NCBI RefSeq assembly: GCF_012844455.2
Contig: NZ_JABBCQ020000003.1
Coordinates: forward strand, 1 to 64,000
Source of the DNA: Comamonas suwonensis
GTDB taxonomy: Bacteria > Pseudomonadota > Gammaproteobacteria > Burkholderiales > Burkholderiaceae_C
Length of the DNA stretch: 64,000 bases
Reading direction: 5' to 3'
In this document: piece by piece, positions 1 through 64,000 of the stretch
Position numbering within the stretch: the first letter of the stretch is position 1
Layout of the letters: each line of letters begins with the position of its first letter
Program-made: the position numbers and the translations under genes
The notes under the pieces: generated by a model
The model's database searches: none
What the model was told of the DNA's origin: nothing
What the model saw: only the letters and a program-made list of their open reading frames with translations

Positions 1-782
1 CAGCATTGCGAGACAAACCCTTACCCCGATGGTGAATAAATTGATCTGAATCATGACTTTAAGCCTTCCGGCGAGAGGCCATGTATGTGCTGCATGGAGC
101 CCATGAAAAGCACTCGCAACCATCGGCGCATTCCTTTCGGCGGTCGCTATCAGTGATTGCGTCCTGCCTCAGCCTGCCGCAACTGAGGTTGCAAGGTTGG
201 CAGGGCAAACCCCGCCTTGGTTTAATGTGCCAAGCTGGGCGGGAAGAGCTGCATTGAGAAAGCCACCGCCGAGAGCGCGGCATCTGCATGCTGCCCAACG
301 AAACGCAATCGACGAGTGGGCGCGGTTCTGAATCACGCCGGGTTTGGTGGAAGAAGCGGTCCCAGTTATTTGAACAACTTAACGCGATTGCTAAGCGAGA
401 TCGCCAGGGTCATGCGGCCTGCATTTTTGTAAATATCGATGCAAAAATCATGCCTTATCAGGAAGATGCTTGGTTGCGTGCCTGATCGGGCCTTTTTTTC
501 TAGAACTGCAAGGGTTGTGCAATCCCACTGCGTGCGGCACATATGCGGCCATAAGCTGTTGAGACAGATTTTTTGCACGTGACATTAACTTCCCCTGTAC
601 CAGTCGAGTACCGCACATAGATACCGCCAACCACAGTCCCTAGTGCATGCTTGAGCCCGTAAGAGGTGAGCGACATGCAAGGCATTGAAGCGGTGCATCA
701 CTGCACTTTTTGGGGAGGCGGCGGTGCCTCGGCAGATATGAATGAGCTGCGTCTGACAGCTGAGTGGCATGCCATGGCTGCG
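1..782. other. Gene-poor stretch, nothing recognised
   Basis: No convincing gene is visible. Short open frames exist on both strands (for example 288-485 on the plus strand) but none has a clear ribosome binding site, recognisable motif or favourable codon pattern. The stretch lies next to a decayed transposase fragment, so it may be worn-down mobile DNA. Confidence 0.4.
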
Positions 783-999
783 CTATCCTGCTTTGCTCAG
801 CGCAATGCTCTTCCTAGGGGGCAGAGCAATCTTGGCCTGCTGATCCTTCGATCCACCACAGGGGGCTGCGCCAAATACATCAGCAGCCCGCTCCTGCAGT
901 AGCTCGTTTCCAATCAGCAATCGGGCCAGAATGCACGGCCTCCAATATCAGCTTGGTTTTGAATGCTAATTTGTATTTAAGCCGTGATTGGACGGTCAT
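783..999 (-). pseudogene. IS3-family transposase OrfA remnant
   Basis: Reading the minus strand from ATG at 999 gives a start like an IS3 OrfA helix-turn-helix protein: RLKYKLAFKTKLILEAV, then a short jump to DWKR. The frame then dies at TGA 880-882. One frame over, from about 905, it resumes as ELLQERAADVFG and DQQAKIAL, which resembles the OrfA segment that follows the helix-turn-helix. The middle of the HTH is missing, there is a frameshift, and no OrfB or terminal inverted repeats were seen. This is a fossil, not a working element. The family call rests on pattern memory of OrfA proteins. Confidence 0.5.
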
Positions 1000-1409
1000 C
1001 GATTTCTCCAGCTTTGGCCTGCGCTGATGTCATTCTTACCGAAAGATCTTGCTCAGCTAATTGTTCAAAAAATAGAGCAATTTCTCTGCTTCGCTTGCTT
1101 GTTTGCTGCACTTTTAGCCATCAGCGTGGTGAAGAATGAGTCAAGCCATGCAATTCATTTGATAGCTGCTTGCTCTTTAAGTGCAATGAAATCATTGCTC
1201 TTGGCTTCTGAAAGTAAATAGCCAATTGCAAAAGCAGCTCCTGTTTTCAGAGCGCTAATGCATCTCGCAGTCTATGAGCGGGGATTGCTTGCTTTTACCC
1301 TTGCAGCGTTATGTGATTAGAAATCGTGACGATTGTTCTTTTAGGTAAATTGTCTGTAGGAGAAATTCGATATTTGGTAAAAGAGGTTCTATCTTCTTGT
1401 GTGCCTTGA
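1000..1409. other. Intergenic stretch with one family A repeat core
   Basis: No gene is supported. Positions 1158-1175 read TTTGATAGCTGCTTGCTC, a copy of the dispersed family A repeat seen at more than ten other places in the window. The rest is AT-richer than the neighbourhood. Confidence 0.5.
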
Positions 1410-1805
1410 ATGTTGATCAAGATGCTTCATCACCTGCCCTATAGCTTTTCTGCTCGCCTTGATGCTTGGATACGGCACATGACGGCGGGAAAGCCTTGCG
1501 GATCGCAGCAAGTTGCTTATGAACTCGTGATCAGCAGCTGGATTAAGGCCAATGCGGATCTTGGCGCTTCGCCAGAGTTTTTGAGAGCGTTGAGCTGCCG
1601 CCGCTTTTGTGAGGAGCATGGCTGGCATGGGCTGAAGGCGGATGTAGCGTTCTGGGATCTGGATGAGGAGCAGTCCGTGCGGATTTATCTGCACCTCGAT
1701 GGCTCCATCGTGGCGCAGCAGATGGATGCGCAGAATCTGCAGATTCTTTTTACACTGCCCAGCATGCATGTCCACCCGCAGGAGATTTCGTCGCAAGGCG
1801 TTTAG
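1410..1805 (+). CDS. Hypothetical protein, 131 aa
   Basis: An open frame of 131 codons from ATG 1410; ATG 1422 is an alternative start, and neither has a strong Shine-Dalgarno. The product is soluble, with no signal peptide or membrane segment. It has a Trp-rich middle (SSWIKANADLG, EEHGWHGLKADVAFWD) and a C-terminal half that looks like alternating beta strands (RIYLHLDGSIVAQQ, LQILFTLPSM). I recognise no family. A weak hairpin follows the stop. The minus strand is also open here, but the plus-strand protein has more normal composition and ends right before the hairpin. Confidence 0.55.
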   Translation: MLIKMLHHLPYSFSARLDAWIRHMTAGKPCGSQQVAYELVISSWIKANADLGASPEFLRALSCRRFCEEHGWHGLKADVAFWDLDEEQSVRIYLHLDGSIVAQQMDAQNLQILFTLPSMHVHPQEISSQGV

Positions 1806-1819
1806 CCAACCAAAAAAAT

Positions 1820-1836
1820 GCCCGCACAAGGCGGGC
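1820..1836 (+). terminator. Weak hairpin after the 131-aa gene
   Basis: GCCCGC-acaag-GCGGGC with the downstream sequence aagtttt. It lies 15 bases after the stop codon at 1805. The T run is short, so the terminator call is moderate. Confidence 0.4.
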
Positions 1837-2083
1837 AAGTTTTGGGGGCCTCTCCATCTAGTCCTGCGGCGCGAAGTCAATGCGTTTGAATACTTGGCAA
1901 AGGACATGCTTGCGTCCCAAGCTCGCCTTTAATCGCATTTGCACTGGCGCTGATCAAATTGAACTGCGGACAGGTTGCCCCATGGGGCGCAGGCCGTTTT
2001 ACTTACTGGCTCTGCATTCGGTAGAAAGCAGCGTTCTGTGAACTTTTTCTTTCATTGTCGCCGCTGCTGTTGTTGTTTCCTCC

Positions 2084-2554
2084 TTAAATTGTTTCGCTAG
2101 CCACCTCAGGGCGGTGAACAAGCACCGGGATATGGGTGTGTGTCAGCACACGCTGGGTTTCGCTGCCCAGCAAAATACCGCTGATGCCTTTTCGTCCGTG
2201 AGAGGCCATGCAAATCAGATCGCAATGGCGCTCTTGCGCTTGCTGAACAATGGTTTGATACACAGAGCTGCTGGCGATGCGGACAAATTCGCAGGGAACG
2301 CCTTCCGGCCTGGCAATCTGGTCTACAAACTGAAGCGCGGTGTCGGCTTTGCTGTTCATGCTGCGCTCAAATTCTGCGCTGTTATAGGTGAGTAAGGCAT
2401 CTGCGCCATAGATGATGGCGCGGTAGTCGGGCATGACATAGAGGGCTGTGACCTTGGCATCATTCTCGCGGGCCAGATTGATGCCGGCGCGAATGGCCGC
2501 TTCAGACAGTTTGCTGCCATCTGTAGGAATGAGCAGGTGCTTGAACATGTTCAA
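2084..2554 (-). CDS. Universal stress protein, UspA family
   Basis: A 156-residue single-domain Usp protein. It starts MNMFKHLLIPTDGSKLSEAA, the beta1-loop-alpha1 pattern of the family with the Asp of the nucleotide site. It ends with the signature G-x2-G-x9-G-S/T: SHGRKGISGILLGSETQRVL, followed by the usual HTHIPVLVHR strand. This pattern is typical of ATP-binding Usp proteins, which act in the cytoplasm during starvation and respiratory or oxidative stress. The start at 2554 has a strong Shine-Dalgarno (AGGAG, 8 bases upstream). It is monocistronic, with gene-free DNA on both sides. Confidence 0.95.
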   Translation of the reverse strand: MNMFKHLLIPTDGSKLSEAAIRAGINLARENDAKVTALYVMPDYRAIIYGADALLTYNSAEFERSMNSKADTALQFVDQIARPEGVPCEFVRIASSSVYQTIVQQAQERHCDLICMASHGRKGISGILLGSETQRVLTHTHIPVLVHRPEVASETI

Positions 2555-2929
2555 TCTCCTGATGCCGCAGGGTGGATGTTGTAGCTAATTTATTCTGATG
2601 TTTCTGGCGTTGCAATACGCGAACTGGGAATAAGGTCTCTAGCAGTGAGTCAGGAGTCGGACTCTGTAACGGCAAGGTTTTTATTCATGAAAAAGCGGGC
2701 AGTCTTTAGCTCACAAAAGTCCAGATGTCCCTGTGCAATGTGCTATCACCTTTAGTTTCAATCCTTACAGGCTACTGATAGGAATGATCTTTGGGTTTGA
2801 GCCCTTTTAGGGAGGCGAGCACCAGCCTTGATACGTCGTTACTTCGTCTTTTTGCAGGCTTGTCCTGCCTGCGACTGAATATCTCATCTCTACCGAAAAT
2901 TTTCGATTTTCTGGGTGGTGATGCACCTC
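2555..2929. other. Intergenic region upstream of usp
   Basis: About 375 bases without a gene. It should carry the usp promoter on the minus strand; no operator was recognised. A small palindrome CGAAAATTTTCG sits near 2897, in the region downstream of the 81-aa gene. Confidence 0.4.
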
Positions 2930-3175
2930 TTATTCGCTCTGAGCTGGCTGCACCCGGTTGAGAATTTCACCGGTGGCTTCGATCTCGAATTGCTTTTCAT
3001 TGAGCCAGTTGATCTTCAAGTGATCAGTCGTCTCGAAGTACTTGGCGGACGGTCTCAAGGAGACGCCATGCGGGAGATCGATATCGTCAAAATCCTGATA
3101 AACCAGAATCAAACGCAGATTGCCGCTGGCATCTTTCGCCTGTATGTGCTCGGTGAGCTTGCGATTGGCACTCAT
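2930..3175 (-). CDS. Small hypothetical protein, 81 aa
   Basis: An 81-residue acidic protein starting MSANRKLTEHIQAKDASGN. It has short alternating hydrophobic stretches (LRLILVYQDFDDID, YFETTDHLKINWLNE) that suggest a small beta sheet, and no export signal. The ATG at 3175 is preceded on the minus strand by GAAGGGG at suitable spacing, which supports translation. I do not recognise a named family. It stands alone, about 375 bases from usp. Confidence 0.7.
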   Translation of the reverse strand: MSANRKLTEHIQAKDASGNLRLILVYQDFDDIDLPHGVSLRPSAKYFETTDHLKINWLNEKQFEIEATGEILNRVQPAQSE

Positions 3176-3286
3176 TGCGACCCCTTCGTTGGCACGTGTA
3201 TACGAATGTTTCCATTGGTATGAGGGGGCTGCAATACCCTGAACTGAGTATTTTGATAGGCCAGATTACACGTCGGAATGCGCATA

Positions 3287-3334
3287 AAAAGCGCTATACC
3301 GCTTTATTCATAGGCGCTGCAGCTATCAGATTTT
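3287..3334 (-). repeat. Family A dispersed palindrome, reverse copy
   Basis: The plus strand reads AAAGCGCTATACC, then GGCGCTGCAGCTATCAGA. On the minus strand this is the family A order TGATAGCTGCAGCGCC followed by an inverted AGCGCT. It lies between two minus-strand genes. Confidence 0.6.
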
Positions 3335-3411
3335 AATTGCTCAATCGACGGGCTATTTACATTGGGTTGCCAGTGAATATGTTGCTGGCGCTGCGGTTTT
3401 GGGCTTGTGCT

Positions 3412-3867
3412 TCAGGCTTGCTGCACGTGCTCATTGAGGGCCATACGCTCCAGTGCGGCGCAGACATCGGCCATGCGACCGGAGATGAACATGCATTCGG
3501 GCTGCTTGCGGGGTTCGCGTTGCAGGATTTTCAGCTGACGCGTGGCTGCGGGGACTGCTTCAGCCGGTAGTGCCAGAAGCAGTTGGGCGCTGGCAGCGTT
3601 CGCTTTGGCTTTGTTGTTGACACGTGTGCTGGTGTTTCTGCGGCGCGAGCGGTTGGCGCGGATGACGGGGATGCTGGTGTGCGTCAGCTTGAAACCTTCG
3701 GGCTCGAAAGAGCTGGAGATGAACGGTGCGGGTTCTTCCGCGGTGTTGTGCGAGTCGCTGGAGAGTGTTTGGGTGCTGGCATTGAAGCTCAGACTTGCAG
3801 CGGGTGAGAAGGGCCGAATTTTAAGGCTCAGGCGGGTCAAAGACTGCAAAGATGCGGCGAATCCCAT
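3412..3867 (-). CDS. Hypothetical protein downstream of lexA, 151 aa
   Basis: The reading frame is open further upstream, but ATG 3867 has a strong Shine-Dalgarno (GAGGAG, 7 bases upstream), giving 151 residues. The N-terminus is basic and Ser-rich (MGFAASLQSLTRLSLKIRPF). A basic centre follows (RANRSRRRNTSTRVNNKAK) and an alpha-helical C-terminus (MADVCAALERMALNEHVQQA). No family is recognised. It lies about 170 bases downstream of lexA on the same strand, so co-transcription is possible but not shown. Confidence 0.6.
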   Translation of the reverse strand: MGFAASLQSLTRLSLKIRPFSPAASLSFNASTQTLSSDSHNTAEEPAPFISSSFEPEGFKLTHTSIPVIRANRSRRRNTSTRVNNKAKANAASAQLLLALPAEAVPAATRQLKILQREPRKQPECMFISGRMADVCAALERMALNEHVQQA

Positions 3868-4040
3868 GTGGCAACTCCTCAATAGCCTTGCGGCAAAGAT
3901 AAGGGCAGGATTGCGTTTTAAGCCAAAGCTCTGCCCAGGGCGAAGCAAGACTACTTCGCGCCTACCACCCAGGCTGGAGAGGGAAAGAAGTTCAGCGTGC
4001 AGTCATCAGATGACGGGTGCGCTGATAGCTAGCCTGTCGA

Positions 4041-4715
4041 CTACATGAACATGCTGTTGCGGATCAGGCCTACGGCCAGGCCTTCGATCGCAAAGGGCTC
4101 TTCAGGATCCACATGAATCACCTTGTAGTCGGGGTTTTCTGGCAGCAGCTCAATGCCTTGGGGCGTACGCTTGAACCGTTTGACGGTGACATCGTCGCCG
4201 AGGCGCGCGACCACGATCTGGCCGTTGCGCGCTTCGTGAGTGGCTTGCACGGCCAGCAGGTCGCCGTCCATGATGCCCGCGTCGCGCATGGACATACCGC
4301 GCACCTTGAGCAGGTAGTCGGGCTTGGCGGCGAACAGGCTGGGTTCCACCGAATAGCTCTGATCGATATGTTCCTGAGCCAGAATAGGTGAACCCGCCGC
4401 CACGCGGCCGACCAGAGGCAATATCAGCTGCGCCATGCTGGAGAGCGGCAGCGCAAAGCTGTTTCCGCGCGCTGCATTGATGTTGCGCACGGTATCAGCC
4501 CGCAGACGAATGCCGCGTGAGGTGCCGCTGACCAGATCAATCACGCCCTTGCGTGCCAGCGCCTGCAGATGTTCTTCGGCGGCGTTGGCGGATTTGAAGC
4601 CGAAGCTGCTGGCAATCTCGGCCCGGGTAGGGGGCGCGCCGGTGCGGGCGATGCTGGACTGGATGAGGTCCAGAATCTGCTGCTGGCGGGGAGTGAGCTT
4701 GGGGTGATCTAGCAT
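4041..4715 (-). CDS. lexA: LexA repressor, SOS response
   Basis: LexA represses DNA-damage genes and cleaves itself when RecA filaments form. From ATG 4715 the protein is 224 residues. The winged HTH (about residues 1-70) includes [24 protein letters not shown]. The Ala107-Gly108 cleavage bond lies in GRVAAGSP, and the catalytic dyad is Ser142 (RGMSMRD) and Lys179 (DVTVKRF). An in-frame ATG at 4736 would add seven residues. I prefer 4715 because it has GGAAG at good spacing and matches the usual start of beta-proteobacterial LexA. Two SOS boxes lie upstream, consistent with autoregulation. Confidence 0.96.
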
Positions 4716-4733
4716 GTCTGGCTTCCGGTCATT

Positions 4734-4752
4734 CACTAGGCTGTGCCTAGTG
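4734..4752 (-). promoter_or_regulatory. Perfect inverted repeat in the lexA leader
   Basis: CACTAGGC-TGT-GCCTAGTG: 8-bp perfect arms with a 3-base spacer. It lies just upstream of the favoured lexA start and overlaps the alternative ATG at 4736. In the transcript it would form a tight hairpin close to the Shine-Dalgarno; as DNA it could be an operator. Its function is unknown. Confidence 0.55.
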
Positions 4753-4763
4753 AGATTTTTAGT

Positions 4764-4779
4764 CTGTGTGTTTATACAG
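4764..4779. promoter_or_regulatory. LexA (SOS) box 1
   Basis: CTGT-GTGTTTAT-ACAG, an exact match to the beta/gamma-proteobacterial consensus CTGT-N8-ACAG. It lies between divergent lexA and the asparaginase gene, about 50 bases from the lexA start. Confidence 0.9.
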
Positions 4780-4782
4780 TAG

Positions 4783-4798
4783 CTGTATTTTTAACCAG
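4783..4798. promoter_or_regulatory. LexA (SOS) box 2, one mismatch
   Basis: CTGT-ATTTTTAA-CCAG matches the consensus except for one base in the right half. It starts 19 bases after the start of box 1, suiting cooperative binding of two LexA dimers. It ends 17 bases before the asparaginase GTG, so bound LexA could also block that gene. Confidence 0.75.
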
Positions 4799-4815
4799 TT
4801 TTTTATGGAGAGCAA

Positions 4816-5847
4816 GTGGCGCAAAAAAAGATTGTGATTTTGGGCACAGGCGGCACGATTGCGGGGCAGGCTCAGAGTCGTACGCAGGGTGTGGGCTACA
4901 AAGCGGGCCAGCTCAGTGTCGAGAGCTTGCTGGATGCTGTGCCGGATTTGCCACAGCTGGCCGCAGGCCGCACAGGCGCAGTGCTGGATGCCGTGCAAAT
5001 TGCCAAGATCGACAGCAAGGATATGGACTGGCCGGTCTGGCGCAGCCTGCTGCAGGCCGTGAAGGCGGGGCTGGAGGAGGCTGCCACACAGGCGCTGGTG
5101 ATTACGCATGGCACGGATACGCTGGAAGAGAGCGCTTGGCTGCTTCAGGCGGTTCTGCAGCCTCAAAAGGCAGTGGTGCTGACCTGCGCCATGCGGCCTG
5201 CCACATCGCTGCAGGCGGACGGCCCGCAGAACTTGCGCGATGCCGTGGCGGTGGCTACAGGGGATGTGCCCGGCGTGTGGGTGGTGGCTGCAGGCGAGGT
5301 GCATGCGGCGCGCGAGGCGCTCAAGGTGCACCCCTACCGTTTGAATGCGCTGCGTTCATACGAGGGCGGTCCATGCGCCTATGTAGAGGAAGGCTGTGTG
5401 CGTTGGCTGAGGCATTCTGCGGTGCAGTACTTGGGCTGGAATGCGGCGCGGCTTGAGCAGTTGCTGGCTTGCGAAGAGCTGCCTTGGGTGGAGATTGTGC
5501 AGTCCGGCGCCTTGCAAAGCGCGCGTGCTGTGCACGCCTTGGTGGCGGCAGGCGTGCAGGGGCTGATAGTCGCCGGTACGGGTAACGGCACGATTCACCA
5601 GGCCATGGAACAGGCGCTGCTGCAAGCAAGTGAGCAGGGCGTGTGCGTCTGGTGCACCACGCGTTGCCTGGAGGGCCAACTGGTCGGGTTACCGGCGGGG
5701 CAGGGCATCCCTGTGGCGCAGGCTGGCGGTGATGAGGAGATTGCAGCCCATGTCATCAAGGCAGAGACTGCAGGCGGTCTTGATGCCGTGCTGCTGCCGC
5801 CCAGCAAGGCGCGTATTGCAATGATGCTGTATCTGGCTTGCTCTTGA
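4816..5847 (+). CDS. L-asparaginase
   Basis: Hydrolyses L-asparagine to aspartate and ammonia. The product is 343 residues from GTG 4816, preceded by GGAG. Both threonine signatures are present: ILGTGGTIAG near residue 12 and ITHGTDTLEESAWLL near residue 97. No signal peptide is evident at the N-terminus (MAQKKIVILG), so a cytoplasmic enzyme is likely despite the type II-like length. It is divergent from lexA and shares its SOS boxes. A strong bidirectional terminator follows. Exact isotype and glutaminase side activity cannot be read from sequence alone. Confidence 0.93.
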   Translation: MAQKKIVILGTGGTIAGQAQSRTQGVGYKAGQLSVESLLDAVPDLPQLAAGRTGAVLDAVQIAKIDSKDMDWPVWRSLLQAVKAGLEEAATQALVITHGTDTLEESAWLLQAVLQPQKAVVLTCAMRPATSLQADGPQNLRDAVAVATGDVPGVWVVAAGEVHAAREALKVHPYRLNALRSYEGGPCAYVEEGCVRWLRHSAVQYLGWNAARLEQLLACEELPWVEIVQSGALQSARAVHALVAAGVQGLIVAGTGNGTIHQAMEQALLQASEQGVCVWCTTRCLEGQLVGLPAGQGIPVAQAGGDEEIAAHVIKAETAGGLDAVLLPPSKARIAMMLYLACS

Positions 5848-5850
5848 ATG

Positions 5851-5888
5851 AATAGCTGTCAATGCTTTTTGTATAAGCGCTGGAAAGC
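5851..5888 (+). repeat. Family A dispersed palindrome, degenerate copy
   Basis: AATAGCTGTCAATGCTTTTT followed by GTATAAGCGCTGGAAAGC. It keeps the AATAGCTG and AAGCGCT parts of family A. It sits immediately after the asparaginase stop codon and runs into the terminator. Confidence 0.55.
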
Positions 5889-5916
5889 AAAAAAGCACCT
5901 GAAAAGGTGCTTTTTT
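5889..5916. terminator. Bidirectional terminator between asparaginase gene and adk
   Basis: AAAAAAGCACC-TGAAAA-GGTGCTTTTTT, a perfect stem with A and T runs on both sides. It can serve the converging asparaginase and adk genes. Confidence 0.92.
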
Positions 5917-5935
5917 GTGGGTGGCCAGAATCGGC

Positions 5936-6972
<1,037 letters not shown>

Positions 6973-7749
6973 TTAATTTGCAAACACAGCGCGCACTCGC
7001 TCTAGATCTTCGGGCGTGTCTACACCGGCGCCGGGTGCATCGGGCGTGATGTGCACGGCAATGCGGTGGCCATGCCACAGGGCGCGCAGTTGCTCCAGCT
7101 GCTCCATCGCCTCGGTCGGTGCGGGTAAGAGCTGCGGGAATTCGCGCAGAAAACCGGCCTTGTAGCTGTAGATGCCGATGTGGCGCAGCGGCGTAAAGCC
7201 AGCATGGCCAGCCTTGGGCGCAGCTGTGTCCCACCAGGCCTCATCGGCATGGTCGCGCGAGAAGGGGATGGGGGCGCGGCTGAAGTAACTGGCCAGACCC
7301 TTGGCGTCGCAGACCACCTTCACCACGTTCGGGTTGCGGTAGTCGCTCAGGCTGCCGATAGGGTGAGCGGCGGTGCCCATGCTGGCTTCGGGGCGGGTCC
7401 GCAGCAACTTTGCGACGGCGTCGATCAGGGCGGGGTCAATCAGGGGCTCATCGCCCTGTACATTGACCACCACATCGTCGCCAGTCAGGCCTAACAGTAC
7501 GCAGGCCTCGGCCAGGCGATCGCTGCCGCTGGGGTGGTCTTTGCGGGTGAGTATGGCTTCAATGCCGTGCTGGGCGCAGGCGGCAACAATGCTTTCATCG
7601 TCAGCCGCCACCACGCAGCGCAGGGCTCCGGCCAGCGCTGCGCGCTGGGCCACGCGCACCACCATGGGCAGACCCGCAATATCGGCCAGCGGCTTGCCGG
7701 GCAGGCGGGTGGAGGCCAGGCGGGCAGGAATCAGTACCGTGTAGCTCAT
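6973..7749 (-). CDS. kdsB: CMP-KDO synthetase
   Basis: 3-deoxy-manno-octulosonate cytidylyltransferase activates KDO with CTP for lipopolysaccharide inner-core synthesis. It has 258 residues. The start [24 protein letters not shown] carries the nucleotide-binding R-x2-S-x-R-L-P-x-K-P motif. [11 protein letters not shown] is the metal/nucleotide loop, and [12 protein letters not shown] the conserved late motif. It follows the Trm112 gene by three bases and lpxK, both on the same strand, a typical beta-proteobacterial envelope operon. Confidence 0.97.
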
Positions 7750-7752
7750 GGC

Positions 7753-7944
7753 TTAGTACTGGCTATCGTCCAGCTCGTCGTCACTCAGCGTGCGGGCTTC
7801 GTTTTCCAGCAAGACGGGAATGCCGTCACGCACGGGGTAGGCCAGGCGCGCGCTGTGGCTGATCAGCTCTTGGTGCTCGCGGTCAAAGCGCAGCGGGCCT
7901 TTGGTGACGGGGCAGACGAGCAGTTCAAGAAGTTTGGCGTCCAT
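7753..7944 (-). CDS. Trm112 family protein (YcaR-like)
   Basis: A 63-residue protein, [46 protein letters not shown], matching the bacterial Trm112/UPF0434 pattern: [14 protein letters not shown], then [12 protein letters not shown]. Only one cysteine of the zinc-ribbon ancestor remains. Related proteins act as small partners or activators of methyltransferases; the bacterial role is poorly defined. It lies tightly between lpxK and kdsB. Confidence 0.93.
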
Positions 7945-8027
7945 GGGGGAATTCCTGCAAAACGAGATGAGGGCGTCAGCACAGGGCTGGCGCGACAGAG
8001 AGGGTAATCAATGGGGGTCAATGATAG

Positions 8028-9095
8028 TCAGGCTGCGTCGCCCTGATGGTGAATATGGGCGCTGGCGGCTGCAAGTTCGGCGTCCAGCAAGTCCCAGAAG
8101 GCCTGCGGCAGCTGCAATTGCAGTGGAACGGCCCATGCATCAGGGTGGTTGCGCCAGAGCTTGACGGCATCTTTTTCGGTGCAAATCAGTGGAAAGCGCT
8201 TATCCAGCTTTCGCGAAAAGCTCTCAAAATCATAGTGATCTGGCAATGCCTGCGTTGCGGCGGGTGCAAGGCCCTTGTCCGCCAGCATGGAAAAAAAAGA
8301 TTCGGGGCGGGCCACGGCGGCCACGGCTTCTGCCTGCTGGCCGGCCAACTCGCTCAACTGAATACTCTGCCCATGGCCGTTGAGGGCCATATCCGCCAGG
8401 CTGCGCTGCAGGGCAAAAACCGGTGATGAACCTTGCGGTTGGGGCGGCTGGCCCGCGTAGAGTGCAGCAGTGACCGGCCGCGGCCAGGGCTCGCGCAGCG
8501 GGCCTGCAGGCAGTAAAAATCCGTTACCCACGCCTTCGTCGTTGAAAACGCACAACTCGACATCGCGTGCCAGTGCCAGGTGCTGCAAGCCGTCATCACT
8601 CACGATGACATTGACCTGTGGATACTTCTGGCGCAGCGCACGCGCCGCTTCAATGCGCTTGCTGGCCACAAAGACCGGCACGCCTGTGCTGCGGGCCAGC
8701 AGTGCTGGCTCGTCCCCCACCTCGCTGGCGAGACTGTCCGGCAACGCTTCGCGGCAGTCCAGCTCTTCCTGCACCTTGCGGCCATAGCCGCGCGAGATGA
8801 TGCCGGGCTGCCAGTCATGGGCCTTGAGGTATGCCACCACGGCCTGAGTCACCGGCGTTTTTCCTGCCCCGCCTGCAATCACATTGCCGACCACGATGAC
8901 AGGAACGCCTGCGCTTTGCTGTTGGCGGCGCATGCGCTGCGCATTCCAGCTTTGCAAGGCTCCGTAAAGCTGTGACACAGGCCAAAGCAGCCAGGCACTC
9001 GCCCCCCGCTGACGCCAGATGGCGCGCAAACCGTGTTGACTGGAGGAGGCGGGGGGAGAGGGGCTAGAGGGGCTAGGCATGGCTGCTCGAATCAT
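8028..9095 (-). CDS. lpxK: Tetraacyldisaccharide 4'-kinase
   Basis: Phosphorylates the 4' position of the lipid A precursor at the inner membrane. It is 355 residues from the 9095 start; MPSPSSPSP a few codons later is an alternative. A hydrophobic N-terminal segment (SAWLLWPVSQLYGAL) fits the membrane anchor, and VVGNVIAGGAGKTPVTQAVV is the P-loop region typical of LpxK. SDDGLQHLALARDVELCV is the conserved DDGLQH motif. The genes exbB and exbD, which often sit before lpxK, are absent; elaA is upstream instead, behind a terminator. Confidence 0.97.
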   Translation of the reverse strand: MIRAAMPSPSSPSPPASSSQHGLRAIWRQRGASAWLLWPVSQLYGALQSWNAQRMRRQQQSAGVPVIVVGNVIAGGAGKTPVTQAVVAYLKAHDWQPGIISRGYGRKVQEELDCREALPDSLASEVGDEPALLARSTGVPVFVASKRIEAARALRQKYPQVNVIVSDDGLQHLALARDVELCVFNDEGVGNGFLLPAGPLREPWPRPVTAALYAGQPPQPQGSSPVFALQRSLADMALNGHGQSIQLSELAGQQAEAVAAVARPESFFSMLADKGLAPAATQALPDHYDFESFSRKLDKRFPLICTEKDAVKLWRNHPDAWAVPLQLQLPQAFWDLLDAELAAASAHIHHQGDAA

Positions 9096-9160
9096 AAGAG
9101 CAAGGTGGGCTCCTAATCAGGCGTGGCGTTGGTGAATGCCGGAGAAAAGGCGCTGGCAAT

Positions 9161-9190
9161 AAAAATGCCCGCTAAAAAGCAGGCATTTTT
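9161..9190. terminator. Bidirectional terminator between elaA and lpxK
   Basis: AAAAATGCC-cgctaaaaagca-GGCATTTTT: 9-bp perfect arms with A/T ends. It ends transcription from elaA before lpxK, implying a separate lpxK promoter in the short gap. Confidence 0.85.
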
Positions 9191-9222
9191 AAAGTGAGAG
9201 GGTATTTGCGTCTAAGCGCTGT

Positions 9223-9678
9223 TTATCGAGGGGCTGGCTTCACCATCTCAATATGAGGGATGCCATCTTCATCGTAGATATCTCCAACAGGCTGAAACCT
9301 CAGCGAGCCATAAAAACCCTGCAAATGGGCCTGCGCACCAATGCGAATGCTTTGTCCGGGGAATTTTTCCTCGGTGAACGCTATGGCCTTCGCCACCAGC
9401 GTGTGTCCTATCTTGAGATTGCGAAACTTTGCAGTCGTCATCACGCGCCCGATGGAGGGCTCTGCAAACTTCAGGCCCGGCTCAACGACTCGGGCATAGG
9501 CGGCGAGTTCGCCATTCAGCGATACGCGCAGATGCCATGAGTGGGGGTCCAGGCCATCAGCCTCTTGATAAGCGCACGTTTGCTCAACGATAAAGACAGC
9601 TTCCCGGGCCTTGATGACTTCATACATCTCCAGAGCCGTGAAGTCTTCAAGCCGATTCCATTTGAACTGCAAGTCCAT
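9223..9678 (-). CDS. GNAT acetyltransferase, ElaA family
   Basis: 151 residues starting MDLQFKWNRLEDFTALEMYE. The family hallmark is the early segment REAVFIVEQTCAYQEADGLD. GRVMTTAKFRNLKIGHTLVAKAI holds the acetyl-CoA pyrophosphate loop, and AQAHLQGFYGSLRF the conserved LQ-FY-GF element. It presumably acetylates a small amine or protein N-terminus with acetyl-CoA; the ElaA substrate is unknown. It is monocistronic, bounded downstream by a terminator. Confidence 0.93.
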   Translation of the reverse strand: MDLQFKWNRLEDFTALEMYEVIKAREAVFIVEQTCAYQEADGLDPHSWHLRVSLNGELAAYARVVEPGLKFAEPSIGRVMTTAKFRNLKIGHTLVAKAIAFTEEKFPGQSIRIGAQAHLQGFYGSLRFQPVGDIYDEDGIPHIEMVKPAPR

Positions 9679-9698
9679 GTGCTTCTTTCGTGTTTCCG

Positions 9699-9725
9699 AT
9701 GCTGAATGCTGAATGCTGAATGCTG
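9699..9725 (+). repeat. Tandem heptamer ATGCTGA, about four copies
   Basis: Three perfect copies of ATGCTGA followed by ATGCTG. It lies 20 bases upstream of the elaA start. Seven-base units do not fit a codon frame, so copy-number change here would alter the leader, not a protein. Confidence 0.85.
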
Positions 9726-9936
9726 TTGTGCACTAGATCATCGCCGTTGTTGGCGGTAAGAATAAAAAACGCGCGATCAAGCGGGATTTTTTTGTTTTTT
9801 GTGTCAGCGTTCGGAAAAATAACTCGCTCAACAGATGATTTTCTTGTGCCTGCACGCGGCAATGCAGGCGCAGGGGGCATCCTGAAGCCTCCATCTTCAT
9901 GCATATCTATGTCGGTGTTGCTGCATGAAGAGATAG

Positions 9937-10095
9937 GCCGAGGATGTCTACCTGCCTAGGGCAGTCCACCCGCGGGATTCTCTGGGCAAGGCTGAGATGC
10001 CGTTTACCGCCACCAAGCGATTGGTTAATGACCGCTCGCGTATGTCGCAGCTGATTGATGGGCGCTGGAAAGTGGTGTCTGAATACACCCAGTAA
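9937..10095 (+). pseudogene. Gene remnant, C-terminal fragment of an unknown protein
   Basis: After a TAG at 9934 the plus strand is open to TAA at 10093. It reads as normal protein: DVYLPRAVHPRDSLGKAEM, then PFTATKRLVNDRSRMSQL, then IDGRWKVVSEYTQ. The composition is protein-like, but there is no start with a ribosome binding site; an ATG at 9997 would give only 32 residues. It is best read as the tail of a lost gene. The family is not recognised. Confidence 0.4.
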
Positions 10096-10140
10096 GCGAG
10101 CAAACCCCCTATGGCTCAAAAATGTCCGGGGCTTCAAGTT

Positions 10141-10572
10141 TTAGACCTGTTTCGCGTTCGTTCTGGCAACCCACAGATGCTGAGCCCACATGCCTGCGAG
10201 CATGGCTGAGACAAACAGCCAGACCTGCGGGGTGAGTGTGGACAGGTTCATGATCGCAGGGCCGGGGCAGAAACCAGCCATACCCCAGCCAATCCCAAAC
10301 AAAGCCGAGCCGGTGAGTAGCTGGCGGTCAATAACGGTGCTGGCGGGCAGCTGCATGGCATCGCCCAGTAGGGCGGTTTTGCGACGTTTGGCCCAGCGAA
10401 AAGCGATCAGGCCCACTGCAATGGCGCCGCCCATGACGAGGGCGAGTGATGGATCCCATTGACCGAAGAAGTCCAGAAAATTCTGCACCTTTGCGGGATT
10501 GCCCATGCCTGAAAGAATCAGGCCTAGACCAAAAACAAGACCGGAGAGCAGGGCAGCGATATTGGTAATCAT
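10141..10572 (-). CDS. YeeE/YedE (DUF6691) half-transporter, PmpB-like
   Basis: A 143-residue membrane protein with four hydrophobic segments, starting MITNIAALLSGLVFGLGLILSGM. The conserved cysteine motif GIGWGMAGFCPGPA is near residue 98. YeeE/YedE proteins move sulfur compounds such as thiosulfate through a chain of cysteines. Here the family is split into two half-size proteins, as in BigR-controlled operons. It is last in a bigR-pmpA-pmpB order, 16 bases after its partner. Transport of thiosulfate or other sulfur species is inferred from family and context. Confidence 0.88.
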   Translation of the reverse strand: MITNIAALLSGLVFGLGLILSGMGNPAKVQNFLDFFGQWDPSLALVMGGAIAVGLIAFRWAKRRKTALLGDAMQLPASTVIDRQLLTGSALFGIGWGMAGFCPGPAIMNLSTLTPQVWLFVSAMLAGMWAQHLWVARTNAKQV

Positions 10573-10588
10573 GGTGACTCCTGCGGGC

Positions 10589-11032
10589 TTAACCGAAGAC
10601 GTGGCGCATCACAAAAACGGTGACGGCTCCCATGGCGATAAAAGTGAGGGTGGCGGCGAGTGATCGCACGGAAAGGCGCGAGAGGCCGCAGACACCATGA
10701 CCGCTGGTGCAACCCGAGCCCATGCGCGTGCCAAAGCCCACCAGCAGACCGGCGACGATGATGACGAGGGGGTCAGATGGTATCTCCATCGCAGGCAGCG
10801 GCGCGAACCACTGCCACACCAAGGGCGCGGCGATTAGGCCCGCAATGAAGGCTAAGCGCCAGGCCCATTGTTTGACGGCTGACCAGGTCGGCATTTGTAG
10901 CAAAGCACCAGTGATGCCGCTGATGCCGGCGACACGGCCCAGCAGTGCAATCAGCAGGGCGGCAGACAGGCCGATCAGTAGCCCGCCAGCGAGCGATGCC
11001 CAGGGTGTGAACTCATTCCACAAGATACTCAT
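10589..11032 (-). CDS. YeeE/YedE half-transporter, PmpA-like
   Basis: From ATG 11032 the product is 147 residues with four hydrophobic segments (LAGGLLIGLSAALLIALLG; LAFIAGLIAAPLVW; PLVIIVAGLLVGFG; AATLTFIAMGAVTVFVM). GMGSGCTSGHGVCGLSRLSVRS is the YeeE/YedE sulfur-relay motif. The start overlaps the bigR stop as ATGA, indicating translational coupling. An upstream extension of the frame is a shadow of bigR. It pairs with the next gene to form a full transporter. Confidence 0.9.
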   Translation of the reverse strand: MSILWNEFTPWASLAGGLLIGLSAALLIALLGRVAGISGITGALLQMPTWSAVKQWAWRLAFIAGLIAAPLVWQWFAPLPAMEIPSDPLVIIVAGLLVGFGTRMGSGCTSGHGVCGLSRLSVRSLAATLTFIAMGAVTVFVMRHVFG

Positions 11033-11373
11033 GCGACTTCTCCTTGTTGGCAGAACAGCTGATGCACGGCCTGCATGAGCTGCAGAGCGCGGTTGTCGGC
11101 CAACTGGTACCAGATGAACTTGCCTTCGCGGCGGGTTGTGACCAGACCTTCGCGGCGCAAAATGCCCAGTTGCTGGGACAGGGTGGGTTGCGATACCCCG
11201 GTCAGTTGCTCCAGCTCGCCCACTGTTCGCTCTTGTTGTGAGAGCTGGCACAGCAGCAGCAGCCGGTCTTCGTTGCCCAGAAGCTTGAGCATGGCCACGG
11301 CTTCGCCAGCGTGGGCACGCATGGCTTGAAGGTCAAGCGCAGCTTGCGGTTCGTCTAGTGGTTGTGCGGTCAT
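11029..11373 (-). CDS. bigR: ArsR-family persulfide sensor repressor, BigR-like
   Basis: A 114-residue winged HTH protein: LLGNEDRLLLLCQLSQQERTV, with recognition helix GVSQPTLSQQLGIL and wing TTRREGKFIWYQL. Cysteines fall at residues 42 and 108, the spacing of the redox cysteine pair in characterised BigR proteins, which form a disulfide or polysulfide bridge on exposure to persulfide and release DNA. ATG 11373 is the family start; upstream codons are in the promoter. It is divergent from the persulfide dioxygenase across an AT palindrome. Confidence 0.92.
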   Translation of the reverse strand: MTAQPLDEPQAALDLQAMRAHAGEAVAMLKLLGNEDRLLLLCQLSQQERTVGELEQLTGVSQPTLSQQLGILRREGLVTTRREGKFIWYQLADNRALQLMQAVHQLFCQQGEVA

Positions 11374-11387
11374 GGTCTCGCTTTTCG

Positions 11388-11412
11388 AAATATATTTATA
11401 TATTATATAAAA
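11388..11412. promoter_or_regulatory. AT-rich operator of the sulfide operon
   Basis: AATATATTTATATATTATAT followed by AAAAA: an imperfect palindrome of the BigR-box type, placed 15 bases upstream of bigR and about 50 upstream of the divergent dioxygenase. It probably overlaps both promoters. Confidence 0.7.
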
Positions 11413-11464
11413 AAGTAAATTAATTAAGGTGTTGGTCGAGACACCCCCTCTTTCAGGAGTTGCC

Positions 11465-12370
11465 ATGTTAGCCAGTGCGATGCATATCGAGCCGTTTTTT
11501 GATGCCGCTACGGGCACTGTGAGCTATGTGCTTGCCGATACGGTCAGCGGTCAAGCGGCAGTGATCGACCCGGTGCTGGACTTTGACCCCAAGTCCGGCA
11601 CTTTGAGCAGTTGCTCTGCCGACGAACTGATCGCCTATGTGCGCAGCCAAGGCTGGCAACTACAGTGGATTCTGGAAACCCATGCCCATGCGGATCACCT
11701 CTCAGCGGCCCAGCATATTCGTCATCACTTGGGTGGCAAAGTAGCGATTGGCACGCATATTCGAGCCGTGCAGCATGTATTCAGAAAGATCTTCCACTTT
11801 GAATCAAGCTTTTTGCCCGACGGCAGCCAGTTTGATCATCTGGTGGAAGATGGCGAGCGCCTGATGCTGGGCCAGCTGGAGTTGCAGGCCATGCATGTGC
11901 CCGGTCATACACCGGCGGATATGGCTTATTTGGTGGAAGGTGCCGTGTTTGTGGGCGATACCCTGTTCATGCCTGATGTCGGCACGGCGCGCGCCGACTT
12001 TCCCGGCGGCAATGCGGCCACGCTTTATCAGTCCATGCAGCGCATTCTGTCGCTGCCCAGGAAGACGCGCATTTTTGTCTGCCACGACTACCCGCCCTCA
12101 GGCCGCGCGCCCGCATGGCAGACCACGGTGCAAGCGCAGCGCGAGGGCAATATTCATGTCTGCGATGGCGTGAGTGAAGCTGATTTTGTGCAGATGCGCA
12201 CTGCACGCGACGCCACGCTGGATATGCCCACGCTGCTGCTGCCCGCAGTGCAGGTCAACGTGCGCGCCGGCAAACTGCCACCAGCGCAGGATGATGGGCG
12301 CACTTATGTGCAGCTGCCCATCAATGCATTTGCGAAAAATGCGCCGGTGCCAGATGGTGTCTGGCAGTAG
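11465..12370 (+). CDS. blh: Persulfide dioxygenase, ETHE1/Blh-type metallo-beta-lactamase fold
   Basis: Oxidises glutathione persulfide to sulfite using a mononuclear iron. From ATG 11465 (AGGAG upstream) it has 301 residues. The metal motif is THAHADH at residues 72-78; further metal-site regions are VPGHTPADMAYLVEG, VFVGDTLFMPDVGTARADFPGG and IFVCHDYPPSGR. The extra C-terminal region IHVCDGVSEADFVQMRTARD matches the Blh subgroup. It is divergent from bigR, which probably represses it. It completes a sulfide detoxification module with the PmpAB proteins. Confidence 0.94.
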   Translation: MLASAMHIEPFFDAATGTVSYVLADTVSGQAAVIDPVLDFDPKSGTLSSCSADELIAYVRSQGWQLQWILETHAHADHLSAAQHIRHHLGGKVAIGTHIRAVQHVFRKIFHFESSFLPDGSQFDHLVEDGERLMLGQLELQAMHVPGHTPADMAYLVEGAVFVGDTLFMPDVGTARADFPGGNAATLYQSMQRILSLPRKTRIFVCHDYPPSGRAPAWQTTVQAQREGNIHVCDGVSEADFVQMRTARDATLDMPTLLLPAVQVNVRAGKLPPAQDDGRTYVQLPINAFAKNAPVPDGVWQ

Positions 12371-12426
12371 AAAATCAGTGCAGGTGGTACAGACTTTATG
12401 GCTGAAGAAGAGGCTCTACATTTCTT

Positions 12427-13911
12427 TTAACGTGAGGTTGCCTTTGGGCTCGCTGCTGCTGGAGTCGCTGTCAGATCATTGAGTTTGAGTTGCAGGCGGG
12501 CCATATGTTCGGCATAGACCAGAGCTTCTTGTGTAGGAAGTGGCTTGCCGACCCGTTGTGAATAGATCTGCAGTGCGCCTCTGACGACCTCAACATCATT
12601 GCTGTCTGCATACCAAGCCCAGTCGGCAAGGTGAGACGCAAGCTGGGGATTACTGCTGGCCAAAGTCGTTGCTCGCTTGATGATCTGCCTGGGACCACCT
12701 GCGAGGCTGGCCAGTTCTTGTGCCTCGTTGTGCAATGGCGCTGGGCTCCAGTGTCAAGGGATATCGTCCCACCAGCCGCTGTATTCGCTGACCACCATGC
12801 GACCGATATCACGGACAGAGACATATAGTTCCCGCGTATCCGGGCGTGAAGCCAGCTCTGCGGGCAGAGCCACTTTGTCGATCACGAGATCGCGCCGTTG
12901 GCCGCTGTTTAGGCCCTTCACGACCTGGGTCGAGATGGACTCCGGTATTTTCGCCTGCGCAGGCAATCTGTCCTGAATCTCTTCGGGTTGGCTGATGGCC
13001 GGGCCGTGGGCAGGAAGCAAGAGCAGAGGCTTTAACGATGCCATTTCCCTAAGCGCCTGAGCCCATTCTTCAGGATAGCGCTGGCGCCGCTTTCCGTTGC
13101 CGGCATTGGGCAGGAAACCCTGGAAGTAATCGGCACTGGCAACAATTTGGCGACTTGGTACGGATACCCAGATTTGGTCTTCGGTTTCACCTCGGGCGTG
13201 GGTCAACACAAAGTCTTCTTTGCCAATTCTGAGCGTGGTCTTTCCATGAAAAGTCGTAGTGGGGCGAATTGCGTTGTCCCAGTTGCTCGGAACGTCGGCC
13301 ACGCTTTGCTGGTTGTTGCGCGCGATCAGGCCGTTGCTGCGCATGTCCAGTTCCATCTGAGTGATAAAACGCTGCTCTGCAATGATCTGGGGCTTTTGAT
13401 CCAGCAGTGTCCATGCACCGAATGCATGGTCCGCATGAAAGTGCGTGAAGATCACCGTGTGCACGGGCTTGCTGCTGATTTTTTTCAGTGCCTCAGCAAG
13501 TCCCGGGCCTGCAGGTGCGTATCCGCTGTCTACGAGTACCAATCCTTCATCGGTTTCAAACACGACCACATTCACGATCGGGAAACGCAGCAGCCAGGTA
13601 CGGGGCGCCACGGGTTCAATTCTGAGCTTGGCGCGAGCGTCGGCGATGGCCGCTTGGTTGGTGCGGCTGTACATGCTGTTGGCAACGGCGTAAGACAGCT
13701 CGGAGCCAAAGCCACCGCCTTCTTTGATGGATTGGGCCATCTGTGGGTTGGCCTTGAAGACCTGTGCACGTGCCGCAGCTACCGCTGGATTATTGATGCC
13801 AAAGTCACCCCGCTCGTCTTGATCGTGGGCATTGGCGGTGCTTGTGTATAACTGGCTCAGCGTCAGAGCAACCGCTAGGGTGTGTCGGAAAAATGGAGAA
13901 CATTTCTTCAT
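12427..13911 (-). pseudogene. Alkyl-sulfatase-like metallo-hydrolase interrupted by in-frame TGA
   Basis: The first part (385 codons from ATG 13911; GTG 13923 is an alternative) has a signal peptide ending about STANA, an MBL domain with THFHADH (residues 156-162) and GRETEDQIWV-like late motifs. It reads SGWWDDIP and hits TGA at 12754-12756. The same frame continues with HWSPAPLHNEAQELASLAGG, then a helical domain to 12427. That continuation is the alkyl-sulfatase dimerisation domain expected at this point. No frameshift is needed. Either a nonsense mutation (for example TCA to TGA), a sequencing error, or readthrough. The usual C-terminal SCP2-like domain of SdsA1 is absent. Confidence 0.8.
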
Positions 13912-13919
13912 GAGCTGTC

Positions 13920-15323
13920 TCACTGAGCTAAAGGCTTGATTAACTCAATTGCTTCCATCGTCCATGCAGGGTCCAGAACCTCGGGCCAGGGCTGGTAGGC
14001 GCGGGCCATCAGGTAGAACAGATTTTTTTCTGGCGTGGGCAACCAGTTGGCGCGTTTTTCCGGGCCTGGGTCAGTGGGCTGCAACCAGATGTCCAGACTG
14101 CCGTCGGCATTGCGTTTCATATCCTTGGTGCGGTCGCCGATGGAGTAGCGGTTGATGGGGTTGTCCACCATGTACTGACCGCCTGTCACAAACTCATAGA
14201 GCGAGATGGACCAGAAAGCATCCGTGGGCAGGTGACCCTGTGACAGGTGCAGACGGTAGCTCTGGCCCTTGCCCAGTGGCTGGTTGCCGCCATCCACACT
14301 GGCGGCAAAGTAGGTGGCTTCTGCAGCCTCCAGTCCCAGAATTCCACCGGACATGGCTGCTGACTGTGCTCGCATGGTGTAGTTGCTGCCAAAGCCATCG
14401 GGCAGGCGGTAAGGGGTCCAGCCGTTGCGGCGATTGGGGTCTGCGGTCTTGCGGTCGGCGTTCAGGCGGTTTTTGAGTTCGTTCTTCTCGATCTCGGGGG
14501 CCAGGGCCAGCCAGCGCTGCTGAACGGTGTCTGGCAGTTTGTCCCAGCTGCAGTCTGCACCGCAAATGCCTACGTGGGCAAAGCGCTGCAGCAGCCTTTG
14601 CTCTGTGCCGGGTGGCGGGTTGCGCACCAGAGCTTCATTGACGACATCGACAAACCGGCTCCAGTTTTGGGGCTGCGGCTTGATGCGCGGGCTGTCTTCA
14701 GTGGCCTGGATGACGGGTTGGATGCGGAAACCATCTTGAACCGCATGGGCGGCTTTGAGGTCGTCTTCGCCGGTGACGAGCACGCGCAGGTTCAGATACA
14801 CATCACGCGTGGGTGCCCGAATGATCTGATCCACTTTGGGCATTTCTCCCTTCCAGTGCGGGCCCACGAGGGCGACCTTGCGCGCTGATGTGCCGCCAAT
14901 GCGCCGACCCACATAGGAGAAAGTGTTGAGGTCTGCGCCAATCATGGCGATGACGTAATACCGGCCATGGGTCTCGGGCAGAGACAGTACAAGAGGCGAG
15001 TGACCCAAGTCCAGCCAGTTGGTGGAGTAAAAGGTGTCGCGTATCGGGCCATTGGCCCAGCGGTCTTTGGGTGTGGCCAGATGGCGCGCGTGGCGAAAGT
15101 GATTGAGCGTGGTTGCCGTGGCAGAGTCTTTGACCTCCAGGGCTTCATGGCGCATTTTCATGAATTCCTGATACGGGTAGGCGTAGAGCATGGCCTCGCG
15201 AATCAGGCTGTCCAGTGCGGGGCCTTCGGCTGGCGCAGCATCCTGTGCATGGGCGCTGCCAAGGCAAAGACACAATGCAGCGGCGGCCAGGGCGCGCAGC
15301 CCGGGCAGGTTTATCTTTGGCAT
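13920..15323 (-). CDS. Exported DUF1254/DUF1214 protein
   Basis: 467 residues from ATG 15323. The signal peptide is MPKINLPGLRALAAAALCLCLGSAHA. The DUF1254 part covers about residues 40-180 (YAYPYQEFMKM; STNWLDLGHSPLVLSLPETH; RYYVIAMIGADLNTFSYVG). The DUF1214 part follows towards the end (GKGQSYRLHLSQG; FWSISLYEFVTGGQYMVDNP; DIWLQPTDPGPEKRANWLP). The fold is known but the biochemical role is not. The stop overlaps the GTG start candidate of the alkyl-sulfatase-like gene, so the two are co-translated. It lies in a three-gene exported-protein set with a DUF1329 gene. Confidence 0.88.
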   Translation of the reverse strand: MPKINLPGLRALAAAALCLCLGSAHAQDAAPAEGPALDSLIREAMLYAYPYQEFMKMRHEALEVKDSATATTLNHFRHARHLATPKDRWANGPIRDTFYSTNWLDLGHSPLVLSLPETHGRYYVIAMIGADLNTFSYVGRRIGGTSARKVALVGPHWKGEMPKVDQIIRAPTRDVYLNLRVLVTGEDDLKAAHAVQDGFRIQPVIQATEDSPRIKPQPQNWSRFVDVVNEALVRNPPPGTEQRLLQRFAHVGICGADCSWDKLPDTVQQRWLALAPEIEKNELKNRLNADRKTADPNRRNGWTPYRLPDGFGSNYTMRAQSAAMSGGILGLEAAEATYFAASVDGGNQPLGKGQSYRLHLSQGHLPTDAFWSISLYEFVTGGQYMVDNPINRYSIGDRTKDMKRNADGSLDIWLQPTDPGPEKRANWLPTPEKNLFYLMARAYQPWPEVLDPAWTMEAIELIKPLAQ

Positions 15324-15432
15324 GGGGATGTGTTTTTGAGGGAGAGGTGCCACCGGGCTTGTCAGCGGTCCCGGTGGGCTTGGGAGGGAGCGCAATTGCT
15401 GCGCTCCCGTGAACTCAGCGCGAGTTCGGTGC

Positions 15433-16818
15433 TCAGGTGCCGGCGTTGCGAGTGGCTTCTGGCGTGAACATGGCTGGGGTCATGTCACCCTTGTTCAGGA
15501 TAGGGCCCTTGGGGCGTTCCTGGAACATGTTGTAGGCCACATATCCGCCGCCGACCAGGTCGTGATAGAAGCTGGTGCCCGCGTGCCAGGCATTCGCATC
15601 AAAGGCGTAGTAGTAGTTGATCAGGGCGTGTTGCCACAGGGTGCCGCGGGCGTCGTAATAGTCGCCCATCACAGCCTGACCGGTGTCTTCGTCAAGGAAC
15701 ATGACGCGCTTGCCGTACAGGTGGCGGTAGCCTTGCTTGAGTGTGGCCTCCAGCACCCAGACGCGGCGCAGTTCATAGCGCATGAACTCGGGGGTGGCAT
15801 GACCGGGCTTGAGCAGGTCTGCGTATTTGACGGTATTGGCGTGAATCTTGTAGGCATTGGCTGGAATGAAAATTTCCTTTTTGCCCAGATTTTTCCAGCT
15901 GTAGCGCTCTGGCGAGCCATTGAACAGACGGTCGGAGTCGATCGTCATCTTGGCACCCACACCGCCGCCCATGGGCTGGTCAAAGCCGTACTCAGGAATC
16001 TGGCGCACGCGGCGGGTGCCGGGGTCGTAGCTCCAGCCCAGACGCTTGTCCTTGCCGAAGTTGACGGGCTCCATGCTCACGCTGACACCGCCTTTTTCAC
16101 GCTCTGGCAGCTTCACGGCATTCATGCCCTGGGCCATCGTGCCTTCCAGTGGCTTGCCGGCCTGGTCGGGTGAATTCAGCAAGCTCATGCTGCGGTTTTC
16201 GGCGCGGCCAAAGACGGCCGATCCGTCCTGCATCACATAGGCGTTGTCGCGCAGCGTATGTTCAGTGAACGAGCGGAAGGGAAACAGGTTGTTGAAAGCC
16301 AGCTCGATTCCGCTCTTGGGGAAGGGAAAGGGGATGCCGCCCTTGACCGCATTGTCTGCGCCCATGCCGTCGGCGCTCATGACGGCATTCTGAGCATTGG
16401 ACTTGACCGATGCGCAGACAAAGTCGGCATAGCGGAAATCGCGGTGCCCTGGGTAGACGGGAATGCTGAAAGTCTTGGGGTAGCGGGTGAGCATGCCCTT
16501 CTGACCATCGGTCAGATTAGCCGCGTACTTGGCCATGTTCTCTGCCGTAATGGAGAACAGCGGCTTTTCATTGGCGTAGGGGTCCACGGGGTGCTGGCCC
16601 ACATGGGGCGTGTATTGAATACCGGGGGGCGTGCCCAGCCATTTGCCGGTGTACTCAGGCACACCGCTGGCGGTGCCCGCCTTTTCTGCGCCTACGCAGG
16701 TCAGAGACTTACCCAGCTTTTCAACCTCTTCAGGGCTTCCTTTGGCTGCAGCAGTACCGGCCATTACGGCGGCGGCTGCCAAGGCGATCAATGCACGGTA
16801 GCTTACTGTTGTCTCCAT
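15433..16818 (-). CDS. Exported DUF1329 protein (LolB-like fold)
   Basis: 461 residues with signal peptide METTVSYRALIALAAAAVMAGTAAA. Family motifs include YTGKWLGTPPGIQ, FSITAENMAKYA, YPGHRDFRYADFVC, YDPGTRRVRQIPEYGFDQP and ELRRVWVLEATLKQGYRH. DUF1329 proteins are periplasmic or outer-membrane-linked with a lipoprotein-carrier-like fold. They often accompany hydrophobic-compound catabolism genes, frequently with DUF1302 porins, which are absent here. It is first in the DUF1329-DUF1254-alkyl-sulfatase-like series. Confidence 0.9.
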   Translation of the reverse strand: METTVSYRALIALAAAAVMAGTAAAKGSPEEVEKLGKSLTCVGAEKAGTASGVPEYTGKWLGTPPGIQYTPHVGQHPVDPYANEKPLFSITAENMAKYAANLTDGQKGMLTRYPKTFSIPVYPGHRDFRYADFVCASVKSNAQNAVMSADGMGADNAVKGGIPFPFPKSGIELAFNNLFPFRSFTEHTLRDNAYVMQDGSAVFGRAENRSMSLLNSPDQAGKPLEGTMAQGMNAVKLPEREKGGVSVSMEPVNFGKDKRLGWSYDPGTRRVRQIPEYGFDQPMGGGVGAKMTIDSDRLFNGSPERYSWKNLGKKEIFIPANAYKIHANTVKYADLLKPGHATPEFMRYELRRVWVLEATLKQGYRHLYGKRVMFLDEDTGQAVMGDYYDARGTLWQHALINYYYAFDANAWHAGTSFYHDLVGGGYVAYNMFQERPKGPILNKGDMTPAMFTPEATRNAGT

Positions 16819-17211
16819 TACGCGTCCTTCTCGATATGTCTATGAATGCCTGCGAAGTCGATCTGCCCTTGCATGGGCAGATGTCTAGTCCAGTGCGATT
16901 AGTTCTGGGACCCCAATCGACAGACGCATTGTTCAGGCGACATTTGCGAGCAACCATCGCGTGAGGGGACTACTACAGATGGCCTAGGTAGTCGCCTTTG
17001 AGACAGGAAGTGGATCAATGCCGGTTCTTATAGCGTGAAAACCAAGGGAAAGTGTGTAGCGACAAGGTCTGCAAAGACCTGAAAGAACCCAGGGAATCAG
17101 GGCGGGAAATGAAAGTGCTTTGCTTTGACAAAAACACCCGGTGAAGTTGCTTAGATTGAATGGACTATCGGGTGTTCCCCATGCCATAAAAGCGCTGGAA
17201 ACAGCGCCCAA
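16819..17211. other. Intergenic region upstream of the DUF1329 gene
   Basis: About 390 bases without a supported gene. It should hold the promoter for the DUF1329 operon on the minus strand, and contains the perfect inverted repeat listed separately. Confidence 0.5.
16861..16882. promoter_or_regulatory. Inverted repeat, candidate operator of the DUF1329 operon
   Basis: ATCTGCCC-TTGCAT-GGGCAGAT: 8-bp perfect arms with a 6-base spacer, 43-64 bases upstream of the DUF1329 start. Size and place suit a dimeric regulator. No regulator gene is adjacent. Confidence 0.5.
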
Positions 17212-17688
17212 TCACATGCCAAACAAATCATGTGCATCCAGCAAGGCCCAGGCAATCTCGGGCTGACGTTCAAGACCTTTGCGGATGGCGGCTGGAATGC
17301 TCTGGCGGGTTTTGCGGCATAGGCCCGGCATGTCGGGCATCTCAATGTGAATGCCGCGCATGGTACGCACCTCGTTGCTTCCGGGTGCGACCACAATGGC
17401 GACGCCTAACTGCTGCTCTATGCGGAGCAGCATCTGCTCCAGATCACTCAGGCTGCTGATGCGCTCCAGACGCTCAAGCAGTTTTTTTTCTTCCTCGCGG
17501 GTCAGCCTCAGAATCCGCTGATCGGCTTCGGGCTGACCCAGCAGCAGTTCGCGCTGGCAGGTGCAGGCGCCGGGCGGGCATTCAACGCGAACGGGGAAGC
17601 TGGGCTGCATGGCGGGCGTTTGAGCAGGGCGAGTTGATTGGCCCATGCTAAGGGCTGAAGCCCGGTTTGCCATCAGGCTTTGGTGCAT
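17212..17688 (-). CDS. Hypothetical protein, 158 aa
   Basis: The N-terminus varies with start choice (ATG 17688, or ATG 17646 giving MGQSTRPAQTP). The conserved-looking core begins VRVECPPGACTCQRELLLGQ. An acidic/basic helix follows (RLTREEEKKLLERLERISSL), then VAIVVAPGSNEVRTMRGIHI and PGLCRKTRQSIPAAIRKGLE. The CPPGACTC cluster could bind metal or form disulfides, but there is no signal peptide. I believe similar unnamed proteins occur in Burkholderiales; no function is known to me. It is divergent from metN. Confidence 0.72.
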   Translation of the reverse strand: MHQSLMANRASALSMGQSTRPAQTPAMQPSFPVRVECPPGACTCQRELLLGQPEADQRILRLTREEEKKLLERLERISSLSDLEQMLLRIEQQLGVAIVVAPGSNEVRTMRGIHIEMPDMPGLCRKTRQSIPAAIRKGLERQPEIAWALLDAHDLFGM

Positions 17689-17882
17689 CAATGTGGCCCG
17701 AATGCCAGGTGAGTACGTGAATACACTTGCCCCGGTTGGCTTCAGGTTTGCCTAGACTCAGGCATCATTGAGGGTTACTACTAAAAGTAGGCAAGCTTTG
17801 ATCAGCCTGCATCTACCAGAATGAAAGCTTGTGGCGCTTGCATAGACAGGCTCTGCAGGTGGGATGGGATCAATCACTTTTT

Positions 17883-17912
17883 TATAGCTGCTACCGCATT
17901 ATTCATGCGCGA
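17883..17912 (+). repeat. Family A dispersed repeat, partial copy before metN
   Basis: TATAGCTGCTACCGCATTAT followed by TCATGCGC. It keeps the ATAGCTGCT core. It ends 16 bases before the metN start, so it forms part of the metN leader. Confidence 0.5.
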
Positions 17913-17927
17913 TACGCGATATTTTTC

Positions 17928-18974
17928 ATGATAGAAATTCGGGATTTATCCCTGACATACCAAGGCCCCAAAGGCCCGGTGCACGCCTTGCGTGGCATCA
18001 ACCTGGAAATCGCCTCGGGCGAAGTGTTCGGCATTATTGGCCGCTCCGGTGCGGGCAAAAGCTCGCTGGTGCGCTGCCTGAATTTGCTGAACCGCCCTAC
18101 CGAGGGCAGCGTTGTAGTGCATGGCCGCGACTTGATGCAACTGTCCAATGCCGAGCTGCGCGCCGCGCGCCGCGACATTGGCATGGTGTTCCAGCATTTC
18201 AACTTGCTGTCATCGCGCACCGTGTATGACAACGTGGCGTTGCCGCTGGAGCTTGCCGGTGTTTCCAAAGAAGAGATTTACCAGCGCGTCACGCCGCTGC
18301 TGGAGCTGGTGGGCCTTGATCACCTGTCTGATCGCTATCCTGCACAAATCTCCGGTGGTCAAAAGCAGCGCGTGGGCATTGCCCGTGCGCTGGCCAGCAA
18401 CCCCAAGGTGCTGCTGAGCGATGAAGCCACCTCGGCGCTGGACCCTGAAACCACGCGTTCGATTCTGGACTTGCTGCGCAAGGTCAACCGCGAGCTGGGC
18501 GTGACCGTGGTGTTGATTACGCACCAGATGCTGGTCATCAAGCAGATCGCGGACCGTGTGGCCGTAATTGATGGGGGCGAGATTGCTGAGTTGGGCTCGG
18601 TCATCGATGTGTTCACACGACCCCAGCAAGCCATTACCAAGAGCCTGATTGACGAAATCGTGCCCCAGCAGCTGCCGGAGTCCGTGATGAAGCGCGTGGC
18701 TGATCTGGCCGCCCAGCTGCAGCCCGGCCAGCAAGGCCAGCTGCTGCGTCTGTCCTATGCGGGCGAGAGCGCTTACCAGCCTATTCTGTCGCACCTGATT
18801 CGTGAACTGGGTCTGGATCTGTCGATCCTGCACGGTCAGATTGACGAAATTCAGGAGCAGACCTTTGGCTCGCTGGCGGTGTATGCCAGCGGCGAGGGCA
18901 CCAAGATTGATGCCGCCGTGACCCATCTGCGTGCCAGCGGCGTGCAGGTGCAGATTGTGCCCAGCAAGGACTAA
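17928..18974 (+). CDS. metN: Methionine ABC importer, ATPase
   Basis: 348 residues from ATG 17928. Walker A is GRSGAGKS (residues 38-45), the signature is [15 protein letters not shown], and Walker B is [16 protein letters not shown]. The C-terminal region (about residues 260-348: [20 protein letters not shown]...[23 protein letters not shown]) is the NIL/ACT-like methionine sensor that gives trans-inhibition by internal methionine. It is five bases from metI. Upstream lies a family A fragment; I saw no SAM riboswitch. Confidence 0.96.
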
Positions 18975-18979
18975 GAGCA

Positions 18980-19645
18980 ATGTTTGAGAATTTTTCGGAA
19001 ATGATGCTCCAGCTGCTGCTGGACTCCTTTTGGGAGACGCTGATCATGGTCGGCATCTCGGGCCTGATCGGCGGCGTGATCGGTATTCCTCTGGGCGTGT
19101 TTCTGCGTCTGACGGACCATGGTGGCATTCTGCAAAACAGCCCTGCCAACAAAATCGTTGGCTGGATTGTGAACGCGCTGCGCTCTACGCCTTTCATCAT
19201 TTTGCTGGTCGCCATCATCCCGCTGACGCGCTTTATCACGGGTTCTTCCATCGGTACCTGGGCGGCCGTTGTGCCGCTGACAATTGCCGCGGCACCTTTT
19301 GTGGCCCGTCTGGTTGAAACCGCTTTGCGTGAAGTCGATAGCGGGCTGATCGAAGCGGCCCAGTCCATGGGCGCGAGCACCAGCCAGATTGTCTGGAAAG
19401 TGCTGCTGCCCGAGGCACTGCCTGGCATCGTCGCCGGCCTGACTATCAGCTTTGTGAGCTTGACCGGCTACTCGGCCATGGCCGGTGCCATTGGCGGCGG
19501 CGGCCTGGGTGACCTAGGCATTCGCTACGGCTACCAACGCTTCTTGCCTGATGTGATGCTGGTCGTTGTCATCATCCTGATTTTCTTTGTGCAGGTCATT
19601 CAGAGCCTGGGCGACTGGGCGGTGCGCCGTCTCAGCCATCGTTGA
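18980..19645 (+). CDS. metI: Methionine ABC importer, permease
   Basis: 221 residues with five hydrophobic segments. The permease signature is EAAQSMGASTSQIVWKVLLPEALPGIVAG, which contacts the ATPase. GYSAMAGAIGGGGLGDLGIRYGYQRF is typical of MetI. It is the inner-membrane channel for D/L-methionine, pairing with metN (5-base gap) and metQ, which lies beyond a small inserted gene. Confidence 0.96.
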   Translation: MFENFSEMMLQLLLDSFWETLIMVGISGLIGGVIGIPLGVFLRLTDHGGILQNSPANKIVGWIVNALRSTPFIILLVAIIPLTRFITGSSIGTWAAVVPLTIAAAPFVARLVETALREVDSGLIEAAQSMGASTSQIVWKVLLPEALPGIVAGLTISFVSLTGYSAMAGAIGGGGLGDLGIRYGYQRFLPDVMLVVVIILIFFVQVIQSLGDWAVRRLSHR

Positions 19646-19788
19646 GTCACACCGCTACATTACAGAAATATTAGAAAGGGGCTGATCCAGCAGGCTGGGG
19701 CAGCCCCTAAAATGAAGCTTCAAACTTTTTTGATAGGGCCGCTCTCAAACAAGGGTGGCCATGATTTTTTTTGGATAGATAACAGCAA

Positions 19789-20097
19789 ATGATGGATGGT
19801 TTGATTACCGGCCGACTGACCGGCGTTCCTGAGAGTCGTGTAGACCGCAACCGTCGCCCCTATATGGTGGCCCGCATGCGAGCCAACGCGGGTGATGGTT
19901 CTTCGATTCCTGTGAACATCGTCGCTTTTGACAACGCCCCCTGCGCCGTGCTGCGCAGCTTGGCGGAAGGCGATGCGATTGCATTGCGCGGTACCTTGAC
20001 ACCCAAGGTTTGGATTGACCGCCAGGAAGAATCGCACGCCGTGCTCGACGTGGTAGCTCAGCAGGTGCTGGCAGCGCCTACGCTGTCGGATCTCTGA
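19789..20097 (+). CDS. Single-stranded DNA-binding-like OB-fold protein
   Basis: 102 residues with the layout of a compact SSB-type OB fold: GLITGRLTGVPESRVDRNRRPYMVARMRA, then SIPVNIVAFDNAPCAVLRSL, then GDAIALRGTLTPKVW. It lacks the acidic C-terminal tail of housekeeping SSB. It is shorter than SSB and differs from typical PriB. It sits between metI and metQ, with a strong terminator after it, so metQ must have its own promoter. ATG at 19789 or 19792; no clear Shine-Dalgarno. Confidence 0.75.
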   Translation: MMDGLITGRLTGVPESRVDRNRRPYMVARMRANAGDGSSIPVNIVAFDNAPCAVLRSLAEGDAIALRGTLTPKVWIDRQEESHAVLDVVAQQVLAAPTLSDL

Positions 20098-20110
20098 TCG
20101 CATCGACATC

Positions 20111-20146
20111 AAAAAAGCCCGCTACCGTTCTGGAGCGGGCTTTTTT
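20111..20146. terminator. Terminator after the SSB-like gene
   Basis: AAAAAAGCCCGCT-accgttctgg-AGCGGGCTTTTTT: 13-bp perfect arms. It separates the SSB-like gene from metQ and works in both directions. Confidence 0.93.
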
Positions 20147-20278
20147 TGTGTGTGTCAACGCTTGCAAACTGCCAATGTGTAGTTTGCAAGTGAGCAATCT
20201 GTCTAAAGCACTGGCTTTTGATGGTCGGAACAGGCGCTACATTCAGTGTTATCCCAATTTTTGGCACAAGGAAATTTC

Positions 20279-21079
20279 ATGCTGAACAAGCGCTCGCTTT
20301 TGCGCACAACACTGGCTGTCGCTGCGACCGCCACGCTGGGCTTTGCCGCTCAGGCGCAGGACAAGACCATCAAGATCGGCGTGACAGCCGGCCCCCACGC
20401 CCAGATCATGGAAGTGGTCAAGAAGGTGGCCGTCAAGAACGGTCTGAACCTCAAGATTGTTGAGTTTGGTGATTATGTTCAGCCCAACGCGGCGCTGTCT
20501 GCTGGCGACCTCGATGCCAACAGCTACCAGCATCGTCCGTATCTGGATGCGCAGCTCAAAGACCGTGGCTACAAGATCAGCTGGGTGGCTGATACGGTGA
20601 ATTTCCCCATCGGCATCTACTCCAAGAAGATCAAGACGCTGGCTGAACTGCCCACGGGGGCCAAGTTCGGCATCCCCAACGACCCCACCAACGGAGGCCG
20701 CGCGCTGCTGCTGCTGCAGTCGCATGGCCTTATCAAGCTCAAAGAGGGCGCGGGCCTGAAGTCCACGCCACTGGATATCGTGTCCAACCCCAAGAAGCTC
20801 AAATTCATTGAACTGGATGCTGCGCAGCTGCCGCGCTCGCTTGATGATCTGGAGGCCTCTACTGTCAACACCAACTTCGCCATCTCTGCGGGCCTGAATC
20901 CCAAGAAGGATGCGATTGCACTGGAATCGGCCAAGAACCCCTATGTGAACATCATGGTGGTGCGCGATGCGGATAAGAACCAGCCCTGGGTGGCCCAGTT
21001 GATCAAGTCTTACCACTCGGAAGAAGTGCGCCAGTTTATTGACAAGGAGTTCAAGGGCTCCGTTTTCCCGGCTTTTTGA
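20279..21079 (+). CDS. metQ: Methionine-binding protein of the MetNIQ importer
   Basis: 266 residues from ATG 20279 with AAGGA upstream. The signal peptide is MLNKRSLLRTTLAVAATATLGFAAQA, with no lipobox cysteine, so a soluble periplasmic form is likely. NLPA-family motifs: TIKIGVTAGPHAQIMEVVKK, EFGDYVQPNAALSAGDLDAN, FGIPNDPTNGGRALLLLQ and TVNTNFAISAGLNPKKDA. It delivers methionine to MetI. It is cut off from metNI by the SSB-like gene and a terminator, and followed at once by a family B repeat. Confidence 0.95.
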   Translation: MLNKRSLLRTTLAVAATATLGFAAQAQDKTIKIGVTAGPHAQIMEVVKKVAVKNGLNLKIVEFGDYVQPNAALSAGDLDANSYQHRPYLDAQLKDRGYKISWVADTVNFPIGIYSKKIKTLAELPTGAKFGIPNDPTNGGRALLLLQSHGLIKLKEGAGLKSTPLDIVSNPKKLKFIELDAAQLPRSLDDLEASTVNTNFAISAGLNPKKDAIALESAKNPYVNIMVVRDADKNQPWVAQLIKSYHSEEVRQFIDKEFKGSVFPAF

Positions 21080-21167
21080 GGACTCCCCCCTGAGGCGCTT
21101 TGCGGCTTCCCCCTGAGGGGGACGACAGCCCTGCTGCGCGGCGGCGCTTGCTAGCTGTCTCTTTGAT
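21080..21167 (+). repeat. Family B dispersed repeat after metQ
   Basis: A GC-rich element starting right after the metQ stop: CCCCCCTGAGGCGCTTTGCG, then GCTTCCCCCTGAGGGGGACG, then CTGCGCGGCGGCGCTTGC. Three other copies follow transport genes at 32861, 38145 and 41373. Each has a GGCGC-TTTGCG-type small hairpin and a C-run/G-run pairing. Confidence 0.8.
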
Positions 21168-21245
21168 GGGGGCATGCCTGACTGAGGCATTGGGCTAAGC
21201 GCTGCACCTGCAGCGCTTTTTTATGTTCTTTGAATTACCCTGTAG

Positions 21246-21272
21246 TTGATAGCTGCCTGCGTTTGCTGCTCT
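21246..21272 (+). repeat. Family A dispersed repeat copy
   Basis: TTGATAGCTGCCTGCGTTTG in the gap between metQ and the nitroreductase gene, followed 70 bases on by GCAGGCGCTGGCTGCTATTG, the inverted counterpart. Confidence 0.6.
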
Positions 21273-21339
21273 TGGTCTTCGGTATGGCTTCTCCACAGAG
21301 CCTTTGAGTAGCAGGCGCTGGCTGCTATTGTTTTTGCTG

Positions 21340-22053
21340 CTATTCCATCACCTGAAACCACTCGGCCAGCGGCGCACGCGTGGTCTGGGTCTGGTTAACG
21401 GGGGCGGCTTCATCGGCCCAGCCGATGGCCAGACCGCAGACGATGTGCTTGTTCTCGGCCAGGCCCAGCACGCGGCGCACGGTGGCGGGGTAGGAGGCGA
21501 GGGCACCAATGGCGCAGCTGCCCAGACCCATGGCTGCGGCGGCGAGCTGCAGGCCGTAGAGCGTCATGCCCAGATCCATATAGCCGCCGGGGCCGTAGTG
21601 AGAGTCGATGGTGACGACCAGCGCCACGGGTGCATCAAAGAATTGGTAGTTGCGCGCAAACTGCGTCTCGCGCCCGGCACGGTCATCGCGGGCCACGCCT
21701 AAAGCGCCATAAAGCGCTTGCGCTGAAGCGACCTGACGTTTGCGCAGCTGCATGGGCATGGGGCGGGGAAAGTAGGCGTAGTCCTCGCATTCAGGCACCT
21801 GGTTTGCAACGTCTTGGAGCAGGGCATGGCTCAACTCCTCGCGCAGAGCACCGCGTACGGCAATCAACTGGCCGGGCTGCAGATTGCCACCGCTGGGGGC
21901 TTGGCGTGCACTCAGCAGCAACTGCTCAAGCAGTGCATTGGGCACGGCATCCGGCAAAAAAGCACGGCTGGAGCGGCGCTGCTGCATGAGTGCCAGCATT
22001 TGCGGAATCTGCATATTTTTAGATGAATTATCAGTAATGCCTAGGTTGGACAT
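21340..22053 (-). CDS. Nitroreductase family flavoprotein
   Basis: About 237 residues from ATG 22053; ATG 22014 (MQIPQMLALMQQRRSSRAF) and TTG 22083 are alternatives, none with a clear Shine-Dalgarno. RRSSRAF and SARQAPSGGNLQPG are FMN-phosphate site motifs. DLGMTLYGLQLAAAAMGLGSCAIGAL and LGLAENKHIVCGLAIGWAD are also family-typical. It is an FMN-dependent NAD(P)H oxidoreductase of unknown substrate. It is last in the biotin-transporter operon and directly follows the thiolase-like gene. Confidence 0.85.
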   Translation of the reverse strand: MSNLGITDNSSKNMQIPQMLALMQQRRSSRAFLPDAVPNALLEQLLLSARQAPSGGNLQPGQLIAVRGALREELSHALLQDVANQVPECEDYAYFPRPMPMQLRKRQVASAQALYGALGVARDDRAGRETQFARNYQFFDAPVALVVTIDSHYGPGGYMDLGMTLYGLQLAAAAMGLGSCAIGALASYPATVRRVLGLAENKHIVCGLAIGWADEAAPVNQTQTTRAPLAEWFQVME

Positions 22054-22075
22054 GCGGTTGCAGCTATCAAAATAA
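22054..22075 (-). repeat. Family A fragment at the nitroreductase start
   Basis: On the minus strand TTTTGATAGCTGCAACCGC runs into the ATG at 22053. The repeat therefore supplies the leader, or the first codons if TTG 22083 is used. Confidence 0.5.
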
Positions 22076-22079
22076 ATAC

Positions 22080-23315
22080 TCAAAAAACGGGGCGATCATT
22101 GCCCAGCCACTGCACCAGCGTAGCGGCACCAATGCCACCCGCGCCGGCAATGGCAGCCATGCCGAGCGTTTGAGTTTGTGCATCAGTCTGAGCCTGTGTC
22201 TGAGCGTTTGCTTGAAGCTGCGCCAGGCAGCGCACCAGTGCAATGGCGCCGGAGGCTCCGATGGGGTGGCCGCGGGCCAGTCCGCCGCCTTGCCAGTTGA
22301 TGGACTCCGGTGCAAGGCCTAGCGCATCACAAAAGGCCAGCCCTTGCACGGCAAAGGCATCATGCAGCTCCAGCGCTGACAAATCTTGCGCAAGCAGCTC
22401 TGATTTTGATAGTGATTTTGCACCACGCAGCAGTGCCATACGGGCTGCGGCAATGGCTGCCAGCAGTGGTGTTTCGGGGGCTGCGCCAATAGAGGCGCTG
22501 GCCAGCCACTGGGCGCGGGGCTGCAGATTCCAGCGCACGCAGGCATCCGGCGTGGCCAGCAAAATCAGGGCCGCACCATCTGCCTTGGCAGAGATGGTCA
22601 GGGCGCTCAGGGCGTGGGCATTGATATCGGCCGGGCTGGCGCTGGAGTCGTTTGCGTGGGCCACAACCGGCATGCGCGCTGCACGCTCGGCTTTGATGGC
22701 ACGCGGGTAGACGTCGTGATTAATGCCTGCCACAGCCGTGATTTCTGCACTCAGGCGGGCTTGCGCAGCCACGGCCTTGGCATGGCTGCGCAGCGCGTAG
22801 TGCTCTTGCGCGCTGCGGGTGTGGCCATGCTGCAGTGCGTAGTCGGCGGCGGATTGCAGCATGTCCGGGTCACGCGCCGGGTCCGGGGCGAAGGGTGGGC
22901 GCTCATAGCTTTGGGGCGCTTCATCGCTGCGCATGGGGCGGGTCTGGCGTATGGGTGAGCGGCTCCATGCTTCGGCACCGCCGGCAATCACCACCTTGGC
23001 TTGACCGGATTGCAGCAGGCCCACGGCCATGGCGATGGCGTCCAGCCCAGAGCAGCATTGTGTATCTACGCTGTGCGCGGCGCAGCTGTCGGGCAGGCCT
23101 GCGGCGAGAGTCAGCATGCGTGCTGGGTTGCCGCCTGCGCCCAGTGCGTTGCCAAGCACCACCGCATCTACCGCCGTTGCTGGCAGGCCGCTTTGTGCGA
23201 GCAGCGACCGCAGCAAGGGCGTGGCCAGTTCATGCTCCTGCAACTGGCTGAGCGCGCCGCCCACGGGGGTGACCGGGCTGCGAGTCCAGGCAATGATGGG
23301 AGTGTGGCGATGCAT
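22080..23315 (-). CDS. Thiolase-like acyltransferase lacking the C-terminal Cys
   Basis: 411 residues of the thiolase fold. The nucleophile region is TQCCSGLDAIAMA with the catalytic Cys at residue 87. The histidine motif GGGLARGHPIGASGAIALV is intact. The final thiolase motif, normally C-x-G-G-G, reads AIAGAGGIGAATLVQ, so the acid/base cysteine is missing. That argues against ordinary thiolysis or Claisen condensation. It is preceded by an acyl-CoA ligase gene (16-base gap) in an operon with BioMNY. The region near 22375-22425 resembles a family A repeat taken into the coding sequence. Confidence 0.85.
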   Translation of the reverse strand: MHRHTPIIAWTRSPVTPVGGALSQLQEHELATPLLRSLLAQSGLPATAVDAVVLGNALGAGGNPARMLTLAAGLPDSCAAHSVDTQCCSGLDAIAMAVGLLQSGQAKVVIAGGAEAWSRSPIRQTRPMRSDEAPQSYERPPFAPDPARDPDMLQSAADYALQHGHTRSAQEHYALRSHAKAVAAQARLSAEITAVAGINHDVYPRAIKAERAARMPVVAHANDSSASPADINAHALSALTISAKADGAALILLATPDACVRWNLQPRAQWLASASIGAAPETPLLAAIAAARMALLRGAKSLSKSELLAQDLSALELHDAFAVQGLAFCDALGLAPESINWQGGGLARGHPIGASGAIALVRCLAQLQANAQTQAQTDAQTQTLGMAAIAGAGGIGAATLVQWLGNDRPVF

Positions 23316-23331
23316 GGGGGTGCGGTGGTTC

Positions 23332-24825
23332 TCAGCCTTGGAGGGGCTGGAGTTGAAGCAGGAGTGGGGGGCGGTCGCTTGAAGGGCTTGCGGATTGCAG
23401 TGCCAAGCCCAGTTTGCCGTGATCGGTCTTGCCGCTGGCGGTGTGGGGCCAGTCTGGGCAGATCCACCATTGGCGGGGCACCTTGAAGGCCTCGGTGCGC
23501 TCGCGCAGCCACTGGCTCAGCGCTAGTGCGCCGGGATGCGGCTCTGCCATGTCTGGCTTCCATTGCACGACGGCCTGCACCTGCATGCCGCGCAGTGCGT
23601 CGGCGCTGCCGTGCAGGGAGACATGGGCGATGTGGGGGTGTTCCGCCAGCATGTTCTCGATTTCTTCGGGAAACAGGTTTTTGCCCTGCGTGACGATCAT
23701 GCGGCTCTGGCGGCCTGCCAGGCAGAGCATGCCGCGCTCGTCGATATGGCCCATGTCGCGCACGGACAGCCAGTCATCGTCGCGCAGAACGGCCGTGGGG
23801 TCGTGGGCGTCGCCCACATAGTCCATGAACAGCATGGGGCTGCGGATATAGATCAGCCCATCGCCCTCTTGACTGCGGCTGGCTTCGGCCACGCTATGGT
23901 CTGCCGTGCTGCGAATATCAATTTCCACATTGCTGAAAGGTCGGCCCACGGCCTGCGGGCTGCTGGCTTCATCGGCATCCATCCACGCCACAAAGCTGGC
24001 TTCTGATGCGCCATAAAACTCAATGATGCGGGCCTTGGGGAACAGCGCACGCAGCGCAGGCGTGTGGGCGCGCATCCAGCGTGCGCCGCTAATGGTGATG
24101 AGTTCCACCTCGGGGATGGGGCGCAGCTTGCGGTGCTCGGCCCATTGCAGCATCAGCAGCAATTGGCTGGGCACGGCCACGAGGCAGGGCGTATCGCCGC
24201 GCGCCAGAGTGTTCAGGCAGCGCGATGCGGAAAACTTCTCCTGCATGACGGCGCCGCAGCCATACCAGACGCCTTGCATGGCACCGAATAGAAACAGCGA
24301 ATGCGAGATGCGCCCCGGTGTCAGCGTGCGCTGGGCTACCACCGGGCCAAAGTCTTGCAGGCCGACGCGAAAGCTTTCTGTCCACGACTGGTGGTGGCGC
24401 TTGAAGCCTTTGGGAACGCCGGTGCTGCCCGAGGTAAAGCCGGTATAGAAGGAGGTCAGGGGCGCGGCTGTGCTCAGGTTGCCGGGGGTATTGGGCAGCC
24501 AGCTTTCAATGCGCTGGCGCACGGCAGGCTGCCAGTCGGGGTCAGCCACTGCGGCGCAGCGGCCGCTGTGAATGACGGCCAGAAAGTCCACCAGCCGCTC
24601 CAGCGTGGACTGGCTGGCGTCCAGCAGCACCATTTGCGGCGCGTGCCGGGCAATGAGCTTTGCTGATCGCTGCTGTACGGCAGTGTGCAACTGCGCAAAC
24701 GTCCATACGCCTGCCTCGCTTTCAAGTGCAATCACATCGGGTCGCTGCTCGGCCCAGTGGGCCAGCGGGCCGTGAACCAGCTGCCAGAAACTTTCCAGCG
24801 GAGCGGAAACAGGCAATACGCTCAT
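23332..24825 (-). CDS. AMP-forming acyl-CoA ligase in the biotin-transport operon
   Basis: 497 residues of the ANL adenylating family. The P-loop is FTSGSTGVPKG (near 130-140). IIEFYGASEASFVAWMD is the A5 motif. LSVRDMGHIDERGMLCLAGRQSRMIVTQGKNLFPEEIE spans A7-A8. PRQWWICPDWPHTASGKTDHGKL holds the A10 catalytic lysine. It activates a carboxylic acid as the AMP ester, then probably as a CoA thioester; the acid is unknown. ATG overlaps the bioY stop. Next to a biotin transporter, a pimelate-like acid is one possible substrate (inference). Confidence 0.88.
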   Translation of the reverse strand: MSVLPVSAPLESFWQLVHGPLAHWAEQRPDVIALESEAGVWTFAQLHTAVQQRSAKLIARHAPQMVLLDASQSTLERLVDFLAVIHSGRCAAVADPDWQPAVRQRIESWLPNTPGNLSTAAPLTSFYTGFTSGSTGVPKGFKRHHQSWTESFRVGLQDFGPVVAQRTLTPGRISHSLFLFGAMQGVWYGCGAVMQEKFSASRCLNTLARGDTPCLVAVPSQLLLMLQWAEHRKLRPIPEVELITISGARWMRAHTPALRALFPKARIIEFYGASEASFVAWMDADEASSPQAVGRPFSNVEIDIRSTADHSVAEASRSQEGDGLIYIRSPMLFMDYVGDAHDPTAVLRDDDWLSVRDMGHIDERGMLCLAGRQSRMIVTQGKNLFPEEIENMLAEHPHIAHVSLHGSADALRGMQVQAVVQWKPDMAEPHPGALALSQWLRERTEAFKVPRQWWICPDWPHTASGKTDHGKLGLALQSASPSSDRPPLLLQLQPLQG

Positions 24826-25418
24826 CGACGGCCGCCAAAGCGCCAGTCAGGCATGCCACGCGCCACGGTGTGGACGATGATGGCGCAGAGAATGCACTTG
24901 ATGAAGTCGCCAGGCACAAAGGCCAGCGTCACTTTGAAGGCCTGCGCAAAGCTCATGTTTGCCAGTTGCATGAGGCCCAGCACGCCAAAGGCATGCAGGC
25001 ACAGCAGGCCGCCGACCACGGAAGCGATGAAGGCGCTGAAGGCTGTGCGGCGGGGCGTGCTTTGCGGCAGTGCCGCCATGATGGCTCCCGTAATGCCCGC
25101 GGCCAGCGCATAGCCGATCAGATAGCCGGCAGAAGGTGCCATGAACACGCCAATACCGCCGCGCCCACCAGACAAAAGGGGCAGGCCCACGGCCACGGCG
25201 GCTAAGAACAGCAGCATGGACTGCAGACCGCGCCATGGGCCGAGCATGACGCCCGCCAGCATCACACCCAGTGACTGGATGGTGATGGGCACGCCAAACG
25301 GCAGGTCAATCTTGGGGATCAGGCCCATCACGGCCATCAGTGCCGCGAACAGAGAGACCTGAGCCATGGAGCGCGCGCCCTGGCGCGATACGGTATGGGA
25401 GGAAGAAGTGTTCATCAT
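24822..25418 (-). CDS. bioY: Biotin ECF transporter, substrate-binding protein BioY
   Basis: 198 residues with six hydrophobic segments. Motifs typical of BioY: PFGVPITIQSLGVMLAGVMLGPWRG, then LPLLSGGRGGIGVFMAPSAGYLIGYALAA, then FVPGDFIKCILCAIIVHTVARG. It binds biotin with high affinity in the membrane. Encoded with bioN and bioM, it forms the three-part ECF importer. Confidence 0.95.
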   Translation of the reverse strand: MMNTSSSHTVSRQGARSMAQVSLFAALMAVMGLIPKIDLPFGVPITIQSLGVMLAGVMLGPWRGLQSMLLFLAAVAVGLPLLSGGRGGIGVFMAPSAGYLIGYALAAGITGAIMAALPQSTPRRTAFSAFIASVVGGLLCLHAFGVLGLMQLANMSFAQAFKVTLAFVPGDFIKCILCAIIVHTVARGMPDWRFGGRR

Positions 25419-25431
25419 GTCTCCGAAAAAT

Positions 25432-26025
25432 TTAGAAGCCCAGTCGCGCCCAGAGGGCGTCTGCTACACGGCGCGTGGCCTGCAGCATATGAATCGTCAG
25501 TGGTGCAATCAGGCGCAGGCCGCCGCTTTTGCCGGTGCGCAGGCGGTAGGCGTCGTCCAGCTTTTTCCATTGCACAAAAAAGTGTTCGGTAAAGCGCAGC
25601 ATCAGTGCAATTTGCATGGCCACGCGTTCGGTGGGAATCCCCAGTTTGGCAAGCGGCGAGAGCAGCCACTCCAGCACCTCCACCAGATCGCTGGGGCGGG
25701 TGGTGATGGTCAGTGCAATGCCCAGTGTCGATGCGCAGATCAGCCGCAGGGCGCTGACGGCGGCCAGTTCATGCTTGCCCATGAAGACGTGAAAGCCCGC
25801 CACCAGCAGCGCGGCGATGATGACCGAGCGCATCAGTCTGCGGGCAATCTGCGTGGCTTGACCCAGAGACAGCCAGAGAATTAAGCAAAAAACGCTGCAG
25901 CCCGCCAGCAGCAAGGGGGAGGCCATTAAAAACAATAGCGTGCCAAACACGGCCAGAAGCAAGAGCTTGAGGCCGGCTGGCCAGCGGTGCAGCCAGGTGG
26001 CGTATTCGCTGTAGAGGCTACCCAT
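25432..26025 (-). CDS. bioN: Biotin ECF transporter, transmembrane coupling protein BioN
   Basis: 197 residues starting MGSLYSEYATWLHRWPAGLKLLLLAVFG, then several hydrophobic segments. EcfT proteins couple to the ATPase with short Ala-Arg-Gly-type motifs; here ATRRVADALWARLGF near the end is the likely coupling helix. It overlaps bioM by eight bases and precedes bioY by 13. Confidence 0.9.
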   Translation of the reverse strand: MGSLYSEYATWLHRWPAGLKLLLLAVFGTLLFLMASPLLLAGCSVFCLILWLSLGQATQIARRLMRSVIIAALLVAGFHVFMGKHELAAVSALRLICASTLGIALTITTRPSDLVEVLEWLLSPLAKLGIPTERVAMQIALMLRFTEHFFVQWKKLDDAYRLRTGKSGGLRLIAPLTIHMLQATRRVADALWARLGF

Positions 26026-26797
26026 GGTGTGGCTCGCCTGTCTGTGGAGTGGTTGCGTGTGGGGGGGCTGCGTTTGAAGGATTCAGACTGGCCGCCAGTT
26101 CTGCGGAGATTTCTGCCGCAACAGCAGTTTCATAAGCGCTGCAGACCTCGCGGCCAGGGCCGTCGCCGCGCAGCTTGCCTTGCTCCAGCCAGATCACGCG
26201 CTCAAAGTCGCGCACATGGTCGAGCACGTGGGTGGAGACCAGAATCTGTTGGGGTGCAGCGGCAATGTCCCGCGCCAGCCGCGCCTGTCCGGGCAGGTCC
26301 AGGCTGGCAAAAGGTTCATCAAGCAGCAGCACCTGCGGCGATGCAATCAGCAGCGACAGCCAGCACACCTGCTGGCGCTGGCCCTGGCTGAGGCTGCTGA
26401 CGGCGCGCTCAGCCCAGTGGGCCAGTCCGCGTTCGTTCAGCAGCTCGCGGGCTTTGGCCTTGGCTTGCTGCTTGTTCAAACCCTTGGGGCGCAAACCTAG
26501 TGCCAGCTCTTCCTCTACGGTGGGGAAGATGATCTGATCATCAGGGTTTTGAAACATCAGGCCGACGAGACCGGGGTTGTGCTGGCGTGCTTGCAGCAAC
26601 TCTGCGCCGCCCATCAGCACCTGACCGGTCTGTGGAATCTCCAGCCCACACAGCAGTCTGAACAGGCTGGATTTGCCCGCGCCGTTGTTGCCAATAACGC
26701 CGATGCGCTTTTGCTGCAGCTTCAGGTTCAGCCCATCAAACACCGTGGTCTGGCCGCGCTGCAGGCGGATATCGAGCAGTTGCATGCCGCTGCTCAT
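26018..26797 (-). CDS. bioM: Biotin ECF transporter, ATPase BioM
   Basis: 259 residues. Walker A is GNNGAGKS (36-43), the Q-loop region is FQNPDDQIIFPTVEEELALGL (the ECF-type NPDDQ), the signature is SSLSQGQRQQ (atypical SLSQGQ), and Walker B is [14 protein letters not shown]-terminal tail of about 40 residues is rich in Ala, Pro and His. It is first in the six-gene operon bioM-bioN-bioY-ligase-thiolase-nitroreductase. Confidence 0.94.
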   Translation of the reverse strand: MSSGMQLLDIRLQRGQTTVFDGLNLKLQQKRIGVIGNNGAGKSSLFRLLCGLEIPQTGQVLMGGAELLQARQHNPGLVGLMFQNPDDQIIFPTVEEELALGLRPKGLNKQQAKAKARELLNERGLAHWAERAVSSLSQGQRQQVCWLSLLIASPQVLLLDEPFASLDLPGQARLARDIAAAPQQILVSTHVLDHVRDFERVIWLEQGKLRGDGPGREVCSAYETAVAAEISAELAASLNPSNAAPPHATTPQTGEPHHG

Positions 26798-27570
26798 GCG
26801 CAGACTCCTGCTGGCCGCTGAGGTGCGAGGAAGGACGGGACTGGATGGAGAAAGTGAGGGCGAAGGACTGACATACAGAGCTGACTGGCGAAACCTTGGC
26901 CCTCAGCAGCAAAAACGGTCTGAGGGTTGCGATGCAGGCGGATTCTAGCGCTGTGAATTTGCTTTCAAAAGCATGCAATTGCAGCGCTTTTTAGATGAAT
27001 TTCCCATAAGAAATGATTTCTTCACTTTTGCGGCTTTACGGCGAATGTTTAAAGGCACTTTGGCTTCAGTTAATGGATAGATCGAGTAAAGATGGCGAGA
27101 GAACGTTTTTTGTGAACCTTTTATGCCGTCTTTGTCGCTCAAACTCGCTTAACTTTCGCAAGAGTGCATTTGAAGATCAATGCGTTTGACTGTTGTTGCC
27201 AGTGTTTTGGCGCAGCTTGCCGCGCAGATCGGGGGCAGTGCTCTGCATACCATCATTTAAAAGCCGGATTGGGGGACTTGAAACACTGTTTTTTGTACTG
27301 CTGCAGGCAAAGACAGATGGTGAAAAAAGTTAAAAAATTTCAGTGAGGGCAGTGTTTTTTTACAGATGGCAGTTGCTTCGCTTGGGTGCTTGGGGTCAAA
27401 AGACCCATAACCTCCCTGTGCATGAAAGGGCGTGCGCAGTCTTGATATGGCTTGAGAGGCAATGCCTGAGCCAGTTTCAGGGTGCCGAGTCGTTTTGCGA
27501 TGCGTGCGCAGCGCTTGACGGGGCAAGGCTGGCGCGGTCCCTGCGCCCACCCGGTGGGTTAAGATGCTGC
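26798..27570. other. Long divergent intergenic region
   Basis: About 770 bases between bioM (minus) and the TPP riboswitch (plus), with no supported gene. It must hold both promoters. A family A-like inverted pair AGCGCTG (26947-26953) and CAGCGCT (26982-26988) lies near the bioM end. The middle (26990-27360) is AT-rich. Confidence 0.5.
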
Positions 27571-27650
27571 CGCGCTCCGGGGTGCACGCAAGTGCTGAGA
27601 TTGATACCCGTGAACTTGACCCGGGTCATTCCGGCGGAAGAAGAGCTTGC
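27571..27650 (+). promoter_or_regulatory. TPP (THI-box) riboswitch
   Basis: The conserved thi-box parts appear in order: CGGGGTGC, GCTGAGA (27594-27600), ATACCCGTGAACTTGA, CCGGGT, then CATTCCGGCGG, close to the consensus ending GGTAATRCCRGCG. GCTC at 27574-27577 can pair with GAGC at 27643-27646 to close P1. It lies 75 bases upstream of a luxE-like gene. In Proteobacteria TPP binding usually shuts off translation or transcription of thiamin biosynthesis and transport genes. Here it controls unexpected enzymes. Confidence 0.93.
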
Positions 27651-27725
27651 ACCCTGCACAACCCCGCCCAAGTGGCACTGGCAGAGGGCCTTCGGAGCAC
27701 CACATCTCGCTCTCGAAGGAATTTC

Positions 27726-28808
27726 ATGGACAAGGCCGCTTCACTGGTTGCAGACCTGCTGGCATTTATTGCGCAGGATGCTTGTACCGACGACCAGTTT
27801 GATCAACTCGCCCTGCGGCAGTTTGCCTATCAGTACGAATCTAATACTCCGTTTCGCAGCTTCTGCCAGCGACGCGGTGCCACGCCGCGCAATGTCAGGG
27901 CCTGGAGCGATATTCCGGCCGTACCCATTGATGCCTTCAAGGCGATGGAGCTGCGCAGCGAACCCGCATCGGCCACCGAGCGCGTCTTCATGACCAGTGG
28001 CACCACAGGCCGTGCGGCGCGCGGGCGGCACTTTCATCCGCAGCTGGATGTATATGACTTGTCGATGAAGCGCTATTTTGCACAGCGCTTCATGCAGGGG
28101 GCTGAGCGCTTGCCCATGGCTATTTTGTTCCCCGATGAACAGGCCATGCCCAACTCATCGCTGGCTCACTATCTGGCGCTGGCCAAATCAGAATTTGGTA
28201 CGGCTGATAGTCGCTATTTTTTGGGCTCTGAAGGGTTGGATATACCGGGCCTGTGCGCCGCGCTGGACGAATCTCAGCGCAGCGGACAGCCTTATGCGCT
28301 GCTGGGTGCCAGCTTCAGTCTGGTGCATGTCATGGACGCTTTGCGTGCACAGGGCCGCCGTTTTCAGCTGCCTGAAGGCAGCCGTATTCTGGATACGGGC
28401 GGCTACAAAGGGCAGTCGCGCGAGCTGCCGCTGGAAGAGTTTTATGCCGATCTCAGCGATTTGCTGGGCGTTCCGCGCACGCACTGCATCAATATGTATG
28501 GCATGACGGAGCTGAGCACGCAGTTCTATGACGACGGCAATGCAGTTCTGCCCTCGGTCAAGTCTGGCCCGCACTGGATTCGCTCGCGTCTGGTTGAACC
28601 TGTTACGGGGCGCAGTGTGGCCGCTGGCGAGCGCGGCATTCTGGTGCACTGCGATCTGGCTAATTACAACGCGGTCAGCACCATCCTGACGGAAGACGTG
28701 GGCCTGTGGGCAGACGGCGGCTTTTTGTTGCTGGGCCGTGCCGAGGGCGCTGCGGCCAAGGGCTGCTCTCTGGCCGTGGATGAATTTGTGAAAGCCGCCA
28801 GCGCATGA
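27726..28808 (+). CDS. LuxE-like acyl-protein synthetase/acyltransferase
   Basis: 360 residues from ATG 27726, with AAGGA upstream. It belongs to the LuxE/PaaK-like adenylate-forming group: phosphate loop VFMTSGTTGRAARGRHF (near residue 90), then ILDTGGYKGQSRELPLEEFY, then THCINMYGMTELSTQFYD, a typical A5 motif. LuxE activates a carboxylate as AMP ester and passes the acyl group to its own C-terminal cysteine; here KGCSLAVDEFVKAASA places Cys347 at that site. The stop overlaps the LuxC-like start as ATGA. It is controlled by a TPP riboswitch, and there are no luciferase genes. Confidence 0.88.
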   Translation: MDKAASLVADLLAFIAQDACTDDQFDQLALRQFAYQYESNTPFRSFCQRRGATPRNVRAWSDIPAVPIDAFKAMELRSEPASATERVFMTSGTTGRAARGRHFHPQLDVYDLSMKRYFAQRFMQGAERLPMAILFPDEQAMPNSSLAHYLALAKSEFGTADSRYFLGSEGLDIPGLCAALDESQRSGQPYALLGASFSLVHVMDALRAQGRRFQLPEGSRILDTGGYKGQSRELPLEEFYADLSDLLGVPRTHCINMYGMTELSTQFYDDGNAVLPSVKSGPHWIRSRLVEPVTGRSVAAGERGILVHCDLANYNAVSTILTEDVGLWADGGFLLLGRAEGAAAKGCSLAVDEFVKAASA

Positions 28809-30268
28809 CGGCAAACAGCAAGGTGCAGCAGATCAAGGCCGGTTATCTGCCGGGGCTGAGCGACGACGAGGTGCAGTGGCATGTGCTGCCCTTTGAGCGC
28901 AATGGCACACGGCTGGACGTGTCTGTGCCCATGCTGTCTGGCGCGCAGATGCAGGCACTGGCAAACCGGGTGCGTGATGCTGCGGCCCAGCATCTGCGCA
29001 GCATGACAGTCGCCCAGATCATCGATGTGATTGATCGCGCCATGGCACGCCTGCTCGATCGCAATGACGCTTATCGTCAGCAGGCCGAGGCCTGGCTGCC
29101 CGTGGTCAGCGGCTATGACGCGGATATGGTTCGCCTGGGGCTGACGGGATTTTTCAAGACCTTTCGTGCCGCGCAGCTCAAACGCTTTTTGGCCGAGGAT
29201 TTTGCCAACCCCGCGGTGTTAGATGGCTTTCAGCCCGCGATCAAGGGGGGGGCTGTGCGTGCCTTCGGGCCTGATTTGCTGGTTCACAGCTGGGCGGGCA
29301 ATGTGCCCGCGCTGTCGCTGTGGAGCCTGATTTGTGGATTGCTGGTCAAAGCCCCAGCCGTGGGCAAGCTGGCCAGTGCCGAGCCCTTGTTCGCAGGCTG
29401 GTTTGCCCGGCTGCTGGCCGAAATCCATCCGCCGCTGGCCGATTGTCTGGCCGTGGTGTGGTGGCGCGGCGCAGGCGGCGACGAGGCGGATGCGCTGTAT
29501 GCACAAGCCGATACGGTGCTGGCCTATGGCGGCAATCCGACGCTGGATGCGCTGCGCAAGCGCCTGCCGGTGACGACACGTTTTTTGCCCCATGGCCACA
29601 AGCTGGGCTTTGGCCTGATTGGAACTGCGGCGCTGGATGCCCTCAAAGCTCCGACCGTAGCCCGGTTGGCGGCGTGGGATGTGATGCGCTACGACCAGCA
29701 AGGCTGCTACTCGCCCCATGTCTTTTATATAGAGCGCGGTGCGCCCGTGCCGCCGCGTGCTTTTGCTGACTATCTGGCTGCTGAACTGGCTAATCTGCAG
29801 CGCCGTTTTGTGCGCCGCGAACTGGACCTGGAAGAGGGCGCTACGGTTGCCCGCTGGCAGCAGACCATGGAGTGGTCAGGCGATACGCATCAGCTGCTGG
29901 GCCCGGTAGATGCCGCGTGGAGTGTGGCCTATAGCGACAGCCTGCAGCCGCTGGCCCCCACGGCGCTGTACCGCACGATTGCGGTGGTGGCGGTGGACCA
30001 CCTTGATGACGTGCTGCCCGTGGTGGCCGCACAGCGCGAGTTTTTGCAGACCGCAGGCATTGCCGCAGGACCTGAGGAGCTGTACCGGCTGGCCGATTTG
30101 CTGGGCGCTGCGGGTGTCACGCGCATCAGCGCCATTGGCTCTATGAGCATGCCCGAGGCGGGCTGGCACCACGATGGACGCTTTAACCTGATGGATCTGG
30201 TGCGCATGACCGAGATTGAACAGTCGGCCGAGCTGGCGGCGCAGCCGCTTGCAAGCTATGCCGATTGA
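28805..30268 (+). CDS. LuxC-like acyl thioester reductase
   Basis: 487 residues of the LuxC branch of aldehyde dehydrogenases. The nucleophile is Cys301 in RYDQQGCYSPHVFYIERG. VHSWAGNVPALSLWSLICGLLVKAPAV is the N-terminal conserved segment of LuxC, and ADTVLAYGGNPTLDALRKRL the nucleotide-site region. LuxC takes the acyl group from LuxE and reduces it to an aldehyde with NADPH. Translationally coupled to the LuxE-like gene, it forms a carboxylate-to-aldehyde reductase pair. An eight-G run lies at 29245-29252 within the coding sequence. Confidence 0.88.
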   Translation: MTANSKVQQIKAGYLPGLSDDEVQWHVLPFERNGTRLDVSVPMLSGAQMQALANRVRDAAAQHLRSMTVAQIIDVIDRAMARLLDRNDAYRQQAEAWLPVVSGYDADMVRLGLTGFFKTFRAAQLKRFLAEDFANPAVLDGFQPAIKGGAVRAFGPDLLVHSWAGNVPALSLWSLICGLLVKAPAVGKLASAEPLFAGWFARLLAEIHPPLADCLAVVWWRGAGGDEADALYAQADTVLAYGGNPTLDALRKRLPVTTRFLPHGHKLGFGLIGTAALDALKAPTVARLAAWDVMRYDQQGCYSPHVFYIERGAPVPPRAFADYLAAELANLQRRFVRRELDLEEGATVARWQQTMEWSGDTHQLLGPVDAAWSVAYSDSLQPLAPTALYRTIAVVAVDHLDDVLPVVAAQREFLQTAGIAAGPEELYRLADLLGAAGVTRISAIGSMSMPEAGWHHDGRFNLMDLVRMTEIEQSAELAAQPLASYAD

Positions 30269-30278
30269 CGAGGGCAAC

Positions 30279-31025
30279 ATGGCTTTTCTGGATATTGAGC
30301 AGGCCGTCTTTACCTACCCGGGCCGACTACCAGTGGTCGATGGGGCGGACTGGCACATGCAGGCCGGTGAATTTCATTGCCTGCTGGGCCGTAGCGGCTG
30401 TGGCAAGACCACGCTGCTCAAGCTGGCGGCGGGTTTGCTGCGCCCGCAATCGGGGCGCATTCTGCTGCGCGGGCAAGAGCTGGCAGAGCCGGGGCCGCAG
30501 CTGGGCTTTATGTTTCAGGCGCCGACGCTGCTGGACTGGCATACGGTGCTGAACAATGTGCTGCTACCCGTGTCGCTGCAGCGCAAGCCTACTCCCCAAG
30601 ATGAGACCCATGCGCTGCGTTTGCTCGAGCAACTGGGCCTGTCAGCCCATGCACCGCATTACCCGCGCCAGCTTTCCGGCGGCCAGCAAAGCCGCGTGGC
30701 GCTGGCACGGGCCTTGATTCTGGATCCACCTCTGCTGCTGCTCGATGAGCCGTTTGCCGCGCTGGATGCCATCACCCGCGCCGAGCTGCAAGACGATTTG
30801 CTGCGCACCTGCCGCGAGCATGGCACCACGGTGCTGTTTGTGACGCATGACATTAACGAGGCCGTCTATCTGGGTGATCGCATCGCCCTCATGCACGGCG
30901 GGCGCATTGTGGATGACTGGGCGATTGAGCTGCCCGAGCCGCGCACGCAGGACATGCGCCATGGCATCGTGTTCAATGAGTACTGTGCACGCGTGCGTGC
31001 AGCCATGGAAAAGGGCGTGGCATGA
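30279..31025 (+). CDS. ABC importer ATPase of the TPP-riboswitch operon
   Basis: 248 residues from ATG 30279 (GAGGGC upstream). Walker A is GRSGCGKT, Q-loop MFQAPTLLDW, signature LSGGQQSRVALARAL, Walker B LLLLDEPFAALD. It belongs to the nitrate/sulfonate/taurine (SsuB/TauB) group, which also contains ThiZ. Its start lies 10 bases after the LuxC-like stop; its own stop overlaps the permease start. Context suggests import of a thiamin-related compound. Confidence 0.93.
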   Translation: MAFLDIEQAVFTYPGRLPVVDGADWHMQAGEFHCLLGRSGCGKTTLLKLAAGLLRPQSGRILLRGQELAEPGPQLGFMFQAPTLLDWHTVLNNVLLPVSLQRKPTPQDETHALRLLEQLGLSAHAPHYPRQLSGGQQSRVALARALILDPPLLLLDEPFAALDAITRAELQDDLLRTCREHGTTVLFVTHDINEAVYLGDRIALMHGGRIVDDWAIELPEPRTQDMRHGIVFNEYCARVRAAMEKGVA

Positions 31026-31828
31026 ATGCTTTGCTGAACAGGCCGCGACTGCTATCTGCTTTGCTTTTGATAGCTACTCTCGTAATATGGGAGCTGGCTA
31101 CGAAGCAATTTAGCCTATCCGCTCTGGTGCTGCCACCGCCGTCGGCTGTGGCGGTGTCGCTGTGGTCTGGGCTGGTCTCCGGCTACTTCTGGCCACATTT
31201 GACTTCCACATTGAAGGCACTGCTGCTGGGGCTGGCCATGGGCAGTGCCGTGGGGCTGCTGGCTGGCATGGCCTTGGCGGAATCTGAGTTGCTGGAGCGT
31301 GTGCTCAAGCCCTATGTGGTGGTCAGTCAGGTTGTGCCCAAGCTGGCACTGGCGCCGCTGTTTGTGCTGTGGTTTGGCTTTGGCATGCTGCCCACGGTGC
31401 TGATTACGGCACTGATCTGCTTCTTCCCGCTCATGGAAAACACGCTTACAGGGCTGCGCCAGGTCGATGCCCAGCGGCTGCAGCTGTTTCGCATGCTGGG
31501 GGCTACGCGTCTGCAGACCTTGCTGCAGCTGAAGCTGCCGACCGGGCTGCCCGCCATTCTTGCGGGCTTGCGCGTTGCCGTGGTGCTGGCGCTGGTCGGC
31601 GCGGTGGTGGCTGAATTCATGGGTGCCAGTCAAGGTCTGGGTGCCGTGGTGATTGCGGCGCAGGGAATGATGGACACCCCGTTGATGTTCGCCACGCTGG
31701 TGCTGATTGCTTCCATTGGCCTGCTGCTGTATCAGGCCTGCCTGATGCTGGAGCGGCGCTTGCTGCGCTCCCATCACTTCGTTGTTTTTGAAATTTCGCA
31801 AGTTGCTCAATCGGGCAGCAAGCTTTGA
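31022..31828 (+). CDS. ABC importer permease of the TPP-riboswitch operon
   Basis: 268 residues, about six hydrophobic segments, SsuC/ThiX type. The coupling loop is RQVDAQRLQLFRMLGATRLQTLLQLKLPTGLPAILAGLRV. ATG overlaps the ATPase stop. Codons near 31052-31080 (TTTTGATAGCTACTCTCG) match the family A repeat, so part of the first membrane segment may derive from it. Confidence 0.93.
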   Translation: MNALLNRPRLLSALLLIATLVIWELATKQFSLSALVLPPPSAVAVSLWSGLVSGYFWPHLTSTLKALLLGLAMGSAVGLLAGMALAESELLERVLKPYVVVSQVVPKLALAPLFVLWFGFGMLPTVLITALICFFPLMENTLTGLRQVDAQRLQLFRMLGATRLQTLLQLKLPTGLPAILAGLRVAVVLALVGAVVAEFMGASQGLGAVVIAAQGMMDTPLMFATLVLIASIGLLLYQACLMLERRLLRSHHFVVFEISQVAQSGSKL

Positions 31829-31861
31829 TGGTTTTTTGAAGAATTTTACGGAACGCTTTTT

Positions 31862-32860
31862 ATGCAGATATCGAACAAGCTCCCCACCATCTCCCGCCGC
31901 AGCCTGATCGGTGCTTGCGCAGGTCTGTCTGCGCTTTCTCTGACCAGTGCCAGCATGGCGAATCCTATGCAGGGCAAGATTCGACTGGCAGGCTGGAGCA
32001 AGCCCATCAGCGAAATCACCAACCTTCTGGCCGAGCCTGAGAAAGGCTTTTTCAAGGGGCAGGGCGTTGAGCTGGCTTACCTGCCAGGCGCTGGCGGCGG
32101 CGATGCCATTCGCAATATTCTGAGCGGTCAGGGCGATGTCGCGTTTACTGACCCCGGCTCCTTCTTCATGGCACTGGACAAGGGCGAGAAGCTGGTTGCC
32201 ATCTACGACATCTACCCGCAAAACGTGTTCAATGTGGTTTCGCTCAAGACGTCTGGCATTCGCAAGCCGGCTGACCTCAAGGGCAAGAAAATTGGCGTCT
32301 ACAGCCTGTCTAGCGGCACGCGCCAGAACCTGCTGGTGATGCTGCATCAGGCGGGTCTTAAGGAATCCGATGTGACCATCGTCGTGACCGGCTTGCTGAA
32401 TTTTGCGCCCCTGATGCAGGGACAGGTCGATGCCACAGCGGCAACCGATACCGGCTTGGCCGTGGGCCTGCGCAAGGGCATTGGCGAAGTCAATGTGATG
32501 TCCGTGAGCGAGTACCTGAATATGTCCAGCGACATGTTTGTGGTGCGCGAAGAAGTGCTGCACCAGAAAAAAGACCTGCTCAAGGCCTTTGTGCGTGGCT
32601 ACCGTGAGAGCGCTGCCTGGATGATTGCCAATCCCGAGGAGGCTTCCGTGCTGGCCAGCAAATACGCGATTGATGGAACGCGCCGCGATATCAATCTGGA
32701 TGTGATTCGCCTGCGCAATGCTTCTTCACTACCAGCCGTGCAAGGCCAGGCTCTGGGCAGCTTTGATCTTGCTGCATTGCAAAAGGGTGCCGATGCTTAT
32801 CGCGCGCTGGGCATGGTGCAGCGGCAGATCAAGGTATCCGACGTGGTCGTGCCTTTGTAA
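31862..32860 (+). CDS. ABC importer substrate-binding protein, NMT1/SsuA-like
   Basis: 332 residues. The signal has twin arginines: TISRRSLIGACAGLSALSLT, then SASMA, so Tat or Sec export is possible. Type II binding fold of the NMT1/SsuA group: KGFFKGQGVELAYLPGAGGGDAI, GDVAFTDPGSFFMALDKGEKLVAI, KKIGVYSLSSGTRQNLLVML. ThiY, which binds formylated pyrimidine precursors, is in this superfamily. The ligand here is unknown; the riboswitch points to a thiamin fragment. A family B repeat follows the stop. Confidence 0.9.
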   Translation: MQISNKLPTISRRSLIGACAGLSALSLTSASMANPMQGKIRLAGWSKPISEITNLLAEPEKGFFKGQGVELAYLPGAGGGDAIRNILSGQGDVAFTDPGSFFMALDKGEKLVAIYDIYPQNVFNVVSLKTSGIRKPADLKGKKIGVYSLSSGTRQNLLVMLHQAGLKESDVTIVVTGLLNFAPLMQGQVDATAATDTGLAVGLRKGIGEVNVMSVSEYLNMSSDMFVVREEVLHQKKDLLKAFVRGYRESAAWMIANPEEASVLASKYAIDGTRRDINLDVIRLRNASSLPAVQGQALGSFDLAALQKGADAYRALGMVQRQIKVSDVVVPL

Positions 32861-32945
32861 CCCCCTGAGGCACTGCGCGCCGTCCCCCTCTCTCGCTTCT
32901 TGGGAAGGGGATGAAAGCATCGCTGCGGGGCGGCCCTTGCTTGCT
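32861..32945 (+). repeat. Family B dispersed repeat after the binding protein
   Basis: CCCCCTGAGGCACTGCGCGC, CGTCCCCCTCTCTCGCTTCT, GGGAAGGGGATGAAAGCATC, CTGCGGGGCGGCCCTTGCTT. Same order as the copy at 21080. It lies between the importer and the SDR gene and could attenuate the SDR gene. Confidence 0.8.
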
Positions 32946-33006
32946 GTGCCTGAGTTAGTAAGCATCTGTTTTAAGCACCTGTGCTGAGTCAGCAGGGATC
33001 AGAAAT

Positions 33007-33792
33007 ATGAGTCAATCTTCTTCAATGGGCCTGCACGGCAAGGTGGTGCTGGTGACGGGTGCCAGTCGCGGCATTGGTGCGGCGATTGCGCTGGCCTTTG
33101 CGCGTGAGGGGGCGACGGTGGTGGTGAACTATCTGTCTAACGATGCGGCGGCGCAGCAGACCGTGGCCGCATGTCAGGCCGCAGGTGGTGACGCCTGGGC
33201 GGTGAAGGCAGATGTGGGCAATGCGACGGAAGTTCAAACCATGGTCGACAGCATCGTGAGCGAGGCGGGCTGTATCGACATGGTGGTCAACAACGCATTC
33301 AAACCCTATACCTTTGACCCTGAGCAGCGCCGCCGTTTTGACGACCTGGAGTGGAGCGACTACCAGAGCCAGTTTGATGGTGCTGTGGGCGCGGCCTTCA
33401 ACGTCTGCCGCGCCGTGCTGCCGCAAATGCGCCAGCGGGCGCGGGGCAGCATTGTGAATATTGTCAGCAATCTGGTGGAGAACCCGGTCGTGCCCTATCA
33501 CGACTACACCACGGCCAAGGCATCGCTGGTAGGCTTCAGCCGCAATCTGGCCAGCGAGCTGGGGCCTGTGGGCATTCGCGTCAACTGCGTGGCGCCAGGG
33601 CTGGTCTACCCAACGCAGGGCAGTCAGGGTACCAAAGAAGCGTTTCGCGAATCACTGATGGCCGCCACGCCGATGCGCAGGCTTGCGAGCCCCGAGGATG
33701 TGGCTGGGCCGGTGCTGTTTCTGGCATCCGATCTCAGTGGCTTTATGACCGGGCAGGTATTGCTAGTGGATGGCGGACTGGTCATGCGTTGA
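33007..33792 (+). CDS. Short-chain dehydrogenase/reductase
   Basis: 261 residues, classical SDR. The cofactor motif is TGASRGIG (17-24), the NNA motif is VVNNAF, the catalytic Tyr-Lys is YTTAK, with Ser in NIVSNLVEN. GPVGIRVNCVAPGLV and the end FMTGQVLLVDGGLVMR are typical. Often named 3-oxoacyl-ACP reductase by homology. It lies 146 bases after the importer, same strand, across a family B repeat. If co-transcribed, it could reduce the aldehyde made by the LuxE/LuxC pair to an alcohol (inference). Confidence 0.92.
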   Translation: MSQSSSMGLHGKVVLVTGASRGIGAAIALAFAREGATVVVNYLSNDAAAQQTVAACQAAGGDAWAVKADVGNATEVQTMVDSIVSEAGCIDMVVNNAFKPYTFDPEQRRRFDDLEWSDYQSQFDGAVGAAFNVCRAVLPQMRQRARGSIVNIVSNLVENPVVPYHDYTTAKASLVGFSRNLASELGPVGIRVNCVAPGLVYPTQGSQGTKEAFRESLMAATPMRRLASPEDVAGPVLFLASDLSGFMTGQVLLVDGGLVMR

Positions 33793-33820
33793 GGTTTTGC
33801 CGGACCGGTTTCAAGACGTC

Positions 33821-34222
33821 TTATTGCTTGGCGGTAGCCTGCGCATGGTCTATCGCATCAATGATGGCCACACCCGTCTGCTGCACGCCGGGGGCGTTGA
33901 AGCCGGGGCCAGGGGTGACGGAAGGGCGGCTCAGCAGCTTTTCAGCCATAGTGGGCTGGGCTGCTGCGGCTTGTGCTGCCTGAGCTGGTGCCGGGTCTTG
34001 AACGGCTGACGCTGGTGCGTCTTCCTGGGCAGATTTCAGGTAATCGTTGTAGCGTTTGTAGGCTTGGCGATCGGAGCGAGCCTGTGCTTGCTGCTCTGAG
34101 TGCTGCAGGTATTTGTAGGTGGCAGTCCCTAAAACGAGTGATGCCAGCAAAAACACACCAATAGCGGTGACGACGTAATTCTCGTCGGAGCGCTGCGGGG
34201 CATGTTGAATAGTGGCGGACAT
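33821..34222 (-). CDS. Hypothetical single-pass membrane protein, 133 aa
   Basis: From ATG 34222 (MSATIQHAPQRSDE). One membrane segment, YVVTAIGVFLLASLVLGTAT (about 16-35). It is followed by a charged helix (EQQAQARSDRQAYKRYNDYL) and an Ala/Pro/Gln-rich low-complexity stretch ending in PSVTPGPGFNAPGVQQTGV. An N-in, C-out anchor is likely. No family recognised. It faces the SDR gene tail to tail with 28 bases between. An ATG at 34240 would add six residues. Confidence 0.7.
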   Translation of the reverse strand: MSATIQHAPQRSDENYVVTAIGVFLLASLVLGTATYKYLQHSEQQAQARSDRQAYKRYNDYLKSAQEDAPASAVQDPAPAQAAQAAAAQPTMAEKLLSRPSVTPGPGFNAPGVQQTGVAIIDAIDHAQATAKQ

Positions 34223-34406
34223 GGGGCGGGTAGGGGGCATGAAAAGCGCAACCCTGGATCAGCAGAGCTGCACCCACGGGTTCAAAAGTATCTAACTGTT
34301 TTCAGGGTATCAAAAAACAGTAGTCCTACGGTTTCATCTCGGCATTCCTTGCCGACGATTGGGCAGCAAATCCCTGCTGGATCAAGCGTGTGTGACGTTT
34401 GAACGC

Positions 34407-34444
34407 AAAAAAGCCGGTAGCGCTTGTGGCGTACCGGCTTTTTT
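34407..34444. terminator. Terminator downstream of azoR
   Basis: AAAAAAGCCGGTA-gcgcttgtggcg-TACCGGCTTTTTT: 13-bp perfect arms with T runs in both directions, 19 bases past the azoR stop. Confidence 0.93.
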
Positions 34445-34462
34445 GTGGGAGATGCTTGACTA

Positions 34463-35065
34463 TCAGGCAGCCACGATTTGAGCCTTGGCGGCTTGCATGG
34501 CCGCAGCCTTGGCTTCTGGGCCCATGGCCACGCCTTCAGCGCGCACGATGGTGACGTCGGTCACGCCCATGAAGCCGAACATCACTTTCAGGTAGCTTTC
34601 CTGGTGTTCCATGGCTTGGCCGGCTTCGCTGCTGGAGTAAGCACCGCCGCGTGCGGAGGCCACGATGACTTTTTTATCGCCAGCCAGACCGATGGGGCCT
34701 GTGGCGGTGTACTTGAAAGTACGACCAGCCTGGGCAATGCGGTCCAGCCAGGCCTTCAGCTGCGTGGGAATGGTGAAGTTGTAGAAGGGGGCACCCACGA
34801 CGATCACGTCGGCGGCCAGGAACTGGCTGACCAGCGCTTCGGAAACAGCGTTTTCCTGGCGTTCGATTTCGGTGGCGGCGGCCTGGCCGGTGCGGAAGCC
34901 CATCGATTGAGCGCTCAGGTGGCTGGGGGCATTCACGGCCAGATCCAGATAGTCCACTTGCGCTTCGGGGTTGGCTTGCTTGAGGCTGGCAACGATATCG
35001 GCAGTCAGTTCGCGGGTGATGGAGTTGGTGCCGGTGATGGAGGAGTCAATGTGCAGGATTTGCAT
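34463..35065 (-). CDS. azoR: FMN-dependent NADH-azoreductase
   Basis: 200 residues of the flavodoxin-like AzoR family: [25 protein letters not shown] (phosphate loop), [22 protein letters not shown] (FMN site), [26 protein letters not shown] (family signature) and EDxYLK-like [18 protein letters not shown]. It reduces quinones and azo compounds. The divergent LysR gene at 35252 is the likely regulator. Confidence 0.96.
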
Positions 35066-35251
35066 GTCGGTTCTATACAGTAAGTTAAAGAATACTTCTT
35101 GCCCAGCCCAGATGCTTCATTGCGGCAAAACAGTGTTCCATTTGAAAGTGCGATGGGATAGATTGTAGATTTGAAGATAGTGATCGATAAGTCTGCAAAA
35201 ATATGACTGATCGTTCCATATATCAACTCAATCGAGTCCAAGGATGTTTGC
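35066..35251. promoter_or_regulatory. azoR-lysR divergent promoter region
   Basis: 186 AT-rich bases between divergent genes, containing GATTGTAGATTTGAAGATAG and ATATATCAACTCAATCG. A LysR operator is expected here, but I could not single out a convincing T-N11-A pair. Confidence 0.4.
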
Positions 35252-36193
35252 ATGGTGGATCTCAATGACATGCTGTATTTCGTCGAGGTGGTCGAGCGCG
35301 GCGGCTTCGCTGCGGCAGGGCGTGCGCTGGGCATTCCCAAGTCCCGCCTCTCGCGACGTGTGGCTGAGCTGGAGGCCCAGCTGGGCGTGCGCTTGCTGCA
35401 GCGCACCACCCGCAAACTCTCGCTGACGCAGGTGGGCGAGACCTTTTTGCGCCATGGCCAGGCCATGCGGGATGCAGCGCTGGCGGCATCGAATGCCGTA
35501 GCCGAGGTGCAGACCGAGCCGCGCGGCACGATTCGTGTGACCTGCCCGGTGACGCTGGCGCAGACCGTGCTGGGCGAGCTGATGCCCGAATTTCTCAAGC
35601 ATTGCCCGCTGGTACATGTGGAGATGCAGGTCACCAACCGCCCGGTGAATCTGGTGGAAGAGGGTATTGATGTGGCGCTGCGCGTGCGCGGCAATCTGGA
35701 CGACAGCGGCTCCATGGTCGTCAAGCGACTCGATACTTCGCGCCAGATTCTGGTCGCCAGCCCTGATCTGCTGCAGCGCCAGGGCACGCCCAGATCATTG
35801 CAAGACTTGCAGTTGCTTGACAGTCTGGCCATGTCGGCAGTCGATGGTCACTCCAGCCTGCTGCTGGTCGGCCCCGAAGGCAAAGAGCACCGACTTCAAT
35901 TGCAGCCGCGCTATGTGGTCGATGATTTGCTGACGCTGAAATTTGCAGCGCTGGCGGGCAGCGGCATGTGCTGGTTGCCTGACTATATGTGTCAGGACGA
36001 ACTGAGTGAAGGCAGGCTGGTGCAACTGCTACCCCAGTGGGCGCCACCCCTGGGGATTGTTCATGCCATCTTTCCGTCGCGGCGCGGGCTGGCTCCGGCG
36101 GTGCGGCATTTCCTGGACTTTCTCGGCGAGCGCCTCCCCGGCAGCAGTATCTCTGCTACGCAAAAAATAGCGCAAAGCGCGCAATATCATTAG
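35252..36193 (+). CDS. LysR-family transcriptional regulator
   Basis: 313 residues. Winged HTH: DMLYFVEVVERGGFAAAGRALGIPKSRLSRRVAELEAQLGVRLLQRTTRKLSLT. The C-terminal effector domain contains GTIRVTCPVTLAQTVLGELMPEF and DVALRVRGNLDDSGSMVVKRL, the CrgA/PecT subgroup. It is divergent from azoR and probably controls it in response to quinone or electrophile stress (inference from such pairs). Confidence 0.93.
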   Translation: MVDLNDMLYFVEVVERGGFAAAGRALGIPKSRLSRRVAELEAQLGVRLLQRTTRKLSLTQVGETFLRHGQAMRDAALAASNAVAEVQTEPRGTIRVTCPVTLAQTVLGELMPEFLKHCPLVHVEMQVTNRPVNLVEEGIDVALRVRGNLDDSGSMVVKRLDTSRQILVASPDLLQRQGTPRSLQDLQLLDSLAMSAVDGHSSLLLVGPEGKEHRLQLQPRYVVDDLLTLKFAALAGSGMCWLPDYMCQDELSEGRLVQLLPQWAPPLGIVHAIFPSRRGLAPAVRHFLDFLGERLPGSSISATQKIAQSAQYH

Positions 36194-36334
36194 CTTCTGG
36201 GCATAAGGTAACAACAAAACATTCGTTGGAATTTGACTGCGCGCTGCCCACAATGCGCCTCTTACTAGCAGATCAAGAGCGTTTGGGTCTTCCGTGCAGG
36301 GCCTTCACAGCGCTCCCAGACCGCAGGAGGCTGC

Positions 36335-36934
36335 ATGAAATCCCCATTCCGTATCGTGATCGTGCCAGGCTGGCGCAACTCAGGCCCCGGCCACTGGCAA
36401 AGCTTGTGGGCTGAGCAGTTGCCCGATGCCGTGCGCGTAGAGCAGCAAGACTGGCTGGTGCCTCACCGCGATGCGTGGGTGAGCGCGCTGGAAGAAGTAC
36501 TGCTGGCCGATGAGCGCCCGGCCGTCATCGTGGCCCATAGCCTGGGCTGCATCACCACCGTGCATCTAGGTGAGGCCGCCGCTGCCCGTGTGCATGGTGC
36601 TTTGCTGGTTGCTCCCGCAGACCCGGAGCGCCGGGCTCAGCTGGAAGACTTTGCCCCCGTGCCCTATGCGCGACTGCCTTATCGCAGCGTGCTGGTGGCC
36701 AGCAGCAATGACCCGTTTTGCCCCATACGCCGCGCTGGTGCCTATGCACGGGCCTGGGGCAGTGAGGTGGTGAGGCTGCAGAGCGCCGGGCATATCAATG
36801 TCGAATCCGGCTATGGCGCATGGCCGCTGGGGCTGGCACTGCTGCAGTCGCTGATGGATGTGGGCAGTTGGCAGAACACTCTTGCGCATTCTGCTGTTGC
36901 CAGTGATGAGTTACGGCCTGCCCTGGCTGCCTGA
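36335..36934 (+). CDS. RBBP9/YdeN-type alpha/beta hydrolase
   Basis: 199 residues, ATG 36335 with AGGAGG upstream. Starts RIVIVPGWRNSGPGHWQSLW, the hallmark PGW-NSGP-HWQ of the family. The serine nucleophile is in VIVAHSLGC, the acid in VLVASSNDPFCP, and the histidine in LQSAGHINVESGYGAWP. A small serine hydrolase of unknown substrate. It precedes the sulfate importer but is separated from it by a palindromic terminator. Confidence 0.93.
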   Translation: MKSPFRIVIVPGWRNSGPGHWQSLWAEQLPDAVRVEQQDWLVPHRDAWVSALEEVLLADERPAVIVAHSLGCITTVHLGEAAAARVHGALLVAPADPERRAQLEDFAPVPYARLPYRSVLVASSNDPFCPIRRAGAYARAWGSEVVRLQSAGHINVESGYGAWPLGLALLQSLMDVGSWQNTLAHSAVASDELRPALAA

Positions 36935-36960
36935 GATTATAAGTTTTTGGGACTTTTTTG

Positions 36961-37003
36961 ATAGCTGCAAGCGCTTTATGGATAAGCGCTTGCAGCTATT
37001 TTT
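36961..37003. repeat. Family A palindrome, perfect copy acting as terminator
   Basis: ATAGCTGCAAGCGCTT-tatggat-AAGCGCTTGCAGCTAT: 16-bp perfect arms followed by TTTTT. The best-preserved copy of family A; it has the form of an intrinsic terminator after the hydrolase gene. Confidence 0.88.
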
Positions 37004-37026
37004 ATGGGTTTCTTGCAGCTAAATTT

Positions 37027-37118
37027 TTTGATATATCAAATTTCAGAAAAACAAAGAAGAATATATTCTTTTGAGTTTTAAGGCTGAGTTCGCACAATGT
37101 ATACATCTATACACATTG
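37027..37118. promoter_or_regulatory. Three palindromes upstream of the sulfate operon
   Basis: TTTGATATATCAAA (37027-37040) and AAGAATATATTCTT (37057-37070) are perfect 14-bp palindromes. CAATGT (37095-37100) and ACATTG (37113-37118) form an inverted pair. All lie within 115 bases of the sbp start, in AT-rich DNA. They are candidate sites for CysB-type or other regulators; no such regulator is in the window. Confidence 0.5.
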
Positions 37119-37139
37119 CTCAAGAAAAGGCAGCGAACC

Positions 37140-38141
37140 ATGCATTCCGTGAAGCTCAAGACATTGCTGGCATCTATTGCACTGGCCGCCGCCGGTGCCG
37201 CATCGGCTCAGACGCAGCTGCTTAACGTTTCCTACGATGTGGCCCGTGAGTTCTACAAGGACTACAACGCAGCCTTTATCGCCCATTACAAGAAGACCAA
37301 GGGCGTGGACATCAAGGTGGATCAGTCGCATGGCGGCTCCAGCGCGCAAGCCCGTGCTGTCAACGATGGTCTGGCCGCCGATGTGGTGACTTTTAACACA
37401 ACGACCGACGTGGACTTCCTGGCTTCCACTGGCGTGGTTGCCAAGGACTGGAACAAGAAGTTCGCCCACGATGCATCGCCCACTACATCGACCATGCTGT
37501 TCCTGGTGCGCAACGGTAACCCCAAGAACATCAAGGACTGGTCCGATCTGATTCGCCCCGACGTGAAGGTCGTGGTCGTCAACCCCAAGACCGGTGGCAA
37601 CGGCCGCTATGCCTATCTGGCAGCCTGGGGCTCGGTGCGTGAAAAGGGCGGCACCGATGCGCAAGCCGCCGAATTCGTGCAAAAGCTCTACAAGAACGTT
37701 CCCGTGCTGGGCAAGGGCGGTCGCGATGCGACCAGCATCTTCCTGCAGCGCAATATTGGCGATGTGCTGATCACGTTTGAATCGGAAGTCGTGTCCGTGG
37801 ACCGCGAATTCGGTCAGGGCAAGGTCGATGCCGTGTATCCATCCGTCAGCATCGTGGCCGAGAACCCCGTGGCAGTCGTGGAGCGCACCACCGCCAAAAA
37901 GGGCACAACCCAGCTGGCAACCGATTACCTGCAATGGCTGTATTCGGATGAAGCCCAGGAAATTGCGGCCAAGCACGCCATTCGCCCCCGCTCCGAAGCG
38001 GTGCTGAAGAAGCACGCCGACCAATTCAAGCCCATCAAGCAGTTCACCGTGGCCAAGTACTTCGGCTCGCTCACCGAAGCGCAGAAGGTTCACTTCAACG
38101 ATGGCGGACAGTTCGACAAGCTGTACGCACCAGGTAAGTAA
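37140..38141 (+). CDS. sbp: Periplasmic sulfate-binding protein
   Basis: 333 residues from ATG 37140. Signal peptide MHSVKLKTLLASIALAAAGAASA. Sulfate-binding family motifs: LLNVSYDVAREFYKDYNAAF, VDQSHGGSSAQARAVNDGLAADVVTFN, VNPKTGGNGRYAYLAAWG and GGRDATSIFLQRNIGDVLITFE. It delivers sulfate/thiosulfate to CysTWA. A family B repeat separates it from cysT. Confidence 0.95.
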   Translation: MHSVKLKTLLASIALAAAGAASAQTQLLNVSYDVAREFYKDYNAAFIAHYKKTKGVDIKVDQSHGGSSAQARAVNDGLAADVVTFNTTTDVDFLASTGVVAKDWNKKFAHDASPTTSTMLFLVRNGNPKNIKDWSDLIRPDVKVVVVNPKTGGNGRYAYLAAWGSVREKGGTDAQAAEFVQKLYKNVPVLGKGGRDATSIFLQRNIGDVLITFESEVVSVDREFGQGKVDAVYPSVSIVAENPVAVVERTTAKKGTTQLATDYLQWLYSDEAQEIAAKHAIRPRSEAVLKKHADQFKPIKQFTVAKYFGSLTEAQKVHFNDGGQFDKLYAPGK

Positions 38142-38144
38142 GAA

Positions 38145-38245
38145 CTCTCCTTCAGCCGCTTTGCGGCTTCCTCTCTCTCTCTCTCTCTCTCTACGGGAGG
38201 GGACGACGCTCTCGCTGCGGAGCGGCCTTTGCTTGGCGTCCCATG
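38145..38245 (+). repeat. Family B dispersed repeat with (CT)11 between sbp and cysT
   Basis: The element begins after the sbp stop: CTCCTTCAGCCGCTTTGCGG, then a CT dinucleotide run at 38171-38192, then ACGGGAGGGGACGACGCTCT, CGCTGCGGAGCGGCCTTTGC. It lies inside the operon, so it may lower expression of the membrane subunits relative to sbp. Confidence 0.8.
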
Positions 38246-38317
38246 GGGGCGCCTGCCTGTTCATAGGGCAGGGGCGATGCCTGCAGATCCACCTTTTTGA
38301 GTCGCTTTAATAAAAAT

Positions 38318-39175
38318 ATGACCTCTGCAGTTTTGGCTCCGGGCAAGGTGCGTAGCGCCAAGCGAGTGTTGCCCGGTTTCGGGTTGACGCTGGGCTACAC
38401 CATCTTCTATCTGAGCATCGTGGTGCTCATCCCACTGGTCGCTTTGCTGTCCGCCAGCTTCAGCCTGACCTGGGAGCAGTTCTGGAATGCAGTCTCGGCG
38501 CCTGCCGTGGTGGCGTCTTATGAGCTGTCCTTCACCATGTCCTTCATTGCGGCCTGCGTCAACGTGGTGTTTGGCATGCTGATCGCGTGGGTGCTGGTGC
38601 GCTATCAGTTCCCCGGCAAGAAGGTGGTGGATGCGCTGGTCGATTTGCCCTTTGCCCTGCCTACGGCAGTGGCTGGTATTTCCTTGTCGGCGCTGTATGC
38701 GGGCAATGGCTGGATTGGTCAATACTTCGAGTCGCTGGGCATTCAGATGGCCTACAACCCCAAGGGCATCGCCATTGCGCTGATCTTTATCGGCCTGCCT
38801 TTTGTGGTGCGTACCGTGCAGCCAGTGCTCGAAGACTTCGAGAAGGAGCTGGAAGAGGCTGCAACCAGCCTGGGCGCTTCGCGCTGGCAGATTTTTTACA
38901 AAGTCATACTGCCGCATATCGGCCCGGCCTTGCTCACGGGTTTTGCCATGGCATTTGCCCGCGCCGTGGGCGAATATGGCTCGGTGATTTTCATTGCCGG
39001 CAATATTCCCATGGTTTCTGAAATCACTCCGCTGATCATCATGGCCAAGCTCGATCAGCATGATGTGGCCGGCGCGACTGCTGTGGCCGTGGTCATGCTG
39101 CTGATTTCTTTTGTATTGCTGCTGCTGATCAACGCTCTGCAAGCATGGCAGCGCAAGGCGCAGGGAGGCCGTTGA
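38318..39175 (+). CDS. cysT: Sulfate/thiosulfate ABC importer permease
   Basis: 285 residues from ATG 38318, about six membrane segments. Starts [27 protein letters not shown]. Permease motif: [30 protein letters not shown]; family motif [19 protein letters not shown]. The stop overlaps the cysW start by one base (TGATG). Confidence 0.95.
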
Positions 39176-40215
39176 TGTCTACGATTCACGCAGCCATTCA
39201 AGCGCTGCTCCCCCATTTTCCGCCCATCTGGGCGCACCTCTTTACCGTTATTGCAGTGGCCGTGGTGGTGCTGGTTGTGCTCTACAAGATCACGGCTCCG
39301 CGCAAAACCACCAAGCTTGAAAAGATGAGCACCACCGAGCCACGCTGGGTGCGCTGGGTGCTGATCATCATTGCGCTGCTCTTCATGGGCCTGTTCCTCA
39401 TCCTGCCGCTGCTGTCCGTCTTTGGCGAAGCGTTGCGCAAGGGCTGGGATGTCTATGTGGCGGCTCTGGGCGAGCCCGATGCGCTGTCGTCCATCAAGCT
39501 GACGCTGATTACGGCGTTGATCGCTGTTCCGCTGAATCTTGTGTTTGGTGTGGCTGCGGCCTGGTGTATTGCCAAGTACGAGTTCAAGGGCAAGGCCTTT
39601 TTGACCACGCTGATCGATCTGCCGTTCTCCATCTCGCCGGTGGTTGCCGGTTTGATGTATGTACTGGTCTTTGGTGCCAATGGCTGGCTAGGCCCCTGGC
39701 TGGCCGAGCACAACATTCAGATCATTTTTGCGGTGCCGGGTATTGTGCTGGCCACCATCTTTGTGACCTTCCCCTTCATCGCCCGCGAGTTGATTCCGCT
39801 GATGCAGGCGCAGGGCAGCGATGAAGAGCAAGCTGCCGTGGTGCTGGGCGCCTCGGGCTGGCAGACCTTCTGGCATGTGACCCTGCCCAATATCAAGTGG
39901 GGTCTGGTCTATGGCGTGATTCTGTGTAACGCCCGTGCCATGGGGGAGTTTGGTGCGGTGTCGGTGGTCTCGGGCCATATTCGTGGCCAGACCAACACCA
40001 TGCCGCTGCATGTTGAAGTGCTTTATGCCGACTATCAGGCCGCAGCTGCTTTTGCCGTGGCGTCGCTGCTGGCGCTGCTGGCTTTGGTCACACTGGTGAT
40101 CAAGTCCCTTGCCGAATGGCGCGCGGAACAACAGGCCAAGGCCGCTGCTGAGGCACCGCCCGAGCGTCCCAGCCAGATCAGCACCACCCCTCATAAAACC
40201 GCCACGGCAGCCTGA
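39175..40215 (+). CDS. cysW: Sulfate/thiosulfate ABC importer permease with N-terminal extension
   Basis: 346 residues from ATG 39175. The usual CysW begins near residue 51 ([20 protein letters not shown]). Before it lies an extra segment with a membrane helix, [20 protein letters not shown]. The permease loop is [30 protein letters not shown], then [20 protein letters not shown]. The C-terminus is a charged Ala-rich tail. Translation could instead start at ATG 39325, which would give a normal-length protein, but the extension is open and directly coupled to cysT. Confidence 0.93.
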
Positions 40216-40244
40216 GCTGTCTGGACTCCAAGCAGAGATTCATC

Positions 40245-41372
40245 ATGAGTATCGAAATTCGTAATGTCAGCAAGCAGTTCGGCGACTTTCAGGCGCTGCG
40301 CGATGTCAGTCTGGACATCAAGTCGGGTGAGCTGATTGCCTTGCTCGGCCCCTCGGGCTGCGGCAAGACCACGCTGCTGCGAATCATCGCGGGTCTGGAA
40401 ACCGCCGACGTGGGCACCATCCATTTCAGCGGTGAGGACACCACCGATGTGCACGTGCGTGACCGCAACGTGGGCTTTGTGTTTCAGCACTACGCGTTGT
40501 TCCGCCATATGACGGTGTTTGAGAACGTGGCCTTTGGCCTGCGTATCAAGCCTCGCAAGGAGCGCCCGAGCGAAGCCGTGATCAAGGAAAAGGTCATGAA
40601 GCTGCTCAAGCTGGTACAGCTGGACTGGATTGCGGATCGCTTCCCCTCACAGCTGTCTGGCGGTCAGCGCCAGCGCATCGCGCTGGCCCGCGCGCTGGCC
40701 GTAGAGCCCAAGGTGCTGCTGCTGGACGAGCCCTTTGGCGCGCTGGATGCCAAGGTTCGCAAGGAACTGCGCCGCTGGCTGCGTCAGCTGCACGATGAGC
40801 TGCATGTGACGTCCATCTTCGTGACCCACGACCAGGAAGAAGCGCTGGAAGTGGCCGACCGTGTGGTCGTCATTAACCAGGGCAAGATTGAGCAGGAAGG
40901 CACACCCCAGCAGGTCTGGGACAACCCGGCCACGCCGTTTGTCTATGGCTTCCTGGGTGATGTGAACCTGTTCAAGGGTCGTGCCAGAGATGGCCGCGTC
41001 TATCTGGACGATGGCATGCAAATGGACAGCAGCGATGCCAGCGGTGCCCATGACAGCCAGGCCTTTGCTTACGTGCGCCCTCATGATCTGGAGGTGGAGC
41101 GCTATTCACCCGGTCAGAATCTGGATGCGCAGGGCCGCCCCACGGGCATCGTGGCCCAGCTTTCGCGTGCAATTGTGGTCGGCCCTATCGCAAGGCTGGA
41201 ACTTATTCCCTCCGAGACCACACCAAACGCCAGCAATGCCGGAGAAGACGGACTCATCGAAGCCCAGATTCCCGCGCAGCAGTTCAAGGACATGGGCTTG
41301 CGCGAAGGTGAAACCCTGGTGGTGACACCACGCCGAGCCAAGGTGTTTCTGGATGAGGCTGCAGGCATTTAA
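40245..41372 (+). CDS. cysA: Sulfate/thiosulfate importer ATPase
   Basis: 375 residues. Walker [10 protein letters not shown]-loop [11 protein letters not shown], signature [15 protein letters not shown], Walker [20 protein letters not shown]. The C-terminal regulatory domain (about 240-375) has [10 protein letters not shown] and [13 protein letters not shown] of the TOBE type. It completes the importer with sbp, cysT and cysW. Confidence 0.96.
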
Positions 41373-41450
41373 TTACCCCTGAGGCGCTCTGCGCCTTCCC
41401 GAGAGAGGGACGACGGCCTCGCCGCAAGGCGGCTTTGGTTCGTTGTCTCC
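41373..41450 (+). repeat. Family B dispersed repeat after cysA
   Basis: ACCCCTGAGGCGCTCTGCGC, CTTCCCGAGAGAGGGACGAC, GGCCTCGCCGCAAGGCGGCT, TTGGTTCGTTGTCTCCTGTG. It starts within six bases of the cysA stop. Confidence 0.8.
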
Positions 41451-41554
41451 TGTGAAAGGGAAGATGCATGCCACAGGGATGAATCCTCTGACTCTGCTCA
41501 GGGGCGTTATCCTTGATTCAGGCATGATCCGGAAATTTCGCAGAAAGAATTTTG

Positions 41555-42061
41555 ATGCTTCAATGGTTTACCACCGCGCCACGGCGCACTCTGGCCCTGA
41601 TCTGCGCTGCCTGCGTAGCCATGCTGGCCTTTGGCCTGTATCTGCAGCATGTCGTGGGGCTTGAACCTTGCCCGATGTGCATCGTGCAGCGCTATGCACT
41701 CATTTTGGTAGCTATCTTCACAGGGCTGGCCAGCGTTAAAGGCCAAAAAGGCTGGTGGATGAGCTTTAGCGTTCTGGCTTTGCTGGCCAGCGGGTTTGGT
41801 GCCTTTGTGGCTGCGCGCCAGAGCTGGTTGCAGTGGTATCCCCCAGAATTCGCCACCTGCGGCCGCGACTTCTACGGAATGATCGAGCACTACTCTTTCA
41901 GTCGCTCCATTCCAATGATCTTCCAAGGCTCGGGCGACTGCGCTGCGATTGACTGGACCTTCCTGGGCGGCTCCATCGCCAACTGGTCGTTTGTCTGCTT
42001 TGTGGTGTTTTTTATGCTGTTGCTGACGCTTTTTCTGAAGGGCGGCAAGCGCTCAAGCTAA
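41555..42061 (+). CDS. dsbB: Disulfide bond formation protein B
   Basis: 168 residues, four membrane helices. First redox pair CPMC (Cys39, Cys42) after the first helix; second pair Cys102 (EFATCGRDFYG) and Cys129 (GSGDCAAIDW). It re-oxidises DsbA and passes electrons to quinone. ATG 41555 gives MLQWFTTAPRR. A clear terminator follows. Confidence 0.95.
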   Translation: MLQWFTTAPRRTLALICAACVAMLAFGLYLQHVVGLEPCPMCIVQRYALILVAIFTGLASVKGQKGWWMSFSVLALLASGFGAFVAARQSWLQWYPPEFATCGRDFYGMIEHYSFSRSIPMIFQGSGDCAAIDWTFLGGSIANWSFVCFVVFFMLLLTLFLKGGKRSS

Positions 42062-42080
42062 GTTTTTTCGCATTCACACC

Positions 42081-42101
42081 AAGCGCCTTCGGGCGCTTTT
42101 T
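42081..42101 (+). terminator. Terminator after dsbB
   Basis: AAGCGCC-TTCG-GGCGCTT followed by TTTCTT: a stable tetraloop hairpin 20 bases past the stop. Confidence 0.9.
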
Positions 42102-42436
42102 CTTGTGCATCACACTCCCGGGGCAGGGTGAAAAAGTGATCCGAGATAAGAAAAACTAATTCTCAGGTATGTTTCTAAATGTCAAATGGTTGTATTTTTG
42201 AAACATTGAAACCTGAAGATGGGATTGAATTTAATGGTGTTTGACAGTTGAGTGAGTAACGTTTTGCGATAGATCTCTCTGTAAGTCAAGTACTACATTC
42301 TGTAGGGTCTGTTGGACATTGTTTTTGGATGTGTCAATAGATTCTTATGACCGCCTAGAGGTATCTGTTTGTAACTTTGTTCGCTATAGTTGTTGGAACG
42401 ACAATCGCCCAAGTTTGACTATTGGGTACTTAAAAT
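42102..42436. promoter_or_regulatory. AT-rich leader of the giant surface protein gene, with stem-loop
   Basis: 335 AT-rich bases, unlike the GC-rich surroundings. A long stem-loop is visible: TCAGGT-ATGTTTC (42163-42175) pairs with GAAACAT-tgaa-ACCTGA (42200-42216), one 4-base bulge. TTGACA at 42241-42246 could be a -35 element, but no good -10 was paired with it. No riboswitch class was recognised. Confidence 0.5.
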
Positions 42437-43183
42437 ATGGGGCGATTGAGATTGTTCAACTGGTTGGCGCGCATCTTGCTTGCGATGCAACTGGTGTGGC
42501 TGCCACAGGCAGTGATGGCTGCGGCCTATGCGACTGGTGGCAGTGGCAAATACAAGAATGAAATTCTGTGGCTGACCTGGGGTGATGCTAATAACCCTCT
42601 GGGTAAGAGTGGCGTGACGCTAAAAAATGGTGACACGTCAATGGCTACGATTCCTGTTGCGAATGGCGCCAATCTCTCCGTAAGCTGCTCTATTGCAGAT
42701 ATAGCAACCCCTTCCAGTAAGCCTTTGAAAAGTTATCGCCCAGGCGACTGGCGTGGTGACACTTTGGATGATGCCTACAACGTCTCAGGCACTGGAGGAT
42801 CGAATCAACTGATCAACGGCATTGTTGGTGATTCAGGTGTTTCTAGTTTCACAGTGAACTGTTCATCCATGCTTAATAACCGCGATATTGGATTGCGGGG
42901 TTTTGTCATTGCAGATGCTGAATCCATGGCTGCCAATAATGAATATATTATGGGCGCAGCTACGGGTAAGTGGTCTGTGATTGAGAAAATAGGCAGTTCT
43001 TCTAATGCTTATTACGTTGATAAATCTACACCTGCAGTGGGAACTTTTCCCAATAGTAAACAGGGTGATAGCTTTATTAAGTTTAGAACAACGAGCGGTG
43101 ATGGCGAACGTGGTGTTTTGACGTTTCTTCAATTTTCTGATTCCTCGAATCAAAATCTTGCAAGTCAGAAAATGGTATTCTAG
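42437..43183 (+). pseudogene. Giant surface protein, N-terminal piece ending at in-frame TAG
   Basis: 248 codons. Signal peptide MGRLRLFNWLARILLAMQLV...AVMA, then a domain like the CshA non-repetitive region 2 (YATGGSGKYKNEILWLTWGD; VANGANLSVSCSIADI; DAESMAANNEYIMGAATGKW; GERGVLTFLQFSD). It ends MVF-TAG at 43181-43183. The next codons in the same frame (VKGGVKTAIAIGVLVPFADF, then GDAPQSYG) are the expected continuation into the GEVED domain. So the TAG interrupts one longer gene; CAG (Gln) to TAG is a likely history. No suppressor tRNA is in the window. Confidence 0.8.
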
Positions 43184-43801
43184 GTAAAGGGCGGTGTTAA
43201 AACAGCGATTGCCATTGGCGTACTGGTTCCTTTTGCTGACTTTGGGGATGCACCTCAAAGTTATGGTTCTGCAATGCATTTGATTGCAGATGTTAATTTT
43301 TCTAGTGATGGGATTTCTGGCGCTGAAGTCGATGCCATGAAGTCGAATCCTTCGGTGCTCAATCCACCAAAAACAATTTACTTGGGAAGTACAGGGCCAG
43401 ACTCAGAGCCTCAGTCTCAATTCAGTGCAAACGCCGAAGGTGATGATGGCAGCGGACAGAGTTCGCAGCCAGGAACACTTTTTTATAGAGTTGAAGAAGA
43501 TGCGCTGCCTCCCAAAGCGACCATCAGTATCCTAAGATCTGGCACAGCTTATGAAATGAACTTCCGCTGTAATGCCGATGGTGTGAATCGAAACACTGTG
43601 GCAGGATGGATTGATTTCAACCAAAATGGTATTTTTGATGCCTCTGAGCGTGCAGTTAGTGCATGCGCGGGCAATCAGACTTCTTTATCTTGGAATCTGC
43701 CACCTGATCTTAAGGCTGGCTATACAGTCGTACGATTGCGTATTGGCACTAATAGTCAGCAGGTATCCAGTCCTCTGCTATTGCTGACGATGGTGAAGTA
43801 G
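43184..43801 (+). pseudogene. Giant surface protein, GEVED-domain piece between TAG and frameshift
   Basis: Same frame as the previous piece. It holds DFGDAPQSYGSAMHLIADVN (start of a GEVED domain), AGWIDFNQNGIFDASERAV and VVRLRIGTNSQQVSSP. The domain should end with A-DGEVED. Those codons exist (IADDGEVEDHRIQIVAPELN) but one frame over, beginning at 43771. A one-base deletion near 43774 (CCTCTGCT for CCTTCTGCT) explains this. The out-of-frame tail stops at 43801. An in-frame ATG at 43274 could restart translation but has no clear ribosome binding site. Confidence 0.78.
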
Positions 43802-43821
43802 AAGACCATCGTATTCAAATT

Positions 43822-46800
43822 GTGGCACCTGAATTGAATATTCAGAAAACGCACAATGCTTCGCCAGGCTGGACAGTAGCTCAGCCTGATGCGAAATATA
43901 CTCTAACAGTCAGCAATGTTGGCTTGACACCAACTGGACCTGCGCAGGCTGGGGCTGGCTGGAAGCCGGTTCAAGTACTAGATCAAATGCCTATTGGTAT
44001 TGTTCCTGGATGGATAGGAGCCTTGAATGTAAATGGCTGGGCTTGTACTTATAGTGGGAGACTGGTAACTTGTACTACTAACCATCATATTGGCGAAAAG
44101 GGTAGTGCTACAGCTGTTTCGCAAATTGAATTGCCAGTAGTAGTTCAGCCAGGCGCGGCCTACGGAAACTCTCTTGTCAACTATGCTAGTGTTGCTGGTG
44201 GCATGGACCCTTATAACGGTGGAGTTCCCCCCGTACCTGAAGCTTGCAGTAACAATTCCCATTGTGCTTCTGCATTGGTACCTATTTTAAATCCGGCAGT
44301 TTCTGTCAATAAATCTGCAAGTCTAGCCTCAGGGCAGACTGTCATTGTCGGAGCAAAAATTATTTATACCCTGTCTGTCACTGTTCGTGATGCAGAAACT
44401 TTGTCGCCTATTGTTCTGACTGATGTTCTGGGTGTAGGGCTTGAATATAAGCAGATTGTTGCCAACAACGGAAACTTTAGCGAAGGAGGCTCAGGATTGA
44501 GCCGAACCTTCACACTGCCAGCCGGAAAGAAGCCAGGTCAGTATTCTCTTCAATATGAAGTTGAAGTAATAAAAACTGCGACGGGATCTGTCAAGAATAA
44601 TGTGATTCCTGCAGGTGGTGGTGATCCAAATAGTCCAAATGCGAAGGATCCTTCTTGCAATGCAACCTGCTCTACTGAGCATGTCTTGATGCCTCCTGTG
44701 GTCAATGTGAGCAAGACTTCCAACCCTCAGAGTGGCACTAAGGTGAGTCCTGGTGACATCATCACCTATACGCTTGAAGCCACAGTTGAAAATTCTCGGC
44801 TGGAAGCTGCGCTTGTTCTTGAAGACACTCTAGGAAGTGACCTGGATTTTGGAGCTGTTACTGCAAACAATGGTTACTCTGTTTCAGGGTCGGGAAATCT
44901 GCACCAATTTATCTTGCCTTTGGGAACGGGCCCAGGGACCTATCGCATCAGCTATACGGCTCGCGTGAAAGCTAAGCCTGCAGGTACATACAGCTTGAAG
45001 AATGTGGTTGTACCAAAATATGATCCTAATTCTGGTGTGACCCCTCCAGGCAGCGGACCTAATTGCACAGCATGTTTTACGGAGCATGAATATAAGCCTG
45101 TTGAAGTTAAATACTCCAAGACAACGACTGCGGTAGCTGTGAAAGATAAGGATGAAATCCTCTACGAAATTACTGTAGAAGTGACTAAATCTGCTACAAC
45201 AGTTGATCTTTTTCTGCAGGATACGTTCGAGCAGGGTGTTAAATATAGTCGCTTAGAAAATTATGGGAAATTCAACCAGCCAACCGCATCTCGGGGAAGC
45301 ACCGTAGTTGAATTTGTCTTGCCTTCTAAAACACCTCCAGGTACTTATAAACTGAGCTACTGGGGTGAGGTTGATCAAAACTATGCAGGAGCAGGCACTG
45401 GGCCGGTAGATAACGCTAAGAATAGTTTGGTGAATTCGCCGAATTTTACTAATCCAGATAATCCTGTTTGCAAATCGCCATGCGAAACAACGACGCCAAT
45501 TATTCCTGAGAAAATTTTTTATAAGAAGGAAATTGTTAGTATAGTTCCTACTGAAGGTGTGGGATTTAAACAGTCGCTGAAATTTAGAGTCACCGTGTGG
45601 GTGGAGGGGTTGCCGACTTCCACTGCGTATGTTCTCAAGGATACGCTTAGCGTTGGACTGAGAAAAACTGATGAAATTCCCAAAGTGACAGCCCCTGTTA
45701 AAGCGAATTGGGATACTGCAAATACTCTAACGATTGATCTGCCGATAGGCTTGACAAAGGATAACCCCTATACTATTGATTACACAGTGGAAGTTACTGA
45801 ATCAGCTGATAAATTCGTCAAAAATTCGGTTCTTCCAGATCCTCCTCCAATTGCGGGTATAGAAGGTCCTCGTTGCGCAAGCTACTGTGCTACAGAAACG
45901 CCTGTGGTGAAAGCAGAAGTGAGCTTTATGAAAACCTCTACTTCAACCTCTGCCGCAGTAGGAAGTAAAATTGATTATGTGCTGGCCGTTAATGTGACAA
46001 AGGCATCGTTGGCAACGGATGTCGATTTGATGGTCGACAACTTGAGTTTGGGACTTGAGTTGGATGACGCATCTTTGAATACAGGTGGCGCATCTATAAT
46101 CGGTCAGAAGAATGGTCAGTCTTTGGTCCTGAAATTGAAGGCTGGGGTTCTTCCTGGTCAATATTTCATCAAATATTCCGCATTAGTGACGGAGTCCGCG
46201 CTTTCTTCTGTCAATAACAAGGTGGAGGGTTTACCGACGCCTGATGGCATGCTGCCAAAGTGTGATGCCAGCAGCACGAATGGGTGCTCGGTGAAAACAG
46301 AAGTGCTACGTACGATTCAGCCTGAAAATGATGACTTTGGCTCCGTCAAAAGTTCCACAGGTTCGTCTAATGTTGGCAATGCTTATGAAAATGACAAGAT
46401 TAACGGCAATCCAGTCACCCTGGATAAGATTACCGGAAAGGTAATTGCACCGGCTACGCCTGTTAATGGTGGAACGGTGCCTGTGCTTGATCCAAACACA
46501 GGTATTGTTTCCGTTCCTCCAGGAACACCTTCTGGCTCCTATCAAATTGTTTATCAGATTTGCGATAAATTGGTCGCCGACCCTGCAGTGGGCTGCAAGA
46601 CAGCCACTATTACGGTTAAGGTCACCAATTCGCCCATCGACGCCAAGGACGACAGCTACACGGGCAACCGTGGCTCGGGCGGCGATCAGGAAGTGGGCAA
46701 TGCCTACTCCGAGAACGACACGCTGGACGGCACACCGTTCTCGCCAGACCGCATCACCGGCACAGTGATCACACCGGCCCAGCCCATTGGTGGCGATCCC

Positions 46801-48717
46801 CGCGTGCCTGTGCTGGATGTGGTAACCGGCAAGGTGACGGTGCCCTCGGGCACACCTGCTGGTGACTACACCATCCACTACCGCATCTGCGAGAAGCTCA
46901 ATCCCTCCAACTGCGATGACGCCGTGATCAAGGTCACCGTCAAGCCGGATGAGTCGCTGCTGCGCATCGTCAAGACTGCTGCCGTGCGTACGGTCAAGAT
47001 CGGTGATCTGGTTCGCTACAGCCTGCAGGTGCAGAACATTGGTGCCGTCAAGGTCGTCAATGCCAACGTGATCGATACGGCTGCCAACGGCTTCACCTTT
47101 GTCAACGGCTCCATGAACGCCGTGGGCCTGGGCTCGGCCGTCACCTCTTCGGGGGTGCGTCCCGTGCAGTTCAGCGGTGTCACGCTGGATGTGGGCCAGA
47201 CCGGAACCCTTGTCTACATGATGCGTGTGGGTGCCGGCGTGCGTCCGGGCAACCATGTCAACACCGCTTTCGCCAAGAACGGTGTGGGTGACAGCATCTC
47301 TAACCAGGCGACCGCTTCGGTGGAACTGGTCAGCGACCCGCTGCTCGACGACTCGCTGATCTTCGGCTCCGTGTTTGACGACCGAGACCGTGATGGCTGG
47401 CAAGACAGCGCCAAGCTCACAGGCCTCAAGGCTCAGGGCGGCTTTGCTCCGGGCGCTTACATCGCCAACTCCACCACCGTGGACAAGGGGCAGGGCGCCG
47501 AGCCTCAGGCCGACGCTAGCTCGCCGCTGCTGCATGGTCTGGATCTGGGCAGCATCACTGCCCGCCAGTCCGAAGCCGACCCCGTGGCCAAGCACACCGT
47601 GCTTATCCACCAGAAGCTCCAATCGCTGGACTTCACCGACGACTTTGTGCTGACCAACGATCAGGGTGTCACTGTGCGCATGAACGCTGCAGGCCAGACC
47701 ATCGTCGAGAAATCCGGTGAAGCCGCTGCGGGTCGCAATGCGGCCCAGATTGAAGTCGAGCGCAAGATCAGCCAGACGGCTGAAGGCTACGGTGTGGACT
47801 ACATCATCCGCAGCACCGGCATTGACGAACGCGGTATTCCCGGCGTGCGTGTTGCCTCGGTCGAAGGACTCTTGATGGAAACCGACCCCTTTGGTCGCTA
47901 CCACCTGGTGGGCGTCAACGGCGGTCGTTGGGAGCGTGGTCGCCACTTCATCCTGAAGGTTGACCCCAGCACCCTGCCTGCCGGCGCTGAATTCACCACC
48001 AGCAACCCCTTGCTGCGCCGTATCACTCCGGGCCTGCCCGTGCGCTTTGACTTTGGCGTGCAGCTCAATCCCGAGTTCATGGCCGGTGAACAAAAGACGG
48101 CCGAGATCGAGCTGGGCAGCGTGCTGTTCGCGGCAGGCTCTACCGAGATCCGCAGCCAGTACCTGGGCGAGCAGGGCGTCATTGCCCAGGTGGCTGCCAA
48201 GCTGCAGCAATACAGGGGGGGGGAGCTGCTCATCAGCGCCAATGGCGAAAGCGAAGCTGTGGCCTTTGCCCGTGCTGAAGCCGTGCGCAAGGCCGTGATC
48301 GAGCAGTTGCCCGCAGAAGTGCAGGGGGGCACCAAGGTCAGCGTGCGCCGTGATGCGAACGATGCAAACAGTCTCATCAGCGGCGTAACTGCCAACGGTG
48401 CGGTGTTGGGTAACGTGCTGTTTGAAACCGACAAATCCGTGGTACGCCCTGAGTATCAGGCGCTGCTGGCCAAGGTGGGGGCGTACCTGAATGCACAGGG
48501 GGTGAATCAAGGAGCGAGCGTGGTCAGCATCGTCGGTCACACCGACGTGCGAGCCAGCCATGCCTACAACCAGAAGCTGGGCCTGGCCCGAGCCAAGGCG
48601 GTGTATGAGGCCCTGCTGCCTCATCTGTCAGAAGACCTGAAGAAACACCTTCAGGTCCAGGCCGAGGCGGACAACGCCTTAGCCCGCCGCCCTGTCCCCA
48701 AAGCCGCATCCCACTGA
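43822..48717 (+). CDS. Giant surface protein, main part: DUF11-like repeats and OmpA domains
   Basis: 1631 codons open from GTG 43822, without a ribosome binding site, because it is the frameshifted remainder of the gene starting at 42437. Order: a DUF11-like domain; about five repeats of roughly 135 residues (44290-46310), each ending in a cysteine pair plus TEH/TET (CNATCSTEH; CTACFTEH; CKSPCETTT; CASYCATET); two repeats with GNAYxEND (46320-46950); another DUF11 domain (IVKTAAVRTVKIGDLVRYSL); and two OmpA-like units, SVLFAAGSTEIR (about residue 1430) and NVLFETDKSVVR with GHTDVRASHAYNQKLGLARA (1530-1610). A surface or peptidoglycan-bound adhesin is likely. DNA before 46620 is AT-rich, after it GC-rich. 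Confidence 0.82.
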   Translation: MAPELNIQKTHNASPGWTVAQPDAKYTLTVSNVGLTPTGPAQAGAGWKPVQVLDQMPIGIVPGWIGALNVNGWACTYSGRLVTCTTNHHIGEKGSATAVSQIELPVVVQPGAAYGNSLVNYASVAGGMDPYNGGVPPVPEACSNNSHCASALVPILNPAVSVNKSASLASGQTVIVGAKIIYTLSVTVRDAETLSPIVLTDVLGVGLEYKQIVANNGNFSEGGSGLSRTFTLPAGKKPGQYSLQYEVEVIKTATGSVKNNVIPAGGGDPNSPNAKDPSCNATCSTEHVLMPPVVNVSKTSNPQSGTKVSPGDIITYTLEATVENSRLEAALVLEDTLGSDLDFGAVTANNGYSVSGSGNLHQFILPLGTGPGTYRISYTARVKAKPAGTYSLKNVVVPKYDPNSGVTPPGSGPNCTACFTEHEYKPVEVKYSKTTTAVAVKDKDEILYEITVEVTKSATTVDLFLQDTFEQGVKYSRLENYGKFNQPTASRGSTVVEFVLPSKTPPGTYKLSYWGEVDQNYAGAGTGPVDNAKNSLVNSPNFTNPDNPVCKSPCETTTPIIPEKIFYKKEIVSIVPTEGVGFKQSLKFRVTVWVEGLPTSTAYVLKDTLSVGLRKTDEIPKVTAPVKANWDTANTLTIDLPIGLTKDNPYTIDYTVEVTESADKFVKNSVLPDPPPIAGIEGPRCASYCATETPVVKAEVSFMKTSTSTSAAVGSKIDYVLAVNVTKASLATDVDLMVDNLSLGLELDDASLNTGGASIIGQKNGQSLVLKLKAGVLPGQYFIKYSALVTESALSSVNNKVEGLPTPDGMLPKCDASSTNGCSVKTEVLRTIQPENDDFGSVKSSTGSSNVGNAYENDKINGNPVTLDKITGKVIAPATPVNGGTVPVLDPNTGIVSVPPGTPSGSYQIVYQICDKLVADPAVGCKTATITVKVTNSPIDAKDDSYTGNRGSGGDQEVGNAYSENDTLDGTPFSPDRITGTVITPAQPIGGDPRVPVLDVVTGKVTVPSGTPAGDYTIHYRICEKLNPSNCDDAVIKVTVKPDESLLRIVKTAAVRTVKIGDLVRYSLQVQNIGAVKVVNANVIDTAANGFTFVNGSMNAVGLGSAVTSSGVRPVQFSGVTLDVGQTGTLVYMMRVGAGVRPGNHVNTAFAKNGVGDSISNQATASVELVSDPLLDDSLIFGSVFDDRDRDGWQDSAKLTGLKAQGGFAPGAYIANSTTVDKGQGAEPQADASSPLLHGLDLGSITARQSEADPVAKHTVLIHQKLQSLDFTDDFVLTNDQGVTVRMNAAGQTIVEKSGEAAAGRNAAQIEVERKISQTAEGYGVDYIIRSTGIDERGIPGVRVASVEGLLMETDPFGRYHLVGVNGGRWERGRHFILKVDPSTLPAGAEFTTSNPLLRRITPGLPVRFDFGVQLNPEFMAGEQKTAEIELGSVLFAAGSTEIRSQYLGEQGVIAQVAAKLQQYRGGELLISANGESEAVAFARAEAVRKAVIEQLPAEVQGGTKVSVRRDANDANSLISGVTANGAVLGNVLFETDKSVVRPEYQALLAKVGAYLNAQGVNQGASVVSIVGHTDVRASHAYNQKLGLARAKAVYEALLPHLSEDLKKHLQVQAEADNALARRPVPKAASH
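48215..48223 (+). repeat. Nine-G tract in the surface protein gene
   Basis: TACA-GGGGGGGGG-AGC within codons for YRGGEL, between the two OmpA-like units. A run of this length in a surface gene can slip and switch the C-terminus off. Confidence 0.75.
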
Positions 48718-48728
48718 GGTTCTCGATC

Positions 48729-51700
48729 ATGAAAATGAAATTGCTTGACTACACCATCATGAGTTTGATGGCGGGATCGGCGGCTGGAGTCTGGGCTGCC
48801 GAGACCACAACACCGGCGGCTAGTACAGCCGCCACCACTGCAGCGACTACGGCAACGATTGCTGCAACGACCACTGCTCCTCAAACAGAAGCAGCTAACG
48901 AAAGTGCTGCATGCGCTGCAGGCCAATCGGGTCAATGTGATGCCGATGGTCAGATGCTGTTCCGTCTGAACTCGCAAAGCTACGACCAGCCTCTGACCCA
49001 GGGCACCAGCCGCCAGTCCAGCTCGCAAGAGCTGGCACCGGATCGCCGTGTCTCCATCGGCCTCAAAGCCCCGGGCAAGGCCAATGTACGCGGGCGCTTC
49101 TCCTTCTCGCTGCCCGATGGTGGCGTGATCTGGGCCACCGAAGACCCGACACTGGGTCAGGCCGAGCTGACTGCCTCCGGCCCCACCCTGGTGCCGCTGG
49201 ACATGGGCCGCATCACCAAGCCCGTCAACTTCTATGTGCGCAGCAACTACCCGGATTTCATCGAGCGCATGGAGCTGCTGGTCTTCAGGGCCAGCGACAC
49301 CGACTTTGTGAAGCCCGTGGCCACCGTGCCGCTCAAGGTGGGGGCGGTTGTCTCCACCGAATGGGATGGCAAGCTGTCTGGCGACTACCGCTATCGTGTG
49401 GGTGACCAGCTCATCTACATCGTGCGGGCCTATGCCAAGCCTAATGGGGAAGGCAAGAGCGTTCAGTTCGACGAAACCTACCCCAGCAAATTCCAGCTGG
49501 TCACGCCCGAAGACGAGCAACGTGCCAACACCTTGCTACGTGACAATTTAGAAAAATCCATGAACGGCTCGTTGTCCCTACAGCAAGCGCTCAAGCAAAG
49601 CCTGATCAACAGCGCCTTTGCCGGCAATGGTCTGCGCCTGCAGAACATCCCGTTCTATGGCTCCAGAGTTCGCGTTCAGGGCCGCAACATCCCCGAAGGC
49701 ACCACGCTCAACATCAACGGCCAGAGCTACCCTGTGGACATGGAAGGCAAGTTTGTTGCCGAATACATGATGCCCGTGGGCCAGCATGTGTTTGATGTGG
49801 CCGTCGATGGCCGCTCCGGCAAGGTCGAGCGCAAGCTGGGCATCGATGTCAGCGGTGAATACTTCTTTGGCGTGGCCCTGGCCGATGTGACCCTGCAAGG
49901 CAACAGCCTCAGTGGCTCGCATGAAGGCTTCCTGCAAGAGGGCAGAGACAAGGACCTGCTCACCGATGCCCGCCTGGCCTTCTACCTCAAGACCAAGCTC
50001 CAGTCCAAGTACCTGGTCACGGCGCAAGCTGACACCACCGAGCGTCAGATCGGCAGCCTCTTCAACGGCTTCACCGATACCTACGCCAAAGACGTCTTCC
50101 GCCGCCTTGACCCCGATCAGTACTACCTGACCTACGGTGACGACTCCACCACCACGCGTGACGTCGACACCCAGGGCCGCATGTACCTGCGTGCCGACTG
50201 GGACAAGAACCAGGCCCTGTGGGGCAACTACGCCACGGGCTTGACCGGCACCGAGTTTGCGCAATACCAGCGCTCGCTCTACGGCGCCGCCGCCAATCTG
50301 CGCAGCAATGACACCACACAGCTGGGCGAAGCCAAGTCCCAACTGCGCGTGTTCGCCTCTGACAGCAACACAGCCCACGGCCACACCGAGCTGCTGGGCA
50401 CCGGCGGTAGCCTCTACTACCTGCGCCACACCGACATCCTGCCTGGCTCCGACATCGTCATGCTCGAAGTGCGTGACCGTGCCACCGGCCGCACCATCAG
50501 CAGCCAGCAGCTGGTGCGGGGCGCCGACTATGAAGTGGACTCCTATCAGGGGCGCATCATCACCCGTCGCCCTCTGGCCCAGATTGCCAGCGAAAGCAAT
50601 AACTCCATCACTCGAGACGCACCGCTGTCCGGCTACGAGCAGCGCCTGCTGGTGGACTACGAATACGCTCCCAGCGACCTGCGCAAAAACATGACCGTGG
50701 GTGGCCGTGGCAAACAATGGATTGGCGAGCATGTGGCCGTGGGCGGAACCTACGTCGATGAGCAAAACGACGGCGACGACTACAAGCTCAAAAGCGTAGA
50801 CGTCACCCTGCAAGCCGGCCGAGGCACCTACCTCAAGGTCGAGCGCAGCCACAGCGAATCCACCAGCGTGCCCGTGTTCTTCTCGGACAACGGTGGTTTG
50901 AGCTTTACGCGCCTGAACCCTGCCGCTGTCCGCAAGGGCGATGCAACCTCGGTTGAAGCCCGCGTCAACCTGCAAGAGCAGGGCATGACCCAAAGCGCCT
51001 GGAGCACCGGCGCCTGGTGGCGCAAGGTCGATGCAGGCTTCTCCACAGCACGTACCGACTACCTGGGCCAGGACGTTACCGAATACGGCGCCGAATTGCT
51101 GGGCGAGCTGCGCCCCGACATGACCCTCTACGCCAAGCACAGCCGTGCCGAGCGTGGCGGTGAATCGCTCACGCAAACCCAGGTCACCAGCGAGTGGCGC
51201 ATGGACGACAAACGTGCGCTCACCGCCGAAGTGCGCCGTGTGGATGAAGACCGCTACACCGGCCAAGGCATTGGCACGCTGGCCGCCCTTAAGTACAGCC
51301 AGCGCATGACGCCGTCGCTTGAGCTGTACGGAATCGGTCAGGCCACGCTTGATAACGACGGCGGCAAATACCGCAACAACGATGCGTTGACCGCTGGTGC
51401 CCGCTACCTGTTTGGCAACCAGTCTTCCGTCAGCGGTGAAGCAACTCACGGCAGCCGGGGCAATGCCCTGACCTTGAGCGGCGAATACAAGCTCACGCCA
51501 GAGCACAGCTTCTACGGCGGCTACACCATATCGACCGACACCACCCAGTACGATAGCCTGTTTAACAACGGCAAGCGACCCGGCCTGACGCTGGGCCAGC
51601 GCTGGCGCCTGAGCCAGCGCACCAACATCTTCAACGAAAGTCAGTACTTGAAGGACCCGCGTACCGGCAGCGGTCTGGCCCATACCTTTGGTATGGACTT

Positions 51701-52520
51701 CTACCCCGGCCAGAACTGGCGTCTGGGTTACACCCTGCAGCACGGTGACCTGACGGCTACCACCGGCAACGTGAGTCGTGATGCGATCAGTCTCTACGGC
51801 GGCCGCACCAACGTGCGCACCAACTGGAGCAGCAAGGTGGAATGGCGCAGGGACTCCGGAGCAGAAAACCGCACCCAATGGGTGCTGACCAACTACCTTA
51901 CCCACAAAGTGGACAGCAGCTGGCGCATTGCGGGCAAGCTCAACTACTCTGAAACCAAGGACAAGAATAGCGTCGAAGCCGGTGCCAAGCTTGTGGAAAG
52001 CAGTCTCGGCTTTGCCTACCGCCCATGGGACAGCTCCCGCTGGGGCATCTTCGGGCGCTATACCTACCTCTACGACATGAGCTCGCTGGGCCAGGTCGGC
52101 TGGGACGGCACCAGCAGCAGCTCGTCCGCCTACTACGATCAGCAGTCGCACATCGTCTCGCTGGAAGGCGTGTACCGCTGGAGCCATAGGTGGGAGAACG
52201 CCGTGAAACTTGCGCGCCGCGAAGGCAAGGCAAGGTTTGGCCGAGGCAACGGTCAATGGTTTGATTCAGCGACCACCTTCGCAGCTGTTCAGACCCGCTA
52301 CGAAGTCATGAACCAGTGGCACGCACTGGCCGAATTCCGCTGGCTGGGTGTCAAAGACGGCGGCGACAAGAACGGCTGGCTGGTCGGCGTGGACCGCGAC
52401 CTGACCAAGAACCTGCGCATTGGTGTGGGCTACAACTTTACGCAGTTCAAGGGCGACCTGACCAAGGTGGATGACTACCGGGCCAAGGGCTGGTATTTGA
52501 ATATGGTGGGGTACTACTGA
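48729..52520 (+). CDS. Large outer-membrane beta-barrel protein paired with the surface protein
   Basis: 1263 residues. Signal peptide MKMKLLDYTIMSLMAGSAAGVWA, then a Thr/Ala-rich linker (TTPAASTAATTAATTATIAA). Residues about 70-290 form soluble domains (VSIGLKAPGKANVRGRFSFS; TKPVNFYVRSNYPDFIERME). Residues 320-370 are a small beta domain (VRVQGRNIPEGTTLNINGQS). From about 400 to the end there are many alternating aromatic strands (AFYLKTKLQSKYLVTAQADT; LRIGVGYNFTQFKGDL) ending WYLNMVGYY, a beta-barrel C-terminus. It starts 11 bases after the surface protein stop. It is likely an outer-membrane partner, exporter or anchor for it; no named family is certain. Confidence 0.85.
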   Translation: MKMKLLDYTIMSLMAGSAAGVWAAETTTPAASTAATTAATTATIAATTTAPQTEAANESAACAAGQSGQCDADGQMLFRLNSQSYDQPLTQGTSRQSSSQELAPDRRVSIGLKAPGKANVRGRFSFSLPDGGVIWATEDPTLGQAELTASGPTLVPLDMGRITKPVNFYVRSNYPDFIERMELLVFRASDTDFVKPVATVPLKVGAVVSTEWDGKLSGDYRYRVGDQLIYIVRAYAKPNGEGKSVQFDETYPSKFQLVTPEDEQRANTLLRDNLEKSMNGSLSLQQALKQSLINSAFAGNGLRLQNIPFYGSRVRVQGRNIPEGTTLNINGQSYPVDMEGKFVAEYMMPVGQHVFDVAVDGRSGKVERKLGIDVSGEYFFGVALADVTLQGNSLSGSHEGFLQEGRDKDLLTDARLAFYLKTKLQSKYLVTAQADTTERQIGSLFNGFTDTYAKDVFRRLDPDQYYLTYGDDSTTTRDVDTQGRMYLRADWDKNQALWGNYATGLTGTEFAQYQRSLYGAAANLRSNDTTQLGEAKSQLRVFASDSNTAHGHTELLGTGGSLYYLRHTDILPGSDIVMLEVRDRATGRTISSQQLVRGADYEVDSYQGRIITRRPLAQIASESNNSITRDAPLSGYEQRLLVDYEYAPSDLRKNMTVGGRGKQWIGEHVAVGGTYVDEQNDGDDYKLKSVDVTLQAGRGTYLKVERSHSESTSVPVFFSDNGGLSFTRLNPAAVRKGDATSVEARVNLQEQGMTQSAWSTGAWWRKVDAGFSTARTDYLGQDVTEYGAELLGELRPDMTLYAKHSRAERGGESLTQTQVTSEWRMDDKRALTAEVRRVDEDRYTGQGIGTLAALKYSQRMTPSLELYGIGQATLDNDGGKYRNNDALTAGARYLFGNQSSVSGEATHGSRGNALTLSGEYKLTPEHSFYGGYTISTDTTQYDSLFNNGKRPGLTLGQRWRLSQRTNIFNESQYLKDPRTGSGLAHTFGMDFYPGQNWRLGYTLQHGDLTATTGNVSRDAISLYGGRTNVRTNWSSKVEWRRDSGAENRTQWVLTNYLTHKVDSSWRIAGKLNYSETKDKNSVEAGAKLVESSLGFAYRPWDSSRWGIFGRYTYLYDMSSLGQVGWDGTSSSSSAYYDQQSHIVSLEGVYRWSHRWENAVKLARREGKARFGRGNGQWFDSATTFAAVQTRYEVMNQWHALAEFRWLGVKDGGDKNGWLVGVDRDLTKNLRIGVGYNFTQFKGDLTKVDDYRAKGWYLNMVGYY

Positions 52521-52541
52521 GCAGCACCCAGAGCCCCAAAG

Positions 52542-52577
52542 AAAAAGCCCCGGCAGCGCAAGCTGCCGGGGCTTTTT
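52542..52577. terminator. Strong terminator after the barrel gene
   Basis: AAAAAGCCCCGGCAGC-gcaa-GCTGCCGGGGCTTTTT: 16-bp perfect arms, functional in both directions. Ends the surface-protein operon and serves the converging GST gene. Confidence 0.95.
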
Positions 52578-52596
52578 AATATCAAATCAGGTTGTG

Positions 52597-52629
52597 GCGC
52601 TTATGTATCAAGCGCAATCAGCTATCAAA
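52597..52629 (-). repeat. Family A repeat on the 3' side of the GST gene
   Basis: Minus strand: TTTGATAGCTGATTGCGCTT followed by GATACATAAGCGC. It shares about 22 identical bases, inverted, with the copy at 53436 on the other side of the GST gene. Confidence 0.75.
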
Positions 52630-52635
52630 TCAATA

Positions 52636-53313
52636 TCAAAGGCTTTCAATGCTTTTGCTCACAAAGGTGGGGCCTGTGGTACCGGGCACCCAGCCGGGAT
52701 AGGTTTCCATGATTTCGGCAAACAGGGCCGAATCAATCCAGCGTTGCAGCCAGTCCTGCAGATGCGGCCAGGGCTGCTCGTTCCATTGCGCCTCATCAAT
52801 CCGGGCGTACTGGCGCACAAAGGGGCGCAGTGCCATGTCGGCCAGACTGGGGTGCAGGCCAAACAGGTAGCCGGTCTCTTCCAGCTGGTCGTTCAAATCC
52901 GCCAGCCAGGTCAGCGCGTCGGCCTGTGCCTGATTCACGGCTTCGGCGCTGTGGCGCTCGGGGTATTTGCAGCGATCGAGTGCTTGTTTGAAAAAGCCGT
53001 CATTACGCTCAATCAGGACCTGCATGTCTTCAAGACTGCCTTGCGTGGGCTGCAGCCAGCCGTCGGGGTCGTTGCTGCGCAGGGCATGCAGCATGACGTC
53101 CAGACTTTGCTCGATCACTTGACCATCCTGCAGCACCAGTACTGGCACCGTGCCCTTGGGCGATACATCCAGCAGCGCATGAGGTTTGTTGCGCAGATTG
53201 ATTTCACGCAGCTCGCAGGGCAGACCTGCATGGGCCAGGGCCAGACGGGCGCGAATGGCGTAAGGGCAGCGGCGGAAAGAGTACAGAACGGGCAGGGAGG
53301 AGGCGGCAGTCAA
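52636..53313 (-). CDS. Glutathione S-transferase family protein
   Basis: 225 residues. Thioredoxin-like N-terminal domain LPVLYSFRRCPYAIRARLAL with Cys16 in a CPYA motif, then SPKGTVPVLVLQDGQVIEQS (cis-Pro and the glutathione gamma-Glu site). The all-helical C-terminal domain contains LFGLHPSLADMALRPFVRQY. Cys16 suggests a thiol-transferase or reductase-like (omega/YfcG-type) activity rather than Ser/Tyr GST chemistry. The last codons (KSIESL) are next to repeat DNA. It is flanked by inverted family A repeats. Confidence 0.92.
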   Translation of the reverse strand: MTAASSLPVLYSFRRCPYAIRARLALAHAGLPCELREINLRNKPHALLDVSPKGTVPVLVLQDGQVIEQSLDVMLHALRSNDPDGWLQPTQGSLEDMQVLIERNDGFFKQALDRCKYPERHSAEAVNQAQADALTWLADLNDQLEETGYLFGLHPSLADMALRPFVRQYARIDEAQWNEQPWPHLQDWLQRWIDSALFAEIMETYPGWVPGTTGPTFVSKSIESL

Positions 53314-53435
53314 GGCAGGTGGTCAGATGAAATGGGTAAAACAAAAGCGCCGTGGCGCTTACTGAGTGGCTACTGTAACTGCTCACCTGAAGCCATGCAG
53401 CGGTGTCCGGCATCCTTTGTCTGAAATGCTCTTGA

Positions 53436-53464
53436 ATTGATAGCTGATTGCGCTTGATAAACAA
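53436..53464 (+). repeat. Family A repeat on the 5' side of the GST gene
   Basis: TTGATAGCTGATTGCGCTTG followed by ATAAACAAG. Inverted relative to the copy at 52597. Confidence 0.75.
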
Positions 53465-53484
53465 GGGGTTTGAAGCGTTCTGGC

Positions 53485-54360
53485 TTAAATATTTTCAGAG
53501 TCCGCTTGCAGCTGTGCAAGAAGCCACTGGCGAAAGACCTGTAGTGCGCCACTGGCCGGGCGCGACTTGAGATGGGTCAGCCAGTAGGCACCGGTATCGA
53601 CCTCATGCGCAAATGGCCGTACCAGCCGCCCTTGCTGCAGCATGTGCTCGAACATGCGCGTGGGCAGCAGGGCAACACCTGCACCTTGCGCAGCGGCCTC
53701 GGCCAGTGTCAGCGATGAATCAAACATGGCGCCGCGTGCCAGTGGCGCGGTTTGCTCAAGACCGGCAAACCAGCCCTCCCATTCCTGACTGCGATAGGAG
53801 CGCAGCAAACTCTGGCGGGCCAGATCGGCAGGCTCGCGCAGCTGCTGGGCCAGCGCAGGCGTGCACATGGGCGAGAGCGGGGCGCGCAGCAGCATTTGCG
53901 CATGGGTGCCGTGCCAGGCACCATCGCCAAAACGCACGGCGGCGTCCAGCCCTTCGCCGGCCAGATCGACGCGGTTGTTATTCGTCAGCAGGCGCAGGTC
54001 GATATGCGGCTGTAGTTGCTGGAATTGGCTCAGCCGCGGAATCAGCCAGCCAATGGCAAATGTGCCGACTACGCCCACAGTCAGAATTTCGCGCGGCCGG
54101 GGCTCGGCCACTTGCTGCAGCGACTGCTGTATGCGCTCAAAGCTCTGCGTCACCACGGGCCACAGCGCCTGTCCTTCATCGGTCAAGGCAAGCCCGCGTG
54201 GCAGTCGCCTGAACAGCGGCTTGCCCAGCCGCTCTTCCAGATTGCGGATGTGCTGGCTGACGGCGGCCTGCGTCACATGCAGCTCCTGAGCGGCGCGGGT
54301 CAGGCTCAGGTGGCGGGCAGCGGCATCAAACATGCGCAAGGCGTTCAGAGGCAGTTGCAT
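53485..54360 (-). CDS. LysR-family regulator, AmpR/GcvA-like
   Basis: 291 residues. HTH region: LNALRMFDAAARHLSLTRAAQELHVTQAAVSQHIRNLEERLGKPLFRRLPRGLALT, the GcvA/AmpR subgroup. Effector domain includes ILTVGVVGTFAIGWLIPRLSQFQ, LRLLTNNNRVDLAGEGLDAAVRFGDGAWHG, matching AmpR-like proteins. It is divergent from a class A beta-lactamase gene 110 bases away, the standard AmpR-bla arrangement, so it probably senses peptidoglycan fragments and controls the beta-lactamase. Confidence 0.93.
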   Translation of the reverse strand: MQLPLNALRMFDAAARHLSLTRAAQELHVTQAAVSQHIRNLEERLGKPLFRRLPRGLALTDEGQALWPVVTQSFERIQQSLQQVAEPRPREILTVGVVGTFAIGWLIPRLSQFQQLQPHIDLRLLTNNNRVDLAGEGLDAAVRFGDGAWHGTHAQMLLRAPLSPMCTPALAQQLREPADLARQSLLRSYRSQEWEGWFAGLEQTAPLARGAMFDSSLTLAEAAAQGAGVALLPTRMFEHMLQQGRLVRPFAHEVDTGAYWLTHLKSRPASGALQVFRQWLLAQLQADSENI

Positions 54361-54382
54361 ACGAGAGATATAAAAGTTTTTC

Positions 54383-54392
54383 TAATGGATTA
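54383..54392. promoter_or_regulatory. Candidate LysR-type operator between ampR-like and bla
   Basis: TAATGGATTA, an inverted pair TAAT-N2-ATTA, in the 110-base divergent gap, nearer the regulator. It is a candidate only; the AmpR consensus was not matched base by base. Confidence 0.35.
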
Positions 54393-54470
54393 CGTCAATT
54401 ATTACTGCTGGTTCATGCGAAGTGTCCGCTATATGCTTTCAATCATGACCATGAAGCAAAAGAGGAACTT

Positions 54471-55376
54471 ATGCAACGACGCGGCGTGCTGACAACAGGA
54501 CTGGCCTTGGGTCTGAGCACCTGGGGTCTGTCGGGCTGTGCTTTTATCGCCAGGCAGCAAGCGGTGGCGGCAAAGGTTTTGAGTGACGAATTGGCTGCCC
54601 TAGAAGTACAGGCGCAGGGGCGGCTGGGCTTGTATGCGCTGGATACCAGCAGCGGTGCGGCTGCGGGCTGGCGTAGCGATGAGCGCTTTGCCATGTGCAG
54701 CACCTTCAAGACCTTGCTGGTCGCGCGCGTGCTGTCGCTGGCGCAAAGCGGCGAGATCAAGCTGTGGCACAAACGGTATTACGCAACCGCTGAAGTCATT
54801 GCCTGGTCGCCCGTATCTGCCCGATGGGCGGGCGCCAATGGCGGCATGACGGTGCAAAACCTGTGCGAGGCGGCGGTGGTTGTCAGCGACAACACGGCCG
54901 CCAATGTGTTGCTGGAGGCGACGGGTGGCCCGGCTGGGTTGACGCAATGGTTACGCAGTCTGGGTGACAGCATCACGCGTCTGGATCGCAATGAGCCCAC
55001 ACTGAACACGGCATTGGCAGGCGACGAGCGCGACACCACCACCCCTGAGGCCATGCTGCTGAGCCTGCAAAAAATCTTGCTTGCAGACGTGCTGGATGGT
55101 CCATTCCGCGCGCTGCTGCATCAATGGCTGCTGGATAGCCGCACCGGCGACAAGCGCGTGCGCTCAGGCCTGCCCGAACAATGGACGATAGGCGGCAAGA
55201 CGGGCAGCGGGGACAATGGCACATCCTGCGATACCCTCATCGCCTGGCCTAGCGAGCAGTCAGCGCCACTACTGGTAACGGCTTATCTGACTGGCAGCAA
55301 GCTCGACCTGGCTGGCCGTGAAGCGGTGCTGGCCAAGGCGGGTGAAGCGCTCAAGCGCTGGTATTACGCGATCTGA
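54471..55376 (+). CDS. Class A beta-lactamase, possible lipoprotein
   Basis: 301 residues. All class A motifs are present: Ser77-T-F-Lys80 (STFK), SDN (139-141), NEPTLN with Glu175 (the Ambler 166 equivalent), KTG (243-245). It hydrolyses penicillins and perhaps cephalosporins in the periplasm; the spectrum cannot be read. The N-terminus MQRRGVLTTGLALGLSTWGL-SGC has twin arginines and a lipobox LSGC (Cys23), suggesting Tat export and lipid anchoring. AGAGGAA precedes the ATG. It is divergent from an AmpR-like gene. Confidence 0.95.
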   Translation: MQRRGVLTTGLALGLSTWGLSGCAFIARQQAVAAKVLSDELAALEVQAQGRLGLYALDTSSGAAAGWRSDERFAMCSTFKTLLVARVLSLAQSGEIKLWHKRYYATAEVIAWSPVSARWAGANGGMTVQNLCEAAVVVSDNTAANVLLEATGGPAGLTQWLRSLGDSITRLDRNEPTLNTALAGDERDTTTPEAMLLSLQKILLADVLDGPFRALLHQWLLDSRTGDKRVRSGLPEQWTIGGKTGSGDNGTSCDTLIAWPSEQSAPLLVTAYLTGSKLDLAGREAVLAKAGEALKRWYYAI

Positions 55377-55543
55377 ATTGCCGTGTGCTAATCGTGGCTT
55401 TGCCGGTATTGCGTATTGAAACGGTGCGGCCCTTGTTTTTTCAAATGGCTTGTTGTGGCTAATGCCGATGGGGTAGCTGGTCTCGCGGGCGCAGAATGTA
55501 GGCATTCACCCGCCAGCCCTAGACCGAACCGATTGCCCCTCCC

Positions 55544-56968
55544 ATGCAGCAAGAGCCAGATTTCTTTCACAACCTCAATGAAGAAATGCGCGATGGCAAG
55601 CGCTGGCTGGAGCGGACGGTGGTGCTGGCCTATGCCGCTGCAGCGGGTCTGAGCGTGGTGGCATTCACGCTGCTGGCCGAGGCAGCGTTCGGCTTTTTTG
55701 AGAGCATTTATCACGGCACCAACGGCTGGCTGGTTCTGATTTGGATGCCAGCGGTGACGGCTGTTGCCGTTTGGGCCACGCGCAAATGGGCCCCTGGTGC
55801 CAGCGGCTCCGGTATTCCACAGGTGATCGCCACGCTGGAGCCCGGCGTCGGCGCCACTTTGCGCAGCCGCTTTGTGTCCTTGTGGCTATCGTTCGCCAAG
55901 ATCATCTTGGCCAGTGCCGGCTTCCTGGCGGGCCTGTCGATAGGGCGCGAAGGGCCTTCGGTGCAAGTGGCTGCAGGCGTCATGCATTCGGCGCGGCGCT
56001 GGCTGGGCCCCAAGTCGGTCATCAACACCCATGCGCTGCTGGTGGCTGGCGGTGCAGCGGGCATTGCTGCCGCCTTCAATGCACCACTGGCGGGCGTGGT
56101 GTTTGCGATTGAGGAGCTGTCGCGTAAGCTGGAGTCGCGCTCCAGCGGGCTGATCATCGCGGCCATTGTGCTAGCAGGCCTGATGGGGGTCTCGATGTTC
56201 GGCAATCTCAGCTACTTCGGACGCATTCGGGTGCAGGAGTTGAGCTGGCATGATCTGCTGCCTTGTCTGGCGGTGGCGCTGACCTGCGGTGTGCTGGGGG
56301 GATTGTTTGCCAAGCTGATGACTATTTCTCTGACTTCATCGACCGAGCGCTTGAACAAGTTAAAGTCCCGTTTTCCCATTCGCTTTGCGGCTGTTCTGGC
56401 CTTGCTGATTGCCGTTATCGGAGTGGTCACTGGCGGTGCCACTTTTGGCGCAGGCTCCGAAGCTGTCAAGCACATGCTGCAGGGCGAAGCCGATGTCCCC
56501 GAGTTCTATGTGACCCTCAAATTCATCGCCACCTGGCTATCGGCCTGGGTGGGTGTGCCGGGCGGAATCTTTGCGCCTTCGCTGTCGATTGGTGCGGGGG
56601 TGGGTAATAACGTGGCATCCATTGTCGGGACAACGGATATTGCTCCAGCCTTGATCGCCATGGGCATGGCCGCCTTTCTGGCTGCCGTCACCCAGGCTCC
56701 GTTGACGGCCTTCATCATTGTGATGGAGATGGTGGATGGCCATTCGCTGGTGCTCAGCCTGATGGCCTCGGCCATGATCGCCAGCATGATCTCGCGCATG
56801 ATTGCGCGGCCTCTTTATGAATCGCTGGCTCTGCACATGCTCCATGTGGCAAGGGGGTCCATGCCAAAAGAGCCGGAGCCGGAAGCGACCGTCGTTCAGG
56901 CAGATGCGGCGCAGGCAGTTTCAAAAGAAGAGCCTGCGGCGACAGATTCAGTTCGTAAACCTTATTGA
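55544..56968 (+). CDS. ClC-family chloride channel/antiporter
   Basis: 474 residues, many membrane helices. Selectivity motifs GSGIP (88-92) and GREGP (134-138) are intact. Glu136 is the gating glutamate of H+/Cl- exchangers, so an antiporter is likely. Later motifs: AAAFNAPLAGVVFAIEEL and VGVPGGIFAPSLSIGAGVGN. The C-terminal 40 residues are acidic and likely cytoplasmic; no CBS domains. Probably aids acid tolerance or anion balance. ATG 55544 lacks a strong Shine-Dalgarno. Confidence 0.94.
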   Translation: MQQEPDFFHNLNEEMRDGKRWLERTVVLAYAAAAGLSVVAFTLLAEAAFGFFESIYHGTNGWLVLIWMPAVTAVAVWATRKWAPGASGSGIPQVIATLEPGVGATLRSRFVSLWLSFAKIILASAGFLAGLSIGREGPSVQVAAGVMHSARRWLGPKSVINTHALLVAGGAAGIAAAFNAPLAGVVFAIEELSRKLESRSSGLIIAAIVLAGLMGVSMFGNLSYFGRIRVQELSWHDLLPCLAVALTCGVLGGLFAKLMTISLTSSTERLNKLKSRFPIRFAAVLALLIAVIGVVTGGATFGAGSEAVKHMLQGEADVPEFYVTLKFIATWLSAWVGVPGGIFAPSLSIGAGVGNNVASIVGTTDIAPALIAMGMAAFLAAVTQAPLTAFIIVMEMVDGHSLVLSLMASAMIASMISRMIARPLYESLALHMLHVARGSMPKEPEPEATVVQADAAQAVSKEEPAATDSVRKPY

Positions 56969-57053
56969 GGTGGCTGTCCGGGCGTATGCGAGATTGCGCA
57001 ACACGTCCGTTGCGAGCTTTCTCAAGCAGGGGTAACGAAAATGGTTGAGCCAG

Positions 57054-57689
57054 TCATGGCTTGCCGCCTGCCAAATGGAAAGCGTACTGTTCGGCGATCG
57101 AAACCGGCTTGCGCGAACTGGTTTGGACAGATCCTTGCGCGGTAAACAGAAAAGGGTAGAGACTGAAGCAGGAATCGCCGTGCAAGGCGGCGACGTCCGC
57201 TTGCCAGCCTTCCCATTGAAACCCTCTGTAGAACTCGCGCAGTCGGACCGTAAAGGCCCATTGCGTAAATTCAGAGTGCCCGACTTCCAGTGATTCCCAA
57301 GCCAAGGTATCGGGTGCGAAATAGTAGATTGCCCCTTGGTCCTTTCCAAGTCCACCGCCATTGATCGCAAAAAATCCACCCAGAACATCGTCCGCAATCA
57401 GCATAAATCCATTGGCTCTTTGGTGGTTCCAGTTGCTCAGGTTGCGGCTGAGCTTGGGGTGACCTGATCCGAGCATTCTCAGCCAGCCGCCATCAATCAG
57501 TATTCCGCCTGTTCCATGCGCAATAGCGCCCAGCGGCGAACGAGTAGAAACCTGAAGATCCGCCAGCACAGAGTCGCATACCGCGGAGGGCGGCAGCACT
57601 TGAATGGGCAACTCGCAGCCTTCGACCCACTCCTGGACGAGAGGCCATGCGGATTCTTGCGGATCCAGGAGTTCTTCAAGTTTTCGCAT
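57054..57689 (-). CDS. DUF2625 family protein
   Basis: About 211 residues from ATG 57689 (MRKLEELLDPQESAWPLVQE); the frame is open to 57767. The family pattern is strong: RSPLGAIAHGTGGILIDGGW, LRMLGSGHPKLSRNL, ANGFMLIADDVLGGFFAINGG, IYYFAPDTLAWESLEVGHSEF and FYRGFQWEGWQADVAAL. A soluble protein of unknown function, usually monocistronic. No Shine-Dalgarno supports one start over the other. Confidence 0.88.
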   Translation of the reverse strand: MRKLEELLDPQESAWPLVQEWVEGCELPIQVLPPSAVCDSVLADLQVSTRSPLGAIAHGTGGILIDGGWLRMLGSGHPKLSRNLSNWNHQRANGFMLIADDVLGGFFAINGGGLGKDQGAIYYFAPDTLAWESLEVGHSEFTQWAFTVRLREFYRGFQWEGWQADVAALHGDSCFSLYPFLFTAQGSVQTSSRKPVSIAEQYAFHLAGGKP

Positions 57690-57813
57690 TGATTGCTGGT
57701 GTATGGAGTTTTCTATAGCAGCAGTGTATTTGCCGATCCAGCGATGCGGACTTTGAAGTGCACGCAATCATTGCGTCATTTGACTGGTGTGTTCGTGATT
57801 CGCCTTTGCGTAT

Positions 57814-60207
57814 TCAACCGCAAGAGCCCACATAGCCGCAGGCGGTGCAGAAATTGCAGCCATCTTTTTTGATCATGGCATGTGCACCGCAGTCAGGACA
57901 TTTTTTGCCATTGACGGGAACCGTTTTCTCGGTTTCGGATGCAGGCGTGGCCGCAGTACTGGGCGCTGGCTGAGGCAGTCCTCGGTTGGCGATGATGCTT
58001 TGAATGGCGTAGGCCAGTAGTGCCACCTCACTGTCGTGCCACAGCGGAATGCGGGTTCCGTCATCTCGTGTCTTGAAGCCGTAGCGCACCGGGCCTCTAT
58101 CCCAGGCGACCTTGCGCAGATCGGCAAGCGCTTTGTCGAGAAAGCCGCCGCGCGCCGCCAGGCTCAGGCTGCGCATGGTGGCCGTGATCCATTGCTGGCT
58201 CTCGCCGGTCTGCCCCACGGGCATGAAAAATTCGATGGGTCGCTCCACGCCATCCACCACCATGAAACTGACCACCAGATACAGCCGCCGCGCACCGTCG
58301 TGGGTGAAGTATTCGATCTTGTCGACCACAGCGTTGAGCGGGCCTTCGGGGCGACGCTCCACCACGGCGCCCATGCCGCTGTTGATTCCTGAATTGATAG
58401 CTGCTTGCGCTTGTGTAGATTGCTGAGCAGGCGTTTTTGCTGTGGATTCCAGTGACAGCACCGCACCCAGCGTCTCGTTGGGGCGGTAGGTGGCACAGCC
58501 TTTGAGGCCGGCCTCCCAGCACTCCATATAGAGATTTTTGAAGTCCTCAAACGGATAGTCGGCCGGGATATTGACGGTCTTGGAAATCGAGGTGTCGATA
58601 AATGGCTGCACGCAGCGCATCATGGCGACATGCTCGCTGGCGCTCATCTCTAAAGCGCTGACAAAGTAGTCGGGCAGTAGAGCGCCGTCGCCATGCATGG
58701 CCTTATAGAGCCGGTATGCATGGTCTTGCACGGTGTAGAACTGCTCACCGCCATCGGCCGTGCGTTTTTTGCGCGTGTAGGTCCACGAGAACGCGGGCTC
58801 TATACCGTTCGATGCGTTGTCGGCAAAAGCCAGCGATACCGTACCCGTGGGCGCGATGGACAGCAGGTGGCTGTTGCGCAGGCCCTGCTTTTTGATGGCG
58901 GCGCGCAGGTCCTTGGGAAGGCGCTTGGCAAAGCCACTTTTCAGATATTGCCTGGCGTTGAACAGCGGGAAGGCCCCTTTTTCCTGCGCCAGTTCCACAG
59001 ACGCAGCGTAGGCCGCGTCGCGCATGGTGCGAGCGATAGTCTCGGCTTGCTTGAGCCCTTCATCGCTGGCATAGCGCAGGCCCAGCAAGATCAGCGTATC
59101 GCCCAGTCCCGTAAAGCCCACGCCAATGCGGCGCTTTTGCTGGGCTTCGCGCTGCTGCTCGGGCAGTGGCCAGACAGTGGCGTCCAGCACGTTATCCAGC
59201 ATGCGCACCTGTATGGCGACGGAGGCGCGGAAGGCGGCGAGGTCGAAATGCGCTTGCGGCGTGAAGGGCTCGCGCACAAAGCGGGTGAGAATGATGGGCC
59301 CCAGATCACAGCAGCCGTAGGGCGGCAGCGGCTGCTCGCCGCAGGGGTTGGTGGCAGCGATCTGCTCGGCGTACCAGAGGTTGTTGTCGGCATTGATGTT
59401 GTCTAGAAACAGAATGCCCGGCTCGGCAAAGTCATAGGCCGATTGCATGATGGCGTTCCACAGCGTGCGTGCCGAGGTGCTTTGATAGACCCAGAGACCA
59501 TCTTCTCTGAGGTGTGCTCCGGCCTGAATTTGCACTTCGCTGGGGCTGGCGACATGGACCAGCGCCCATCCGGCGTCGTCCCTGACCGCCTGCATGAAGG
59601 CGCTGCTCATGCCGACCGAGACATTGAAATTGTTCCAGCGGCCTTTTTGCCGCTTGGCGGTGATGAACTCCAGCACATCGGGGTGGTCTATGCGCAGCAC
59701 GCCCATCTGGGCCCCGCGTCGCGCACCGGCGGATTCCACCGTGGTGCAAGACGCATCAAATACATCGATGAACGAGCAGGGGCCCGATGCATAGGAGTTG
59801 GTGCCCCGCACCAGTGCACCGCGCGGTCGCAGATTGGAAAAGTCGTAGCCCACGCCGCCGCCACGCCGCATGGTCTCGGCCGCCTGAGAGAGCGCCGTAT
59901 AGATGCCGGGATTGCCCTGGGTGTCAAAGCCGTTGGTGGCGTCTGCCACGGGTTGGACAAAGCAGTTGATCAGCGTGGCCTTGGTATCCAGCCCGGCCGC
60001 TGCCATGATGCGCCCCGCACCAATTGCACCCCGCTGCAGATTGTCCAGAAACTGCTGCTGCCAGTGGGCCTGCAGCTTGGGCTTTTCAACTGCAGCCAGC
60101 GCCCGTGCTACGCGGGCGAACAGGTCTTGCTCGGTTTGTTCGCCGGTGGCTAGGTATTTTTCGGCCAGCACATCCTGGCTGATGGCTTGTGGAGGAAGAG
60201 GGGTCAT
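57814..60207 (-). CDS. nrdJ: Adenosylcobalamin-dependent (class II) ribonucleotide reductase
   Basis: Makes deoxyribonucleotides with or without oxygen, using B12. 797 residues from ATG 60207; upstream codons are open but unlike the family. Cys82 (LINCFVQP), NPCGEQ (287-292) with the radical-bearing Cys289 and Glu291, and NSHLLSIAPTGTVSLAFADNASNGIEP are class II motifs. The C-terminus has a zinc-ribbon/redox tail, KCPDCGAHAMIKKDGCNFCTACGYVG. The short segment QAQAAINSGINSG (near 58390) is encoded by a family A repeat. I saw no cobalamin riboswitch upstream. Confidence 0.95.
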   Translation of the reverse strand: MTPLPPQAISQDVLAEKYLATGEQTEQDLFARVARALAAVEKPKLQAHWQQQFLDNLQRGAIGAGRIMAAAGLDTKATLINCFVQPVADATNGFDTQGNPGIYTALSQAAETMRRGGGVGYDFSNLRPRGALVRGTNSYASGPCSFIDVFDASCTTVESAGARRGAQMGVLRIDHPDVLEFITAKRQKGRWNNFNVSVGMSSAFMQAVRDDAGWALVHVASPSEVQIQAGAHLREDGLWVYQSTSARTLWNAIMQSAYDFAEPGILFLDNINADNNLWYAEQIAATNPCGEQPLPPYGCCDLGPIILTRFVREPFTPQAHFDLAAFRASVAIQVRMLDNVLDATVWPLPEQQREAQQKRRIGVGFTGLGDTLILLGLRYASDEGLKQAETIARTMRDAAYAASVELAQEKGAFPLFNARQYLKSGFAKRLPKDLRAAIKKQGLRNSHLLSIAPTGTVSLAFADNASNGIEPAFSWTYTRKKRTADGGEQFYTVQDHAYRLYKAMHGDGALLPDYFVSALEMSASEHVAMMRCVQPFIDTSISKTVNIPADYPFEDFKNLYMECWEAGLKGCATYRPNETLGAVLSLESTAKTPAQQSTQAQAAINSGINSGMGAVVERRPEGPLNAVVDKIEYFTHDGARRLYLVVSFMVVDGVERPIEFFMPVGQTGESQQWITATMRSLSLAARGGFLDKALADLRKVAWDRGPVRYGFKTRDDGTRIPLWHDSEVALLAYAIQSIIANRGLPQPAPSTAATPASETEKTVPVNGKKCPDCGAHAMIKKDGCNFCTACGYVGSCG
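58394..58413 (+). repeat. Family A repeat core inside nrdJ
   Basis: TTGATAGCTGCTTGCGCTTG on the plus strand, antisense to nrdJ. It stays in frame and encodes a low-conservation linker before the C-terminal part of the enzyme. Confidence 0.75.
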
Positions 60208-60400
60208 GGCGGCTCGCTTGCTCAAGTCAGGTACACCTTTGTACCCAGTTGGAGCCCGAATGCTGTGACGCAACGCAACAAATACAAAGTGGTAATTTTG
60301 AAAAGCGACCAAATACGCGCAAAAAATAGCGAGCCTGCCTGAAAAACTTTGCGGATCAGAGCCTCTGAAGCCTTTGGCGCGGATTTTCAGGCGCTACCCG

Positions 60401-63400
60401 CTACCAACTGCGTTTCACACCCAGAATGGCCTGCACTCCCGTCTTGACCCGTGTATCACCGCCGTTGGCCCATAGTTTGTTGAGTTCGGCATAAACGCTG
60501 GTCATGGCGTTCAACTTCAAGGTGCCGCCTAGCGCGAGTTCGGTACTGGTATAGCCGCCTTGGGCCGCAATGGCGGTGGTCGTTGACGCGGTCATAAAAT
60601 TGGCCACATCGGTGGCGCGATTGGCATGGAAGAGATTGACCCGTACCGAAGGCTGGAATACGCCGAAAGAAGTCGGGAAGCGGCCCTTGATGCGAGCCCC
60701 CAAGCGCAAAAGCCAGTCATTGTCTGCGCGGATGCCGACCCAAGTCGTCCCCAGGGTGGTGTCGGCCAGTGTCATGTTGCGGTAAATCAGCTGCGCTTGC
60801 GGCTCAATCTGCCAGCCGCCGTGCAAGGGCAGAGGCTGGCCAGCTTCCAGCGATGCCAGCCAGCCATAACCCTTTGTCAGTGCTGAGGCATTGCTGCGGG
60901 TGTAAAGCTCGCTTCGGTAGTCGGCAGCCTGCAGCACTGCATCTAGGTAGAAATTCTGTGCATTCTGGTAGCTGCCGTAGACGCCGATATAGCGATTGCG
61001 AAGACTGTTGAAGCCCACATCCTGGCCTTGTTGCCCGCCGGAAAAGCCTCGCACCTGCACATCTCCGCTCAGTTGCCCCACATACAGGCCCGTTTTCCAG
61101 TCGCCATTCGCCCAGACATCGAGACCCGCCTGAAAACCCGTCAGCAGGGCCTGACTTCGCGCGCTTACCAGCCCCGGCTGACTGATGCGTGGCTCGCTTC
61201 GGATCAGCCGCCCCCAAGTCTGGCGAGCTTGGCGGCTATCACGGCCCTCGTTGATATCGTCGCCAACCCGCTGTTGTCTATTTCCCACTAAGGTCAGATC
61301 GGCTTGGCGCAGCTGCGACGGCAATGAGCTGATCAACGACGCCTCCGCTCGATAGGAGGTATCGATACCGTTGATGCTCGAATGCAGCGAGGCCCCAGAG
61401 GCATCGCTTTTCAGGCGGTATTCAAATGCCCCCGCATCCACCTGCCCACCGGCGAGCGTGAAAGCACCAGGATTCAGGCTGGCGCCGTTCTCCGTGCCCA
61501 CCACCACGATGCCCTTGGCATCGGTTTTCGCACCCAGGCCTCCTGCATTGCTCACGGCAAGTGTGGTATTGCCACTCGCCACGGCATTGCTGCCGCTGAG
61601 CAGCAGCATGTCGCTGGCGCTGCCCGGGCCCTGCAGCTTGGCAGACAGGCTCAGCGTGCCGCTATTTCCCACATACGGGCCGGTGAGCTTGAGAACCGTG
61701 CCCGGCCTGCTGCTGTTCGGGTTGCTGAGCATCACCAGACCGCTGTTGTTCAAGGCGGCAATGCTTTGGCTGTGGCCAGCAATATCCAGCACCGCACCGG
61801 CCGCCACGGTGTGGGCCGATGCCTGGCTCAGCACATTGGCAGTAGCCGCCAGCAGCCGTCCCTGTGCCACTTCGGTGGCTCCGCTGTAGGTGCTGCTCAC
61901 ATGATCCAAGCGCAGTGTTCCCAGACCTTGCTTGACCAGGCCTCCTCTGCCCACGATAGACCCCGTCATGCCCAGTTCGGTATTGCTTGCGACCTGTACG
62001 CGCCCGGCTGTTGTGCTCAAGGTGATGGTGCGGCCAGTATCAAAGCTGGAGGTCGTGGCAAGCGTTCCGCCGTTCAGCTCGATACCGCCCGAAGCGGCAC
62101 CCAGATTGGCATCGCTGGACACGGACAACACGCCGCTGTCGATTTTGCTGCCGCCAGAGTAAGTGTTGCGTCCTCCCAGTACCAAGGTGCCCAGATCGGT
62201 TTTCACCAGCGTGCTCGCACCGGTCAGAGGCGCGGTGATGGTGGCACTCATGCCTGAGCCTGCGGCCGTTCCATCGCCAACCCGCACCATCGTCATCCCA
62301 TTCTCACCTTGCAAGTCGATGCTATCGCCGTCGATCCGATAACCGTCGCTGGCAAACTGTGCGCCCAGAATGCCAATCGGGCCCGCCGAGCGGTCCACGG
62401 TCACGGTGCCTGCGGTGCCCTGGAAGATGACAAAGCCCGGATTGGGCTGGTAAGGCCCATTGAGCGCGCCGTCCACTTCCGTCCAGCTTTCACCATCGGC
62501 GCGCCAGGCCCCCGAGCCCCCGTCAATCACGCCGTTGTCATCCAGCGCCGTATTGCCGCCATCCCAGGCGCGCAGTGTGGCACCCAAGGCCGATACCACG
62601 TTGATCTGTCCTTTTGCCTCGGTCTGAATATGCAACTCACCGGCGGGAATTCCCGTAGGGCTTGTCGAAATCAGCAGACCTTTGTCCGTCAGCCTACCGC
62701 CATAGTCAAACAGCCGATAGATTCCGCGACCAAAGCCGCCGATATCACTGACGTGCAGATTGCCATCCAGCACCAGATCCCCGCCGACACGAAACAGCAC
62801 CGTGCTGCCAGGGGCGCCGAAGGCCGCATTGATATCGCTTGCGCTGTCAAGGCTGAGATTGCCTGCCATCGTTAACGTCTGGCCCTGTACGCCAGACAGC
62901 ACGCCACCGTTGGAAAACTGGACCGCACCATTGACCGTGCCCGCCCCGGCCAGCATCCCGGTTAGCTCCACGCTAACCGGCCCTGCGAAACTCCCATTCA
63001 CCTGCAACTGTCCGGCGTTGACAAAGGCCGTCCCGCCCAGCCGCTGATCCACGATCAGCGTGCCTCCCTGAACGCGGGTCTGACCCAGAAAACCAGGGCT
63101 GTCGCCGCTCAGGCGGGTCACACCGGCATAGTGATTGATCTGATGAGAGCCGGTGAGAGCAGAGGAAAGAGTTGCGGCAAAGGCATAGGCGCTGCCCGTG
63201 TGATTGAAGTTCAGCGTGGCAGAGCCTTCGCCGAAGCGCAACTGGGCTGCCTCCAGCGTGCCCGGGGCCACTGCATCGCTTGGGTCTTTCGATGCTGCGC
63301 CTATATCAATCGCACCAGATGCGGTGCTGTAGGTGGCGAGGTCGACCCCTGCGCCAGAGACGGATAGACGGCCATCGTCTCTCAGCTGCAAGCTTGCGGC

Positions 63401-64000
63401 ACCGCCTACGCCTACCGATAAAGCCCCGCTTTCCCAAAGCGCACCACCGCCAGAGACCAAGCCCACTCCCCGGCTTCCTTCAAAGCTACCCATAAAGGCC
63501 GTGTCGGTACGGACCAGGCCGCCATCCTTGACCGACAGCTCGCCAAGGCCGCTGTCACCAATCGTGATGTCAAAGGCATTGAGCCAGGCCGAACCCGCGC
63601 CCGACACTGCTACCGTGCCGCGGCCGCTTGAAAGCCCCAGGCTGGCGAAGTTGCTGGAGACCAAACCGCCGTTCTGTATGTTCAACAGCCCAGAGCCTGA
63701 AACGCCGATGAAAAAACTGGAGCGCATGTCCCAGCGCGAGCCGACACCGGAAACCAGAACCTCACCGCTGCCGCTATCCCAATCGCCCAAAGTGCCGTCG
63801 CGGCTGACCACCTGTGCCTGGTCCTGAATGATGAGCCTGCCGGTGCCGCGTTCACCAACGGTCAGCCCTCCCGCGCTATTCCAGTTCGAGTCCTTGCCGG
63901 TGACGGTCACCGTGCCATTGCTGCCGGCTTCTTCGCCGATATGGCCGTTGGCCCCCTTGATTGCGGCACCATCCCGGATGGTCAGCGTTCCCGTGCCAGC
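60401..64000 (-). CDS. Autotransporter (type Va), partial, N-terminus outside the window
   Basis: 1199 codons visible; the frame is open to the window edge, so the start and signal peptide lie beyond 64000. The passenger begins with repeats of about 45 residues like GSGLLNIQNGGLV and GLGELSVKDGGLV, a beta-helix pattern. Further on are autotransporter-associated strand repeats (LVLGGRNTYSGGSKIDSGVLSV; STYSGATEVAQGRLLAATANVL). The last 270 residues are the translocator barrel (RQTWGRLIRSEPRISQPGLV ... GYTSTELALGGTLKLNAMTSVYAELNKLW ... AILGVKRSW) with a terminal Trp. Probably a surface adhesin or biofilm protein. Confidence 0.93.
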   Translation of the reverse strand, partial: AGTGTLTIRDGAAIKGANGHIGEEAGSNGTVTVTGKDSNWNSAGGLTVGERGTGRLIIQDQAQVVSRDGTLGDWDSGSGEVLVSGVGSRWDMRSSFFIGVSGSGLLNIQNGGLVSSNFASLGLSSGRGTVAVSGAGSAWLNAFDITIGDSGLGELSVKDGGLVRTDTAFMGSFEGSRGVGLVSGGGALWESGALSVGVGGAASLQLRDDGRLSVSGAGVDLATYSTASGAIDIGAASKDPSDAVAPGTLEAAQLRFGEGSATLNFNHTGSAYAFAATLSSALTGSHQINHYAGVTRLSGDSPGFLGQTRVQGGTLIVDQRLGGTAFVNAGQLQVNGSFAGPVSVELTGMLAGAGTVNGAVQFSNGGVLSGVQGQTLTMAGNLSLDSASDINAAFGAPGSTVLFRVGGDLVLDGNLHVSDIGGFGRGIYRLFDYGGRLTDKGLLISTSPTGIPAGELHIQTEAKGQINVVSALGATLRAWDGGNTALDDNGVIDGGSGAWRADGESWTEVDGALNGPYQPNPGFVIFQGTAGTVTVDRSAGPIGILGAQFASDGYRIDGDSIDLQGENGMTMVRVGDGTAAGSGMSATITAPLTGASTLVKTDLGTLVLGGRNTYSGGSKIDSGVLSVSSDANLGAASGGIELNGGTLATTSSFDTGRTITLSTTAGRVQVASNTELGMTGSIVGRGGLVKQGLGTLRLDHVSSTYSGATEVAQGRLLAATANVLSQASAHTVAAGAVLDIAGHSQSIAALNNSGLVMLSNPNSSRPGTVLKLTGPYVGNSGTLSLSAKLQGPGSASDMLLLSGSNAVASGNTTLAVSNAGGLGAKTDAKGIVVVGTENGASLNPGAFTLAGGQVDAGAFEYRLKSDASGASLHSSINGIDTSYRAEASLISSLPSQLRQADLTLVGNRQQRVGDDINEGRDSRQARQTWGRLIRSEPRISQPGLVSARSQALLTGFQAGLDVWANGDWKTGLYVGQLSGDVQVRGFSGGQQGQDVGFNSLRNRYIGVYGSYQNAQNFYLDAVLQAADYRSELYTRSNASALTKGYGWLASLEAGQPLPLHGGWQIEPQAQLIYRNMTLADTTLGTTWVGIRADNDWLLRLGARIKGRFPTSFGVFQPSVRVNLFHANRATDVANFMTASTTTAIAAQGGYTSTELALGGTLKLNAMTSVYAELNKLWANGGDTRVKTGVQAILGVKRSW

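Follow-up and report, generated by a model that had tools for sequence, protein, structure and literature searches.

The gene at 42437-48717 on the plus strand of the window (the whole 64,000-nucleotide stretch of Comamonas suwonensis DNA analysed here) encodes, judging from its domain content, a CshA-type fibrillar adhesin with NR2 and GEVED domains, a stalk and an OmpA anchor, and it is very probably a recent pseudogene. The adhesin family is already known, with its parts described for Proteobacteria, and this locus is a broken member: a clear case in which a very large surface adhesin was lost recently while its partner gene stayed intact. The pseudogene is in itself ordinary; the base composition of its head adds interest. 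The break in composition within the gene suggests an exchange of adhesin heads across wide distances among environmental proteobacteria.

Two lesions divide the gene into three pieces. Piece 1 (42437-43183) ends at a premature in-frame TAG (43181-43183, codon 249), where five relatives have no interruption, and past this stop the original frame remains open for 205 more codons (43184-43801) until a TAG at 43799-43801; none of 5000 first-order Markov copies of the post-TAG stretch stayed open. Piece 3 belongs to a frame that is open from 43756 onwards and includes a DGEVED motif at 43789-43806; the frame change therefore falls within 43756-43798, where two open frames overlap and one base is missing relative to a continuous gene. 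The span of 6281 bases is not divisible by three, and piece 3 itself provides 1631 codons from a GTG (43822-48717). The initial annotation had proposed that the frame from 42437 continues past the TAG, that one base was lost near 43774 so that DGEVED lies in the next frame, and that all three pieces derive from one ancestral gene. Each of these proposals is borne out: the continuation by its open codons, the lost base by a position inside our interval, and the ancestral gene by the five relatives that have it whole.

In these relatives, found among the 52 other genomes of the genus, the adhesin reads without interruption from its first ATG for 2042-2068 codons. Joined across the TAG, pieces 1 and 2 are 46-55% identical to the five proteins over 418-438 columns, and piece 3, read from 43756, is 58-66% identical to the following part of the same proteins over 1601-1615 columns. 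The read-through N-terminal part found matches in 8 of 53 genus genomes (the window's own included), nearly full-length in six (its own, G029, G034, G044, G046 and G047) and weak in G017 and G038. Long matches to piece 3 came from the same six genomes; some match was present in 51 of the 53, in many cases only to the short OmpA domain, and a contig scan for piece 3 with six exact short peptides as query returned four loci.

Piece 1 starts with a hydrophobic N-terminal segment that appears, by eye, signal-peptide-like, and continues into most of a CshA_NR2 domain (PF18651; read-through residues 41-262, 42557-43222; E 4.6e-30), which the TAG cuts, stripping approximately the last 14 residues of the domain from the actual product. 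Directly downstream in the read-through protein is a GEVED domain (PF20009; residues 388-445, 43598-43771; E 8.8e-10) that is read in the first frame and shortened by the frame change, the DGEVED motif itself lying in the other frame. A domain search of piece 3 found pilin-like isopeptide, DUF11 and OmpA domains, the last near the C-terminus (PF00691; piece 3 residues 1533-1600, 48418-48621; E 5.1e-10), with the stalk repeats matching PF01345 (E 1.6e-20) and TIGR04226 (E 4.2e-16); every match given here with an E-value was above its cut-off. According to Barringer et al. 2023 (PMC10952558), NR2 is always followed by GEVED, DUF11 is the commonest stalk repeat among Proteobacteria, and OmpA-like anchors are found predominantly in Proteobacteria. 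The window gene shares NR2 followed by GEVED, a DUF11 stalk and an OmpA-like anchor with the CshA/CshB-type adhesins, but differs in being broken and in having a head and an anchor of different base composition. A literature search found no paper on this locus, a PDB sequence search with the N-terminal part gave no match at E 0.1, and the predicted structure of the head was a poor model (mean pLDDT 48.6).

Domains and gene neighbourhood suggest that the intact protein would be exported to form a long surface fibre, whose stalk bears an NR2/GEVED tip and whose C-terminal OmpA domain holds it at the cell wall; the adjacent partner protein may assist in this. In the window copy, translation would stop at codon 249, near the end of NR2 and ahead of GEVED, stalk and anchor, so that no anchored adhesin would be expected. 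Inspection of piece 3 by eye found no signal peptide, no clear ribosome site and so no clear start signals, which would make this piece unlikely to rescue function.

The loss appears to be recent because only one nonsense change and one frame change have accumulated in 6.3 kb, a dating based on lesion counts. We modelled the timing by counting stop-making changes and assuming a mutational bias and indel rates of 0-0.1 per substitution, and for every 1% of neutral divergence the whole gene would be expected to collect 1.8-8.5 lesions. The two lesions equate to 0.23-1.12% neutral divergence, and the chance that piece 3 stays open is at least 5% up to 0.45-2.2%, both ranges varying with the indel rate and bias assumed. 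The long open remainder of 1631 codons, which the initial annotation called odd for a gene long dead, is therefore expected, since two lesions imply only about 0.2-1.1% neutral divergence and recent decay predicts a remainder of this kind. Lineage-specific changes in the anchor (two nonsynonymous, three synonymous) are too few to tell relaxed from kept constraint. The first 1338 of 6279 bases contain both lesions, an arrangement with a chance of 0.045 if lesions fall uniformly; because this stretch was chosen after the lesions were seen, we give their clustering no weight.

Alternatively, both lesions could be sequencing or assembly errors in an intact gene. The assembly is a draft of 67 contigs, the closeness of the lesions, about 600 bases apart, might reflect poor coverage of an AT-rich stretch, and a second window gene (minus strand, from 13923 to about 12457) likewise contains an in-frame stop. 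However, the frame change sits outside any homopolymer, and a scan of the 346-kb contig that holds the window (C33), for which 400 kb from each of G047 and G029 served as reference, found few broken genes. Among 159 G047 genes confirmed by G029, 114 could be assessed in the window's own genome and four were flagged, of which only the adhesin is really broken; by eye, two of the others have a stop just before the evident start of a gene that is otherwise continuous, and the third is a low-identity, shadow-like frame. The same three artefacts were flagged when 113 of 159 G029 genes confirmed by G047 were assessed, a count from which the adhesin is missing, probably because its N-terminal part (43% identity) fell under the 45% filter. 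The reverse comparison flagged 6 of 113 genes in G047 and 9 of 114 in G029; three of these flags were inspected, the two from G047 being upstream or shadow-like, while the split in G029 was not seen again. With artefacts set aside, these low counts indicate that the window's contig is not unusually broken, and we consider error an improbable explanation. The second broken gene (12457-13923) is metallo-beta-lactamase/alkyl-sulfatase-like, with an in-frame TGA at 12754-12756 behind which approximately 100 residues are conserved with G047; it lies outside the shared set that was assessed.

Two further possibilities would leave the gene functional, at least at times. Surface proteins are common phase-variable genes, and a run of nine G further along the gene (48215-48223) could in principle support reversible switching, which the initial annotation had listed beside decay and assembly errors. 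Yet the gene lacks tandem repeats, neither lesion sits in a homopolymer, a nonsense substitution does not act as a switch, and no second copy is available for gene conversion, the genome having just a short OmpA-domain match; the G9 run is in frame and is missing from the 50 other loci compared. This possibility is not borne out, and we regard it as very improbable. Programmed recoding, in which readthrough of the TAG and a programmed -1 shift together yield the full protein, could account for both downstream frames being open and related to the relatives' continuous protein, but the five relatives require neither event, 43740-43801 contains no X XXY YYZ slippery heptamer, and TAG is the stop of 3 of 28 selected window ORFs. 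Amber suppression finds no support in a survey of 68 Rfam tRNA matches, of which ARAGORN typed 67 (the weakest was left untyped) and none of the typed matches had a CUA anticodon; recoding is thus extremely unlikely. Of the three options first offered, recent decay is the best supported. The G9 run lies in the anchor coding region, and runs of eight G in the window are no commoner than chance.

The gene also contains a composition break that had been missed in the initial annotation. An AT-rich head block (42590-46600, GC approximately 0.45) holds both lesions, and its two parts taken as whole stretches have GC3 of 0.36 and 0.38, against 0.66 and 0.76 at the two ends of the gene. Among 37 other coding stretches, 36 had GC3 of 0.63-0.78 and one 0.57; these stretches include the plus-strand ORF at 52594-53424, which is probably a shadow, as the minus-strand frame at this place is better conserved in relatives (87-89%) than the plus frame. 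A two-break segmentation placed the low-GC segment at 41990-46575 (GC 0.588 before, 0.452 within and 0.617 after; gain 152.8 natural-log units). The corresponding segment spans merely 450-530 bases around an intergenic part in G029, G044 and G047 and 1650 bases in G034, with gains of 37.6-78.1 across these four genomes, while the break in G046 (gain 371.9) reflects an AT-rich upstream neighbour. Along the gene alignment, GC3 was 0.66 in the first 50 columns and 0.66-0.82 in the anchor blocks. The edges of the head fall near codon 50 and near 46.6 kb, the right edge lying, by eye, between two similar repeat copies. Beyond it, the anchor part (46645-48717), which comprises the second repeat copy, DUF11 and OmpA, has normal composition and a mean identity to relatives of 71-94% per 100-column block.

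We read the head as a replacement, perhaps in more than one step. Its N-terminal part is 46-55% identical to sister copies and 47% identical to a copy in another family, about the same distance, and the window has the longest end branch of the head tree (1.35) but the second shortest of the anchor tree (0.036). The anchor tree pairs the window with G029 (100/99), a pairing that the head rejects (p-AU 0.020); conversely, G029, G044 and G047 form a group in the head that the anchor rejects (p-AU 0.0006), though the anchor does not reject a pairing of the window with G034 (p-AU 0.11). A single swap seems too simple, because the trees of the two head parts disagree: the first pairs the window with G044 (89/92), whereas the rest places the window outside the others. 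Around the time of the loss or before it, recombination between conserved flanks probably put a diverged, AT-rich allele in place of the exposed head. We somewhat favor a specific form of this replacement, in which the head of about 4 kb is an exchangeable cassette from an unsampled low-GC lineage that entered in frame by recombination, with the conserved signal-peptide end on one side and the conserved anchor on the other, and was then quickly silenced, leaving the anchor frame and the partner gene intact.

The broken gene could instead carry a head that became AT-rich by diverging in place. The relatives' own heads are variable as well, with block means of 42-65% identity against 71-90% in the anchor, and for this reason fast evolution in place has some claim; the relatives' head GC3 (0.50-0.73 by block, columns 50-1450) is likewise below that of their anchors. 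However, GC3 in the same blocks of the window head is 0.26-0.54, within edges at defined positions, and the contrast between its head and anchor branches also argues against local divergence. Fast evolution in place explains the head composition poorly, and we hold this alternative to be unlikely.

The searches for a donor of the head found none. With the read-through N-terminal part as query, 53 genus genomes and three sets drawn evenly from larger groups (399 family genomes, 398 phylum-wide genomes and 397 genomes from the order to which G828 belongs) gave nothing closer than the 55% of G044. At the DNA level, 42437-44600 gave only short matches in the 53 genus genomes (69-77% identity over 86-167 bases, plus one of 26), head DNA gave only short matches in 369 genomes of the class, and head DNA gave no match against plasmids. 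The N-terminal protein matched only two Loktanella plasmids, at 26% identity.

Directly downstream of the adhesin, the partner gene (48729-52520, plus strand) is intact and encodes 1263 amino acids. It adjoins the adhesin in the five genus relatives and at two Pseudomonas loci, and matches to it occur in 9 of 53 genus genomes, six of them close (the window's own included) and three at 32-35%. The partner protein had no Pfam match over the cut-off and no match to PDB sequences at E 0.1, and its predicted structure was a poor model (mean pLDDT 29.6). In Pseudomonas indica NBRC 103045 and Pseudomonas sp. PIC25 (L050, L051), the end of the adhesin is approximately 40% and the partner approximately 52% identical to the window proteins, and the two genes are adjacent as in the window; piece 1 and the first 700-900 or so residues of piece 3 had no match there at E 1e-10.

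The surroundings of the pair match in G029, G034, G044 and G047, placing the gene at the same site in four of the five relatives, flanked there and in the window by what we take to be sulfate-transporter-like and DsbB-like genes. One of these four, C. testosteroni NFYY023 (G047, L049; CP044131), has the same gene pair with an intact adhesin in one frame of 2042 codons. The broken half in NFYY023 is the partner, frameshifted near residue 1111 (L053, about 18646), whereas in the window it is the adhesin, which suggests that the pair may be lost repeatedly. The fifth relative, C. testosteroni SWCO2 (G046, L048), also has the pair with the adhesin intact in one frame (2047 codons), but at a different place from the window, near integrase and relaxase genes; within the stretch compared, only the adhesin-partner pair matched. 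Since the AT-rich stretch with these integrase and relaxase genes (L048 3306-7193) lies between serS and the pair in SWCO2, the adhesin-partner pair may be mobile.
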